Shown here piece by piece: positions 1 to 44,796 of a stretch of DNA of 44,796 nucleotides. Positions within the stretch are counted from its first letter, which is position 1. Each line of letters begins with the position of its first letter. The notes under the pieces are model-generated. The model did no database searches. It saw only the letters and a list, made by a program, of their open reading frames with translations, and was not told where the DNA came from. The translations under genes and the position numbers were made by a program. The stretch is from an uncultured Merdimonas sp. (GTDB lineage Bacteria > Bacillota > Clostridia > Lachnospirales > Lachnospiraceae): NCBI GenBank assembly GCA_944375725.1, contig CALWAZ010000120.1, positions 1 through 44,796 on the forward strand, written 5' to 3'.

Positions 1-116
1 AGATATCCCATTCGAAAGAAGTAAGACCCCTTGAAGACGACAAGGTAGATAGGGCAGAGGTGGAAGTGCGGTAACGCATGGAGCTGACTGTTACTAATAG
101 GTCGAGGGCTTGACCA
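1..116 (+). rRNA. 23S ribosomal RNA, 3' end (partial)
   Basis: The first bases match the conserved 3' end of bacterial 23S rRNA, including the segment that reads ACTAATAGGTCGAGGGCTTG and ends near GACC at 115. Only the last part of the gene lies in the window; the rest is upstream. No 5S rRNA follows, so the 5S gene of this operon must be elsewhere. The exact mature 3' end is uncertain by a few bases. Confidence 0.95.
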
Positions 117-243
117 AGAGCGGAGGAAGCGAAAAGAAGCGCTCCGCAAAGCGTCATAGGATAGAAAGTCTTGGAGAAAATGGATTGACAGTATATAGTT
201 TTGAAGGCACAAGAAAGAAATATCGAATAGAAGTTTTCAGACA

Positions 244-278
244 GGTTTTCGATTCAAGATGAGTCGAAAGCCTTTTTT
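244..278 (+). terminator. Intrinsic terminator of the rRNA operon
   Basis: A 12-bp stem (244-255 pairing with 261-272, with two G-U pairs) has a 5-nt loop and is followed directly by a run of six T. It lies between the 23S end and the first protein gene. The stretch 117-243 between them shows no gene or 5S sequence. Confidence 0.8.
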
Positions 279-393
279 GGTTCCAGGGTTCAGAACATCT
301 TTAATTTATCCTAAAAATGTGAACATATTACAAAGAAAAAAAGGTAAAAATGTTATAATTTATACATCAATAAAAATCGCAGGAGGAACAGAT

Positions 394-1401
394 ATGAAGA
401 TCGATATGAAAAAATGGGTCCAGGAATGTATTTCCTTACCAAAGAAAAAGGCAATGCCGATTCTGTCTTTTCCGGGAATTCAGCTGACGGGACACAGTGT
501 TGACGAAATGGTTAAGGACGGACACCTGCAGGCAGTCTGCATGGAAGCCATTGCGAAAAAGTTCAACACAGGCGCGGCGTTCAGCCTGATGGACTTATCG
601 GTAGAGGCTGAAGCATTTGGAAGTTCTGTGCATTACAGCGAGGATGAAGTGCCGACTGTAACGGCAGCTCTGGTGCATGACGAGGAAGAAGCAGAGGCTC
701 TGAAGGTTCCGGAGGTCGGCGCAGGCCGTACAGGCGAGTGTGTCAAGGGAATCAAAGAGGTGTCTCAGCTGATCACCGATCGTCCGGTACTTGCCGGAAT
801 CATTGGTCCTTTCTCTCTGGCAGGAAGACTGCTGGATATGACGGAAATCATGATTCTGTGCTTTGATGATCCGGAGATGGTAGAGACGGTTCTGGAGAAG
901 GCGACAGAATTTCTGATTAAATATGCAAAAGCTTTCAAGGAAGCAGGAGCAAACGGCATTGCTATTGCAGAACCGGCTGCCGGACTTTTATCCCCGGGAC
1001 TGATTCAGGAATTTTCCACTCCTTATGTAAAGAAGATTCGTGAAAGTGTAGAAGATGATGACTTTATCATTCTGTATCATAACTGCGGAAGTGTAGTTCC
1101 CCTTCTTGACAATATTAAGGAGATTGGCGCATCCGCATACAGCATAGGAAATGCAGTGGATATTGAAGAAGCATTGAAAGTAATTCCTGAGGACAGTATC
1201 GTAATTGGAAATATTGATCCCGCTGGAACATTCCGGAACGGAACACCGGAGAAGGTACGCAAAGAGACGCTGGAGCTTCTTGAGAGATGCGGAAAGTATC
1301 CGAATTTTGTGATTGCCAGCGGCTGCGATATTCCGCCGATGACACCGATGGAGAATATACAGACATTCTTTGATACAGTGGAAGAGTATTATAACCGGTA
1401 A
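394..1401 (+). CDS. Uroporphyrinogen decarboxylase-fold corrinoid methyltransferase (MtaA/CmuA-like)
   Basis: This 335-residue protein belongs to the UroD superfamily branch that moves methyl groups to or from corrinoid proteins (MtaA, MtbA, CmuA, MtvB type), not the haem-synthesis enzyme. The zinc-ligand pattern HxC...C of that branch is visible as H229-N-C231-G and C311 in an SGCD motif. The start at 394 follows GGAGGAACAGAT. An in-frame upstream extension would run through the rRNA terminator and is rejected. The gene stands alone in front of a minus-strand PocR-AraC regulator. A TATAAT lies at 354-359 without a good -35 box, as expected for activator-dependent transcription. It could serve as methyltransferase I for an unknown methyl donor; coenzyme M as acceptor is unlikely in this kind of organism. 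Family is certain, substrate unknown. Confidence 0.88.
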   Translation: MKIDMKKWVQECISLPKKKAMPILSFPGIQLTGHSVDEMVKDGHLQAVCMEAIAKKFNTGAAFSLMDLSVEAEAFGSSVHYSEDEVPTVTAALVHDEEEAEALKVPEVGAGRTGECVKGIKEVSQLITDRPVLAGIIGPFSLAGRLLDMTEIMILCFDDPEMVETVLEKATEFLIKYAKAFKEAGANGIAIAEPAAGLLSPGLIQEFSTPYVKKIRESVEDDDFIILYHNCGSVVPLLDNIKEIGASAYSIGNAVDIEEALKVIPEDSIVIGNIDPAGTFRNGTPEKVRKETLELLERCGKYPNFVIASGCDIPPMTPMENIQTFFDTVEEYYNR

Positions 1402-1510
1402 AAATCTGTTTTACAGACACAGAAATATTTTGTACATAATAAAGGAAAAAGCCGGCCTGGCAGGGCAGATAAAAAATGCTGCCTGACCGCCTGGCTGGCT
1501 TTCATCTGGG

Positions 1511-2758
1511 CTACCGGAACTGCTTCGGTGTCAGTCCGGTATACTTTTTAAATACCTTTGAAAAATAACTCTGATCTTCAAATCCTACAGCCATCGCGAT
1601 GTCGATGATGGAAAAGTCAGTGTTGGCAAGCAGCCGCTTGCTTTCCTCGATGCGCACCATGTTCAGATATTCTTTGAAAGAAGAACCTGTACAGGTCTTA
1701 AACAGCGTTGAAAAATAGGAAGGATGCAGATGTACATGGCTGGCGACGTCTTCCAGCGTCAGAGGACCATTAAAGTGTTCTGATATGTACAGGATTGCCT
1801 TTTTGGTAATTTCGTGGTTTTTGGAAGGAATGTAATTAAACATGCTTTCCGAAAAGGTTTCCACAATCTCCTGCAGCTTGTAGCAGAGTGTATCTATCGT
1901 GTTAATCTGCTGGAGATTCTGCAGAAACTGATTATTCAGTTTCAGAATGCTGTCTGTAGGTGCGCCGCCTTCAATGGCGGTTCTTGACAGGAGAGAGCAG
2001 AGTTCCAGGGCCCTTGCTTTTACAATATCCAGACTGTTTCCTTCGGAAAAGAATACATATCCGAGGAGATCGTTGAGAATTGCATTGGCTTTCGGAGCAT
2101 CTCCCTGCTTGACTTTACTGAGCAGTTCCTTTTCCTTTTCGTAAGGATAGGGCGGCTTTTCCAGGTTTTCTGCTTTGTAGCGCTGGATGGATTCATTGAT
2201 GCGTGACTGCTGAAGGAGTTTTTGATTATTCTGCCATAGTTCCTTTTTACTTTCAGTTATAAGATTGGAAAAAAGGTAGAACAAAAGATGGCTGATGTGG
2301 TTTACGAGAGAGGCTTCTATCACTGGTATGCCTTCTGTCTCATCATACAGCTCCAGAGCTTTTTCCGTAGTCAGGGGATATCTTTTGGCGATGGTTGATA
2401 TGAGAATAGAGTCCGGCTGATCCATCAGAAAGGGCCCCACAAGAATAGAGCCGAGGAATGTATGCTTGTTGATCAGAGGATATACAATATGGTTCAGTTC
2501 TGCGTGACAGGCAAAAATATAGGGTTCTCCCAGTTCGATTGCTTTCTTGCTGGCAGAGATATGTATTTTTTCGCAGGAGTCTTTGGAGGGAAGATGCTTC
2601 TGAAACAGAGTGCAGAAGCGGGGAGTATCCCCTTCAGAAACAAGGATTTCGCCCTGATCGTTGATGATCTGTATAGGAAGTTTGATACAGGCATGGAAAG
2701 TGAGCGCCATATCTTTCAGAGTCTTTTCAGGTACGATAGTATATAATAGCTGTTTCAA
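1511..2758 (-). CDS. PocR-domain AraC-family transcriptional regulator (first copy)
   Basis: This 415-residue cytoplasmic regulator has an N-terminal PocR ligand-binding domain (about residues 5-165; conserved Cys residues and a CHAEL motif followed by LVGPF). A linker of about 140 residues follows. The C-terminal AraC double helix-turn-helix (about 312-413) ends in the typical YFSKVFKKYTGLTPKQFR. PocR domains are known or proposed to sense small organic molecules. The start is a TTG at 2758 preceded by GGAGAGAGGGC; the second regulator of this block has the same TTG arrangement. It is flanked by a UroD-type methyltransferase and, divergently, by the corrinoid protein gene, so it probably activates the methyl-transfer genes. 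The effector is not known. Confidence 0.88.
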   Translation of the reverse strand: MKQLLYTIVPEKTLKDMALTFHACIKLPIQIINDQGEILVSEGDTPRFCTLFQKHLPSKDSCEKIHISASKKAIELGEPYIFACHAELNHIVYPLINKHTFLGSILVGPFLMDQPDSILISTIAKRYPLTTEKALELYDETEGIPVIEASLVNHISHLLFYLFSNLITESKKELWQNNQKLLQQSRINESIQRYKAENLEKPPYPYEKEKELLSKVKQGDAPKANAILNDLLGYVFFSEGNSLDIVKARALELCSLLSRTAIEGGAPTDSILKLNNQFLQNLQQINTIDTLCYKLQEIVETFSESMFNYIPSKNHEITKKAILYISEHFNGPLTLEDVASHVHLHPSYFSTLFKTCTGSSFKEYLNMVRIEESKRLLANTDFSIIDIAMAVGFEDQSYFSKVFKKYTGLTPKQFR

Positions 2759-2770
2759 AGCCCTCTCTCC

Positions 2771-2875
2771 TTTGGTATGAAATATAAAACTATTGTATCA
2801 CAGTTTTGGCGGTTTTTCACAATAAAATTTGGAAAATAGAAAATTAATACAAATAATCATGAATAATTACCAAAA
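2771..2875. promoter_or_regulatory. Intergenic control region with TACCAAA motifs, PocR-AraC / corrinoid gene
   Basis: Between the divergent regulator and the corrinoid protein gene there are ATACCAAA (minus strand, 2771-2778), TTACCAAA (2867-2874) and a related AATACAAA (2846-2853) placed 21 bp before the latter. Roughly 21-23 bp spacing of direct repeats is typical of AraC-family sites. A TATAAT-like -10 follows around 2894-2899 with no good -35, which fits an activated promoter. Assignment as the PocR-AraC binding site is inference. Confidence 0.4.
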
Positions 2876-2939
2876 CAAAAAACGGGTTTTTACTATAATA
2901 ATAAGCAAATAAAACGGAATACATATGGAGGGTGTAATT

Positions 2940-3590
2940 ATGGATCTTATTCAGGAAATTTCAGAGTATCTGCAGAAGGGACGCGCGAAAAACGTTAAGC
3001 AGCTGGTTCAGCAGGCGCTGGATGAAAACATGGACCCGAAGGCAATTTTGAATGACGGCCTTCTGTCTGGTATGATGATTATTGGCGCAAAGTTCAAGAA
3101 CAATGAAGTGTTTGTTCCGGAGGTTCTTGTTGCAGCGAGAGCAATGAACGTAGGCTTAAGCGTATTGGAGCCCAAGCTGATTGAGGTTGGAAACGAGCCT
3201 GTTGGAAAAGCGGTTATTGGAACAGTTCAGGGCGATCTTCATGATATTGGAAAGAATCTGGTTGTTATGATGCTCAAAGGAGCAGGTTTCGAAATTTACG
3301 ATCTGGGCGTGGATGTTGAGACTTCTGTATTTATCGACAAGGCTGAGGAAGTGGGAGCAGATATCATCTGTATGTCCGCGCTTCTGACAACGACTATGCC
3401 GAAGATGCAGGACTGCATTGATATGCTGAAGGAGAGAGGCCTTCGTGATAAGTACATCGTTATGATTGGCGGAGCTCCTGTAAATGAAAGCTTCTGTGAG
3501 CAGATTGGCGCTGACTATTATACTCCTGATGCGGCTTCCTGTGCAGAGGTGGCAAAGAAAGTTGTGCTGGAAAAGAAGGCAGCTAACTAA
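2940..3590 (+). CDS. Corrinoid (B12-binding) methyltransferase protein, MtaC/MtbC/MtvC type
   Basis: This 216-residue protein carries the methyl group on cobalt between methyltransferases I and II. Residues 1-85 form the helical cap domain. Residues 88-216 form the Rossmann-like cobalamin domain with the base-off binding motif DxHxxG (D99, H101, G104), where H101 ligates cobalt, plus the later GG segment IGGAPV. The length matches the family (about 210-220). The start at 2940 follows GGAGGG; an in-frame ATG 15 nt upstream at 2925 overlaps that ribosome binding site and is less likely. It lies next to the corrinoid activator and shares the block with two candidate MT1 proteins and one MT2. Its methyl donor cannot be read from sequence. 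Confidence 0.95.
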   Translation: MDLIQEISEYLQKGRAKNVKQLVQQALDENMDPKAILNDGLLSGMMIIGAKFKNNEVFVPEVLVAARAMNVGLSVLEPKLIEVGNEPVGKAVIGTVQGDLHDIGKNLVVMMLKGAGFEIYDLGVDVETSVFIDKAEEVGADIICMSALLTTTMPKMQDCIDMLKERGLRDKYIVMIGGAPVNESFCEQIGADYYTPDAASCAEVAKKVVLEKKAAN

Positions 3591-3755
3591 TTGTAAAAGG
3601 CAGACGGAAATTTGAAATGTAGAAAAGGAAACCAGTGAAAATCTGGTACAGGCTTACCCCTACTGTAAGCAGGGACGAAGAATCAAAAAACCATTGTCCG
3701 GCAGGATGAGAAGGGATTCTTAGGATGAACTGTGAGTCAGGATACTTTTACAATA
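3590..3755 (+). promoter_or_regulatory. Cobalamin riboswitch
   Basis: The sequence after the corrinoid gene has the conserved cobalamin riboswitch elements in order: CCAGTGAAAATCTGG, then CTACTGTAAGC, then GGATGAACTGTGAGTCAGGA with the B12 box AGTCAGGATAC at 3735-3745. A perfect 10-bp closing stem P1 is formed by 3590-3599 and 3746-3755; its 5' strand starts on the last base of the upstream stop codon. It lies directly upstream of the corrinoid activator gene. When cobalamin is bound it would be expected to lower expression of that gene. Confidence 0.9.
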
Positions 3756-3757
3756 AG

Positions 3758-3883
3758 GCAGTCTATCTTGGGTGGGAGACAGACTGCAAAAAAGAACAGG
3801 GATGTATGATATGTAAACTCTTTTGGATAAAAGGGTTTTCTTTCTTTATAAAGAAAAATACAGGACATATCATGGGTTAGGAG
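3758..3883 (+). promoter_or_regulatory. Likely expression platform of the cobalamin riboswitch
   Basis: Downstream of the aptamer are a 7-bp hairpin (3758-3764 with 3781-3787) and a 9-bp perfect inverted repeat, ATGATATGT at 3806-3814 and ACATATCAT at 3865-3873. The latter ends a few bases before the AGGAGG ribosome binding site (from 3879). No T-run follows either stem, so control by access to the ribosome is more plausible than termination. The pairing was found by eye and no folding was computed. Confidence 0.45.
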
Positions 3884-3891
3884 GCGGTGGA

Positions 3892-6045
3892 GTGAAGAGA
3901 ACGGAGTTTGATATAAAGATTTCCATTGAGGATGTCTGCAGATTTCTGGATATTCATAAAAAGAGTGACTCTTATGAGGAACTGCTGGAGGAATTGAAGG
4001 AAATGCTTCCCATGGCGTATGAAAAGATTGAGCCCATGGCACTTCTGGAATTTGGCAGTCTGGATGGCTATACGGTAGAAGAGGAAGGCAGACCGATAAA
4101 GGAAGCGCTGTTTGGCATTTGTACAGTGGGAAAACGGATGGCGGAATGGTCTACTCAGCTGTTTGCAGAAGGAGACTATATGCGTGGAATGATGGCGGAT
4201 GCCATTGCGGATAATTATCTCTTTCAGATGGATACGGCAATGGAGCAGACCGTAATAGACATGTGCCGGAAGCAGGGGAAGGGAATTATAAGGCGTATAG
4301 AAGCGCCCCAGGATATTCCCATGAGCATACAGAAGCGGGCGTATGATGCAACCGGGGCGGAGCAGGAAGGAATCGGAATTAAGCCGAGCTTTATGTACGA
4401 TCCGGTAAAAACAGTCTGCCAGATTTATCTTCTGGATGATGACACCAGCCGTTATCATCCGGAACACGACTGCAGCAGATGCAGCAATCTGACCTGCAGA
4501 AACCGCAGAATCCCATCTGTTCAGGTAAAGGTGCGCACTGGAGAAGAAGAGAGGCGGATACGCGCGCGAAAATCTGAAAGCCTTCTTGAAACATTCCAAA
4601 AAAAGGATATTTTTCTGACGGCAGTCTGCGCGGGAAGGGGAACCTGCGGGAAATGCAGGGTGCAGTTTCTGGAAGGCGCAACGGAACCGGATGAAGCGGA
4701 CAGAAAGGTTTTTACAGAGAAAGAACTGGAGCAGGGCTGGAGGCTGGCCTGCCGCGCATATCCGAAGCAGGACTGCACGGTTCTGCTGGACAATGCAGAG
4801 ACAGATTTTTTTGTGCTTGCGGATACAAAGGACGGAAACGAAAGAAGAATATCTGATGGGACGTCTTATGGAATTGCGGTAGATATCGGAACCACAACCA
4901 TTGCCATGCAGCTGGTGGATTTGTCGGATGGAAGGACGGCAGATGTCTATACGGCAATCAACAGGCAGAGGGCTTATGGAGCGGATGTTATCAGCAGGAT
5001 AGAAGCGTCGAACAGCGGAAAAAAAGAAGAACTGAGAAGCAGCATCCGGCAGGACCTTTTAAAAGGAATTGGAAAGCTGACAGAAGATAACCGGCTGAAG
5101 ATAAGCAAAATGGTTATCGGGGCAAATACGACCATGGTGCATCTGCTCATGGGTTATTCCTGCGAGACACTGGGAGTCTATCCGTTTGAACCGGTCAATA
5201 TCGATATGATTCACATCCCTTACCGGGAACTGCTGGAAGATGAGAGGCAGGACTGCCCGGTGACGATATATCCGGGAATCTCCACGTATGTGGGAGGAGA
5301 TATCGTGTCGGGGCTGTATACCCTGGAGTTCGCGAAAAGGGAAAAACCTGCGGTTTTGATTGACCTTGGAACAAATGGGGAAATGGCAGTGGGATGCAGA
5401 GACGGAATTCTTACTGCATCTACGGCAGCAGGACCGGCTTTTGAAGGCGGAAATATTACCTGTGGAACAGGAAGTATCCCGGGAGCGATCTGCGGCGCGG
5501 TATATCGGAATGGAAAGATGGAGACGGAAACCATCAATCATGCAAAACCATCGGGAATCTGCGGCACAGGTATTATTGATGTCATTTATGAACTGAAGAA
5601 GGCAGAAATCATAGATGAGACGGGGCGGATGGAAGAACCGTATTTTAAAGACGGTGTTCTTCTTTCTGAAGAAGGAAATCTGCGTTTTTATCAGAAGGAT
5701 GTCAGAGAAATACAGCTGGCGAAGGCTGCGGTGCGGGCCGGATTGGAAACGCTGGCAGCCAGATATGGAATCAGCTGTGAAGATGTCGACCGGTTTTATA
5801 TTGCAGGAGGATTTGGGTACAAAATGAACATCCATAAGGCAGTAGATATCGGCCTTCTTCCGGCACAGTGTGAGGGCAGGACGGAAGCAGTAGGAAACAG
5901 CTGCCTGCAGGGAAGTGTCAAGTATCTTCTGGATCCTGACGCGGAGAAAGAGACGGAAGAGCTCCGGAAAATGGCCAGAGAGCTGCCACTGTCGAATGAT
6001 AAGATGTTTCAGGAATTGTATATGGAATATATGTATTTTGAGTAG
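3892..6045 (+). CDS. Reductive activator of corrinoid proteins (RamA/RACo-like, DUF4445) with MetH-activation-like N-terminus
   Basis: This 717-residue protein is expected to re-reduce inactive Co(II) corrinoid protein to Co(I) at the expense of ATP. Residues 1 to about 190 resemble the AdoMet-binding activation domain of B12-dependent methionine synthase. A CxxCx4C cluster (C194, C197, C202) follows. Residues about 208-300 form a [2Fe-2S] ferredoxin domain with C246, C252, C255 and C287. Residues about 326-717 form the ASKHA-type ATPase domain opening with DIGTTT. The start is a GTG at 3892 right after AGGAGGCGG; longer in-frame versions lack a ribosome binding site. The gene is preceded by a cobalamin riboswitch and the corrinoid protein gene, which supports the role strongly. 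Confidence 0.9.
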   Translation: MKRTEFDIKISIEDVCRFLDIHKKSDSYEELLEELKEMLPMAYEKIEPMALLEFGSLDGYTVEEEGRPIKEALFGICTVGKRMAEWSTQLFAEGDYMRGMMADAIADNYLFQMDTAMEQTVIDMCRKQGKGIIRRIEAPQDIPMSIQKRAYDATGAEQEGIGIKPSFMYDPVKTVCQIYLLDDDTSRYHPEHDCSRCSNLTCRNRRIPSVQVKVRTGEEERRIRARKSESLLETFQKKDIFLTAVCAGRGTCGKCRVQFLEGATEPDEADRKVFTEKELEQGWRLACRAYPKQDCTVLLDNAETDFFVLADTKDGNERRISDGTSYGIAVDIGTTTIAMQLVDLSDGRTADVYTAINRQRAYGADVISRIEASNSGKKEELRSSIRQDLLKGIGKLTEDNRLKISKMVIGANTTMVHLLMGYSCETLGVYPFEPVNIDMIHIPYRELLEDERQDCPVTIYPGISTYVGGDIVSGLYTLEFAKREKPAVLIDLGTNGEMAVGCRDGILTASTAAGPAFEGGNITCGTGSIPGAICGAVYRNGKMETETINHAKPSGICGTGIIDVIYELKKAEIIDETGRMEEPYFKDGVLLSEEGNLRFYQKDVREIQLAKAAVRAGLETLAARYGISCEDVDRFYIAGGFGYKMNIHKAVDIGLLPAQCEGRTEAVGNSCLQGSVKYLLDPDAEKETEELRKMARELPLSNDKMFQELYMEYMYFE

Positions 6046-6046
6046 C

Positions 6047-6111
6047 GGCACAAAAAAGGGGACAGCAGACTCTGAATTTGAAATTCGGTCTGCTGTCCCC
6101 TTTTTTGTGCC
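6047..6111. terminator. Bidirectional intrinsic terminator
   Basis: Two perfectly complementary 24-nt arms (6047-6070 and 6088-6111) contain A6 and T6 tracts and enclose a loop with an inner GAATTTGAAATTC palindrome. It lies between the convergent ends of the corrinoid activator and the second PocR-AraC regulator and would stop transcription from both sides. Confidence 0.92.
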
Positions 6112-6136
6112 GGATCCGATTTCGGGCGTTGAAGCT

Positions 6137-7036
6137 TTAACTTCGGTATTGCTTAGGAGTCAGTCCTGTGTATTTTTTAAACACTTTAGTGAAATAGCTC
6201 TGATCTTCAAAGCCGATAGAGAGGGCGATGTCAAGAATAGAGCTGTCTGTGGTGGTAAGAAGCTTTTTACTCTTTTCGATGCGGATATAATTCAGGTATT
6301 CTTTGAAGGAAGAACCGCAGGACTGTTTGAAGAGCGTAGAAAAATAGGAAGGATTCAGCTCCACATAGTCGGCGGTTTCTTTCAAGGTAATAGGACTGTC
6401 AAAGTGCTGCTGCATATAGGTAATAGCACTTTGTATTACATCTGTTCCCTTTCCGGAATCAGTGGCTGCCGTTTCTCTGCTTCCATTTTGAGGTGCTTCC
6501 TGTGGGACAGAGGCGTTTGAGGAGAGGAAAGGTAAAAAGATATAGGAAATAAGCCAGCTGCATTGTTCAGCCTTTTCTGGCGTAATCAGAGGAATATGTT
6601 TTGCCTTTTCATATAGTTCAAGCAAATCCCTGGCTTCTGGAGAATACCGTTTTGCAATATCAACAAACATATCCGGGCTGGGTTCTTCTGTAACAAATGG
6701 GCCTACAAGGATGGAACCAAGCTGCTGGCGGCCGCTGTTCAGCGGAAAAATCAGATGACTGAGATTGGCATGGCAGGAAAAGATAAAGGGATTTCCGGAT
6801 TTCATCGCGCGTCTTCCGGCATCTGCGTGAAGCTTATGGCAGGGGTCTTCTCCGCCGGAATACCGGGGAAGGATTTTCTGAAAGCAGATGCAGAAAGGAA
6901 GGGGTGTGCCGAATCCGCAGATGACTTCTCCGTTTTCATCTAAGGCGGAAACCGGAAGCTCCAGACAGCAGTGAAGACATTTCAGTAGTTTTTCAAGTTG
7001 GTCTTTCTGAATATAGGTATATAATACAGGCTTCAA
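6137..7036 (-). CDS. PocR-domain AraC-family transcriptional regulator (second copy)
   Basis: This 299-residue paralogue of the regulator at 1511-2758 has a PocR domain (about residues 3-165; FCICFQ, CHANLSHL and LVGPF motifs) and a C-terminal AraC DNA-binding domain (about 197-298, ending in TGLTPKQYRS). It lacks most of the central linker of the first copy. A TTG at 7036 is chosen as start because it follows CGGAGAAAATGC and aligns with the TTG start of the paralogue. A longer in-frame TTG at 7111 has no ribosome binding site and lies inside the promoter. It probably controls genes of the methyl-transfer block; two TTTGGTAA repeats at its own promoter suggest autoregulation. Confidence 0.87.
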   Translation of the reverse strand: MKPVLYTYIQKDQLEKLLKCLHCCLELPVSALDENGEVICGFGTPLPFCICFQKILPRYSGGEDPCHKLHADAGRRAMKSGNPFIFSCHANLSHLIFPLNSGRQQLGSILVGPFVTEEPSPDMFVDIAKRYSPEARDLLELYEKAKHIPLITPEKAEQCSWLISYIFLPFLSSNASVPQEAPQNGSRETAATDSGKGTDVIQSAITYMQQHFDSPITLKETADYVELNPSYFSTLFKQSCGSSFKEYLNYIRIEKSKKLLTTTDSSILDIALSIGFEDQSYFTKVFKKYTGLTPKQYRS

Positions 7037-7052
7037 AGCATTTTCTCCGAGA

Positions 7053-7111
7053 TTTGGTAAAAATATAAGATAATCTTTGGTAATAATATCATTTTTAAAA
7101 AATGAAATCAA
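7053..7111 (-). promoter_or_regulatory. Promoter and repeat operator of the second PocR-AraC gene
   Basis: On the minus strand TTGATT (7106-7111) and TATTAT (7083-7088) are 17 bp apart. Two exact copies of TTACCAAA (read as TTTGGTAA on the plus strand at 7053-7060 and 7076-7083) lie 23 bp apart, touching the -10 box and the transcript start. Direct repeats at that spacing suit an AraC-type dimer. Their downstream position suggests repression or autoregulation. Binding is inferred. Confidence 0.5.
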
Positions 7112-7193
7112 GACATTGACACAAAATATTTACACATATGAAAATATTTTATGTGGATAAAACAGGAATGTGTTGATTTAAAAACACAGAATA

Positions 7194-7222
7194 TTGAAGA
7201 AGATTCTGAAAAATGTTATAAT
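7194..7222 (+). promoter_or_regulatory. Promoter of the SorC-family regulator gene
   Basis: TTGAAG (7194-7199) and TATAAT (7217-7222) are separated by 17 bp, a good sigma-A promoter, about 50 bp ahead of the ATG at 7272. Confidence 0.6.
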
Positions 7223-7271
7223 CTTTTTTATTAAGACAGGCAGAAGTTGACTGCCGGAAAAAGAGGATATT

Positions 7272-8228
7272 ATGACAATTGATAACCAGGACGAACTGAT
7301 AATGCAGGCTGCACGCATGTACTACCAGGAGGATATGACGCAGGCGGAGATTGCCAAAGAACTTTTTCTATCCAGGACAAAAGTTTCCCGTCTGCTTAAG
7401 ATGGCTAAGGAACAAAGAAAAGTTGAAATCCGTATCTGTGACGGAGCTCAGAGAAATACTTTTCTGGAAAGACTGTATAAAGAGCGGTTCGGGCTGAAAG
7501 AGGCGCTTATTCTGGCTGATAGTTCGGAAAAAGAAGTCTTTTTGTCGGTGGCAAGGCTGGCTGCGCAGTATACAGATTCCATCTTGACGGAAAATTCTAT
7601 TGTAGGGATCGGAAGGGGACGGACGCTGCGGGCGGTTGTGGAATGTATGCAGCCCCGGGAAAAGCTGCCAATCCAGGTCGTCCAGCTGATTGGTTTGATG
7701 AATAATCCCTCCCAAAATGAGGAAGAAATGGAACTGGTACGGAAATTTGCCGGAATGTACGGAGGAACCTGCCATAATCTTTTTGCGCCCTTTGTCCTTG
7801 AGGACAGCGAGGCGAGACAGGTATTGAACAGGGTGGCCGCTGTGGGTAAAACGATTGAGCTGGCCAAAAAGGCAGATGTCATTCTGTGCTCTGTAGGGAA
7901 ATTTGATCTGCAGGATAAGAGCATTCTGTGGAATTCTTATCTGGAGCAGGAGGAAAAACTTCATCTGAAAAAAATGGGCTCTGTAGGTCTGTTCTGCGGG
8001 CGGTATTACGACATTAACGGGAAAATGGCGGACACGGAGCTGCACGATAAGATCTTCGGATTGGAAATGGAAGAGATTGTCGCCAGGGAGCATGTGATCT
8101 GCGTGGCGCAGGGAGAAGAAAAGGTGCTGCCGATTCTGGGCGCGCTTCATGGTAAGCTGTTTAATACTCTGATTACGGATGAACGGACGGCTATGAATGT
8201 ATTGATCCGGGGAGGAGAGATGATTTAA
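7272..8228 (+). CDS. SorC/DeoR-type sugar-phosphate-responsive transcriptional regulator
   Basis: This 318-residue protein has an N-terminal helix-turn-helix (about residues 12-48; MTQAEIAKELFLSRTKVSRL) followed by the SorC sugar-binding domain (about 58-316), which is related to sugar-phosphate isomerases. Family members sense phosphorylated sugars and control sugar uptake operons. The length is typical (310-320). The start follows an AGAGGA ribosome binding site. It lies just upstream of and in the same direction as the PTS genes, so it likely controls the operon 8544-12959. The effector would then be the phosphorylated product of that PTS. The family call is firm; the effector is inference. 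Confidence 0.88.
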   Translation: MTIDNQDELIMQAARMYYQEDMTQAEIAKELFLSRTKVSRLLKMAKEQRKVEIRICDGAQRNTFLERLYKERFGLKEALILADSSEKEVFLSVARLAAQYTDSILTENSIVGIGRGRTLRAVVECMQPREKLPIQVVQLIGLMNNPSQNEEEMELVRKFAGMYGGTCHNLFAPFVLEDSEARQVLNRVAAVGKTIELAKKADVILCSVGKFDLQDKSILWNSYLEQEEKLHLKKMGSVGLFCGRYYDINGKMADTELHDKIFGLEMEEIVAREHVICVAQGEEKVLPILGALHGKLFNTLITDERTAMNVLIRGGEMI

Positions 8229-8543
8229 TCCCAGAACGAAAAGCTGAAAAATATTTCAGAAAGTGAAAATTTGTGCACAGTGGGAACAGATGTGATAAGT
8301 GAAGAAAAATGAAAAAATATCCAAAAAAAATACAATTCTCCAAAAAAAATCAGAACAAATGGCGAAAAATGTTGCTATCATAAAAATGAATTAAAGGTAA
8401 TTTGACATAACACACTGCAGTCTGTGCGGGAACGGGTCAAAAGTACCTGGCGGCAAGAATGAAACCCTGGAAAGCGGGCGCGCAGTTTTCCGGGTATCAG
8501 ATAAAGAAAAGAACAACCATTTAAGAGAGAGAAGGAGAAGATT
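8229..8543 (+). promoter_or_regulatory. Intergenic region ahead of the PTS operon
   Basis: This 315-bp gap holds no gene. The first half is very A/T rich. The second half could fold into an imperfect hairpin (about 8464-8496) not followed by a T-run. No convincing -35/-10 pair stands out, which would fit a promoter needing an activator such as the adjacent SorC protein. The ribosome binding site AGAAGGAGAAG of the next gene is at its end. No operator could be identified with confidence. Confidence 0.4.
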
Positions 8544-9896
8544 ATGAGTTATATCCTTGATTTACTGTTGAATCAGATCTTCACGCAGCCGTTCCTGCTG
8601 TTGGCGATCGTAGTATTTATCGGTTATGTTGCTATGAAGCAGACCGTATCCAAAGCCTTAATCGGAGCTTTTAAAGCTTCCATCGGAATTATTGTAATGG
8701 GTATCGGTTCCAGCGCTCTGTCTACCAATTTCGGCCACCTGTTGACGGCCCTCAGAAATGCTACCGGCCTTCAGGGAGCAGGACTGAACACCTATTCTAC
8801 CATGACTGCCGGTTTCGAGAAAATGGATGCGGTACTGGGAGAAGGAGTTGGAACTACCTGGGGCTTGTACACACTGCTGGTTGCATTCATTTTTAACCTG
8901 ATTCTGGTAGCTCTGCGGAAATGGACGAAGATTCGTGCGGTGTACCTGACAGGAAATGCAATGATTGTACAGTGCGGCATTACCGTTTACATAGTATGGC
9001 GTTTCCTGGGAACAGGCATGATTCCCACAATTCTGATTTCTGCTGTTCTGACAGCGCTTTACTGGGGAATTTTCTCTACCCTGCTGATTAAGCCTGCCAA
9101 GGTGATTACCGGCGGCGCGGATCTGACAGTTGCCCATCAGCAGATGTTTATGGACTTTGTGGCGTACAAGGTTGCTCCGAAGATCGGTGATCCTCAGAAA
9201 GATGATATTGAGAAAAAGAAATTGCCGTCTTCCCTGAATTTCCTGCAGGACAGCATTCTGGCCACCCTGCTGTGTATGATTATTGCTACTGCGGTAATTA
9301 TGCTGGTAATCGGCGGCGATGGTATCGATGCTCTGAGAGGAGCTGACGGCTTCAACCAGGCTGCTTACAAGAACACCATTATCTTCATGCTCTGGATTGC
9401 AATTACACTGACTGCAGACCTTTGGGTACTGCTTGCAGGTGTACGTATGTTTGTAGGTGAACTGATGATGTCCTTCAAAGGAATTTCCGAGAAGCTTCTG
9501 CCCGGTGCAGTGGCAGGTGTAGACTGTGCGGCTCTTTATGGATTTGCACCGAAATCTGTAGTGCTTGGTTTCCTCTGTGGTGCTTTAGGACAGATTGTGG
9601 GCGTCATTATCCTGATTGTGACAGGAAGTCCTATTGTTTTGATTCCGAGCTTCATTCCGCTGTTCTTCGACGGAGCTACGGTAGGTATCTTTGCGAATAA
9701 GTTCGGCGGCTGGAAAGCCCTGGTGGTTCTGTGCTTCTGCACCGGATTGATTCAGATTTTCGGTTCTGCTCTTGCAGTTGCCATGCTGGATTTGACCTGG
9801 TGGCAGGGTGTCAGCGACTATGCTACAATCTGGGTAGCGATTACTGCAGTTCTCAAGGGAATCGGAGCTTTGCTGGGAATCCCTGTTGCTGGCTGA
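8544..9896 (+). CDS. PTS permease IIC component, UlaA (SgaT) family
   Basis: This 450-residue polytopic membrane protein has about ten hydrophobic segments. It resembles the ascorbate permease UlaA along its length: the HQQ motif followed by the VAYKVAP segment, the GVRMFVGEL segment, the PGAVAGVDCAALYGFAP segment, and the IPSFIPLFFDGATVGIFAN segment are all counterparts of UlaA sequence. It would form the channel for a sugar or sugar acid, with phosphoryl transfer by the IIB protein encoded 81 bp downstream. No IIA gene is present here. Its place in an operon with methyltransferases suggests a substrate other than ascorbate, perhaps a methylated sugar-like compound; that part is inference. 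Confidence 0.9.
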   Translation: MSYILDLLLNQIFTQPFLLLAIVVFIGYVAMKQTVSKALIGAFKASIGIIVMGIGSSALSTNFGHLLTALRNATGLQGAGLNTYSTMTAGFEKMDAVLGEGVGTTWGLYTLLVAFIFNLILVALRKWTKIRAVYLTGNAMIVQCGITVYIVWRFLGTGMIPTILISAVLTALYWGIFSTLLIKPAKVITGGADLTVAHQQMFMDFVAYKVAPKIGDPQKDDIEKKKLPSSLNFLQDSILATLLCMIIATAVIMLVIGGDGIDALRGADGFNQAAYKNTIIFMLWIAITLTADLWVLLAGVRMFVGELMMSFKGISEKLLPGAVAGVDCAALYGFAPKSVVLGFLCGALGQIVGVIILIVTGSPIVLIPSFIPLFFDGATVGIFANKFGGWKALVVLCFCTGLIQIFGSALAVAMLDLTWWQGVSDYATIWVAITAVLKGIGALLGIPVAG

Positions 9897-9977
9897 AACA
9901 TCTGAAAAAGAGTTGGATTTTGCTTGAAACAGAAGTATTGTAGAAACAGGTTTAATATTGAAAGGAGAACGGATAAA

Positions 9978-10274
9978 ATGTTAAATATTGTGTGTGTATG
10001 CCATAATGGTATGGGAACAAGTATGCTGCTGAAGATCAATGTAAATAACATCTGCATGGAGAACGGAATCAGTGCAAGCGTAGAGGCGTGCTCCCACGGA
10101 GAAGCAGCAGGTTTCCTGATGAACGCTGATATCGTACTTACCAGCCCGGAAATCGTGGAGATGCTTCCGCCCACAGACGCAGTAATTCTTCAGACTACCA
10201 ATATGCTGGATAAGGCTACTGTAACTGAACTGCTGGTAAATTGTGTGAAAGAGCATTTCCCCAATGAAATGTGA
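9978..10274 (+). CDS. PTS IIB component (ascorbate/SgaB-like)
   Basis: This 98-residue cytoplasmic phosphocarrier has the phosphorylation loop CHNGMGTS near the N-terminus (C8 is the expected phospho-cysteine). The length fits stand-alone IIB proteins of the lactose/ascorbate type. The start at 9978 follows AAAGGAG; a longer in-frame version has no ribosome binding site. It pairs with the IIC gene upstream and overlaps the next gene by 4 bp (GTGA). Confidence 0.9.
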   Translation: MLNIVCVCHNGMGTSMLLKINVNNICMENGISASVEACSHGEAAGFLMNADIVLTSPEIVEMLPPTDAVILQTTNMLDKATVTELLVNCVKEHFPNEM

Positions 10275-10762
10275 CAACAGGATTTTCTAAAATGATAATA
10301 CTCAATTATCTAATCAGTGCGGCAGCTCTGGCTGTCCTGGTTTATGAGACCTATCTGGTGATCCGGCGGAACCGCCGGATCACCGTAAAGGGTAAGGATG
10401 ATTTTTTTACCTTTTGTCTGGTGCTGCTGTTTGCAGCTTTGATTTTCCGTCCGGATCCGATGGCTGATTTTCTGGTCAGTCTGCGAAACACGCTGATTCT
10501 TATGGCAGTTTTTTTTACTCTTGCTGTCCGGCGTGGAATCTGCGAACAAGGCGTAGTGAAGCTGGGCTTTGTGATTCCCTGGGAAAAAATTCAGACGGTT
10601 CAGGTGGCTAAATATCAGACATCCAAGGTTGTGGTGGTATTTGCGACGGAGAAGAGACGTTATCGGTTATTTTTCCAGCAGTGCAGGCTGAGAGAGCTGA
10701 TTTATGAGCTGCAGAAGTATGTTCCGGAGGTTTTGATAGAAGAATCTCTGAAACTGAACTGA
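10271..10762 (+). CDS. Small membrane protein with PH-like C-terminus (DUF5673-like), unknown function
   Basis: This 163-residue protein has three hydrophobic segments (about residues 9-30, 45-61 and 71-86), followed by a soluble beta-rich part that opens with RRGICEQGVVKLGFVIPWEKI. This resembles membrane-anchored PH-like domains of Firmicutes. The suggested start is a GTG overlapping the IIB stop codon; an ATG at 10292 is an alternative. Tight coupling to the PTS genes and co-direction with the downstream methyltransferases suggest co-expression. No function can be assigned. Confidence 0.7.
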   Translation: MTTGFSKMIILNYLISAAALAVLVYETYLVIRRNRRITVKGKDDFFTFCLVLLFAALIFRPDPMADFLVSLRNTLILMAVFFTLAVRRGICEQGVVKLGFVIPWEKIQTVQVAKYQTSKVVVVFATEKRRYRLFFQQCRLRELIYELQKYVPEVLIEESLKLN

Positions 10763-10781
10763 GACCAGTTAACAAAGACTG

Positions 10782-10829
10782 TCCGGGACCTGTCCCGGAT
10801 GGGAAGAATGCCTCTGCTTCAGGCAGAGG
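10782..10829 (+). promoter_or_regulatory. Two short hairpins ahead of the second methyltransferase gene
   Basis: CCGGGACCTGTCCCGG is a self-complementary element at about 10782-10797, and a second stem (CCTCTGC with GCAGAGG, about 10810-10829) follows. Neither has a T-run, so they are more likely RNA-processing or stability elements than terminators. The role is not known. Confidence 0.35.
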
Positions 10830-10846
10830 AGAGAGGAAACAGGAAT

Positions 10847-11875
10847 ATGACCAGTTATGAAATTATGAAGGCCAATATCCATTTTCAGAATCCTGATCGA
10901 ATCGGACTGCGGTTTGACAGGATTGCCGGAAAGGGAGATGTGTGCCGTATTTTTGTACTTCCCCCGAAGGATAAGCGGGATAACAGCAAGACCTACAGCG
11001 TTTCCAAAAAAGTACGTCCCAAAGATAAGGAATACGATGAGTGGGGATGCCTCTGGAGAAGTGATGGAAAAGAAGCCAATATGGGTGAGCCCTGCAATAT
11101 CGTTCTGGAGGATTTGGAAGAGGATCTGGAAACCTATGAATTCCCTGATCCGAAAGCGGAAGGACGCTTTGATGGTCTGGAGGAAGCGCTGAAAGCTGCT
11201 GAAGAGAAGAATCTTTATGTACAGCTTAACAGCCCGCAGTGTATTTTTGAGCGTATGCATTTCCTGCATGGCTTTGAGAATACCCTCTGCGATATTCTGA
11301 TGCTGCCGGATGAGACAGCAGAGTTTGCTAAAAAGCTGGCAGATTACCAGATCGGAATTATTGAAGAAGCGTATCGTCTTGGAAAAGGACGAATCCACTG
11401 CTATGATACGACAGATGACTGGGGTACTCAGCAGGCGCTGATGATTCCGCCGAATTCATTCCGGGAGATCTTCAAGCCCCAGTATAAGCGTGTGTTTGAT
11501 AAAGCGCATGAGTGCGGCATGGATATCCGCTTCCATACAGATGGAAAAATCAATGATATTCTGGAGGATCTGATTGAGCTGGGCGTGGATATCATCAATA
11601 TTCATCAGCCGAATCTGGTAGGCATTGATGAGGTGTCCAAGATTGCACAGGGCCGTATTTGTTTCGAGGCTTCTGTAGATATTCAGGATACACTTCCGAC
11701 AGGAGACAGGGATAAGATTGAGAAAGAAGCAAAAGAGCTGATAGAGAAGTGGGGAACAAGAAAAGGCGGCTTTATCGGCGTGGAATACGGTTACCTGGAC
11801 GCTATCGGTATTACGAAGGAGACAATGCTTTTCGAACTGGAATGCTTTGAAAAGTATGGTACCTATAAGAAATAA
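10847..11875 (+). CDS. Uroporphyrinogen decarboxylase-fold methyltransferase (second, divergent type)
   Basis: This 342-residue member of the UroD superfamily is only distantly similar to the protein at 394-1401. The position equivalent to HxC holds H230-T-D232-G, and no Cys follows at the C-terminal site (the local sequence is GFIGVEYGYLDAIG), so metal or substrate binding must differ from the MtaA type. The start at 10847 follows GAGAGGAAACAGGA. It lies between the PTS genes and the methyl-THF methyltransferase, with only 10 bp to the latter. By context it is the methyltransferase I that demethylates the imported substrate; the substrate is unknown. Confidence 0.85.
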   Translation: MTSYEIMKANIHFQNPDRIGLRFDRIAGKGDVCRIFVLPPKDKRDNSKTYSVSKKVRPKDKEYDEWGCLWRSDGKEANMGEPCNIVLEDLEEDLETYEFPDPKAEGRFDGLEEALKAAEEKNLYVQLNSPQCIFERMHFLHGFENTLCDILMLPDETAEFAKKLADYQIGIIEEAYRLGKGRIHCYDTTDDWGTQQALMIPPNSFREIFKPQYKRVFDKAHECGMDIRFHTDGKINDILEDLIELGVDIINIHQPNLVGIDEVSKIAQGRICFEASVDIQDTLPTGDRDKIEKEAKELIEKWGTRKGGFIGVEYGYLDAIGITKETMLFELECFEKYGTYKK

Positions 11876-11885
11876 CAGGTGCGGC

Positions 11886-12959
11886 ATGATTGTTGTTGGA
11901 GAGAAGATCAATGGGAGTATTCCTGCCGCGGCCAGAGCGGTTGCAGAGCGGGATGCGGAGTGGATTCGTGATATGGCCCGCAGACAGGCGGAGGCCGGAG
12001 CGGACTTCATTGATGTATGTGCTTCAGTGGAATTTGAGGAGCCAGAGACGCTTCGCTGGATGATTGAAACAATTCAGAGCGTCACTGATGTCCCCATTTC
12101 CATTGACAGCCCAAGCACGGAGACACTGGCACAGGTTTATAAATCCTGCAGAAGCCCCGGACTTTTTAATTCTGTATCCATGGAAAAAAAGAAGGAGATC
12201 GACAGGATCTTCAGGATTATGAAAGAAAATCCGGGATGGGAAGTGATTGCCCTGCTCAGCGGTGATGATGGGATTCCCAAATGTGCTGCTGACAGGCTCA
12301 GAGTGTTTGAGGACATAATGGGAAAAGCAAAAGAGTATGGAATCGCTCCGTCAAGGATTCATATTGATCCGATCGTGGAAGCGGAAGCCTATATTGATCC
12401 GGAACAGGAAGACGGTCCAGGAATCTCCGTTGTCACAAAGGTGGCTGACGAAATCCGGGCAAGGTATCCTGTGCTCCATATTACTTCTGCCATCAGCAAT
12501 ATTTCACATGGACTGCCGGCGCGGAAATATATGAATTACAGCTTTGCAGTGCTGATGCTGGCACATGGCCTGGACTGCGGTATTCTGGACCCGCTCAGCC
12601 ACGGCATTCTTGACGTTGTAAACGCAGCGGAAAAACTGCTGGCTCTTCCGGAGAGCGCGCAGCAGGAACTGGCAGTTTCTGTACAGAAAAATGGACCGGA
12701 AAGCTGCAGCCTTCCGCTTTCGGACAGAGGCGTTTTCGAAAGAGAAGGACGGAAATATGCAGAAATGGCGGCTGTAGTCCTTGCGATGAAGCGGCTGGGA
12801 GCTGGCGTGGAGGCTATGAATCTGGGTACCGTGGACAGTGATATCCTGGGAGCTGCCTATGCGGCAGCTGCACTGCTGGGCCTGGAAGAGGAAGGCAGCT
12901 GTGTCGAGTATGTTGACGCGTATAAGTCTGGCCTTTTTGGAAGAACGGAAAAGAAATAA
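11886..12959 (+). CDS. Methyltetrahydrofolate:corrinoid methyltransferase (MT2), pterin-binding family
   Basis: This 357-residue protein has a DHPS/MeTr-type pterin-binding TIM barrel. It opens with VVGEKINGS, and contains EAGADFIDV and PISIDSPSTETL, as in AcsE, MtvA and the MetH folate domain. It would transfer the methyl group from the corrinoid protein to tetrahydrofolate, feeding the methyl branch of the Wood-Ljungdahl pathway. The classical family is about 260-280 residues; about 90 extra residues at the C-terminus (from about 270) contain a conserved-looking alanine-rich helix pair of unknown role. The start at 11886 is preceded by ACAGGTG, a moderate ribosome binding site. It is the last gene of the operon and a strong terminator follows. 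Confidence 0.88.
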   Translation: MIVVGEKINGSIPAAARAVAERDAEWIRDMARRQAEAGADFIDVCASVEFEEPETLRWMIETIQSVTDVPISIDSPSTETLAQVYKSCRSPGLFNSVSMEKKKEIDRIFRIMKENPGWEVIALLSGDDGIPKCAADRLRVFEDIMGKAKEYGIAPSRIHIDPIVEAEAYIDPEQEDGPGISVVTKVADEIRARYPVLHITSAISNISHGLPARKYMNYSFAVLMLAHGLDCGILDPLSHGILDVVNAAEKLLALPESAQQELAVSVQKNGPESCSLPLSDRGVFEREGRKYAEMAAVVLAMKRLGAGVEAMNLGTVDSDILGAAYAAAALLGLEEEGSCVEYVDAYKSGLFGRTEKK

Positions 12960-12980
12960 CTAATATTTGTGAGACAGAAG

Positions 12981-13033
12981 GGGGCGGCCCTCGGATTTCG
13001 AAAAATTTTCGAAATCCAGGGACCGCCCCTTTT
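12981..13033 (+). terminator. Intrinsic terminator after the methyl-transfer operon
   Basis: A long stem with arms about 12981-13003 and 13007-13029 contains complementary GGGGCGG and CCGCCCC ends and an inner GGATTTCGAAAA/TTTTCGAAATCC. It is followed by TTTT. It separates the operon from the convergent CPBP gene. Confidence 0.88.
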
Positions 13034-13059
13034 GGTCTGCTTTTTCAGAATAGTTCCAT

Positions 13060-13992
13060 CTACATGAAGCCTCCTGCGTTCAGAAATCCACTTATATTGA
13101 AAAGGAGTAGTGCAAGACCCGTGATCAGCATAACACCGCTAATGAGAAGGATTGCTATAACAGAAGCGATTGTCCGTCCATCTGATCGTAAAGGAAGAGA
13201 GCCCGAGGCCTTTCTCAGCAGATAGCTTCCGGCATAGAGAAGCACGGGAGCCAGAGCACCGATCAGAAGATAGACACCCAGGGACAAAAGAATATAGGAG
13301 CGGTTCATCATCAGCGAGGCAGACTGAGCCGAGACATCTCCGGTGGCTGCGAGGCTGGATAAAAAGGAAAGAAAATTATTCGCGAAATGGTAAAGAGCAG
13401 GGAGCACAAGGTTGTGGGATTTCTGCATCACATAGGCCAGGCCGATTCCCAGAAGCGCAGTGGGAAGAAAGCGGTAGGGGTCCATATGGAAAATCCCGAA
13501 AATAAGCCCTATGCAGAGGATGATCACCCAGTCTTTCCGGATGGACTGGAAGGTATACTGAATAAAGCCTCTGTGCATGGCTTCCTCACAGACAGCAGGC
13601 ATGACGGCAATAATGAAGAACCGTACAGGGGCAGGGACGGTGGAAAAGACTGAATTCATGCTGCTGCTTACATCCAGAAGCCCTTCCGGAAAAAAGTACA
13701 TCAGCACCAGGGTTACCAGCATGACAAGAAGGAAAAATCCTCCCCAGAGCATCAGGGTTCCCACCACCTGGCCGATTTTCGGCATCCGGACAGGGAACAC
13801 GTCCCGGAAGCTCTGGCCAGTCAGGCGGACAGCCAGCAGGGTGGCTCCCAGCAGTCCCAGCTCTGTCAGCGCGAGTCCCAGCATGCCGAAATAATACTGC
13901 AGGGGAGCGAAGACGAAGAGAAATAATAGCATGATAATGACAAAGGCCGCGATTCCGTAGAGGGGATTCAGGCGGCGTTTCCTTTTTTCCAT
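13060..13992 (-). CDS. CPBP-family intramembrane metalloprotease (CAAX protease/Abi type)
   Basis: This 310-residue integral membrane protein has about eight hydrophobic segments. The family motifs are present: EEAMHRGF, then FHMDPYRFLP, then HFANN, which supply the Glu, His and Asn residues of the CPBP active site. The start at 13992 follows an AAAGGAG ribosome binding site. Members process prenylated proteins in eukaryotes and have varied roles in bacteria (bacteriocin self-immunity, signalling); no neighbour points to a bacteriocin here, so the role is open. It is divergent from hisH. Confidence 0.88.
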   Translation of the reverse strand: MEKRKRRLNPLYGIAAFVIIMLLFLFVFAPLQYYFGMLGLALTELGLLGATLLAVRLTGQSFRDVFPVRMPKIGQVVGTLMLWGGFFLLVMLVTLVLMYFFPEGLLDVSSSMNSVFSTVPAPVRFFIIAVMPAVCEEAMHRGFIQYTFQSIRKDWVIILCIGLIFGIFHMDPYRFLPTALLGIGLAYVMQKSHNLVLPALYHFANNFLSFLSSLAATGDVSAQSASLMMNRSYILLSLGVYLLIGALAPVLLYAGSYLLRKASGSLPLRSDGRTIASVIAILLISGVMLITGLALLLFNISGFLNAGGFM

Positions 13993-14030
13993 GGCAGATT
14001 CATACTCCTTTCGAATAATGCGTTTTCCTC

Positions 14031-14059
14031 AGTCTATCACATTTGAAAAGGGAAGACAA
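14031..14059 (-). promoter_or_regulatory. Promoter of the CPBP protease gene
   Basis: On the minus strand TTGTCT (14054-14059) and TAGACT (14031-14036) are 17 bp apart, about 40 bp ahead of the ATG. Confidence 0.4.
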
Positions 14060-14152
14060 TCCGTGAGAGGAGAGCGGTTCGGAGGTATTGAAGAATGATG
14101 AAAAATATAGTAAACTGAATGCATGTCAGATGACAGATGAGGAGCGAAGCCA

Positions 14153-14764
14153 ATGATAGCGATAATTGATTATGACGCGGGAAACTTAAAAAGTGTGGAA
14201 AAGGCGCTTCTTTCTCTGGGGGAAGAGGTTCTGGTATCCCGGAACAGACAGGACATTCTGAGCGCGGATAAGGTGATTCTTCCGGGCGTGGGAAATTTCG
14301 GAGACGCCATGGAAAAGCTGAAAGGATATGGACTTGTGGATGTGATCCGGGAGACCGTGGGGCTGGGCAGGCCTTTCCTGGGCATCTGTCTGGGCCTGCA
14401 GCTTCTGTTTGAACGAAGCGAAGAGGCGCCGGGCGTGGAGGGCCTTGGAATTCTGGAAGGAGAAATCCTGCGGATACCCGATGACAGAGGCCTGAAAGTG
14501 CCTCATATCGGATGGAATTCCCTGGAGCTGCAGAATGGAGGAAGACTGTTTGCCGGTCTTGAAGAAGAGCCCTATGTCTATTTTGTCCACTCCTATTATC
14601 TGAAGGCCGCGGATCCGCAGATTGTAAAAGCGGTGACAGAATACGGAGTCCGGATCGACGCGTCCGTAGAGCAGGGCAATGTGTTTGCCTGTCAGTTTCA
14701 TCCGGAGAAGAGCAGCCGTACCGGTCTTGCGATTCTGAAAAATTTTGCGGAGCTGGAGGGGTGA
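14153..14764 (+). CDS. hisH: Imidazole glycerol phosphate synthase, glutaminase subunit
   Basis: This 203-residue class I glutamine amidotransferase hydrolyses glutamine and channels ammonia to HisF in histidine synthesis. The nucleophile lies in the FLGICLGLQ motif (C79) and the His-Glu pair in FHPEKS near the C-terminus. The opening IDYDAGNLKSVEKAL is typical of HisH. Length is standard. The start has GAGGAG ahead. Only 3 bp separate it from hisF; no other his genes are in the window. Confidence 0.97.
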   Translation: MIAIIDYDAGNLKSVEKALLSLGEEVLVSRNRQDILSADKVILPGVGNFGDAMEKLKGYGLVDVIRETVGLGRPFLGICLGLQLLFERSEEAPGVEGLGILEGEILRIPDDRGLKVPHIGWNSLELQNGGRLFAGLEEEPYVYFVHSYYLKAADPQIVKAVTEYGVRIDASVEQGNVFACQFHPEKSSRTGLAILKNFAELEG

Positions 14765-14767
14765 CAA

Positions 14768-15529
14768 ATGTATACAAAACGGATTATTCCCTGCCTGGAC
14801 GTGCACGGCGGCCGTGTGGTCAAGGGCGTAAATTTTGTGAATCTGAGAGACGCCGGGGATCCGGTGGAGATCGCGGCGGCCTATGACGCGGCTGGGGCGG
14901 ATGAGCTGGTATTTCTGGATATCACGGCAAGCTCGGATGCCAGAGCCACCGTGGTGGATATGGTGCGCAAGGTGGCGGAAAAGGTCTTTATCCCCTTTAC
15001 CGTGGGAGGCGGCATCCGGACAGTTGAGGATTTCAAGGTGCTCCTGCGGGAAGGGGCGGATAAGATTTCCGTCAATTCGGCGGCAATTATGCGGCCGGAG
15101 CTTATCAGCGAGGCTGCGGACAAGTTTGGAAGCCAGTGCGTGGTGGTGGCCATAGACGCCAGACGCAGGGAAGACGGAAGCGGTTGGAATATTTATAAGA
15201 ACGGCGGCCGTGTGGATATGGGCATGGACGCTGTGGAATGGGCCATGAAGGCTGACAGGCTTGGAGCGGGAGAGATCCTTTTGACCAGTATGGACTGTGA
15301 CGGCACAAAGGCCGGATATGATCTGGAGCTGACCCGGACGATTGCGGAGAATGTATCCATACCGGTCATTGCCTCCGGAGGCGCCGGAACGAAGGAGCAT
15401 TTTTATGAGGCTCTGACTGAGGGAAAGGCGGACGCTGTGCTGGCGGCCTCTTTATTTCATTATAAAGAGCTTGAGATTCTGGATTTGAAAAAATATCTGC
15501 GGGAGCGGGGCGTATCGGTTCGTTTGTAG
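14768..15529 (+). CDS. hisF: Imidazole glycerol phosphate synthase, cyclase subunit
   Basis: This 253-residue (beta/alpha)8 barrel makes IGP and AICAR from PRFAR and ammonia. The catalytic aspartates D11 (CLDVHGG) and D130 (VVAIDARR) are at their canonical positions. The phosphate-binding motifs VGGGI and SGGAG are present. It directly follows hisH, with which it forms the heterodimer. Confidence 0.98.
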
Positions 15530-15556
15530 AACATGAGATATGGAGATGAGGACAAT

Positions 15557-16465
15557 ATGAAGACGGAAAACGTACGCACGAAGCCCACAAAATACAGAGA
15601 GATGGATGCGGCCGCCTGCGACAGGCGCTTCCAGAGAGGACGTCTCCTGCTGACAGGACTTGCTATTGTGCTGGTACTATTGAACGGGGCCATATTTCTG
15701 ACGCATTTGGAGGAGCTGTCCATCGGCTTGTACATTCTGATTATGCTGCTGATTGTGCTGGCTTTTTGGGTAACCCTTACCCTCCGGGCGGCAGGCCTTT
15801 ATCAGATTCTGTATACGGATTGTGATCCGGTGAAATTTCTTCAGATTCTGGAACTGCAGAAGAAAAGGCTGAAGAGGAAATCTTACAGGAATATCCATCA
15901 TCTGCTCTGCGCCATCGCATGGGCTTATCTGGAAGACTGGGACGCAGTATACAGGGAATTGTCACAGTTTCAGGCCTCTCAGGTCAAGAACAGGAATCTG
16001 AAGTATTCACACCTGAATCTTTTAGGAGATTACTGCCTGGTAAAAGATCAAAAGGAAGACTTTGATGCCTGCAGGCGGCAGCTTCTGGCTCTTTCGGAGG
16101 GCAGAAAGGCCGGGGAGAAAAAACTGGCGGCTCAGATTCTTCTGATTTGGGATAGAAGAATTGCCTGCATGAAGCAGGACAGAAAGCGGGAGCGTGAAAT
16201 TCTGGAGCAGCTTCTGGCCGGACAGAAAAAATATCTGATCCAGGAGACAGCCTGGACTTTCCGCCTGGCTCAGCTGGATCTGCTGGATGGAAAAGAAAAA
16301 GACGCAGAAGGACGGCTGCGCTTTGCGGCCCGGTATGGAAATACCATGGCTGTCCGGGCATGGGCAGAGGAACTTCTGAGCCGGCAGAATCAGCCCGCGC
16401 CCTGCGTACAGGAATATAAACAGGAAAAGACAGGAGAGATGAACGATGGGAATGATACAGAATGA
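15557..16465 (+). CDS. Membrane-anchored helical-repeat protein, unknown function
   Basis: This 302-residue protein has two adjacent transmembrane segments (about residues 32-50 and 55-76) and a cytoplasmic alpha-helical region of about 220 residues with a TPR-like pattern, for example LAYLEDW-type helices and LLDGKEKDAEGRLRFAA. No enzymatic motif is visible. ATG 15557 is chosen because GGAGATGAGG precedes it; an ATG at 15533 is an alternative that would start 4 bp after the hisF stop. Its 3' end overlaps ung by 20 bp. It is probably co-transcribed with hisHF and ung. Confidence 0.75.
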   Translation: MKTENVRTKPTKYREMDAAACDRRFQRGRLLLTGLAIVLVLLNGAIFLTHLEELSIGLYILIMLLIVLAFWVTLTLRAAGLYQILYTDCDPVKFLQILELQKKRLKRKSYRNIHHLLCAIAWAYLEDWDAVYRELSQFQASQVKNRNLKYSHLNLLGDYCLVKDQKEDFDACRRQLLALSEGRKAGEKKLAAQILLIWDRRIACMKQDRKREREILEQLLAGQKKYLIQETAWTFRLAQLDLLDGKEKDAEGRLRFAARYGNTMAVRAWAEELLSRQNQPAPCVQEYKQEKTGEMNDGNDTE

Positions 16466-17120
16466 CTGGCTGGAGCCATTGAAGCCGGAATTTGGAAAGC
16501 CCTATTACGCGGAGCTGTTTAAATTTGTACAGCATGAATATGCGACGAGAAAGATTTTCCCGCCTGCGGATGATATTTTCAATGCCTTTCATCTGACGCC
16601 TCTTCATGAGGTAAAGGTGGTAATTCTGGGACAGGATCCTTACCACAATGACGGCCAGGCTCATGGTCTGTGCTTCTCCGTGAAGCCGGATGTGGAGATC
16701 CCGCCCTCCCTGGTTAATATTTATCAGGAACTCCACGACGATCTGGGCTGTTATATTCCCAATAACGGGTATCTGGTCAAATGGGCAAAGCAGGGCGTGC
16801 TGATGCTGAACACGGTTCTGACAGTCCGGGCCCATCAGGCCAATTCCCACAGAGGAATGGGATGGGAACAGTTTACAGACGCGGCTATCCGTATTCTGAA
16901 TGAACAGGACCGTCCGATCGTGTTTATTCTCTGGGGAAGCCCTGCGCAGAAAAAGGCGCAGATGCTGAATAATCCCAAGCATCTGATTCTGAAATCGCCC
17001 CATCCGAGTCCCCTGTCCGCCTACCGTGGATTCTTTGGCAGCAGGCCCTTCAGCAAGACAAATGAGTTTCTTGTGAAGAACGGGCTGGAGCCCATTGACT
17101 GGCAGATTGAAAATATATAA
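16446..17120 (+). CDS. ung: Uracil-DNA glycosylase, family 1
   Basis: This 224-residue base-excision repair enzyme removes uracil from DNA. The catalytic water-activating loop GQDPYH (D64) and the C-terminal HPSPLSAYRGF loop are intact, as is the LLWG-like FILWGSPAQ segment. Length is standard. The start overlaps the upstream membrane-protein gene by 20 bp. Confidence 0.98.
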   Translation: MGMIQNDWLEPLKPEFGKPYYAELFKFVQHEYATRKIFPPADDIFNAFHLTPLHEVKVVILGQDPYHNDGQAHGLCFSVKPDVEIPPSLVNIYQELHDDLGCYIPNNGYLVKWAKQGVLMLNTVLTVRAHQANSHRGMGWEQFTDAAIRILNEQDRPIVFILWGSPAQKKAQMLNNPKHLILKSPHPSPLSAYRGFFGSRPFSKTNEFLVKNGLEPIDWQIENI

Positions 17121-17151
17121 ATAAAGAAAAATAAATTCAGGAGGAATCATC

Positions 17152-18093
17152 ATGAAAATCGTACTGCTGGAAAGCCTTGGCGTATCTGGCCAGGTGCTTC
17201 AGAAACATGTTCAGAAACTTGAAAAAATGGGACACACCTTTACAGCTTATGAAAAAAATACGGATCCGGCCGCGCAGCTGGAGAAGATGAAGGACGCAGA
17301 TGTGGTCATGCTTGCAAACATGCCTCTGGCTGAGTCAGCTGTCAATGGGGCTGAGAACCTGAAGTTCATAGATGTGGCCTTTACCGGTGTGGATCACATT
17401 CCGGTGGCAGCGGCAAAGAAAAGAGGAATCGCAGTCAGCAATGCTTCCGGCTACGCCACACAGGCTGTTGCCGAGCTCTGCATCAGCTTTATGATTCAGC
17501 TGCTGAGAAATGTGGAGAAGACAGAAAAGAGCTGCCGCAGCGGCGGTACAAAAGCCGGCCTGATTGGCAATCTGCTCTGCGGAAAGACGGTCGGAATTGT
17601 GGGAGCAGGAGCAATCGGAAAGAAGACGGCAGCCCTCTGCAAGGCATTTGGCTGCACGGTCATTGCCTACAACAGAAGCAAGGTTTCCGATCCTTCCATT
17701 GACAGACAGGTATCCCTGGAAGAGCTTCTGGCAGAATCAGACATCGTATCTCTGCATGTTCCGCTCACAGATGCCACAAAAGGCCTGATCGGAAAGGAAC
17801 AGCTGGCGCAGATGAAGAAGACTGCTTTCCTGATCAATACCGCAAGAGGCGGAGTAGCAGATCAGGATGCTTTGGCTGAGGCTCTGCGGGAAGGGCAGAT
17901 CGCAGGAGCCGCCCTGGATGTATTTGACAAAGAGCCGCCCCTTCCGGAGGACCATCCTCTGCTTCATACCCCGAATACGATTGTGACGCCTCATATCGGC
18001 TTTGCTTCCGAGGAATCTCTGGAGCAGAGAGCGGATATCGTGTTTGAAAATCTGTATTCCTGGCTGGACGGAAAGCAGATCAATGGGGTGTAA
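17152..18093 (+). CDS. D-2-hydroxyacid dehydrogenase (NAD-dependent)
   Basis: This 313-residue protein has the two-domain D-isomer hydroxyacid dehydrogenase fold. The nucleotide-binding motif is GIVGAGAIGKKTA. The catalytic Arg, Glu and His lie in INTARGG, DVFDKEPPLP and TPHIGFA respectively. It could act on glycerate, lactate or 2-hydroxyisocaproate-like acids; the sequence does not decide. A GGAGGAATCATC ribosome binding site precedes the start and a terminator follows, so it is probably monocistronic or the last gene after ung. Confidence 0.9.
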   Translation: MKIVLLESLGVSGQVLQKHVQKLEKMGHTFTAYEKNTDPAAQLEKMKDADVVMLANMPLAESAVNGAENLKFIDVAFTGVDHIPVAAAKKRGIAVSNASGYATQAVAELCISFMIQLLRNVEKTEKSCRSGGTKAGLIGNLLCGKTVGIVGAGAIGKKTAALCKAFGCTVIAYNRSKVSDPSIDRQVSLEELLAESDIVSLHVPLTDATKGLIGKEQLAQMKKTAFLINTARGGVADQDALAEALREGQIAGAALDVFDKEPPLPEDHPLLHTPNTIVTPHIGFASEESLEQRADIVFENLYSWLDGKQINGV

Positions 18094-18131
18094 TAGAAAT
18101 AGGATATTGCAGAAAGGTTTTGCGTAATCAG

Positions 18132-18186
18132 TATCCCGGCAAAATTTTCTTCCGCAGGCGGAGAAAATTTTGCCGGGATATTTTTG
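18132..18186 (+). terminator. Intrinsic terminator after the dehydrogenase gene
   Basis: Perfect 19-bp arms (18132-18150 and 18162-18180) surround a short inner stem and are followed by TTTTT. Confidence 0.92.
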
Positions 18187-18213
18187 CGCCGGCCTAAAAA
18201 AAGAAACTGAAAA

Positions 18214-18278
18214 TGGAAAGTAAACTTGACATGAGAAATATCTTATGTATAATAAAGATATGGAAAGTAAACTTTCCA
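18214..18278 (+). promoter_or_regulatory. Promoter with repeated palindromic operator of the XRE regulator
   Basis: TTGACA (18226-18231) and TATAAT (18248-18253), 16 bp apart, form the promoter. TGGAAAGTAAACTTTCCA at 18261-18278 is a perfect 8+2+8 palindrome at about the transcription start. Its first 14 bases recur exactly at 18214-18227, overlapping the -35 box. This is the layout of an autorepressed operator bound by the XRE protein encoded next; binding is inferred. Confidence 0.75.
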
Positions 18279-18302
18279 TCAGGAGAAGGTGATTGAAGGC
18301 AG

Positions 18303-18521
18303 ATGAAAAACAGACTGGAAGAATTGAGAAAAGAAAGAGGAATCAAGCAGGAAGAACTGGCGGAGGCCCTGGAGGTGTCCAGACAGACGATAGGGTCACT
18401 GGAGAATGGAAGATATAACCCATCGATTCTTCTGGCGTTTAAGATTGCCCGGTATTTCGGAATGAGTATTGAGGATATCTTTATTTATGAGGAGGAAAAG
18501 AAGGATGCAAAAGAAAGATAA
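18303..18521 (+). CDS. XRE-family helix-turn-helix regulator
   Basis: This 72-residue protein consists of a single Cro/C1-type HTH domain (KRGIKQEELAEALEVSRQTIGSLENGR and onward) with a short acidic/basic tail. It probably dimerises on the palindrome in its own promoter. It overlaps the next gene by 17 bp, and such small HTH/membrane-protein pairs are common in Firmicutes. Confidence 0.9.
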   Translation: MKNRLEELRKERGIKQEELAEALEVSRQTIGSLENGRYNPSILLAFKIARYFGMSIEDIFIYEEEKKDAKER

Positions 18522-18933
18522 AGTATTTTGGATGATTTATATCTTGGCCGGGATTGTTATCATGATTATCGGAATAAATCTGAAAGCAGAATATTATTCC
18601 ACTCTGTTATTTGCGCTGGGATTTGCTTTCGCTTTCAATGGGGCTTTACAGCTTATCAGATTCTGGTATCATATGCGCCCGGAAAACAGAGAAAAATATC
18701 AGGAGAAACTGCATCAGCAGCAAATCAATATAAAAGATGAAAGAAAAATTCAGCTCCGGCATCACGCCGGGTACATTGCCTGGGCGGCAACCATGGTCCT
18801 GTGCTTTGTGGGAGCCTTTGTGATGAGCCTGTTCCAGGGATATACGATACTTGTGACTGTGCTGTTCGGCCTGGCAGTGGCGGAGTATGTGGCGGCAACT
18901 GTGATTTATAAATATCTTTGCAGAAAAATGTAG
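18505..18933 (+). CDS. Small four-helix membrane protein, partner of the XRE regulator
   Basis: This 142-residue protein has four hydrophobic segments (about 9-25, 29-48, 85-107 and 112-135) with a charged segment (about 55-80) between the second and third. No enzymatic motif was seen. The start lies inside the regulator gene behind GAGGAGGAAAAGAAGG. The tight overlap implies translational coupling. It may modulate the regulator at the membrane, but this is only inferred from the gene arrangement. Confidence 0.78.
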   Translation: MQKKDKVFWMIYILAGIVIMIIGINLKAEYYSTLLFALGFAFAFNGALQLIRFWYHMRPENREKYQEKLHQQQINIKDERKIQLRHHAGYIAWAATMVLCFVGAFVMSLFQGYTILVTVLFGLAVAEYVAATVIYKYLCRKM

Positions 18934-18961
18934 ATACCTTAAGAGAAATGGGGGTATATCC

Positions 18962-19266
18962 ATGAGAAAGCCGGCATCTGTCCTATTCCTGTTAATATGC
19001 GCATTATCGACTTTGATTTTAAGTGCCTGCCAGCAGCAGAGTCATAAGAAGGAAGAGCAAAGCGACATATGTGCATTTATCTGTGATATAGATGAAGATG
19101 CGGTTACCATTGATATAGCAGAATACATTACGGCTCAGGATGAAGAAAAAATGAAAATTTTATAAAATATCTTAACACCTATACGGACGCCCGGTCCGGC
19201 ATGCCATTTTTCTTTGAACTGGACGGGGATCATGTAATAAGCATTACAGAAAAGCCGATGGCTTGA
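18962..19266 (+). pseudogene. Frameshifted lipoprotein remnant
   Basis: The reading frame from 18962 encodes a lipoprotein signal peptide with an LSAC lipobox (cleavage before a Cys at about residue 22), then IDIAEYITAQDEEK, and stops at 19165. In the frame shifted by two, starting in the A-rich stretch at about 19142-19157, the sequence continues as NENFIKYLNTYTDARSG and MPFFFELDG to a stop at 19266. That reads like the conserved C-terminal end of a small clostridial lipoprotein family. An indel in the A-rich run, perhaps with loss of an internal part, would explain it. A sequencing error is possible. The open 67-residue product alone would be a short lipoprotein. Confidence 0.6.
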
Positions 19267-19298
19267 GTATGGCGGTTAATAATCTGCTCTATCTTAAA

Positions 19299-19344
19299 AA
19301 ACAGGGACTGCATGAAAATATAATCATGTCAGTCCCTGTTTCTT
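19299..19344. terminator. Bidirectional intrinsic terminator
   Basis: Perfect 12-bp arms (19299-19310 and 19330-19341) are flanked by an A-run on the left and a T-rich run on the right. It lies between the lipoprotein remnant and the convergent activase gene and can serve both. Confidence 0.85.
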
Positions 19345-19381
19345 GTTTTATGGAAATATTTCCATGTGTTATCTCAGCTTT

Positions 19382-22300
19382 TTATGCTGTCTGTACGGCC
19401 GTATCATTTCCGGCTTCGCTTCCGCCTTCCGGAAGAGTCTGCATGGCAGCTGTCTGGTTCCCGGAAGAGGAGTCAGCATTGTGCGTATGGCTCATTCCAT
19501 CGGTACTGCCGTGTCTGCCATGTCCCGAACCGGTCTTATTGGTATGATTCCGGTCATTGTTTCCGGCCTCGTTTTCCGCCTTGATTTCCTCATTCAGATG
19601 CTTGTTCGCGGTGGACAGCATCAGCTTCAGACGATTCAGCTGGTTTACCTCGCTGGCGCCGGGGTCATAGTCGATAGCCACCACATTGGAGGTGGGATAG
19701 CGGCGGCGCAGCTCTTTGATGACACCCTTGCCGACCACATGGTTGGGCAGGCAGCCGAAGGGCTGGGTGCAGACAATGTTCGGAACGCCTGTATGAATCA
19801 GCTCCAGCATCTCAGCGGTCAGGAACCATCCCTCACCGGTCTGATTGCCCACGGATACGATATCGGAAGCCATCTCAGCCATTTCGTCAATATTGCCGGG
19901 CGGATTGAAGTGAATGCTCTTTTTCAGGGCTTTCACAGCAGGCTTTCTCAGCCATTCCATGGCAATGATGCCAAGACGTGCCAGCCGCGCGCTGGAACGT
20001 TTTTTGCCCAGGTAGTCTGCTTTAAACTCATTGTTCTTAAAGCAGTAGAGCAGGAAATCCATCAGATCCGGCACGACAGCCTCAGCTCCCTCGGATTCCA
20101 GCAGATCTACCAGATGGTTGTTGGCAGACGGAGAATATTTTACAAGAATCTCTCCGACCACGCCGACTCTCGGCTTCTTCATATCCTCATAAACAGGCAG
20201 CTTGTCGAAATCTTCGATGATGCCCTGGCAGATCTTTACGAAGCGGTGATGGGACACATGCTTCTGGGATACGAAATCCTGACAGATTTTCACCCATTTT
20301 TCATGCAGCCTGTTGGCAGAACCAGGTTCCTTTTCGTAAGGACGCGTCTGATAGAGCACACGCATGAAAATGTCTCCGAATACCAGTCCGTACAGACCCT
20401 TGAAGGCCAGGGACGGAGTGATCTTGAAGCCCGGATTGGTTTCCAGGTTGTTCAGATTCAGTGACACTACCGGGATATTTGCATGTCCTGCCTTCGCCAG
20501 TGCCCGGCGGATAAAGGAAATGTAGTTGGTGGCCCGGCAGCCGCCGCCTGTCTGGGTAATGATGACAGCCAGCTTATCCGGATCGTATTTACCGGAAAGA
20601 ACAGCGGTCATAATCTGGCCGACTACCACAAGAGAGGGGTAGCAGGCGTCGTTGTTTACATATTTCAGTCCCATATCAATGGCAGCCCGGTCGGAATCCG
20701 GAAGCACATCAATATGATAGCCGCAGGATCGGAACGCAGGCTCGATGACATCGAAGTGAATCGGTGACATCTGGGGGCAGAGGATGGTGTAATCCTTGCG
20801 CATTTCCTCTGTAAATACTACGCGCTCATAGGAGGTGGGCTCTACGGTCCGGCATTCCTGCTTTCTCTCACGCACACGGAGAGCGGAAATCAGGGAGCGG
20901 ATACGGATTCTGGCAGCTCCCAGGTTGTTGACCTCATCGATCTTCAGGCAGGTGTAAATCTTGCCGGAGTTTGTCAGGATGTCGCTGACCTCGTCGGTGG
21001 TAACGGCGTCCAGGCCGCAGCCAAAGGAATTGAGCTGGATCAGGTCCAGATCATCTCTGGTCCGTACATAGCTTGCCGCCGCGTACATCCTGGAGTGGTA
21101 CATCCACTGGTCCATAACAAACAGAGGACGTTCTACGCCGTGCAGGTGGCTGATGGAATCCTCGGTCAGCACAGCGATGCCGTAGGAGTTGATGAGCTCC
21201 GGAATACCGTGGTTGATCTCCGGGTCAATATGGTAGGGACGGCCAGCCAGCACGATGCCCCGGCGTCCGGTCTCTTCCATATATTTCAGGGTCTCTTCCC
21301 CTTTCCGCTTAATGTCTTCACGGACGTTTTCCTGTTCCTTCCATGCTTTCTTGACCGCGGCAGCCACTTCGTCAGCCGGAATGCCGCAGTGGGCGCCGAA
21401 CTCCTCAATCAGGCGCTTCTCCAGGATATCCTCGCTCTCAAAGGAGAGGAAGGGATTGAAGAAATCAATATCGCTGCCATGGAGCTCGTCAATGTTGTTT
21501 TTGATATTTTCCGCATAGGAGGTCACAATGGGGCAGTTGTAATGGTTGCCCGCGTCGGGGAACTCGTTTCTCTCATAAGGCACGCAGGGATAGAAGATGA
21601 ACTTCAGTCCCTGGCGGATGAGCCAGGTCACATGGCCATGGGCCAGCTTTGCCGGATAGCACTCGGATTCACTGGGGATGGACTCGATGCCCAGCTCGTA
21701 AATCTTATGAGTAGAGGCCGGAGAAAGCACCACCTGGTATTTCAGTTCGGTAAAGAAGGTGAACCAGAACGGATAATTTTCGTAGAAATTCAGTACCCGG
21801 GGAATTCCTACTTTTCCGCGGACAGCCTCGTCTGCGGGCAGGGGCTCATAGCCGAAGATACGCTTGTTCTTATATTCGTACAGGTTCGGGATATGATCCT
21901 TGTTTTTCACGCCTCCGATTCCGCGCTCGCAGCGGTTGCCGGTGATGAACTGGCGTCCGCCGGTGAAACGGTTGATGGTAAGGCGGCAGTTATTGGTGCA
22001 GCCCTTGCACTTGGCCATGGTCGTGGTGAACTCCAGGCTGTTGATCTGCTCGATGGGCAGCATGGTAGTTTCCATACCTTCCTCGTAGCGCTCTCTTGCG
22101 ATCAGAGCCGCTCCGAAAGCACCCATAATGCCTGCGATATCCGGACGCACAGCCTCGCAGCCCGCGATTTTCTCAAAGCTTCGAAGAACCGCGTCGTTGT
22201 AGAAGGTACCGCCCTGAACGACAATATTCTGTCCCAGAGAGGAGGCGTCAGACACCTTGATAACCTTAAACAGCGCGTTCTTGATGACAGAGTAGGCAAG

Positions 22301-23827
22301 GCCTGCGGAAATATCAGATACCTCCGCGCCCTCCTTCTGGGCCTGCTTTACCTTGGAGTTCATAAACACGGTACAGCGGGTTCCCAGGTCAATGGGATGC
22401 TTTGCGAACAGAGCAGCCTTTGCGAAATCCTCCACACTGTAATTCAGGGAGTGGGCAAAGGTTTCGATAAAGGAGCCGCAGCCGGAGGAACAGGCCTCGT
22501 TGAGCTGTACGCTGTCTACGGTATGGTTTTTGATTCGGATACATTTCATATCCTGTCCGCCGATATCCAGAATGCAGTCTACCTTCGGGTCGAAGAATTC
22601 GGCAGCGTAATAGTGGGCTACGGTTTCTACCTCGCCCTCATCCAGCATCAGGGCGGCCTTTACCAGAGCCTCGCCATAGCCGGTGGAGCAGGAGCGGACG
22701 ATATGAGCGTCCTTGGGAAGAAAACGGTAGATTTCCTGAATAGCCCGGATAGTGGTCTTCAGCGTGCTTCCGTTGTTATTGCTGTAGAAGGAGTAGAGCA
22801 GTTCTCCATCCTCGCCTACAAGCGCGGCCTTTGTGGTGGTGCTTCCCGCGTCGATGCCTAAGAAGCAGTTTCCCTTATAGGCCTGGAAATCACCTCTGGT
22901 CACCTGATGGCGGCTGTGGCGTTCCTGGAACTTGGCATATTCATGCTCGGACTCAAAAAGGGGCTCCATACGTGCCACCTCGAAATCCATTTTGATATGG
23001 GACTTCAGCCGCTCCTTCATACTGCTTAAGGAGACAGCCGCTTCCTGCTTGCAGCTTAAGGCAGAACCGATAGCCGCGAACAGATGGGAATTTTCCGGAG
23101 CGATGATATGCTCATCGTCCAGCTTCAGAGTCCGCACAAAGGCGGCCTTCAGCTCTGAAAGGAAATGAAGGGGGCCGCCTAAGAAGGCCACATGTCCCCG
23201 GATGGGCTTGCCGCAGGCCAGGCCGCTGATGGTCTGGTTTACGACAGCCTGGAAAATGGACGCGGAAAGGTCTTCCTTTGTGGCGCCCTCATTGATCAGA
23301 GGCTGAATATCGGATTTGGCAAACACGCCGCAGCGTGCCGCGATAGTATAAAGGGAATGATAATTTTTGGCGTATTCATTCAGGCCGGAAGCGTCTGTCT
23401 GGAGAAGAGAAGCCATCTGGTCGATAAAGGATCCGGTACCGCCGGCGCAGATACCGTTCATACGCTGCTCTACGTTTCCGCCTTCAAAATAAATAATTTT
23501 GGCATCCTCGCCGCCAAGCTCGATGGCCACATCTGTCTGGGGAGCCGCTGTCTCCAGAGCGGTAGCCACAGCCACCACCTCCTGGATGAAGGGTACTTCC
23601 AGATGGCGGGCAAGAGTCAGGCCGCCGGAACCGGTAATGGCCGGATACACAGTCAGGTCTCCAAGCTTTCCTTCCGCTTTTTCCAGAAGATCTGCCAGTG
23701 TTTCCTGAATATTGGCGAAGTGTCTTTCATAATCAGAAAAAAGAAGCTGATTCGCTTCGTCAAGGACTGCAATTTTTACAGTCGTGGAACCGATATCAAT
23801 TCCCAATGTATATGTAGGATTACTCAT
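19382..23827 (-). CDS. Giant 2-hydroxyacyl-CoA dehydratase activase-like protein (double ASKHA + DUF2229)
   Basis: This protein of about 1481 residues contains two successive BadF/BadG/BcrA/BcrD-type ASKHA ATPase domains. The first opens with [17 protein letters not shown] and contains the cluster-Cys motif [12 protein letters not shown]. The second, from about residue 325, opens with [15 protein letters not shown] and contains [13 protein letters not shown] Cys-rich segment (CKGCTNNC, later NRCERG), a DUF2229 region and a 2-hydroxyglutaryl-CoA dehydratase-like C-terminal region follow. The last 75 residues are low-complexity and rich in N, H, G and T. HgdC-type activators inject electrons into dehydratases at ATP cost; the target of these long fusions is not known. 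The ATG at 23827 starts the conserved part. The nearest AGGAGG lies 24 nt upstream, immediately before an in-frame TTG at 23851, so the true start is uncertain. Confidence 0.9.
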
Positions 23828-23896
23828 AAATGTTACGCGGATGGTCCGCAACCTCCTTTTCTAACTTTGTCAAAAGGTTCTCAGACGTCATTCTAC

Positions 23897-23925
23897 ATTA
23901 TACGACAGCAAAAAAATGAAAGCAA
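23897..23925 (-). promoter_or_regulatory. Promoter of the giant activase gene
   Basis: On the minus strand TTGCTT (23920-23925) and TATAAT (23897-23902) are 17 bp apart, about 70 bp upstream of the start. Confidence 0.7.
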
Positions 23926-24039
23926 ATAAAAATTATATAAACTGCAGGGGCGGATTCCCGTGATTTTGCGCATAACACAAAGGCGGGCGGGAGCGCATAT
24001 AGTACAATATATTAAATAAGGAAGGAATGAGCTTCTGCC

Positions 24040-24237
24040 ATGCAGCATTGCCGGGGTTTTCTTCATACAGTGCAAAAGGGTGACAGCCTGTACCGCTTAA
24101 GCCGCCGTTATCATGTACCGCTCTGGGCCATTCTTTACGCCAATCCCTATATCAATATCTATAATCTTCAGATTGGAGACGAGATCTGCATCCCGGGGAA
24201 AATACAGCCAAGAGAGGGGATGCCGGTTGACAAATAA
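24040..24237 (+). CDS. Single LysM-domain protein
   Basis: This 65-residue protein consists almost entirely of one LysM domain (about residues 8-53: HTVQKGDSLYRLSRRY to IGDEICIPG), which binds glycan of peptidoglycan or spore cortex. It has no signal peptide. Small LysM proteins without a signal occur in spore-formers, where they are made in the mother cell, so a spore role is possible but inferred. The start follows AAGGAAGGAATGAGC. A GC-rich hairpin follows the gene. Confidence 0.85.
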   Translation: MQHCRGFLHTVQKGDSLYRLSRRYHVPLWAILYANPYINIYNLQIGDEICIPGKIQPREGMPVDK

Positions 24238-24280
24238 ACGGCCCTCTCCTATAATAAACCTGTTATCTTATCCGGAGATT

Positions 24281-24308
24281 CCGGAGCCGCTGGTACGGCT
24301 CCGGGGTT
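24281..24308 (+). terminator. Hairpin between the LysM and rhomboid-like genes
   Basis: A 9-bp perfect stem CCGGAGCCG/CGGCTCCGG (24281-24289 and 24296-24304) is followed by GGTTTT. It may be a weak terminator or an attenuator for the next gene, whose ATG is 30 bp further on. Confidence 0.55.
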
Positions 24309-24337
24309 TTCCATCGGAAGAAAGGAAGAACCTAATT

Positions 24338-25219
24338 ATGAACCTGCTGGACAAGCTGGAAAAAAAATTTGGCCGTTACGCGATTCACAATCTGATGTAT
24401 TATATTATTATTCTGTATGCGCTGGGATATATTATTGTAACTTTTGTTCCTCAGTTTTATGTCGAGTACTTATCGCTGGATCCCACAATGATACTGCGGG
24501 GACAGATTTGGAGAATCATTACCTTCATCATTTATCCGCCCAACACGAATCTATTCTATTTTCTAATCAGTATGTACCTGTACTATTCCATTGGAAGAGT
24601 TTTGGAGGCCCAGTGGGGAGCGTTCCGTTTTAACCTGTATTTCCTTACGGGTGTGCTTCTTCATGTGGTGGCGGCCTTTATCTCCTGCTATGGATTCGGC
24701 GCGAATATCGGACCGGCTTTTGGAACCTATTACCTGAACTATTCTCTGTTTTTTGCTTTTGCGGCTACCTATCCGGACATGCAGTTTCTGCTGTTTTATA
24801 TCATTCCGATTAAGGCGAAATGGCTGGGCATCATTGATGGCATCTATTTCGGGGTTACGATACTGGCCGGTTTCTGCGCCCGGTTCCTGCCGGTTAATGT
24901 GATAATGGCGCTGATGCGGGCGGGAATCGTGGCGCATCCCGCCTACAGCGTGATGGCGCTGGTATCTCTCGGAAATTTCCTGATTTTCTTCTTTGGCATG
25001 CGGAACATGCGCCGCTACAATCCGAAGGAAATCTACCGGAGAAAGGTTTACGCAAAGAGCGTGAAACAGGGACAGAAGAACGCCACGACCCACAGATGCG
25101 CAGTCTGCGGGCGTACAGAAAAGGATGGAGACGATCTGGTGTTCCGTTTCTGCTCCAAGTGCAACGGAAACTATGAGTACTGCCAGGATCATCTGTTTAC
25201 CCATGAGCATGTAAAATAG
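24338..25219 (+). CDS. Rhomboid-like membrane protein with C-terminal zinc-ribbon
   Basis: This 293-residue protein has about six membrane segments between residues 15 and 225 and a rhomboid-like WRIITFIIYPP after the first long loop. The rhomboid protease GxSG serine motif is not present (the matching stretch reads YYLNYSLFFAFAATYPD) and no catalytic His is evident, so it is probably a non-proteolytic pseudorhomboid, like derlins. The soluble tail holds CAVCG and CSKCNGNYEYC, a likely zinc-ribbon. ATG 24338 is chosen because AAGGAAGAA precedes it; the longer open frame upstream overlaps the LysM gene out of frame. Function is unknown. Confidence 0.8.
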   Translation: MNLLDKLEKKFGRYAIHNLMYYIIILYALGYIIVTFVPQFYVEYLSLDPTMILRGQIWRIITFIIYPPNTNLFYFLISMYLYYSIGRVLEAQWGAFRFNLYFLTGVLLHVVAAFISCYGFGANIGPAFGTYYLNYSLFFAFAATYPDMQFLLFYIIPIKAKWLGIIDGIYFGVTILAGFCARFLPVNVIMALMRAGIVAHPAYSVMALVSLGNFLIFFFGMRNMRRYNPKEIYRRKVYAKSVKQGQKNATTHRCAVCGRTEKDGDDLVFRFCSKCNGNYEYCQDHLFTHEHVK

Positions 25220-25273
25220 ACACAGGCCGGGGTGAGGCTGACGGAAAGACTCAAGTAAAAAATAGAAAAACCG

Positions 25274-25317
25274 CAGGGACAGGAAAGATGGAAAACGTCT
25301 TTCGTGTCCCTGTTTTT
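25274..25317 (+). terminator. Intrinsic terminator after the rhomboid-like gene
   Basis: Stem CAGGGACA/TGTCCCTG (25274-25281 and 25305-25312) encloses an inner GAAAGA/TCTTTC stem and is followed by TTTTTT. Confidence 0.88.
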
Positions 25318-25465
25318 TATGCCGCGAATCTTCCTACAGATAGTACGATAGTCTGGACATAATGAGAGTGTTATAATTTTAACAAATTTAAGGGAGCAGC
25401 AGATTTGACATCCAGGTAATTACTGATATCACTGCTGTTATGGAATGAAGGAGGAAACAGGAATT

Positions 25466-26254
25466 ATGAATTCACCAGCAGAAATTGCAAAAAACTATGT
25501 GGGAATTGGAAAAGGAAAAGTTGAGACACCGGCTCTGAAGCTGTTTATTCTGGGCATTATGGCAGGTGTCTTCATTGGAATCGGCGCCATCGCCTATCAG
25601 ACGGCTACGGCAACCATCGGAGGAAGCCTTGGAAAACTGGTCGGCGCGTGCATGTTCCCGGCAGGCCTGGCTCTGGTCCTGATTGCAGGAAGCGAGCTGT
25701 TTACCGGCAACTGCCTTCTGGTTATTCCGCTTCTGGAAAAGGAAGTAAAATTCTCCGGCGTGCTCCGCAACTGGGTGCTTGTATACCTTGGAAACTTTGC
25801 GGGAAGCATTATTCTTGCTCTTCTGGTTGTTTTCAGCCATACACCGTCTCAGGTAGACGGAGCGCTGCTTGATACCATGATGTCTGTGGCGAATGGAAAA
25901 GTATCCTTAAGCTTCGGTGATGCCCTGCTCCGCGGAATTATCTGCAACATCTTTGTATGTCTGGCTGTATGGATGTCCTTTGCGGGCAAGACGGTAGTCA
26001 GCAAGATTGCGGGACTTTATTTCCCGATTATGATTTTCGTGCTGGGCGGCTTTGAGCATAGTGTCGCAAATATGTATTACCTGTCAGCGGGAATCTTCGC
26101 AAACTCTGTCTACGGCGTGGGCAATGCGGCTGTTAACTGGGGCGCGGCTCTGGTGAATAATCTGCTGCCGGTAACCATCGGCAATATCATCGGCGGAGCG
26201 CTGATTGGCGTTACATATTGGTTCATCTATTTAAGAGGAGCAAAGAAGAACTGA
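25466..26254 (+). CDS. Formate/nitrite transporter (FNT family)
   Basis: This 262-residue protein has six transmembrane segments and FNT features: ALKLFILGIMAGVFIGIGA near the start, GSELFTGN in the second repeat element, and the later GGFEHSVANMYY. Such channels move formate, nitrite or related monovalent anions. In an anaerobe with Wood-Ljungdahl chemistry formate is the likely substrate, but this is inference. The start at 25466 follows GGAGGAAACAGGAATT. It is monocistronic between two terminators. Confidence 0.93.
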   Translation: MNSPAEIAKNYVGIGKGKVETPALKLFILGIMAGVFIGIGAIAYQTATATIGGSLGKLVGACMFPAGLALVLIAGSELFTGNCLLVIPLLEKEVKFSGVLRNWVLVYLGNFAGSIILALLVVFSHTPSQVDGALLDTMMSVANGKVSLSFGDALLRGIICNIFVCLAVWMSFAGKTVVSKIAGLYFPIMIFVLGGFEHSVANMYYLSAGIFANSVYGVGNAAVNWGAALVNNLLPVTIGNIIGGALIGVTYWFIYLRGAKKN

Positions 26255-26289
26255 CCAGCAAAATCTGGAACTGTTCTGCTTGACGAAAG

Positions 26290-26330
26290 GCGTCCCTATG
26301 GCCTATCATGGTCATAGAGGCGCTTCTTTT
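26290..26330 (+). terminator. Intrinsic terminator after the FNT gene
   Basis: A 14-bp imperfect stem (26290-26303 with about 26310-26323) around CTATGGCC/GGTCATAG is followed by TTCTTTT. Confidence 0.8.
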
Positions 26331-26386
26331 ATACGGCGGACAGCCGGTATGATGTCAGGAGGCGCGGAAAGCGGAGGAAGAGATGT

Positions 26387-27448
26387 ATGAGTATCTTGGT
26401 GAAGGACTACGGTGTAACTAAGGATGGGCAGCAGGTGAAGCAGTACATACTGGAAAATGCCGCCGGCATGAAGGCAGTGCTGCTGAACTACGGCGCTGTG
26501 ATAGCGGAGCTCCATGTGCCCGACAGAGACGGAAACCTGAGAGATGTGGTCTGGGGATATGAGGACTTAAGCGGATACGAGGTAAATGGGCCGAATCTGG
26601 GAGCGGTGATCGGAAGAAACGCAAACAGGACCGGAGGGGCCCAGGTGAATATCTCCGGGAAAATCTATCCGCTGGAAAAGAATGAGGGAAACAATAACCT
26701 GCACAGCAGTGAGCCTGCCTATGGAAAACGTGTCTGGAAAGCTGTGATTGTAAATGACAATCAGGTGGAATTTTCCCTGTTCAGCCCGGATGGAGATCAG
26801 GGATTTCCGGGAAATGCGGAAATAAAAGTATCCTACACCTTGTCGGACGATAACGAACTGACGCTTTCCTACACAGGAAAAGCAGATCAGGATACCGTGT
26901 TTAATCTGACCAATCATTCCTATTTTAATCTGGATGGCCAGGAGTCAGAAAGTGTGCTGGATCAGATTGTGTGGATCAACGCGGATGCCTTTACCCCCAC
27001 ATCAGCGGAGCTGATACCCACCGGCGAGATTCGGAGCGTGGAGGGAACACCGCTGGACTTCCGGACTCCCACAGCCATCGGAGCCAGAATCCGGGAAGAT
27101 GATGAAACTCTGAAGGCAGGAAGAGGCTATGATTTTAATTATGTAATGAAAAATGATGGAGCGTATGCTCTCTGTGCCTATATGGTTTCGCCGGCCAGCG
27201 GAATCCGGATGGAGGTCCGCACAGATACGCCCGGCATGCAGTTCTATACATCCAATTTCCTGGAGGAAAAGGGCGGAAAGAACGGCAGAGAGTATGGCAT
27301 CTGGAGCGCGGCCTGCTTTGAGGCGCACTATTTCCCGGACGCGACGCATCATGAGAATTTCAAGAGTACGGTTGTAAAAGCCGGAGAACTCTATCACGTA
27401 AAGGCCGGATATAAGTTTTCCGTAACAGACGAGAAAAAGGAAGCCTGA
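26387..27448 (+). CDS. galM: Aldose 1-epimerase (galactose mutarotase)
   Basis: This 353-residue protein interconverts alpha and beta anomers of aldoses. The family signature residues are visible in GAVIGRNANRTGGA (substrate arginine), NLTNHSYFNLDG (catalytic His) and the C-terminal GIWSAACFEAHYFPDATHH segment containing the catalytic Glu. Length is typical. The start follows GGAGGAAGAGATGT. It is a single gene followed by a terminator. The specific sugar is not determined, so the symbol is by family. Confidence 0.93.
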   Translation: MSILVKDYGVTKDGQQVKQYILENAAGMKAVLLNYGAVIAELHVPDRDGNLRDVVWGYEDLSGYEVNGPNLGAVIGRNANRTGGAQVNISGKIYPLEKNEGNNNLHSSEPAYGKRVWKAVIVNDNQVEFSLFSPDGDQGFPGNAEIKVSYTLSDDNELTLSYTGKADQDTVFNLTNHSYFNLDGQESESVLDQIVWINADAFTPTSAELIPTGEIRSVEGTPLDFRTPTAIGARIREDDETLKAGRGYDFNYVMKNDGAYALCAYMVSPASGIRMEVRTDTPGMQFYTSNFLEEKGGKNGREYGIWSAACFEAHYFPDATHHENFKSTVVKAGELYHVKAGYKFSVTDEKKEA

Positions 27449-27513
27449 AAGAAGAAAACTGGAAAGAAAACAGGAAAGAAAGCAGGAAAAAGGAAAAGCA
27501 GAGCGTAAGAACG

Positions 27514-27557
27514 AAGTGCCGTTCCATCACTGAACAGGTGGTGGAGCGGCACTTTTT
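27514..27557 (+). terminator. Intrinsic terminator after the epimerase gene
   Basis: Stem AAGTGCCG/CGGCACTT (27514-27521 and 27547-27554) with an inner CCA-CAC/GTG-TGG extension is followed by TTT. Confidence 0.88.
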
Positions 27558-27632
27558 GACTGGCGCAGATTCTCACTCATCCGGAATTTTTACATAAGAT
27601 AATCTGAAACAAAGTATTGAAAGGAGTCTCTT

Positions 27633-27830
27633 ATGGCAGATTGTCGACAGCAGACGATGCCCGCACAGGGATGCTCCAGAGCGGCGCTGCAGAGTATGCC
27701 TCTGGCCATGGCTTATGTGCCCTGGCAGTACTGGGGCCAGCTCTATGAGCCGGAAAAAGCCCTGCAGTGCGGTACGATATTTCCTGAACTCAATAAACCA
27801 TTTCTTGGAAAGCGGGGTGCAGCCAGATGA
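27633..27830 (+). CDS. cotJA: Spore coat-associated protein CotJA
   Basis: This 65-residue protein has the CotJA signature LAMAYVPWQYWGQLYEPEKAL followed by GTIFPELNKPFLG. CotJA is part of the CotJ complex of the inner spore coat. It starts a cotJA-cotJB-cotJC operon with ribosome binding site AAAGGAG; its stop codon overlaps the cotJB start (ATGA). Expression would be mother-cell specific. Confidence 0.95.
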   Translation: MADCRQQTMPAQGCSRAALQSMPLAMAYVPWQYWGQLYEPEKALQCGTIFPELNKPFLGKRGAAR

Positions 27831-28267
27831 TGCCGAATCAGAACTGCGGCCAGTATCAGCGGACAGCGTCCTGCCAGCAGCAGGGACGCCCCGGAATGTC
27901 TTTTCAGCAGCCGGTGATGCGGCCCCGGGAAAATAGCAGTATGGCCGGTTCACAGCCCCAGGACCAGAAGCCTTCCCAGAACGGCCACGGGCACGGCGGC
28001 GGTACCGGCGGAAACTTCAGCGGCATGCCGCGCCAGCAGCTTATGAATCATGTAATGATGGCAGGCTTTGCCTGTGTAGACGCTTCCCTGTATCTGGATA
28101 CCCATCCGGATGATGAAAAAGCCCTTTCCTATTTTAAGGAAAAGAACCGCATTTATCAGGATGCTGTGGAAGAGTATTCCAAAACCTACGGTCCCCTTAC
28201 CATTGCCCACGCCCACCACTGCGGCACTTACTGGAACTGGGTAGATCAGCCGTGGCCGTGGCAGTAG
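27827..28267 (+). CDS. cotJB: Spore coat protein CotJB with long N-terminal extension
   Basis: This 146-residue protein has a CotJB domain in residues about 67-146 (LMNHVMMAGFACVDASLYLDTHP to YWNWVDQPWPWQ). The first 65 residues are an additional low-complexity stretch rich in Q, P, G, N and H; CotJB is usually about 85-90 residues. The start overlaps the cotJA stop. A start directly before the domain would be possible only at a later codon without a good ribosome binding site, so the long form is preferred. Confidence 0.9.
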   Translation: MMPNQNCGQYQRTASCQQQGRPGMSFQQPVMRPRENSSMAGSQPQDQKPSQNGHGHGGGTGGNFSGMPRQQLMNHVMMAGFACVDASLYLDTHPDDEKALSYFKEKNRIYQDAVEEYSKTYGPLTIAHAHHCGTYWNWVDQPWPWQ

Positions 28268-28287
28268 AAAGGAGGGAGTGAGAAGAT

Positions 28288-28914
28288 ATGTTTAATTATG
28301 AAAAACGACTGGAGTATCCGATTCATATAAAAGAAACCAATCCCAGGCTGGCCAAAGCAATCATTACCCAGTATGGCGGCCCCGACGGGGAACTTGGAGC
28401 GTCGATGCGGTATCTGTCTCAGAGATACACCATGCCTTATAAGGAATGTATGGCGCTGCTTACAGATATTGGAACGGAAGAGCTGGGCCACTTTGAAATG
28501 ATTGCGACCATTGTCCATCAGCTTACCCGCAACATGACCATGGAGGAGCTCAAAGCCAGCGGCTTTGATGACTATTATGTGGACCATACGCTGGGACTCT
28601 GGCCTCAGGCGGCGTCGGGAACTCCGTTTTCCGCGGCAATGTTCCAGTCTACCGGCGATCCGATTACGGATTTGAATGAGGATATGGCGGCAGAACAGAA
28701 GGCAAGAACGACTTATGATAATATTCTGCGGCTCAGCGTGGATTCCCCGGATGTGACAGATGCCATCCGGTTCCTGAGAGCAAGAGAAATCGTGCATTAC
28801 CAACGGTTTGGAGAGGCGCTGCGGATTGTTCAGGATAAGCTGAACTCCAACAATTTCTATGCCTTCAACCCGGCTTTCGATACGAACGGCGGAGCCTGCG
28901 GCTGCAGCAGGTAA
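28288..28914 (+). CDS. cotJC: Spore coat protein CotJC, manganese-catalase family
   Basis: This 208-residue protein has the ferritin-like manganese-catalase fold; likely metal-ligand motifs are the ELGHFEM segment (about residue 68-74) and the later EDMAAEQKARTTYD and REIVHYQRFGEAL segments. It ends in CGCSR, a Cys-containing tail. It may protect spores from peroxide; catalytic activity in coat homologues is not always shown. The ribosome binding site GGAGGGAG precedes it. Third gene of the cotJ operon. Confidence 0.95.
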   Translation: MFNYEKRLEYPIHIKETNPRLAKAIITQYGGPDGELGASMRYLSQRYTMPYKECMALLTDIGTEELGHFEMIATIVHQLTRNMTMEELKASGFDDYYVDHTLGLWPQAASGTPFSAAMFQSTGDPITDLNEDMAAEQKARTTYDNILRLSVDSPDVTDAIRFLRAREIVHYQRFGEALRIVQDKLNSNNFYAFNPAFDTNGGACGCSR

Positions 28915-28974
28915 ACCGGGATTTTAAGAACATCAAAATACACTGTGCCTGCGGAAGGAAAGATGTCAGGCTGG

Positions 28975-29010
28975 CGGGAGCCCTACAGCAGAAATGCGGG
29001 CTCCCGTCCT
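28975..29010 (+). terminator. Terminator after cotJC, overlapping the LysR gene end
   Basis: Arms CGGGAGCCC (28975-28983) and GGGCTCCCG (28998-29006) are followed by TCCTTTT. The stem includes the last codons of the convergent LysR gene. Confidence 0.75.
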
Positions 29011-29822
29011 TTTGGAAAACACTGATAGCAGTTGATGCGGGGAGCTTCAAAGTCAAGAAGCTCTATGGCAGCCAGGGCCCCCTTTTCCAGATAAGGCTGA
29101 ACCAGGCCGTCGGGAAGAAAGGTGCAGCCGATACCCTCCAGAAGGTAATCGATAAGCTTTGTGCTGTTGTCGATTTCAAAGCGGAACTGGTACAGAGGCG
29201 GGAAAAGCTCCCGGATGAACTGCCCTACCTCCTGAAGGGCGAAATTGCAGAACAGATAATTGAGGGAGGGAAGCTCTTCCTTTCGGACCGCCGGGCGCAG
29301 GCGGGCACCCTCGGGCGTGGTAACGAGAAGCAGACGGTCCGTCCGGAAACGGCGGCAGTGATAGCCGGATTTCTGGAGAGGCTCATAGGTGAACGCCAGG
29401 TCGAGCAGGCCGTCCTGAAGAGACTGCAGGAGGCTGACGGAATGGCTGATGACCAGATTGACGGCATAGCCGTTTTCCTCCTTCAGCATCCGAAGAAGCA
29501 CAGGGGCCAGATAACATTCATAGATCGTATTGGTGGTGCCGATGCGCAGAGGTGTCCGGGAAAAGGCTGGAGAATTCAGTTCCTGGATGGACAGATCCTC
29601 CAGATCCAGGATGCGCCTTGCGTAGTCGAGAAAGACTATGCCTTCCCGTGTCAGGGAAATGTTCTTTTTGCTTCGTACAAATAAGGGTTTTCCGACCTCC
29701 TTTTCCAGCTCCGCGATGCGGTTGGTCACCGTAGACTGGGCGATATACATGAGACGGGCTGTCTGTGTGAAGTTTTTTACATTAGCGAGAGTCAGAAAAG
29801 TTTTCAGAGTCTGAGTATCCAT
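28983..29822 (-). CDS. LysR-family transcriptional regulator, divergent from lysA
   Basis: This 279-residue protein has the LysR winged HTH (residues 1-62: DTQTLKTFLTLANVKNFTQ to LFVRSKKNISLT) and the periplasmic-binding-like effector domain (about 88-279). It is somewhat short for the family (about 300). AGGAGG lies just upstream of ATG 29822. It is divergent from a diaminopimelate decarboxylase gene across a palindromic operator, the same arrangement as lysR-lysA in E. coli. By analogy it may control lysine synthesis; sequence orthology to E. coli LysR was not tested. Confidence 0.88.
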   Translation of the reverse strand: MDTQTLKTFLTLANVKNFTQTARLMYIAQSTVTNRIAELEKEVGKPLFVRSKKNISLTREGIVFLDYARRILDLEDLSIQELNSPAFSRTPLRIGTTNTIYECYLAPVLLRMLKEENGYAVNLVISHSVSLLQSLQDGLLDLAFTYEPLQKSGYHCRRFRTDRLLLVTTPEGARLRPAVRKEELPSLNYLFCNFALQEVGQFIRELFPPLYQFRFEIDNSTKLIDYLLEGIGCTFLPDGLVQPYLEKGALAAIELLDFEAPRINCYQCFPKGREPAFLL

Positions 29823-29919
29823 GGATGCCTCCTGTTTTCAGGCGGAAAGGCAGAGTTTCCGCGGCAGTTTTTCTTCCGGAATATTTTCCGCTGTCCAGTG
29901 TTTGATAATCATAAAAATC

Positions 29920-29974
29920 GATTATTTTAATCAAAATTATTTGTTATACAAATAATAAGAAATGTGGTTATAAT
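29920..29974 (+). promoter_or_regulatory. LysR-type operator and lysA promoter
   Basis: ATTATTTG-TTATA-CAAATAAT at 29936-29956 is a perfect 8-bp inverted repeat with the T-N11-A form of LysR boxes. It is preceded by GATTATTTTAATC (29920-29932), another small inverted repeat. TATAAT lies at 29969-29974 without a good -35, so the palindrome covers the -35 region, as for activation by LysR-type proteins. Confidence 0.6.
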
Positions 29975-30079
29975 AGTCAAGGAAAAAATTCGACAAAAGG
30001 CTGCGGCCCCTTTGGAAAAGGTATGGCTGATATCCTGACCGGGCCGTAAATGTATCATACATGTAAGGAGCGAAAGATT

Positions 30080-31348
30080 ATGAAGAAAAAACCGTTTGTG
30101 ACTCTGGAACAGCTGCAGGAGATTACGAAAACCTACCCGACACCTTTTTATCTTTATGACGAAAAGGGAATTCGGGAAAACGCGAAGGCTCTGAAGGAGG
30201 CGTTTTCCTGGAATCCGGGGTATAAAGAGTATTTTGCGGTGAAGGCTACGCCCAATCCGTTTCTGATCAATATTTTAAGAGAGTATGGCTGCGGCTGCGA
30301 CTGCTCTTCCATGACAGAGCTGATGCTTTCCAATGAGCTGGGAGTCCGGGGAGAAGATATTATGTTTTCCTCCAACGATACTCCCGCGGAGGAGTTTGCC
30401 TATGCGGCGAAAATCGGAGCAATCATCAATCTGGATGATTATACGCACATTGATTTCCTGGAAAAAACCATCGGCTATATTCCAGAGACCATCAGCTGCC
30501 GTTTCAATCCCGGCGGAGTGTTCCAGATCAGCAATGACATTATGGACAATCCCGGAGACGCCAAGTATGGCATGACGACAGAGCAGCTTTTTGATGCCTA
30601 CCGGGTTCTGCAGCAGAAGGGCGCGAAGCATTTCGGCCTTCACGCGTTTCTTGCCAGCAATACGGTTACAAACGATTATTATCCCATGCTGGCAAAGGTG
30701 CTCTTTGAGCTGGCAGTGCGCCTGAAGAAGGAGACGGGAGCAGATATCCGATTTATTAATCTTTCAGGTGGAATCGGAATTCCCTACCGGCCGGATCAGG
30801 AGCCCAATGACATCCGCGTTATCGGCGAGGGAGTGCGGAAAGTGTATGAAGAGGTGCTTGTGCCTGCCGGCATGGGCGATGTGGCTATTTATACAGAGCT
30901 TGGCCGTTTCATGATGGGCCCCTATGGCTGCCTCGTGACAAAGGCGATTCATGAGAAGCATACCTATAAGGAGTACATTGGTGTGGATGCCTGCGCGGTG
31001 AACCTGATGCGTCCGGCCATGTATGGAGCATATCATCACATTACCGTTATGGGAAAAGAGGACGAGCCCTGTGACCATATCTATGATGTGACCGGCTCTC
31101 TGTGCGAAAACAATGACAAGTTTGCCATTGACCGGCAGCTTCCGAAGATTGATAAAGGAGATCTTCTGGTGATTCATGATACGGGGGCCCACGGGTATGC
31201 CATGGGCTACAATTATAACGGCAAACTGAAATCCGCGGAGCTTCTTCTGAAAGAGGATGGAAGCGTGCAGCTTATCCGCCGGGCGGAGACGCCGAAGGAT
31301 TACTTTGCGACCTTTGACTGCTTTGATATCATCAAAGGACTGGTATAG
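30080..31348 (+). CDS. lysA: Diaminopimelate decarboxylase-family PLP enzyme
   Basis: This 422-residue enzyme has an alanine racemase-like barrel with the PLP lysine in YFAVKATPNPF (K55) and the C-terminal beta domain. It contains NLSGGIGIPYRP, GRFMMGPYG, and CENNDKFAIDRQLP, where Cys and Asp contribute to the second active site. It would make lysine from meso-diaminopimelate. The family also includes decarboxylases of related amino acids. The start at 30080 follows AAGGAGCGAAAGATT. The divergent LysR gene supports the lysA assignment. Confidence 0.87.
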   Translation: MKKKPFVTLEQLQEITKTYPTPFYLYDEKGIRENAKALKEAFSWNPGYKEYFAVKATPNPFLINILREYGCGCDCSSMTELMLSNELGVRGEDIMFSSNDTPAEEFAYAAKIGAIINLDDYTHIDFLEKTIGYIPETISCRFNPGGVFQISNDIMDNPGDAKYGMTTEQLFDAYRVLQQKGAKHFGLHAFLASNTVTNDYYPMLAKVLFELAVRLKKETGADIRFINLSGGIGIPYRPDQEPNDIRVIGEGVRKVYEEVLVPAGMGDVAIYTELGRFMMGPYGCLVTKAIHEKHTYKEYIGVDACAVNLMRPAMYGAYHHITVMGKEDEPCDHIYDVTGSLCENNDKFAIDRQLPKIDKGDLLVIHDTGAHGYAMGYNYNGKLKSAELLLKEDGSVQLIRRAETPKDYFATFDCFDIIKGLV

Positions 31349-31417
31349 TACAGGCGGCAGATACAGGCGGGACTGAAAAAGGCATTGTAAAATCTTCGTA
31401 CATACTTCTGATCTGCC

Positions 31418-31447
31418 TTGACTTCCGACTTTTTCCGATGCTATAAT
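31418..31447 (+). promoter_or_regulatory. Promoter of pyruvate kinase gene
   Basis: TTGACT (31418-31423) and TATAAT (31442-31447) are 18 bp apart, about 70 bp ahead of the start. Confidence 0.7.
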
Positions 31448-31516
31448 GGGCGGGTAGTGAAGAAAGAAGAAAAAGGAAAAACTCAAAAAAGCAAAAACGA
31501 GTGGAGTGAAAATCGC

Positions 31517-33265
31517 ATGAAGATGAGAAAGACAAAAATTATCTGTACATTAGGACCTGCCTCTGACAGTGAGCAGGTGATTCGGGAACTGATGCTGGCC
31601 GGCATGAATGTGGCCAGACTGAATTTCTCCCATGGAAGCCATGAGGAGCAGAAGAAAAAAGCGGATGTAGTTAAAAAGGTGCGCGAGGAGCTGGATCTTC
31701 CGGTGGCGCTCCTGCTGGATACAAAGGGACCGGAGATCCGGACCGGAATGCTGGAAAATGGAAAGATTGAGCTGAAAAAGGGACAGAGCTTTGTTCTGAC
31801 GACAGAAGATGTCCTTGGAAATGAGGGCATGGTGTCCATTTCCTACAAGGATCTGGTGAAAGATGTAAAACCCGGAGATTCCATCTTGATCGATGACGGC
31901 CTGATTGGCATGAAGGTCAGCAAGGTGACGGATAAGGAGATTTTATGCATCGTGGAAAACGGCGGCACGGTTTCCAATAAAAAGGGAATCAATGTACCGG
32001 GCGTCAATTTGACGATGCCTTTCGTCAGCCCGAAGGATTATGAGGATATCCTTTTCGCTATCGAGGAGGGCTTTGACTATATCGCGGCCTCCTTTACAAG
32101 AACTGCGGATGATATTCTGGAGATCCGCAGAATTCTGGAAGGAAAAGGCTGCCAGCATATCAAGATTATTGCCAAGATTGAAAATATGCAGGGCGTGGAA
32201 AATCTGGATGAGATTCTCCGGGTAGCAGATGGAGTCATGGTCGCCCGTGGAGATATGGGCGTGGAGATTCCTCTGGAGGAGGTTCCGATTATTCAGAAGA
32301 AGATGATTCGGAAGGTTGTGGAGACAGGCAAGCCGGTTATCACGGCGACTCAGATGCTGGATTCCATGATCAAGAATCCCCGTCCCACCCGTGCGGAGAC
32401 TACTGACGTGGCAAATGCCATCTATCAGGGTACAAGCGCGATCATGCTTTCCGGCGAGACGGCGAACGGCCAGTATCCGGTAGAAGCGCTGAAGACAATG
32501 GTGAAGATTGCGGTTCGTACCGAAGCAGATATTGATTATGACGCGCGTTTCAAGAGACGGACCATTATGGACCGCCCGGACATTACCAACGCGGTATCCC
32601 ATGCGACCTGTACGACAGCGGTTGATCTGCAGGCGGCCGCTATTATTACAGTAACCAAGTCCGGAAGGACCGTGGGTATGGTATCCAAGCATCATCCGGG
32701 CTGCCAGATTATCGGCTGCTGCATGGATGATTACGTATGCCGCCAGCTGAATCTCTACTGGGGCGTACAGCCGCTTCTTCTTGACAAGGAAGAGGACGCG
32801 GAGACACTGTTCAGACGCGCGGTGGAGGCTGCGGAGAAAGCAGGCCTTGTATCCAGAGGAGACCTGACTGTTCTGACAGCAGGCGTGCCTCTTGGCGTGA
32901 CCGGAACCACAAACCTGATCAAGGTTCAGGTGGCAGGAAGAATCCTGGTGACCGGAACCGGTATTACCAAGAAGAAAGTCTGCGGTTCTCTGTGCGTGGC
33001 TAAGGACGCGGAGCAGCTGAAGAAAAATTTCCGGGCAGGAGATGTAATCGTGGCTCCCGCTACCAGCAATGAAATGCTGGAGCAGATGAAGTCGGCGTCC
33101 GGCCTCGTGGTGGAGCAGAAGGGAGACAATTCCCATGCGGCTATCGTAGGTCTGACTCTTGATATTCCGGTAATCGTGGGCGCTGCCAATGCCACGGAAA
33201 TCTTAAAGAGCGGAGCTGTGGTGATGGTGGACGCAGAGACAGGAACCGTATCCAGCAACAGCTGA
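31517..33265 (+). CDS. pyk: Pyruvate kinase with C-terminal PEP-utilising mobile domain
   Basis: This 582-residue glycolytic enzyme transfers phosphate from PEP to ADP. The barrel opens with TKIICTLGPASDS, and the active-site segment KIENMQGVENLDEIL and MVARGDMGVEIP are intact, as is MLDSMIKNPRPTRAE. Residues about 485-582 form the extra PEP-utilising-enzyme-type domain found in Bacillus and relatives (NSHAAIVGLTLDIPVIVG). The start at 31517 follows GTGGAG; the longer open frame has no support. A clear promoter precedes it. Confidence 0.97.
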   Translation: MKMRKTKIICTLGPASDSEQVIRELMLAGMNVARLNFSHGSHEEQKKKADVVKKVREELDLPVALLLDTKGPEIRTGMLENGKIELKKGQSFVLTTEDVLGNEGMVSISYKDLVKDVKPGDSILIDDGLIGMKVSKVTDKEILCIVENGGTVSNKKGINVPGVNLTMPFVSPKDYEDILFAIEEGFDYIAASFTRTADDILEIRRILEGKGCQHIKIIAKIENMQGVENLDEILRVADGVMVARGDMGVEIPLEEVPIIQKKMIRKVVETGKPVITATQMLDSMIKNPRPTRAETTDVANAIYQGTSAIMLSGETANGQYPVEALKTMVKIAVRTEADIDYDARFKRRTIMDRPDITNAVSHATCTTAVDLQAAAIITVTKSGRTVGMVSKHHPGCQIIGCCMDDYVCRQLNLYWGVQPLLLDKEEDAETLFRRAVEAAEKAGLVSRGDLTVLTAGVPLGVTGTTNLIKVQVAGRILVTGTGITKKKVCGSLCVAKDAEQLKKNFRAGDVIVAPATSNEMLEQMKSASGLVVEQKGDNSHAAIVGLTLDIPVIVGAANATEILKSGAVVMVDAETGTVSSNS

Positions 33266-33334
33266 TGACGGCAGCGGCCGGAGTTTTATCGAATTTAAAG
33301 GACAGGATACGGCAGTAAAGAGGAAGGAAATTTC

Positions 33335-35947
33335 ATGGCTGAACTTACACCCATGATGCAGCAGTACCTGAAGACAAAGGAACAGTACAAGGACTGTATC
33401 TTATTTTATCGCCTTGGCGATTTTTATGAAATGTTCTTTGATGACGCAAAGCTTGCGTCCAAGGAACTGGAACTTACCTTAACAGGAAAGAACTGTGGAT
33501 TAGAGGAACGCGCACCTATGTGTGGCGTTCCTTATCATGCTGTAGAGGGATATTTAAACCGGCTGGTTTCCAAGGGCTACAAGGTGGCCATCTGCGAGCA
33601 GCTGGAGGACCCGAAGGAGGCAAAGGGTCTGGTGGCCCGGGATGTGGTGCGGATCGTCACCCCCGGAACAAATCTGATGGCGGCGGATGAAACGAAGAAC
33701 AACTATCTGATGTGCATTGTTTATCTTTCGGACCGGTATGGAATTTCCACAGCGGACATTACCACAGGAGACTATCTGGTGACAGAAGTGGATTCTGAAA
33801 GAAAGCTTCTGGACGAGATCAATAAATTTGCTCCCGCGGAGATTGTCTGCAACGAGGCGTTCTCCATGAGCGGCGTGGATCTGGAGGATTTGAAATTCCG
33901 GCTTGGCATTGCGGTGTATCCGCTGGAAAGCTGGTATTTCGACGATGAGCTGTGCCGGAATACGCTGATGGAGCATTTCCATGTATCGAATCTGGCAGGT
34001 CTGGGACTCAATGACTTAAGCTGCGGCACCATCGCGGCGGGAGCTCTTCTGAAATATCTTTATGAGACCCAGAAGACGCCGCTGTCCCATCTGACCCATC
34101 TGCAGCCTTATACCATCGGCAAATACATGATCATTGACAGCTCCAGCCGCAGAAATCTGGAGCTTACGGAGACCTTAAGGGAAAAGCAGAAGAGAGGATC
34201 CCTGCTCTGGGTTCTGGATAAGACGAAGACGGCCATGGGAGCCCGCACTCTGCGCGGCATGGTAGAGCAGCCCCTGATTGACCGGGCGGAGATTGAGAAG
34301 CGCCATGAGGCTGTGGCGGAGCTGAATGAACATGTGATCACCCGGGAGGAGCTGCGGGAATATCTGAATCCGATTTACGATCTGGAACGCCTTATTGGAC
34401 GGATCAGCTATCAGACAGCCAATCCGAGAGATTTGATTGCTTTCCGGACTTCTCTGGAAATGCTGCCCCATATTCATACGCTGCTTGGAGAATTTCATTC
34501 TCCGCTGCTGTGCGAGCTGCGGGAGGATCTGGACGTGCTTTCGGATATTCAGTCCCTGATTGCTTCGGCGATTCAGGATGATCCGCCCATTTCCATCCGC
34601 GACGGCGATATCATCCGTGACGGTTATCATGAGGATGTGGACCGCTACCGGAAGGCGAAAACCGAGGGAAAGAGCTGGCTTGCGAAGCTGGAAGCCGAGG
34701 AGCGGGAGAAGACAGGCATCAAAAATCTGAAGATTAAGTATAATAAAGTGTTTGGCTATTACCTGGAAGTGACCAATTCCTATAAGGATATGGTTCCGGA
34801 TACCTGGATGCGCAAGCAGACGCTTACGAACGCGGAGCGTTATATCACGCCGGAACTCAAAGAGCTGGAGGATACGATTCTCGGGGCTGAGGATAAGGTG
34901 ACTTCTCTGGAGTACGGCCTTTTCTGCGAGCTGCGGGAAAAGATTGCTTCCCAGGTTCTGCGGATTCAGCGCACAGCCAAGGCAGTGGCCATGGTGGATG
35001 TGTTTGCCTCTCTGGCCTATGTGGCAGAGCGGAATCATTATGTGCGCCCTGTGATGAATGAAAAAGGCGTCATTGAGATCAAGGGCGGCCGCCATCCGGT
35101 GGTGGAGCAGATGATCGAAAATGATATGTTTATTCCAAACGACACCACCCTGGACAACAGCCAGAACCGGATTTCCATTATCACAGGCCCGAATATGGCC
35201 GGAAAGTCCACCTATATGCGGCAGACAGCGCTGATCGTGCTGATGGCCCAGGTGGGGAGCTTTGTGCCGGCGGAAAAGGCCAAAATCGGTATTGTGGACC
35301 GGATTTTTACCCGGGTGGGCGCTTCGGATGATCTGGCCTCCGGGCAGAGCACCTTTATGGTGGAAATGACGGAGGTGGCGAATATTCTGCGGAATGCCAC
35401 GCCGGCCAGCCTTCTGATTCTGGATGAGATCGGCCGGGGAACCAGCACCTTTGACGGACTGGCCATTGCCTGGGCTGTGATTGAATATATCAGCAACCCG
35501 AAAATTCTGGGCGCGAAGACGCTGTTTGCGACCCATTACCACGAGCTTACAGAGCTGGAGGGCTCTCTGCCCGGCGTGAAGAATTATTGTATCGCTGTAA
35601 AGGAAAAGGGCGATGACATTGTGTTCCTGCGGAAAATCATCCGGGGCGGGGCGGACAAGAGCTACGGTATCCAGGTGGCGAAGCTGGCCGGTGTTCCCGA
35701 TCCGGTGATTCAGCGGGCCAAAGAGCTGGTGGAGGAGCTGAGCGCCGCGGATATTTCTGTCAAGCCGAAGGCTGTGCCCATGGAAGCGGAGCCGGATACG
35801 GATGTGGATCAGATTTCCCTTTTTGATACTGTGAAGGACGATGATATTATCACGGAGATCCGCGATCTGGATCTGGGCAATATGACGCCCCTGGAGGCGC
35901 TGAATACCATTTACCGGCTGCAGAACAAGATTAAGAACAGGTGGTGA
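33335..35947 (+). CDS. mutS: DNA mismatch recognition protein MutS
   Basis: This 870-residue protein has the N-terminal mismatch-binding domain with RLGDFYEMF (the Phe-x-Glu that probes mismatches). The C-terminal ATPase has Walker A GPNMAGKST (about residue 618) and Walker B LLILDEIGRGTSTFDG. The tail contains DQISLFD, a probable beta-clamp-binding motif. Length is standard. The start follows AGGAAGGAAA. It is 4 bp from mutL and co-transcribed. Confidence 0.98.
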   Translation: MAELTPMMQQYLKTKEQYKDCILFYRLGDFYEMFFDDAKLASKELELTLTGKNCGLEERAPMCGVPYHAVEGYLNRLVSKGYKVAICEQLEDPKEAKGLVARDVVRIVTPGTNLMAADETKNNYLMCIVYLSDRYGISTADITTGDYLVTEVDSERKLLDEINKFAPAEIVCNEAFSMSGVDLEDLKFRLGIAVYPLESWYFDDELCRNTLMEHFHVSNLAGLGLNDLSCGTIAAGALLKYLYETQKTPLSHLTHLQPYTIGKYMIIDSSSRRNLELTETLREKQKRGSLLWVLDKTKTAMGARTLRGMVEQPLIDRAEIEKRHEAVAELNEHVITREELREYLNPIYDLERLIGRISYQTANPRDLIAFRTSLEMLPHIHTLLGEFHSPLLCELREDLDVLSDIQSLIASAIQDDPPISIRDGDIIRDGYHEDVDRYRKAKTEGKSWLAKLEAEEREKTGIKNLKIKYNKVFGYYLEVTNSYKDMVPDTWMRKQTLTNAERYITPELKELEDTILGAEDKVTSLEYGLFCELREKIASQVLRIQRTAKAVAMVDVFASLAYVAERNHYVRPVMNEKGVIEIKGGRHPVVEQMIENDMFIPNDTTLDNSQNRISIITGPNMAGKSTYMRQTALIVLMAQVGSFVPAEKAKIGIVDRIFTRVGASDDLASGQSTFMVEMTEVANILRNATPASLLILDEIGRGTSTFDGLAIAWAVIEYISNPKILGAKTLFATHYHELTELEGSLPGVKNYCIAVKEKGDDIVFLRKIIRGGADKSYGIQVAKLAGVPDPVIQRAKELVEELSAADISVKPKAVPMEAEPDTDVDQISLFDTVKDDDIITEIRDLDLGNMTPLEALNTIYRLQNKIKNRW

Positions 35948-35951
35948 GCGG

Positions 35952-38063
35952 ATGAGCAGGATACAGGTACTGGATCAGAAAACCATAGATCAGATCGCGG
36001 CGGGCGAGGTCATTGAGCGGCCGGCATCCGTGGTCAAAGAGCTTGTGGAAAATTCCATAGACGCGGGAGCCACGGCCGTCACCGTGGAAATCCGGGACGG
36101 AGGCACTTCCCTGATCCGGGTTACGGATAACGGAAGCGGTATCGAACAGGATCAGGTGCCCATAGCATTTCTGCGTCATTCCACCAGCAAGATCCGCGCG
36201 GTGGAAGATCTGTTTCATGTGGCCTCTCTGGGATTCCGGGGGGAAGCTCTGTCCAGTATCGCATCCATTGCCATGGTAGAGCTGATCACCAAGACAGCGG
36301 ACGCCGATCTGGGCGTCCGTTATGTGATTGAGGGCGGGGCAGAGAAAAAACTGGAAGAGACAGCGTCTCCTGACGGAACGACCTTTCTGGTACGCAGTCT
36401 CTTCTACAATACGCCAGCCCGCCGGAAATTTCTGAAATCACCCATGACGGAAGCCGGATATGTAAGTGAGCTGGTGGAGCGGCTGGCCCTTTCCCATCCG
36501 GATATTTCCTTCCAGTTCATCAGCAACGGGCAGACAAAGCTTCATACCTCCGGAAACCACAACTTGAAAGACGTGATCTATCATATTTACGGCCGTGACG
36601 TGGCGGCCAATCTTGCCGAGATCGCCGCGGCCCAGGGGCCTGTGCGCATCACCGGTTATATCGGAAAGCCTGTGATCTCCAGAGGAAACAGGGGCTATGA
36701 GAATTATTTTATTAATGGCCGCTATATCCGAAGCAATATTATCGCGAAGGGAATCGAAGAGGGATACCGGACCTTTATGATGCAGCATAAATATCCCTTT
36801 ACGGCCCTGCACTTTACCATAGACGGAAATCTTCTGGATGTAAATGTGCATCCCACAAAGATGGAGCTGCGCTTTTCCAATCAGGAAGAGCTGTACCGGT
36901 TTGTGCGTGATACAGTGCGGCAGGGACTGATGGAGCGGGAGCTGATTCCGGAGGTAAGACTTACGGAAGAGCCGCAGAAGAAGATGGAAGAACCGGGGAA
37001 GATGGACGCGGAGCCGTCGGATGTTCCCGTGCCGGGAAAGGCTCCCGCACCGGTGCCACCTGCGCGGCAGGCAGGCCTGGCAAGGGGCGGCCCTGCGCAG
37101 CAGGATGCTCCGGCATCAGAAGTTCCCACGCGGCAGAATCCTCCGGCATCAGAAGTTCCCACGCGGCAGAATCCTCCGGCACCGGAGGTTCCCGTGCGGC
37201 AGGAGGTTCCGGCGCGGGGCAGTACTTCCCAGGAGCGCAATCTGGAATATTTTATGGCTCAGATGAGAAAAAGAGTCACGGAAGAATTCCGGCAGAAGGA
37301 GGAGCAGAAAGAAAAGCTGCGGCGGGAAGAAAAACCGGAAGGGCAGCAGAAGGAAACAGGAGCGGAAGCGCCGCCGCAGGATAAGCCAGAGCCGGACGAA
37401 GACCGGCTGCTGCGGGAGAGCGGAAGCTATAAAGCGGAACCGGAGCAGCTCGATCTGTTTGAGCAGCGCCTTCTGAATCCGGCCACAAAATCGGATATCC
37501 GCATTATCGGCCAGCTTTTTGATACCTACTGGCTGGTGCAGTTCGAAGATAAGTTTTATATGATTGACCAGCATGCGGCCCATGAAAAGGTGCTGTATGA
37601 GCGCACGGTAAAAAGCCTTGCCAGCAAAGAAATTACGTCTCAGATGATAAGTCCGCCGCTGATTCTGACCCTGTCTATGCAGGAGGCAGCCAGGCTTGAG
37701 GAATATCAGGATTATTTTAAAGAGCTGGGCTTTGAGATTGAGCCCTTTGGAGGCAGAGAGTACGCAGTCAGCGCGGTGCCGGCCAATCTGTTCGGGCTGG
37801 CGGAAAAGGATTTGTTTCTGGAACTGCTGGACAGCCTGGAATATGTCAGCGGAAAAAATACGGAGATGATTCTGGACAAGATTGCGTCCATGTCCTGCAA
37901 GGCGGCGGTCAAGGGAAATCAGCGGATGAGCACTGCGGAAGCCCAGGCGCTGATTGAAGAGCTCCTTACCCTTGATAATCCCTATAACTGCCCTCACGGA
38001 AGACCGACGATTATCTCCATGACAAAACAGGAGATTGAAAAAAAATTCAAGAGGATTGTATAA
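35952..38063 (+). CDS. mutL: DNA mismatch repair protein MutL (endonuclease type)
   Basis: This 703-residue protein has the N-terminal GHKL ATPase (residues 1-330: DQIAAGEVIERPASVVKELVENS, DNGSGI, GFRGEAL). The C-terminal endonuclease domain has DQHAAHEKVLYE (D539), MSCKAAVKGNQ and CPHGRPT, the metal-binding nickase signature missing from E. coli MutL. The linker (about 340-500) is long, rich in P/A/E/K/Q and contains a 33-bp repeat; QLDLFEQ near its end is a likely clamp-binding motif. It directly follows mutS. Confidence 0.97.
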   Translation: MSRIQVLDQKTIDQIAAGEVIERPASVVKELVENSIDAGATAVTVEIRDGGTSLIRVTDNGSGIEQDQVPIAFLRHSTSKIRAVEDLFHVASLGFRGEALSSIASIAMVELITKTADADLGVRYVIEGGAEKKLEETASPDGTTFLVRSLFYNTPARRKFLKSPMTEAGYVSELVERLALSHPDISFQFISNGQTKLHTSGNHNLKDVIYHIYGRDVAANLAEIAAAQGPVRITGYIGKPVISRGNRGYENYFINGRYIRSNIIAKGIEEGYRTFMMQHKYPFTALHFTIDGNLLDVNVHPTKMELRFSNQEELYRFVRDTVRQGLMERELIPEVRLTEEPQKKMEEPGKMDAEPSDVPVPGKAPAPVPPARQAGLARGGPAQQDAPASEVPTRQNPPASEVPTRQNPPAPEVPVRQEVPARGSTSQERNLEYFMAQMRKRVTEEFRQKEEQKEKLRREEKPEGQQKETGAEAPPQDKPEPDEDRLLRESGSYKAEPEQLDLFEQRLLNPATKSDIRIIGQLFDTYWLVQFEDKFYMIDQHAAHEKVLYERTVKSLASKEITSQMISPPLILTLSMQEAARLEEYQDYFKELGFEIEPFGGREYAVSAVPANLFGLAEKDLFLELLDSLEYVSGKNTEMILDKIASMSCKAAVKGNQRMSTAEAQALIEELLTLDNPYNCPHGRPTIISMTKQEIEKKFKRIV
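37108..37206 (+). repeat. 33-bp tandem repeat inside the mutL linker
   Basis: Two identical 33-bp units (37108-37140 and 37141-37173) are followed by a third diverged unit (37174-37206). They encode an 11-residue peptide with the core SEVPTRQNPP. The array is in frame, so unit number changes keep MutL intact. Confidence 0.92.
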
Positions 38064-38074
38064 GGAGAGAGGTT

Positions 38075-39481
38075 ATGAATCCGACCGTTTCCATTATTAT
38101 ACCGGTCTATAATGCCGAGCCTTATATCCGCCGCTGTGTGGAAAGCATTCTCGGCCAGGAATATACGGATTTTGAGCTGCTTTTGATTGATGATGGAAGC
38201 CGGGATGGCTCAGGAGCCATCTGTGACGAATACGGAGAGAAGGACGCGCGGGTCCGCGTGATTCATAAAGGGAACGGAGGCGTGTCCGCGGCGCGCAATC
38301 TGGCCATTGACAATGCCAGGGGAACCTATCTGCAGTTTGTGGACAGCGATGACTGGATTACTCCGGATGCCACAAAGCTTCTGGTGCGTACAGCGGAAGA
38401 GGAAGACTGTGATCTTGTTATTGCGGATTTTTACCGGGTGGCCGGAGAACGTGTGTCTCCGAAAGGCGACATTGAAGAAGACGGAGTGCTGACAAAGGAG
38501 CAGTTTGCGGCTCATATGATGGAAAATCCCGCTGATTTTTATTATGGGGTGCTCTGGAACAAGCTGTACCGCAGAAGCATCATTCAGGAGCACAGGCTCC
38601 GCATGAATACAGATATCAGCTGGTGCGAGGATTTTATGTTCAACCTGGAATATATCCGGTACGCAGAAAAGTTCCGCGCGCTCCGTGCCCCGATCTATTA
38701 TTATGTGAAGCGGAAAGGCTCTCTGGTCAGCCAGGGAAACAGCCTGGCCAAGACCATCCAGATGAAGCTGACGGTTTTTGAGTATTATCACAGCTTTTAC
38801 CGGGAGGTGCTGGACGAAGAGGAGTATGAAAAAAAGCGCCTGCAGGTGTACCGTTTTCTGATAGACGCGGCCGGCGACGGAAACGTAGGCTTCCTTCTCC
38901 TTCCGGGGACTAAGAAGCTGGGAGATGAGCGGGCCGGGGTCAGCGCCGAAGCGATTGCGGGAGAAGGGCTGCTGTCTGAGATCTACCGTGAGCGGAAGCT
39001 TCTGGAACGGTATCTGGAGACGGCGGCATTGAAAAATGATCTGACGCTTCAGGAAGCCTTTCTGCTTCTGTGCCTGAGCCATTTCGGGGAAATCGTAAAC
39101 CGGCGGGAACTGGCGGATTTCGCGGGGACTTCCCGCAGAAGCCTTTCCGTTCTTCTGCAGAGGCTCGCCATGCGCGGGCTGATCCGGCAGGAGGAGCTGC
39201 CCGCCCAGAAGCCGGAGGAGAAGGGAAAGAAAAAGAAGAAGGAAAAGCACGGGCAGAGAAAAGCGCAGGATTCAGGGAAAGCAGAGAAGGGAAAGAAGGT
39301 ACGCATTATCTTTCTTCCCGCGGCAGAGCCTGTTCTGGAGGAGCTTGCCCGCGTGGAACGGGATTTCGATGACGCCAGGTTTGGCGGTTTTGATGAAGAA
39401 GAGCTGATTCAGTATACACGGCTGTCGGAAAAAATGAAGAGGAATATGCAGAGAATCCTGTATCCTGGGAGGAATATCTGA
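38075..39481 (+). CDS. Family 2 glycosyltransferase fused to a MarR-like winged-helix domain
   Basis: This 468-residue protein has two unrelated parts. Residues 1 to about 230 form a GT-A glycosyltransferase (SIIIPVYNAEPYIRRCVESIL, DDGSRDGS, and FVDSDDW with the metal-binding DxD). After a helical connector, residues about 325-465 look like a MarR-family winged helix: LTLQEAFLLLCLSHFGEIVNRREL, then SLSVLLQRLAMRGLIRQEE, a wing with a Lys-rich insert of about 30 residues, VRIIFLPAAEPVLEEL, and a C-terminal dimerisation-like helix. One open frame without interruption covers both. It is 11 bp after mutL. No acceptor or DNA target can be named. Confidence 0.85.
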   Translation: MNPTVSIIIPVYNAEPYIRRCVESILGQEYTDFELLLIDDGSRDGSGAICDEYGEKDARVRVIHKGNGGVSAARNLAIDNARGTYLQFVDSDDWITPDATKLLVRTAEEEDCDLVIADFYRVAGERVSPKGDIEEDGVLTKEQFAAHMMENPADFYYGVLWNKLYRRSIIQEHRLRMNTDISWCEDFMFNLEYIRYAEKFRALRAPIYYYVKRKGSLVSQGNSLAKTIQMKLTVFEYYHSFYREVLDEEEYEKKRLQVYRFLIDAAGDGNVGFLLLPGTKKLGDERAGVSAEAIAGEGLLSEIYRERKLLERYLETAALKNDLTLQEAFLLLCLSHFGEIVNRRELADFAGTSRRSLSVLLQRLAMRGLIRQEELPAQKPEEKGKKKKKEKHGQRKAQDSGKAEKGKKVRIIFLPAAEPVLEELARVERDFDDARFGGFDEEELIQYTRLSEKMKRNMQRILYPGRNI

Positions 39482-39675
39482 TGAGCGAAAAGAAGAAAAA
39501 GGCATCGAACTGTGAGTTCTGCGGCAATTATGTGTACGATGAGGATTACGGATATTATGTCTGTGAAATGGATCTGGATGAGGATGAAATGAGGCTCTTT
39601 ATCCAGGGAAGCTTTCATGCCTGTCCCTATTTCCAGTATGGGGATGAATACCGGATCGTGAGAAAACAGATGTAG
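39481..39675 (+). CDS. Small Cys-containing protein (DUF6472-like)
   Basis: This 64-residue protein has CEFCGNYVYDEDYGYYVC and later SFHACPYF, four Cys residues that could bind a metal ion, amid many acidic residues and tyrosines. It overlaps the preceding stop codon by 1 bp (TGATG), so it is translationally coupled to the glycosyltransferase-MarR gene. Such small proteins are widespread in Lachnospiraceae and uncharacterised. Confidence 0.8.
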   Translation: MSEKKKKASNCEFCGNYVYDEDYGYYVCEMDLDEDEMRLFIQGSFHACPYFQYGDEYRIVRKQM

Positions 39676-39722
39676 AGTATCCGATATCCCGGAAGGCAGA
39701 TGATAAAAAAGATATAAAGATC

Positions 39723-39751
39723 TTGCTTTTCCTGGAAAAGTAGGGTAAGAT
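39723..39751 (+). promoter_or_regulatory. Promoter of the riboswitch-ATPase transcript
   Basis: TTGCTT (39723-39728) and TAAGAT (39746-39751) are 17 bp apart; transcription would begin about 25 bp ahead of the riboswitch aptamer. Confidence 0.6.
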
Positions 39752-39782
39752 AGGGAAATGATAAAAAACAGCATATATGGAA

Positions 39783-39871
39783 AGCATAAGGGAGTAGTTG
39801 GCGCCTCTGGCGTGACAGAATCAACATTCATGGCCTAAAGCCTGGTTTTGTTTGAAACAGCGAGACTTATC
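39783..39871 (+). promoter_or_regulatory. yybP-ykoY-type (Mn2+) riboswitch
   Basis: Conserved elements appear in order: AAGGGAGTAG at the 5' side, an internal GGCGCCTCTGGCGTGACAG stem region, a TCAACATTCATGG strand, GCCTGGTTTTG, and the closing CAGCGAGACTT, which pairs back to the 5' strand. These match the yybP-ykoY aptamer, known to bind Mn2+ and to switch on Mn2+ exporters and related proteins. A terminator hairpin that shares its 5' arm with the closing stem follows. A P-type cation ATPase gene lies downstream. Confidence 0.75.
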
Positions 39872-39903
39872 TGCAGGAAAATTCTTGTGGATAAGTCTTT
39901 TTT
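39863..39903 (+). terminator. Riboswitch-controlled terminator
   Basis: AGACTTATC (39863-39871) pairs with GATAAGTCT (39890-39898) and is followed by a T-run to 39903. The 5' arm overlaps the aptamer's closing stem, so ligand binding can prevent terminator formation. This is the layout of an ON switch. Confidence 0.8.
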
Positions 39904-40007
39904 GTTACCACCTGCCCTGGGGCAGAAGACGGTCCTTTTGCGGAAGCGGGGAAATATACGGAATACAGAAAAAATGAGGAAAGAAAATACAGAAGGGAGG
40001 AGCAGAT

Positions 40008-40070
40008 ATGGAACGCAGGGGGAACGAAAGAAAGCCTGTCCACCGGCCGCCGCCGGTTTTGCTTACATAA
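40008..40070 (+). CDS. Possible 20-residue leader peptide with PPP motif
   Basis: A 20-codon frame (MERRGNERKPVHRPPPVLLT) begins 13 bp after a strong ribosome binding site, GGGAGGAG, in the long leader between the Mn riboswitch terminator and the ATPase gene. The triple proline is a known ribosome-slowing sequence. It could be a regulatory leader peptide or chance; nothing else supports it. Confidence 0.35.
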   Translation: MERRGNERKPVHRPPPVLLT

Positions 40071-40082
40071 GAGGGCAAATGT

Positions 40083-40111
40083 TGGACAAAATGGATAATA
40101 AATGATATGAT
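40083..40111 (+). promoter_or_regulatory. Possible second, riboswitch-independent promoter of the ATPase gene
   Basis: TGGACA (40083-40088) and TATGAT (40106-40111) are 17 bp apart, downstream of the riboswitch. It is followed by a leader with complementary CTGCTG and CAGCAG stretches and the self-complementary TTGCGCGCGCAA. It would give basal ATPase expression without Mn2+. Confidence 0.45.
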
Positions 40112-40216
40112 ACAAGCTGTACGCGGCTGCTGCGAAAAGATTGCGCGCGCAAGCGGAAGAAAGGCAGCAGACGACAGAAGAAAACGAGGCGTGAAAACGT
40201 CCGGATAGGAGGAAAT

Positions 40217-42856
40217 GTGAAAGAATATCTGGAAAGCGTGGAAGAAGTATTGAAGGAGCAGAATTCTTCTGAGGAAGGCTTAAGCTCCCAGGAGGCCGAA
40301 AAAAGGCTTGCTGAATTTGGAAGAAACCGCCTGGAAGAAGGGAAAAAGGATTCCCTGCTGAAGCGGTTCTTAAATGAGCTGGCAGACCCGATGATCATTA
40401 TTTTGATTGTGGCGGCTGTCATTTCCGGTATCACAGCGGCTTATGAGGGAGAGTCCTTCGCGGATGTCATCATTATCATGGCCGTGGTTATTATCAACGC
40501 GGTTCTCGGCGTGGTGCAGGAGAGCAAAGCTGAAGCCGCCATTGCGGCTCTGCAGGAGATTGCGGCGGCAACCAGCAGAGTGATGCGTGACGGAAAGGTT
40601 GTTACTTTAAAGAGTGAAGAGCTGGTGCCCGGCGATGTGGTTCTGCTGGAGGCGGGAGACGCGGTTCCGGCGGATGGCCGTATCATTGAATGCGCCAGCA
40701 TGAAGATTGAGGAGGCGGCCCTGACCGGAGAGTCTGTTCCGGTCAATAAGCTGGTAGGGCTGCTGCAGCTGGACGGACAGAAGGATGTTCCCCTGGGAGA
40801 CCGCAAAAACATGGTCTATATGGGTTCTACTGTGGTATATGGCCGCGGCAAGGCTGTCATTACCGGAACCGGTATGAATACGGAGATGGGCAAGATTGCC
40901 TCTGCTCTGGCGCAGGCTCAGGACGAGGAAACTCCGCTGCAGCTGAAGCTGAATCAGCTCAGCAAGATCCTCACGGTGCTGGTAGTGGGCATCTGTATTG
41001 TGATTTTCGCGGTAGGGCTTTTGAGATCCGGTATCAGCGGAGACGCGATTCTGGATACCTTCATGGTAGCTGTATCCCTGGCAGTAGCGGCGATTCCCGA
41101 AGGACTGGCAGCCGTGGTAACCATTGTGCTTTCCATCGGCGTGACGAATATGTCCAGGCGCAACGCGATTATTCGAAAGCTGACCGCAGTGGAGACACTG
41201 GGATGTACCCAGATTATCTGTTCTGATAAGACTGGTACGCTGACCCAGAATAAGATGACGGTCGTAGAGCATGTGGCTGAGGATGAGAAAGAGCTTGAGA
41301 TTGGCATGGCCCTCTGTTCTGACGCGGAATGGGACGCGGAGGCAGGCCAGGCGGTCGGCGAGCCTACCGAGTGCGCCCTTGTTAATGACGCGGCGAAAAA
41401 CGGCTATGAGAAGACCCAGCTCAAGGAAGAATATCCCCGCGTGGGCGAGGCTCCCTTTGATTCTATGCGTAAGATGATGTCTACGGTTCATCAGACAAAG
41501 GATGGAAAAGTCGTCCAGTATACCAAGGGAGCGCCGGACGAGGTGCTGAAGCGCTGTACTCATGTGATGAAGGATGGACAGCCGGTGCCGATGACAGAGG
41601 AGATCAAAGCCTCTATCCTGGCTTCCAATAAAGCTATGGCCGATAAGGCGCTGCGCGTGCTTTGCTGCGCGAGAAGAGACTGGGACGCGGTTCCGGAAAA
41701 TACGGAGCCGGAAGCTCTGGAGCAGGATCTGACTTACCTGGGGCTTTCCGGTATGATCGATCCGGTCCGCCCGGAGGTAAAGGCCGCGATCGTGGAATGC
41801 CGCGAGGCGGGCATCCGTCCGATTATGATCACCGGAGACCACAAGGATACAGCGGTAGCCATCGGTATGGAGCTCGGAATTATCACAAGCCCTGATCAGG
41901 CTATTACCGGCGCGCAGCTGGATGAGATGAGCGATGAGGAATTCAACCGCCGGATTGAAGAGTTTTCCGTATATGCCCGTGTACAGCCCGAGCATAAGGT
42001 GCGTATTGTCAAGGGCTGGAAGGCGAAGGGCATGATTACTGCCATGACCGGCGACGGTGTCAATGACGCGCCTTCCATCAAGAGCGCGGATATCGGTATC
42101 GGCATGGGTATTACAGGAACTGACGTTACCAAGAATGTGGCGGATATGGTTCTGGCGGACGACAACTTTGCCACCATCGTATCTGCGGTAGAGGAAGGAC
42201 GCCGGATTTACGCAAATATCCGTAAGGCGATTCAGTTCCTTCTGGCTTCCAACCTGGCCGAGGTGCTGGCGATTTTCTTCGCGACCCTGATTGGCTTTAC
42301 GATTCTGGAGCCGGTGCACCTGCTCTGGATCAACCTGATCACAGACTGCTTCCCGGCGCTGGCTCTTGGTATGGAGAAGAGCGAGGCGGATATCATGAAG
42401 CGTAAGCCCCGCGATCCGAAGGAAGGCATTTTTGCCGGCGGCATGGGATTTGACGTATTTTTCCAGGGACTGATTGTAACAGCGCTTGTAATGGTATCCT
42501 ATCTGCTGGGCCACTACATTGAAAGCGGCGTCTGGGAGTTTGTAAACAGCCCGGACGGTACGACGATGGCGTTCCTGACTCTGTCCATGGTGGAAATCTG
42601 CCATTCTCTGAATATGAGAAGCCGCCGCGGTTCTATCTTTAAGCTGACGAATCACAACTGGTTCCTCTATGGAGCGATGATTGTATCTCTGATTCTGACA
42701 ACAGTGGTAATCGAGGTTCCGTTTATTGCAAACGCGTTCCAGTTCACACCGATTGATCTGGAAGAGTACGCGATTGCTCTGGGACTTGCGATTGTCATCA
42801 TTCCGATTATGGAGGTTGTGAAGGCAGTGCAGAGAAAGGTTGAGAAAGCAGCGTAA
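40217..42856 (+). CDS. P2-type cation-transporting ATPase, likely Mn2+ (or Ca2+) exporter
   Basis: This 879-residue integral membrane pump has all P-type motifs: TGES in the actuator domain, PEGL in M4, the phosphorylated Asp in SDKTGTLTQNKMTV (D337), MITGDHKDTA and TGDGVNDAPSIKSADIGIGMG. M5-M6 residues NLAEVLAIF and LWINLITDCFPALALG resemble the SERCA-type Ca2+/Mn2+ group. The start is GTG 40217 behind AGGAGGAAAT; the ATG two bases earlier runs into a stop. By family alone the ion could be Ca2+ or Mn2+. The yybP-ykoY riboswitch upstream makes Mn2+ export the better prediction. Confidence 0.93.
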   Translation: MKEYLESVEEVLKEQNSSEEGLSSQEAEKRLAEFGRNRLEEGKKDSLLKRFLNELADPMIIILIVAAVISGITAAYEGESFADVIIIMAVVIINAVLGVVQESKAEAAIAALQEIAAATSRVMRDGKVVTLKSEELVPGDVVLLEAGDAVPADGRIIECASMKIEEAALTGESVPVNKLVGLLQLDGQKDVPLGDRKNMVYMGSTVVYGRGKAVITGTGMNTEMGKIASALAQAQDEETPLQLKLNQLSKILTVLVVGICIVIFAVGLLRSGISGDAILDTFMVAVSLAVAAIPEGLAAVVTIVLSIGVTNMSRRNAIIRKLTAVETLGCTQIICSDKTGTLTQNKMTVVEHVAEDEKELEIGMALCSDAEWDAEAGQAVGEPTECALVNDAAKNGYEKTQLKEEYPRVGEAPFDSMRKMMSTVHQTKDGKVVQYTKGAPDEVLKRCTHVMKDGQPVPMTEEIKASILASNKAMADKALRVLCCARRDWDAVPENTEPEALEQDLTYLGLSGMIDPVRPEVKAAIVECREAGIRPIMITGDHKDTAVAIGMELGIITSPDQAITGAQLDEMSDEEFNRRIEEFSVYARVQPEHKVRIVKGWKAKGMITAMTGDGVNDAPSIKSADIGIGMGITGTDVTKNVADMVLADDNFATIVSAVEEGRRIYANIRKAIQFLLASNLAEVLAIFFATLIGFTILEPVHLLWINLITDCFPALALGMEKSEADIMKRKPRDPKEGIFAGGMGFDVFFQGLIVTALVMVSYLLGHYIESGVWEFVNSPDGTTMAFLTLSMVEICHSLNMRSRRGSIFKLTNHNWFLYGAMIVSLILTTVVIEVPFIANAFQFTPIDLEEYAIALGLAIVIIPIMEVVKAVQRKVEKAA

Positions 42857-42890
42857 CAGACTGGTGAATTTTTCAAAACAGATATAAAAA

Positions 42891-42935
42891 GAAATGCCGC
42901 TCCGGCATCCGAAAAGGATGAGGGAGCGGCATTTC
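42891..42935 (-). terminator. Terminator between the ATPase and HD-domain genes
   Basis: Perfect 13-bp arms (42891-42903 and 42923-42935) with an inner GCATCC/GGATG stem are followed on the minus strand by TTTTTAT. It ends the HD-domain gene and may also stop ATPase transcripts. Confidence 0.85.
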
Positions 42936-42945
42936 TGCGTGTATT

Positions 42946-43440
42946 TCAGAAAAAACGGCTGATTTTCTGATACCTGCTGGCGCGTGTCAGAGTTTCGCTC
43001 AAAGCGCAGAGCTTGTCCGCGGCGCAGAGAATCATGCTTTCCGGGCAGGCGGGCGGTATCAGATTCAAGGGAAACATATGGCGCAGAATCATATCCCTTT
43101 CAATTTCTCCCAGAGCAAAATCCCGGGACGCATTTTCAAAGGCCCGCCTTGCGTGGAAGAAACCGTGGAGGCGGTGGCTCCTGTCGGGAATATGCCAGTC
43201 GTAGAGAAAATAATCGTGCAGGAGGGCGCCCCGAATCAGGGCCCTTTCATTCAGCTGGATTCCGAGCCGGACCCGAAGAATCCTGGCGATCCGGATGCAG
43301 GTACAGGCTGCCGCGACAGAATGAGTGAAGACAGACACTTTCCCATGCTGCAGAAACTGCTTTTCGGACTGCATGTTAGGAGAAAAGAGTATGTCAGCCC
43401 CATGTTTTAACAGGATTTTGCGGTATATGGATTCATTCAT
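42946..43440 (-). CDS. HD-domain protein (putative phosphohydrolase)
   Basis: This 164-residue cytoplasmic protein has the HD metal-site pattern: His in the VFTHSV segment (about residue 40), His-Asp in LLHDYFLYDWH (about 74-75), and Asp in CAADKLCAL (about 142). The substrate could be a nucleotide or a small phosphoester and is not known. The ATG at 43440 follows AAGGAG with a spacing of about 10 nt. It lies just downstream of the oxidoreductase gene on the same strand. Confidence 0.87.
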   Translation of the reverse strand: MNESIYRKILLKHGADILFSPNMQSEKQFLQHGKVSVFTHSVAAACTCIRIARILRVRLGIQLNERALIRGALLHDYFLYDWHIPDRSHRLHGFFHARRAFENASRDFALGEIERDMILRHMFPLNLIPPACPESMILCAADKLCALSETLTRASRYQKISRFF

Positions 43441-43501
43441 TATCTGGATGCTCCTTATTTTTTATTTTTACAGAGCGCAGAGAGCGCATTTTCCAAACTG
43501 T

Positions 43502-44482
43502 TTATGGATTCCACAGCTTATGGATCTCATGCAGCACCCGGACGGCCCGGACCGTCATTTCTTCTGTCATAACCGGGCTTTCCACAAGCCCCTGACGGAT
43601 ACACTGCTCCGCGTGCATGACTTCATACATCAGCTCATATTCGCAGGGCTCCTCCAGAACTACAGGTTCCCGGGCCCGATCCTTATAATGAAGCAGGGCC
43701 TTTCTTGCTTTCCAGTAATCCGGAATCTCAATATATCCTTTTTCCCCGTAAAGATATCCGGTATGGATGGTATCGGAACGGATGCTGGTCTTATTGGTAT
43801 AAAGAGTGTCATTTTCCATGCGGACAATCATGGAGAACTGATCCTCCACGCCGCTTCTGCTCCGGGTACAGAGCCCGGTCCAATCTGCGGCGTAGCAGTC
43901 CAGAAGATACTGCATAAGCTCCAGGCTGTAGCCGGCATTTCCGTAAAGTGGCCCGCCGCCCTTTGCCGCGTCGAAAAACCAGCCGTTGTATCCGGGATCA
44001 AAAGAACTGGAAAAATCAGCCATGGTAATACGTCCGAAGGCTCCGTTCTGAATCAGGTTTTTCAGTTTCTGCATAACCGGGAGAAAGACTACCTTCTGCA
44101 TTTCCATCAGAAACAGGCCTTTCTTCCGGGCCAGCGAAAACAGTTCTTCCGCCTGTGAGGGGTCCAGGGTAAAGGGCTTTTCGCAGAGTACGTGCCTGCC
44201 GGCCTCCAGAGCCAGCTTCGCGTAATGATAGTGTCTGCTGTTTATCATGGCGATGTAGATGATATCTGCCTCTTTGGACTCTATCAGTTCCTCATAGCTT
44301 CCGAATGCCTTTGGAATGTTCCAGAGCAGGGCTTTCTGCCGGGCATTTTCAGGATTGCGGGAGGCTATGGCGGAGATCGTGCAGCCCTCTCCGGGAAGGG
44401 CCGTGGATTCGGCGGCGCGTACCGCGCCGATCAGCCGGGGGACTATGGAGGCAGTACTCAAAATTCCGATGCGTAGTTTCAT
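43502..44482 (-). CDS. Gfo/Idh/MocA-family oxidoreductase
   Basis: This 326-residue NAD(P)-dependent dehydrogenase has an N-terminal Rossmann domain (IGILSTASIVPRLIGA; the glycine motif is relaxed) and the family EKP motif in VLCEKPFTLDP. A C-terminal substrate domain with YGEKGYIEIP follows. Members oxidise sugars, inositols or dihydrodiols. The start at 44482 follows GAAAGGAATC. It has its own promoter and a palindrome at its start site. Confidence 0.92.
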   Translation of the reverse strand: MKLRIGILSTASIVPRLIGAVRAAESTALPGEGCTISAIASRNPENARQKALLWNIPKAFGSYEELIESKEADIIYIAMINSRHYHYAKLALEAGRHVLCEKPFTLDPSQAEELFSLARKKGLFLMEMQKVVFLPVMQKLKNLIQNGAFGRITMADFSSSFDPGYNGWFFDAAKGGGPLYGNAGYSLELMQYLLDCYAADWTGLCTRSRSGVEDQFSMIVRMENDTLYTNKTSIRSDTIHTGYLYGEKGYIEIPDYWKARKALLHYKDRAREPVVLEEPCEYELMYEVMHAEQCIRQGLVESPVMTEEMTVRAVRVLHEIHKLWNP

Positions 44483-44553
44483 GAAAGATTCCTTTCTGGA
44501 AGAGGCTTCCGATCTTTAAGGTCCGGAGGCTGCTGCCTGAAGAGCCGGCCCCC

Positions 44554-44600
44554 ATTCTGTGTTACCCTTACAGAATAGAAAAAATTATGGAATGCGTCAA
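44554..44600 (-). promoter_or_regulatory. Promoter and palindromic operator of the oxidoreductase gene
   Basis: On the minus strand TTGACG (44595-44600) and TATTCT (44572-44577) are 17 bp apart. ATTCTGT (44554-44560) and ACAGAAT (44570-44576) form a perfect 7-bp inverted repeat that overlaps the -10 box and start site, a position suited to a repressor. No candidate repressor gene is seen beside it. Confidence 0.6.
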
Positions 44601-44715
44601 GACATATCTGCCGGCGGCGGAATTCCGCGCTGAAACAGCCCTTCTCCAGGACCTTCTATAAGCACGGCAACCGAATACCGATTAGAATATATTATAAGAT
44701 TCCGCCGCGGCCGCC

Positions 44716-44744
44716 TTGCTTTTCCAAAAATCTTAGTATATAAT
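44716..44744 (+). promoter_or_regulatory. Promoter leading out of the window
   Basis: TTGCTT (44716-44721) and TATAAT (44739-44744) are 17 bp apart. A short GCGTCT/AGACGC hairpin follows about 14 bp downstream, perhaps the start of a structured leader of a gene beyond the window. The stretch 44601-44715 shows nothing else. Confidence 0.6.
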
Positions 44745-44796
44745 TTTCACGTAACAGCGTCTCGGAAAGACGCCAGACTATGAACAAAATCAGAAA

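What the first reader, a model, noticed from the sequence alone, without database searches (positions are those of the whole stretch)
394..12959. Corrinoid demethylase system joined to a PTS permease and a SorC regulator
The block encodes every known part of a corrinoid methyl-transfer system (two UroD-fold methyltransferases, corrinoid protein, methyl-THF methyltransferase, reductive activator) plus an UlaA-type PTS IIC, a IIB and a SorC-type regulator. The second MT1 and the MT2 are in the same operon as the PTS genes. Known O-demethylase clusters for aromatic ethers, methanol or betaines use other transporters or none. The simplest reading is uptake and phosphorylation of an O-methylated sugar, sugar acid or polyol, followed by demethylation into the Wood-Ljungdahl pathway. 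That would be a distinct carbon and methyl source. Linkage is seen; substrate is inferred.
Basis: partly seen in the sequence, partly recalled or inferred. Interest (0 to 1): 0.85.

Follow-up and report, generated by a model that had tools for sequence, protein, structure and literature searches.

The report
Vitamin-C-like PTS with B12 demethylase
A gut bacterium carries an ascorbate-type sugar transporter in one operon with a probable vitamin B12-dependent demethylase, and relatives carry the same pair inside vitamin C degradation operons, so it may strip the methyl group from methylated vitamin C (a known product of animal metabolism) and use the rest as food.

Summary
The genes are present as described, plus two PocR-AraC regulators, a cobalamin riboswitch and a small membrane protein. 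The conserved unit is narrower than the block: an UlaA-type IIC, its IIB and the HxD UroD protein (UroD2), together in 18 of 20 related loci; both exceptions are contigs under 5 kb. In 9 of 20 loci UroD2 lies with UlaG, the ascorbate-6-phosphate lactonase; in the window's genome ula genes lie on other contigs. All 18 full-length UroD2-linked IICs examined change UlaA's ascorbate contacts H135, Q139 and M410 and keep most others; 14 of 16 IICs beside UlaG keep all three. UroD2 folds like the corrinoid methyltransferase MtaA and has a carboxylate-type metal site. Best reading: PTS uptake of O-methyl-L-ascorbate (2-O-methylascorbate is a COMT product), corrinoid demethylation, then the ascorbate pathway. 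Substrate and activity are inferred. Against the full picture: MeTr is linked in only 4 of 20 loci and found free-standing in only 9 of 23 genomes, so the methyl acceptor must differ elsewhere. UroD1 has a His-Cys-Cys site and is probably not a second ether demethylase. Wood-Ljungdahl entry was not tested.

The parts
394..1401 (+). UroD1: MtaA-like UroD-fold methyltransferase with His-Cys...Cys ligands (HNC, GCD); probably S/Se- or thiol-directed
   Evidence: Pfam PF01208 6.4e-63; mtaA_cmuA subfamily below cut-off; motif in alignment
1511..2758 (-). PocR-AraC regulator 1
   Evidence: PF10114 + PF00165
2940..3590 (+). corrinoid protein (CP), DxHxxG motif
   Evidence: PF02310 + PF02607; MtgC/pyl_corrinoid-like, below NCBIfam cut-offs
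3579..3764 (+). cobalamin riboswitch upstream of RACo
   Evidence: RF00174 62.2 bits, gathering 31.5
3823..6045 (+). RACo/RACE reductive activator of corrinoid protein (ORF from TTG 3823; the true start may lie near 3892)
   Evidence: PF14574, PF17651, PF00111
6137..7111 (-). PocR-AraC regulator 2
   Evidence: PF10114 + PF00165
7272..8228 (+). SorC-family regulator
   Evidence: PF04198 4.1e-63; DeoR(Bac)/LsrR models below cut-off
8544..9896 (+). mIIC: UlaA-type PTS permease with H135N, I136A, Q139V, M410V relative to E. coli UlaA
   Evidence: PF03611 1.3e-88; 4rp8 4.8e-87; pocket residues
9978..10274 (+). UlaB-like PTS IIB with P-loop Cys
   Evidence: PF02302; UlaB model below cut-off
10271..10762 (+). 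small membrane protein (DUF5673-like), homologue in 15 of 20 related loci
   Evidence: sub-threshold; synteny
10847..11875 (+). UroD2: UroD-fold protein with H-T-D...E-Y-G-Y site; candidate MT1 (demethylase)
   Evidence: PF01208; AF2 pLDDT 93; best PDB match MtaA 4ay7 E 1.9e-11; motif
11886..12959 (+). MeTr: methyl-H4folate:corrinoid protein methyltransferase (MT2)
   Evidence: NF005719 256.8 bits, cut-off 259; PF00809
12960..13059 (+). GC-rich hairpin and T-run after MeTr, probable end of the operon
   Evidence: sequence printed; one search lists a smaller hairpin at 13020-13038

Best explanation
The IIC-IIB-(DUF)-UroD2-MeTr operon is an ascorbate-type PTS joined to a corrinoid O-demethylase. 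The modified UlaA-type IIC and IIB, probably served by the IIA of an ordinary ula operon, take up an O-methylated L-ascorbate, most likely 2-O-methyl-L-ascorbate, and phosphorylate it at C6. UroD2 binds the methoxy oxygen at a His/Asp/(Glu) metal site and moves the methyl group to Co(I) of the corrinoid protein; RACo keeps the cobalt reduced; MeTr passes the methyl group to tetrahydrofolate. The demethylated L-ascorbate-6-phosphate goes through UlaG, a decarboxylation step and UlaE/UlaF to D-xylulose 5-phosphate. Shown here: the genes, the conserved linkage, the co-occurrence with ula genes and the corrinoid protein, the altered pocket residues and the predicted fold. Inferred: the substrate, phosphorylation at C6, the order of steps, the demethylase activity, the IIA partner and the methyl acceptor.
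For: IIC and IIB with UroD2 in 18 of 20 related loci, exceptions being two contigs under 5 kb. UlaG with UroD2 in 9 of 20 loci, several also with IIA, UlaE, UlaF, EI and HPr; UlaG over the NCBIfam cut-off in 19 of 22 UroD2 genomes. In a Lachnospiraceae sample UlaG occurs in 28 of 299 genomes but in 5 of 5 with a UroD2 orthologue. In the window's genome ula genes lie on contigs C46 and C106 and the block has no IIA. An IIC of 73% identity or more to the window's occurs in 4 of 299 genomes, all four beside UroD2; the next best match is 39%. All 18 full-length UroD2-linked IICs have N135, V139 and S/V410 while keeping T86, Y87, H194, Q195, R288, D314, I358 and F362; 14 of 16 full-length IICs beside UlaG with no UroD2 in the same locus keep H135, Q139 and M410 (residues from PMC6048161). 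UroD2 is closest to MtaA in fold and has carboxylates where S-methyltransferases have Cys (rule from PMC10418091). A CP match at E <= 1e-100 is in 5 of 5 UroD2 genomes, 26 of 299 overall, and 3 of 23 UlaG genomes without UroD2. O-methylascorbate is a real COMT product found in human blood (PMC3475673 passages).
Against: No activity or substrate data. Stand-alone MeTr in only 9 of 23 UroD2 genomes, so methyl-H4folate cannot be the general acceptor. Corrinoid genes adjoin UroD2 in only 6 of 20 loci; no CP (E <= 1e-25) in G318, only a MetH-length match in G310 and only contig-edge pieces in G311. The CP contrast depends on a cut-off chosen after seeing the data: at about 1e-55 it is 5 of 5 against 8 of 23. 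Three IIC-GAT proteins with neither UroD2 nor UlaG in the stretch seen (L212, L222, L224) also have N135 with A or S at 139, though with N195 and M410, so part of the signature is not unique to the UroD2-linked IICs. UroD2 homologues of about 52% in Tct-type clusters have HSCG, not HTDG, so the metal site varies among ascorbate-linked members. Which ascorbate atoms H135, Q139 and M410 touch was not established. No IIA was seen in the window's own genome fragments (contig break). No source of free O-methylascorbate in the gut lumen was shown.
Confidence: 0.52

Rival explanations
1. Same machine, other substrate: the PTS imports a different O-methylated sugar acid, lactone or polyol (for example a methyl ether of an aldonate, uronate or inositol), UroD2 demethylates it, and the product only later joins the ula pathway.
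For: The IIC pocket differs from UlaA at three contacts, and UlaG is not seen with UroD2 in the window or in 11 of 20 loci, several on short contigs. HAD phosphatase and creatininase-family genes in some clusters are unexplained.
Against: UlaG, the ascorbate-6-phosphate lactonase, is in 9 of 20 of the clusters and in 19 of 22 genomes; most ascorbate-contacting residues are kept.
Confidence: 0.24
2. UroD2 is not a methyltransferase but an ascorbate-pathway enzyme, for example a decarboxylase that replaces the missing UlaD.
For: UlaD was not detected in the ula clusters, and in 16 of 22 distinct UroD2 genomes the only OMP-decarboxylase-family match was one PyrF-like match; the UroD fold is named for a decarboxylase.
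Against: UlaG loci of genomes without UroD2 also lack a detected UlaD and hold the propeller protein c11 (21 of 24 loci). UroD2 lies in a same-strand run with MeTr, CP or RACo in L019, L021, L022, L023, L035 and the window, and beside CP and RACo in L027. Its fold is closer to MtaA than to HemE. It co-occurs with a particular CP.
Confidence: 0.12
3. Thiol or selenol chemistry: the block, through UroD1 with its His-Cys-Cys site, handles methyl-sulfur or methyl-selenium compounds, and the PTS neighbours belong to a separate function.
For: UroD1 ligands match the S/Se rule of PMC10418091; many UroD2 genomes lack a stand-alone MeTr, as that paper describes for type 1 mlp clusters in some species.
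Against: A UroD1 of 58% identity or more is beside UroD2 only in the window, L023 and L035; UroD2 lacks the Cys ligands; IIC-IIB-UroD2 is conserved without UroD1.
Confidence: 0.08
4. The PTS genes and the methyltransferase genes are unrelated neighbours.
For: CP-RACo and IIC-MeTr appear to be separate transcription units.
Against: 18 of 20 loci keep IIC-IIB-UroD2 together, and a second family has a 57% UroD2 homologue beside IIA-IIB-IIC (L236).
Confidence: 0.03

Closest known systems
Corrinoid O-demethylase systems (MT1, corrinoid protein, RACE activator, MeTr) of acetogens and gut Clostridia
   Same: Same four protein types; UroD-fold MT1 with carboxylate-type metal ligands; in the window an H4folate methyltransferase gene in the operon
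   Different: Joined to an ascorbate-type PTS IIC/IIB and a SorC regulator, and in relatives to ula catabolic genes; by inference acts on an enol ether of a sugar lactone and not on an aromatic ether
L-ascorbate (ula) operon with PTS UlaABC, UlaG, UlaE, UlaF
   Same: UlaA-type IIC, UlaB-type IIB; in relatives IIA, UlaG, UlaE, UlaF in the same cluster
   Different: IIC pocket changed at 135, 139 and 410; extra UroD2; ula enzymes not in the window's cluster; UlaD not detected in these organisms' ula clusters
Type 1 mlp gene clusters (Kountz and Balskus, PMC10418091)
   Same: UroD1-CP-RACo resembles part of one; His-Cys-Cys site
   Different: Only one HCC-type UroD protein; such clusters are defined by at least an Mlp2 and an Mlp3; UroD2 is not HCC
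MtaA, methylcobalamin:coenzyme M methyltransferase (4ay7)
   Same: Closest solved fold to UroD2 and the only PDB sequence hit, a weak one (E 0.011)
   Different: About 18% identity; UroD2 has His-Asp and no Cys at the metal site

Membership tests
corrinoid O-demethylase system | UroD-fold MT1 with O-type (carboxylate) metal ligands | tested here: met
   H-T-D and E-Y-G-Y in window UroD2 and its PTS-linked orthologues, H-S-D in L038; ligand rule from PMC10418091; geometry not measured
corrinoid O-demethylase system | cobalamin-binding corrinoid protein | tested here: met
   PF02310 + PF02607
corrinoid O-demethylase system | ATP-dependent reductive activator (RACE/RamA) | tested here: met
   PF14574, PF17651, PF00111
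corrinoid O-demethylase system | MeTr for H4folate encoded with the system | tested here: inconclusive
   Met in the window (NF005719, just under cut-off); linked in 4 of 20 relatives; stand-alone MeTr in 9 of 23 genomes
corrinoid O-demethylase system | methyl transfer from an ether to cob(I)alamin | not testable with these tools
   needs an enzyme assay
ascorbate (ula) PTS | UlaA-type IIC | tested here: met
   4rp8/4rp9 E 4.8e-87
ascorbate (ula) PTS | UlaA ascorbate-binding residues | tested here: not met
   H135N, I136A, Q139V, M410V; the other residues listed by PMC6048161 are kept
ascorbate (ula) PTS | UlaG lactonase in the cluster | tested here: not met
   not in the block; on contig C46 of the same genome; with UroD2 in 9 of 20 relatives
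type 1 mlp gene cluster | at least one Mlp2 and one Mlp3, His-Cys-Cys | tested here: not met
   only UroD1 has His-Cys-Cys; UroD2 lacks both Cys. No tree with named Mlps was made

The most novel reading that the evidence does not exclude
A gut bacterial module that undoes the host's COMT methylation of vitamin C: a dedicated PTS imports 2-O-methyl-L-ascorbate as its 6-phosphate, a B12-dependent UroD-fold demethylase removes the methyl group into one-carbon metabolism, and the ascorbate-6-phosphate feeds the ula pathway; in lineages without MeTr the methyl group goes to another acceptor, possibly a thiol through a UroD1-type enzyme as the L035 cluster suggests.
Probability: 0.4. Interest if true: 0.88.

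Novelty: new variant of a known kind. Interest (0 to 1): 0.74.

Why it matters
If true, corrinoid demethylation reaches beyond aromatic ethers, methanol and betaines to a methylated sugar lactone taken up by a PTS. It would link a known human metabolite (O-methylascorbate, tied to COMT variation) to gut bacteria, and give a directly testable function to an orphan UroD protein present in cultured species such as Faecalicatena orotica and Lachnoclostridium sp. An138 (records). It also suggests that the UlaA pocket can be read to predict related PTS substrates.

Tried and rejected
Considered and rejected or lowered: (1) UroD2 as replacement for UlaD: UlaG loci of genomes without UroD2 also lack a detected UlaD and hold the propeller protein c11. 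(2) The whole 394-12959 block as one conserved unit: only IIC-IIB-UroD2 is widely conserved; UroD1 and MeTr are lineage-limited. (3) A type 1 mlp cluster: only one HCC protein. (4) Chance neighbours: refuted by 18 of 20 loci.

Limits: UlaD absence in the 24 UlaG loci rests on tblastn with two OMP-decarboxylase-family proteins, which is not very sensitive; for the 25 handles (22 distinct genomes, three reached twice) it rests on the PF00215 profile. [quoted passage not shown] The family samples are drawn from a larger group. The 5 UroD2 genomes of the family sample come from 4 genera; in three of them UlaG is on the same contig stretch as UroD2, so UlaG co-occurrence is not independent there. 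The UroD2 orthologue call (50% identity or more) leaves out the weaker hits (28-40% identity in G051, G179, G204, G214, G253). In one search I counted matches of 40% identity or more as stand-alone MeTr; G316 (32%, 386-residue frame) and the second hits of 28-29% in G299, G302 and G303 were not counted. In one search duplicates were removed; three partial IICs (L034, L037, L125) were not counted; of 16 full-length IICs beside UlaG the exceptions are L131 (N135) and L188 (T136, C139, N195, N410); several of the 16 come from genomes that have UroD2 elsewhere; seven other IIC-GAT rows (L068, L134, L209, L210, L212, L222, L224) were in neither class, and three of them (L212, L222, L224) also have N135 with A or S at 139.

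Literature (open-licence PMC only): one search found no paper with four of six terms for this combination; in the listings (20 of 143 shown; 5 of 4,782 shown; 12 of 22 shown; 1 of 1) I saw no report of corrinoid demethylation of ascorbate or of a PTS-linked corrinoid demethylase; (20 of 56 shown) listed O-methylascorbate papers on human or animal metabolites, coffee and chemistry. Listings are partial, so prior work cannot be excluded. Papers: PMC10418091 abstract and the Results section; PMC3475673, PMC11322087, PMC3219644 and PMC6048161 passages only; all others search listings only. Wood-Ljungdahl genes were not searched.
Full report
What is there. The window (G000:C120, in a genome of 3.0 Mb and 214 contigs) carries UroD1, a corrinoid protein, a cobalamin riboswitch, a RACo activator, two PocR-AraC regulators, a SorC regulator, an UlaA-type IIC, an UlaB-type IIB, a small membrane protein, a second UroD protein (UroD2) and a MeTr. 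IIC to MeTr run in one direction with gaps of 81 bases, an overlap, 84 and 10 bases, and are followed by a GC-rich hairpin with a T-run. No IIA was found in the block.

What is conserved. A scan of genome contigs with UroD2 gave 20 close relatives (59-97% identity) and one distant hit (L039, 26%) that I left out. In 18 of the 20 an IIC and IIB gene lie with UroD2; L019 and L031 are contigs of 4.8 and 4.1 kb without room to judge. MeTr is linked in L019, L021, L022 and L023, and any of CP, RACo or MeTr in 6 of 20 (those four plus L027 and L035). In the window's genus UroD2 is in 5 of 16 genomes, so it is an accessory trait. In 299 genomes of the family an IIC of 73% identity or more was found in 4, all four beside UroD2; the next best IIC was 39%.

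Where it sits elsewhere. In 9 of 20 loci UroD2 is in a stretch with UlaG (L024-L026, L028, L029, L031, L032, L035, L036), and several of these also have IIA, UlaE, UlaF, a DeoR regulator, HPr and enzyme I. UlaG of L025 scores 602 bits against a cut-off of 306 and matches the solved E. coli UlaG at 2.9e-165. UlaG is in 19 of 22 genomes with UroD2; the three without are G299, G310 and G317. In the genomes of L020-L023 and L027 (G300-G303, G307) a separate ordinary ula operon with UlaG, IIA, IIC (about 34-35% identical to mIIC), UlaE, UlaF and c11 exists; in the window's genome UlaG ends contig C46 and IIC (partial), c11, UlaE and UlaF are on C106, with no IIA seen. A genome of another family, G426, has a 57% UroD2 homologue between HPr/enzyme I and IIA-IIB-IIC (L236) and a 52% one in a stretch with TctC, UlaF, UlaG and c11 (L235). 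The 52% homologue of G253 (L070) lies with TctA, transketolase halves, UlaF, UlaG and a c11 homologue.

Co-occurrence. In the 299-genome family sample UroD2 orthologues (50% identity or more) are in 5 and UlaG in 28; all 5 have UlaG (chance 5e-6, or 5e-5 counting genera). In three of the five the genes are in one stretch, so this is partly the linkage again. A CP match at E <= 1e-100 is in 26 of 299 and in 5 of 5 with UroD2 (3e-6; genera 4e-5), although in G179, G214 and G253 it lies on another contig. Among UlaG genomes without UroD2 it is in 3 of 23 (5 of 5 against 3 of 23: 6e-4; genera 0.002). At a looser cut-off of about 1e-55 I count 8 of 23, so the contrast weakens; the cut-off was set after seeing the data. 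This favours UroD2 working with a corrinoid protein over a plain ula enzyme.

The IIC pocket. PMC6048161 (passages) lists the UlaA residues that contact ascorbate. Mapped onto 18 full-length UroD2-linked IICs (16 of the 18 loci, the window, and L236), all have T86, Y87, N135, A/V136, V139, H194, Q195, R288, D314, I358, F362 and S or V410. Of 16 full-length IICs beside UlaG with no UroD2 in the same locus, 14 read P, Y, H, V, Q, H, Q, R, D, V, F, M (the same paper reports P86 in the Pasteurella UlaA); L131 differs at 135 and L188 at four sites. Seven other IIC-GAT proteins in neither class vary; three of them (L212, L222, L224) also have N135 with A or S at 139, but with N195 and M410. So the UroD2-linked IIC keeps the scaffold of the ascorbate site and changes three contacts to smaller or less polar residues. 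That is what a methylated ascorbate would ask for, but which atoms these residues touch was not established here.

UroD2 and UroD1. The AlphaFold2 model of UroD2 (pLDDT 93) matches MtaA best (4ay7, E 1.9e-11), then HemE structures. UroD2 has H-T-D-G and E-Y-G-Y and lacks both Cys ligands; UroD1 has H-N-C-G and G-C-D. PMC10418091 (Results section) states that His-Cys-Cys marks S-methyltransferases of this fold and favours sulfur or selenium, and that carboxylate or other replacements are found in O-methyltransferases. By that rule UroD2 is O-type and UroD1 is S/Se-type. The Tct-linked homologues (L070, L227) have HSCG, which weakens the link between the motif and an ascorbate substrate.

Methyl fate. 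A stand-alone MeTr homologue (40% identity or more) was found in 9 of 23 genomes with UroD2; the others gave weaker, mostly MetH-length matches, or none (G307, G311, G313, G314). In the window's lineage MeTr is in the operon and H4folate is the likely acceptor. In L035, whose genome showed no stand-alone MeTr, UlaG, UroD1, CP, DUF1638, RACo, IIA, IIC, IIB, UroD2, c11, UlaF and UlaE follow each other on one strand, so a thiol acceptor through UroD1 is a reasonable guess. This is inference.

Why O-methylascorbate. COMT methylates ascorbate; [quoted passage not shown] also PMC11322087 passages). The C2 oxygen belongs to an enediol, so its anion is a far better leaving group than a sugar alkoxide and resembles the phenolates released by known O-demethylases (chemistry recalled, no call). 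Several of the records are gut MAGs or gut isolates by their titles, while others come from other sources such as digesters (recalled); the presence of O-methylascorbate in gut contents was not shown.

Side finding. UlaG loci of 23 Lachnospiraceae genomes without UroD2 hold a 350-residue protein without a Pfam hit (c11) in 21 of 24 stretches, and no UlaD was detected there. Its model is an all-beta propeller whose nearest enzyme in the PDB list is aldos-2-ulose dehydratase. It may replace UlaD. PMC3219644 (passages) reports ulaABCDEF in all genomes it examined, so this may hold only for part of the Clostridia.

Verdict. Substrate and activity remain to be shown.

Noticed in passing
L025:16534-17583; L123, L125, L166-L187: UlaG loci of Lachnospiraceae genomes without UroD2 carry a 350-aa propeller protein (c11, no Pfam hit, nearest PDB enzyme aldos-2-ulose dehydratase) in 21 of 24 stretches, with no UlaD detected; [quoted passage not shown]
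   Followed up: partly
L070:6088-7146 and L235:8340-9365: UroD2 homologues (about 52%) with HSCG instead of HTDG sit with Tct-type transporter genes, UlaF, UlaG and c11 homologues: possibly a second, PTS-free version.
   Followed up: partly
L035:2398-13608: One same-strand run joins UlaG, UroD1, CP, DUF1638, RACo, IIA, IIC, IIB, UroD2, c11, UlaF and UlaE in a genome where no stand-alone MeTr was found; suggests a thiol acceptor for the methyl group.
   Followed up: no
L241:6002-10488 (G000:C91): A second corrinoid methyltransferase cluster in the window's genome: UroD-fold protein, pterin-binding MeTr-like protein, CP and RACo in a row.
   Followed up: partly
window 6046-6136: A long near-perfect palindrome between RACo and PocR 2, probably a bidirectional terminator.
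   Followed up: no
window 10271-10762: Small membrane protein of unknown role with homologues in 15 of 20 UroD2 loci, in varying positions.
   Followed up: no
L020, L022, L024-L026, L028, L029, L032, L033, L036, L038: Creatininase-family and/or HAD phosphatase genes recur near UroD2; role unknown.
   Followed up: no
window 1-117: End of a 23S rRNA gene at the window's left edge.
   Followed up: no
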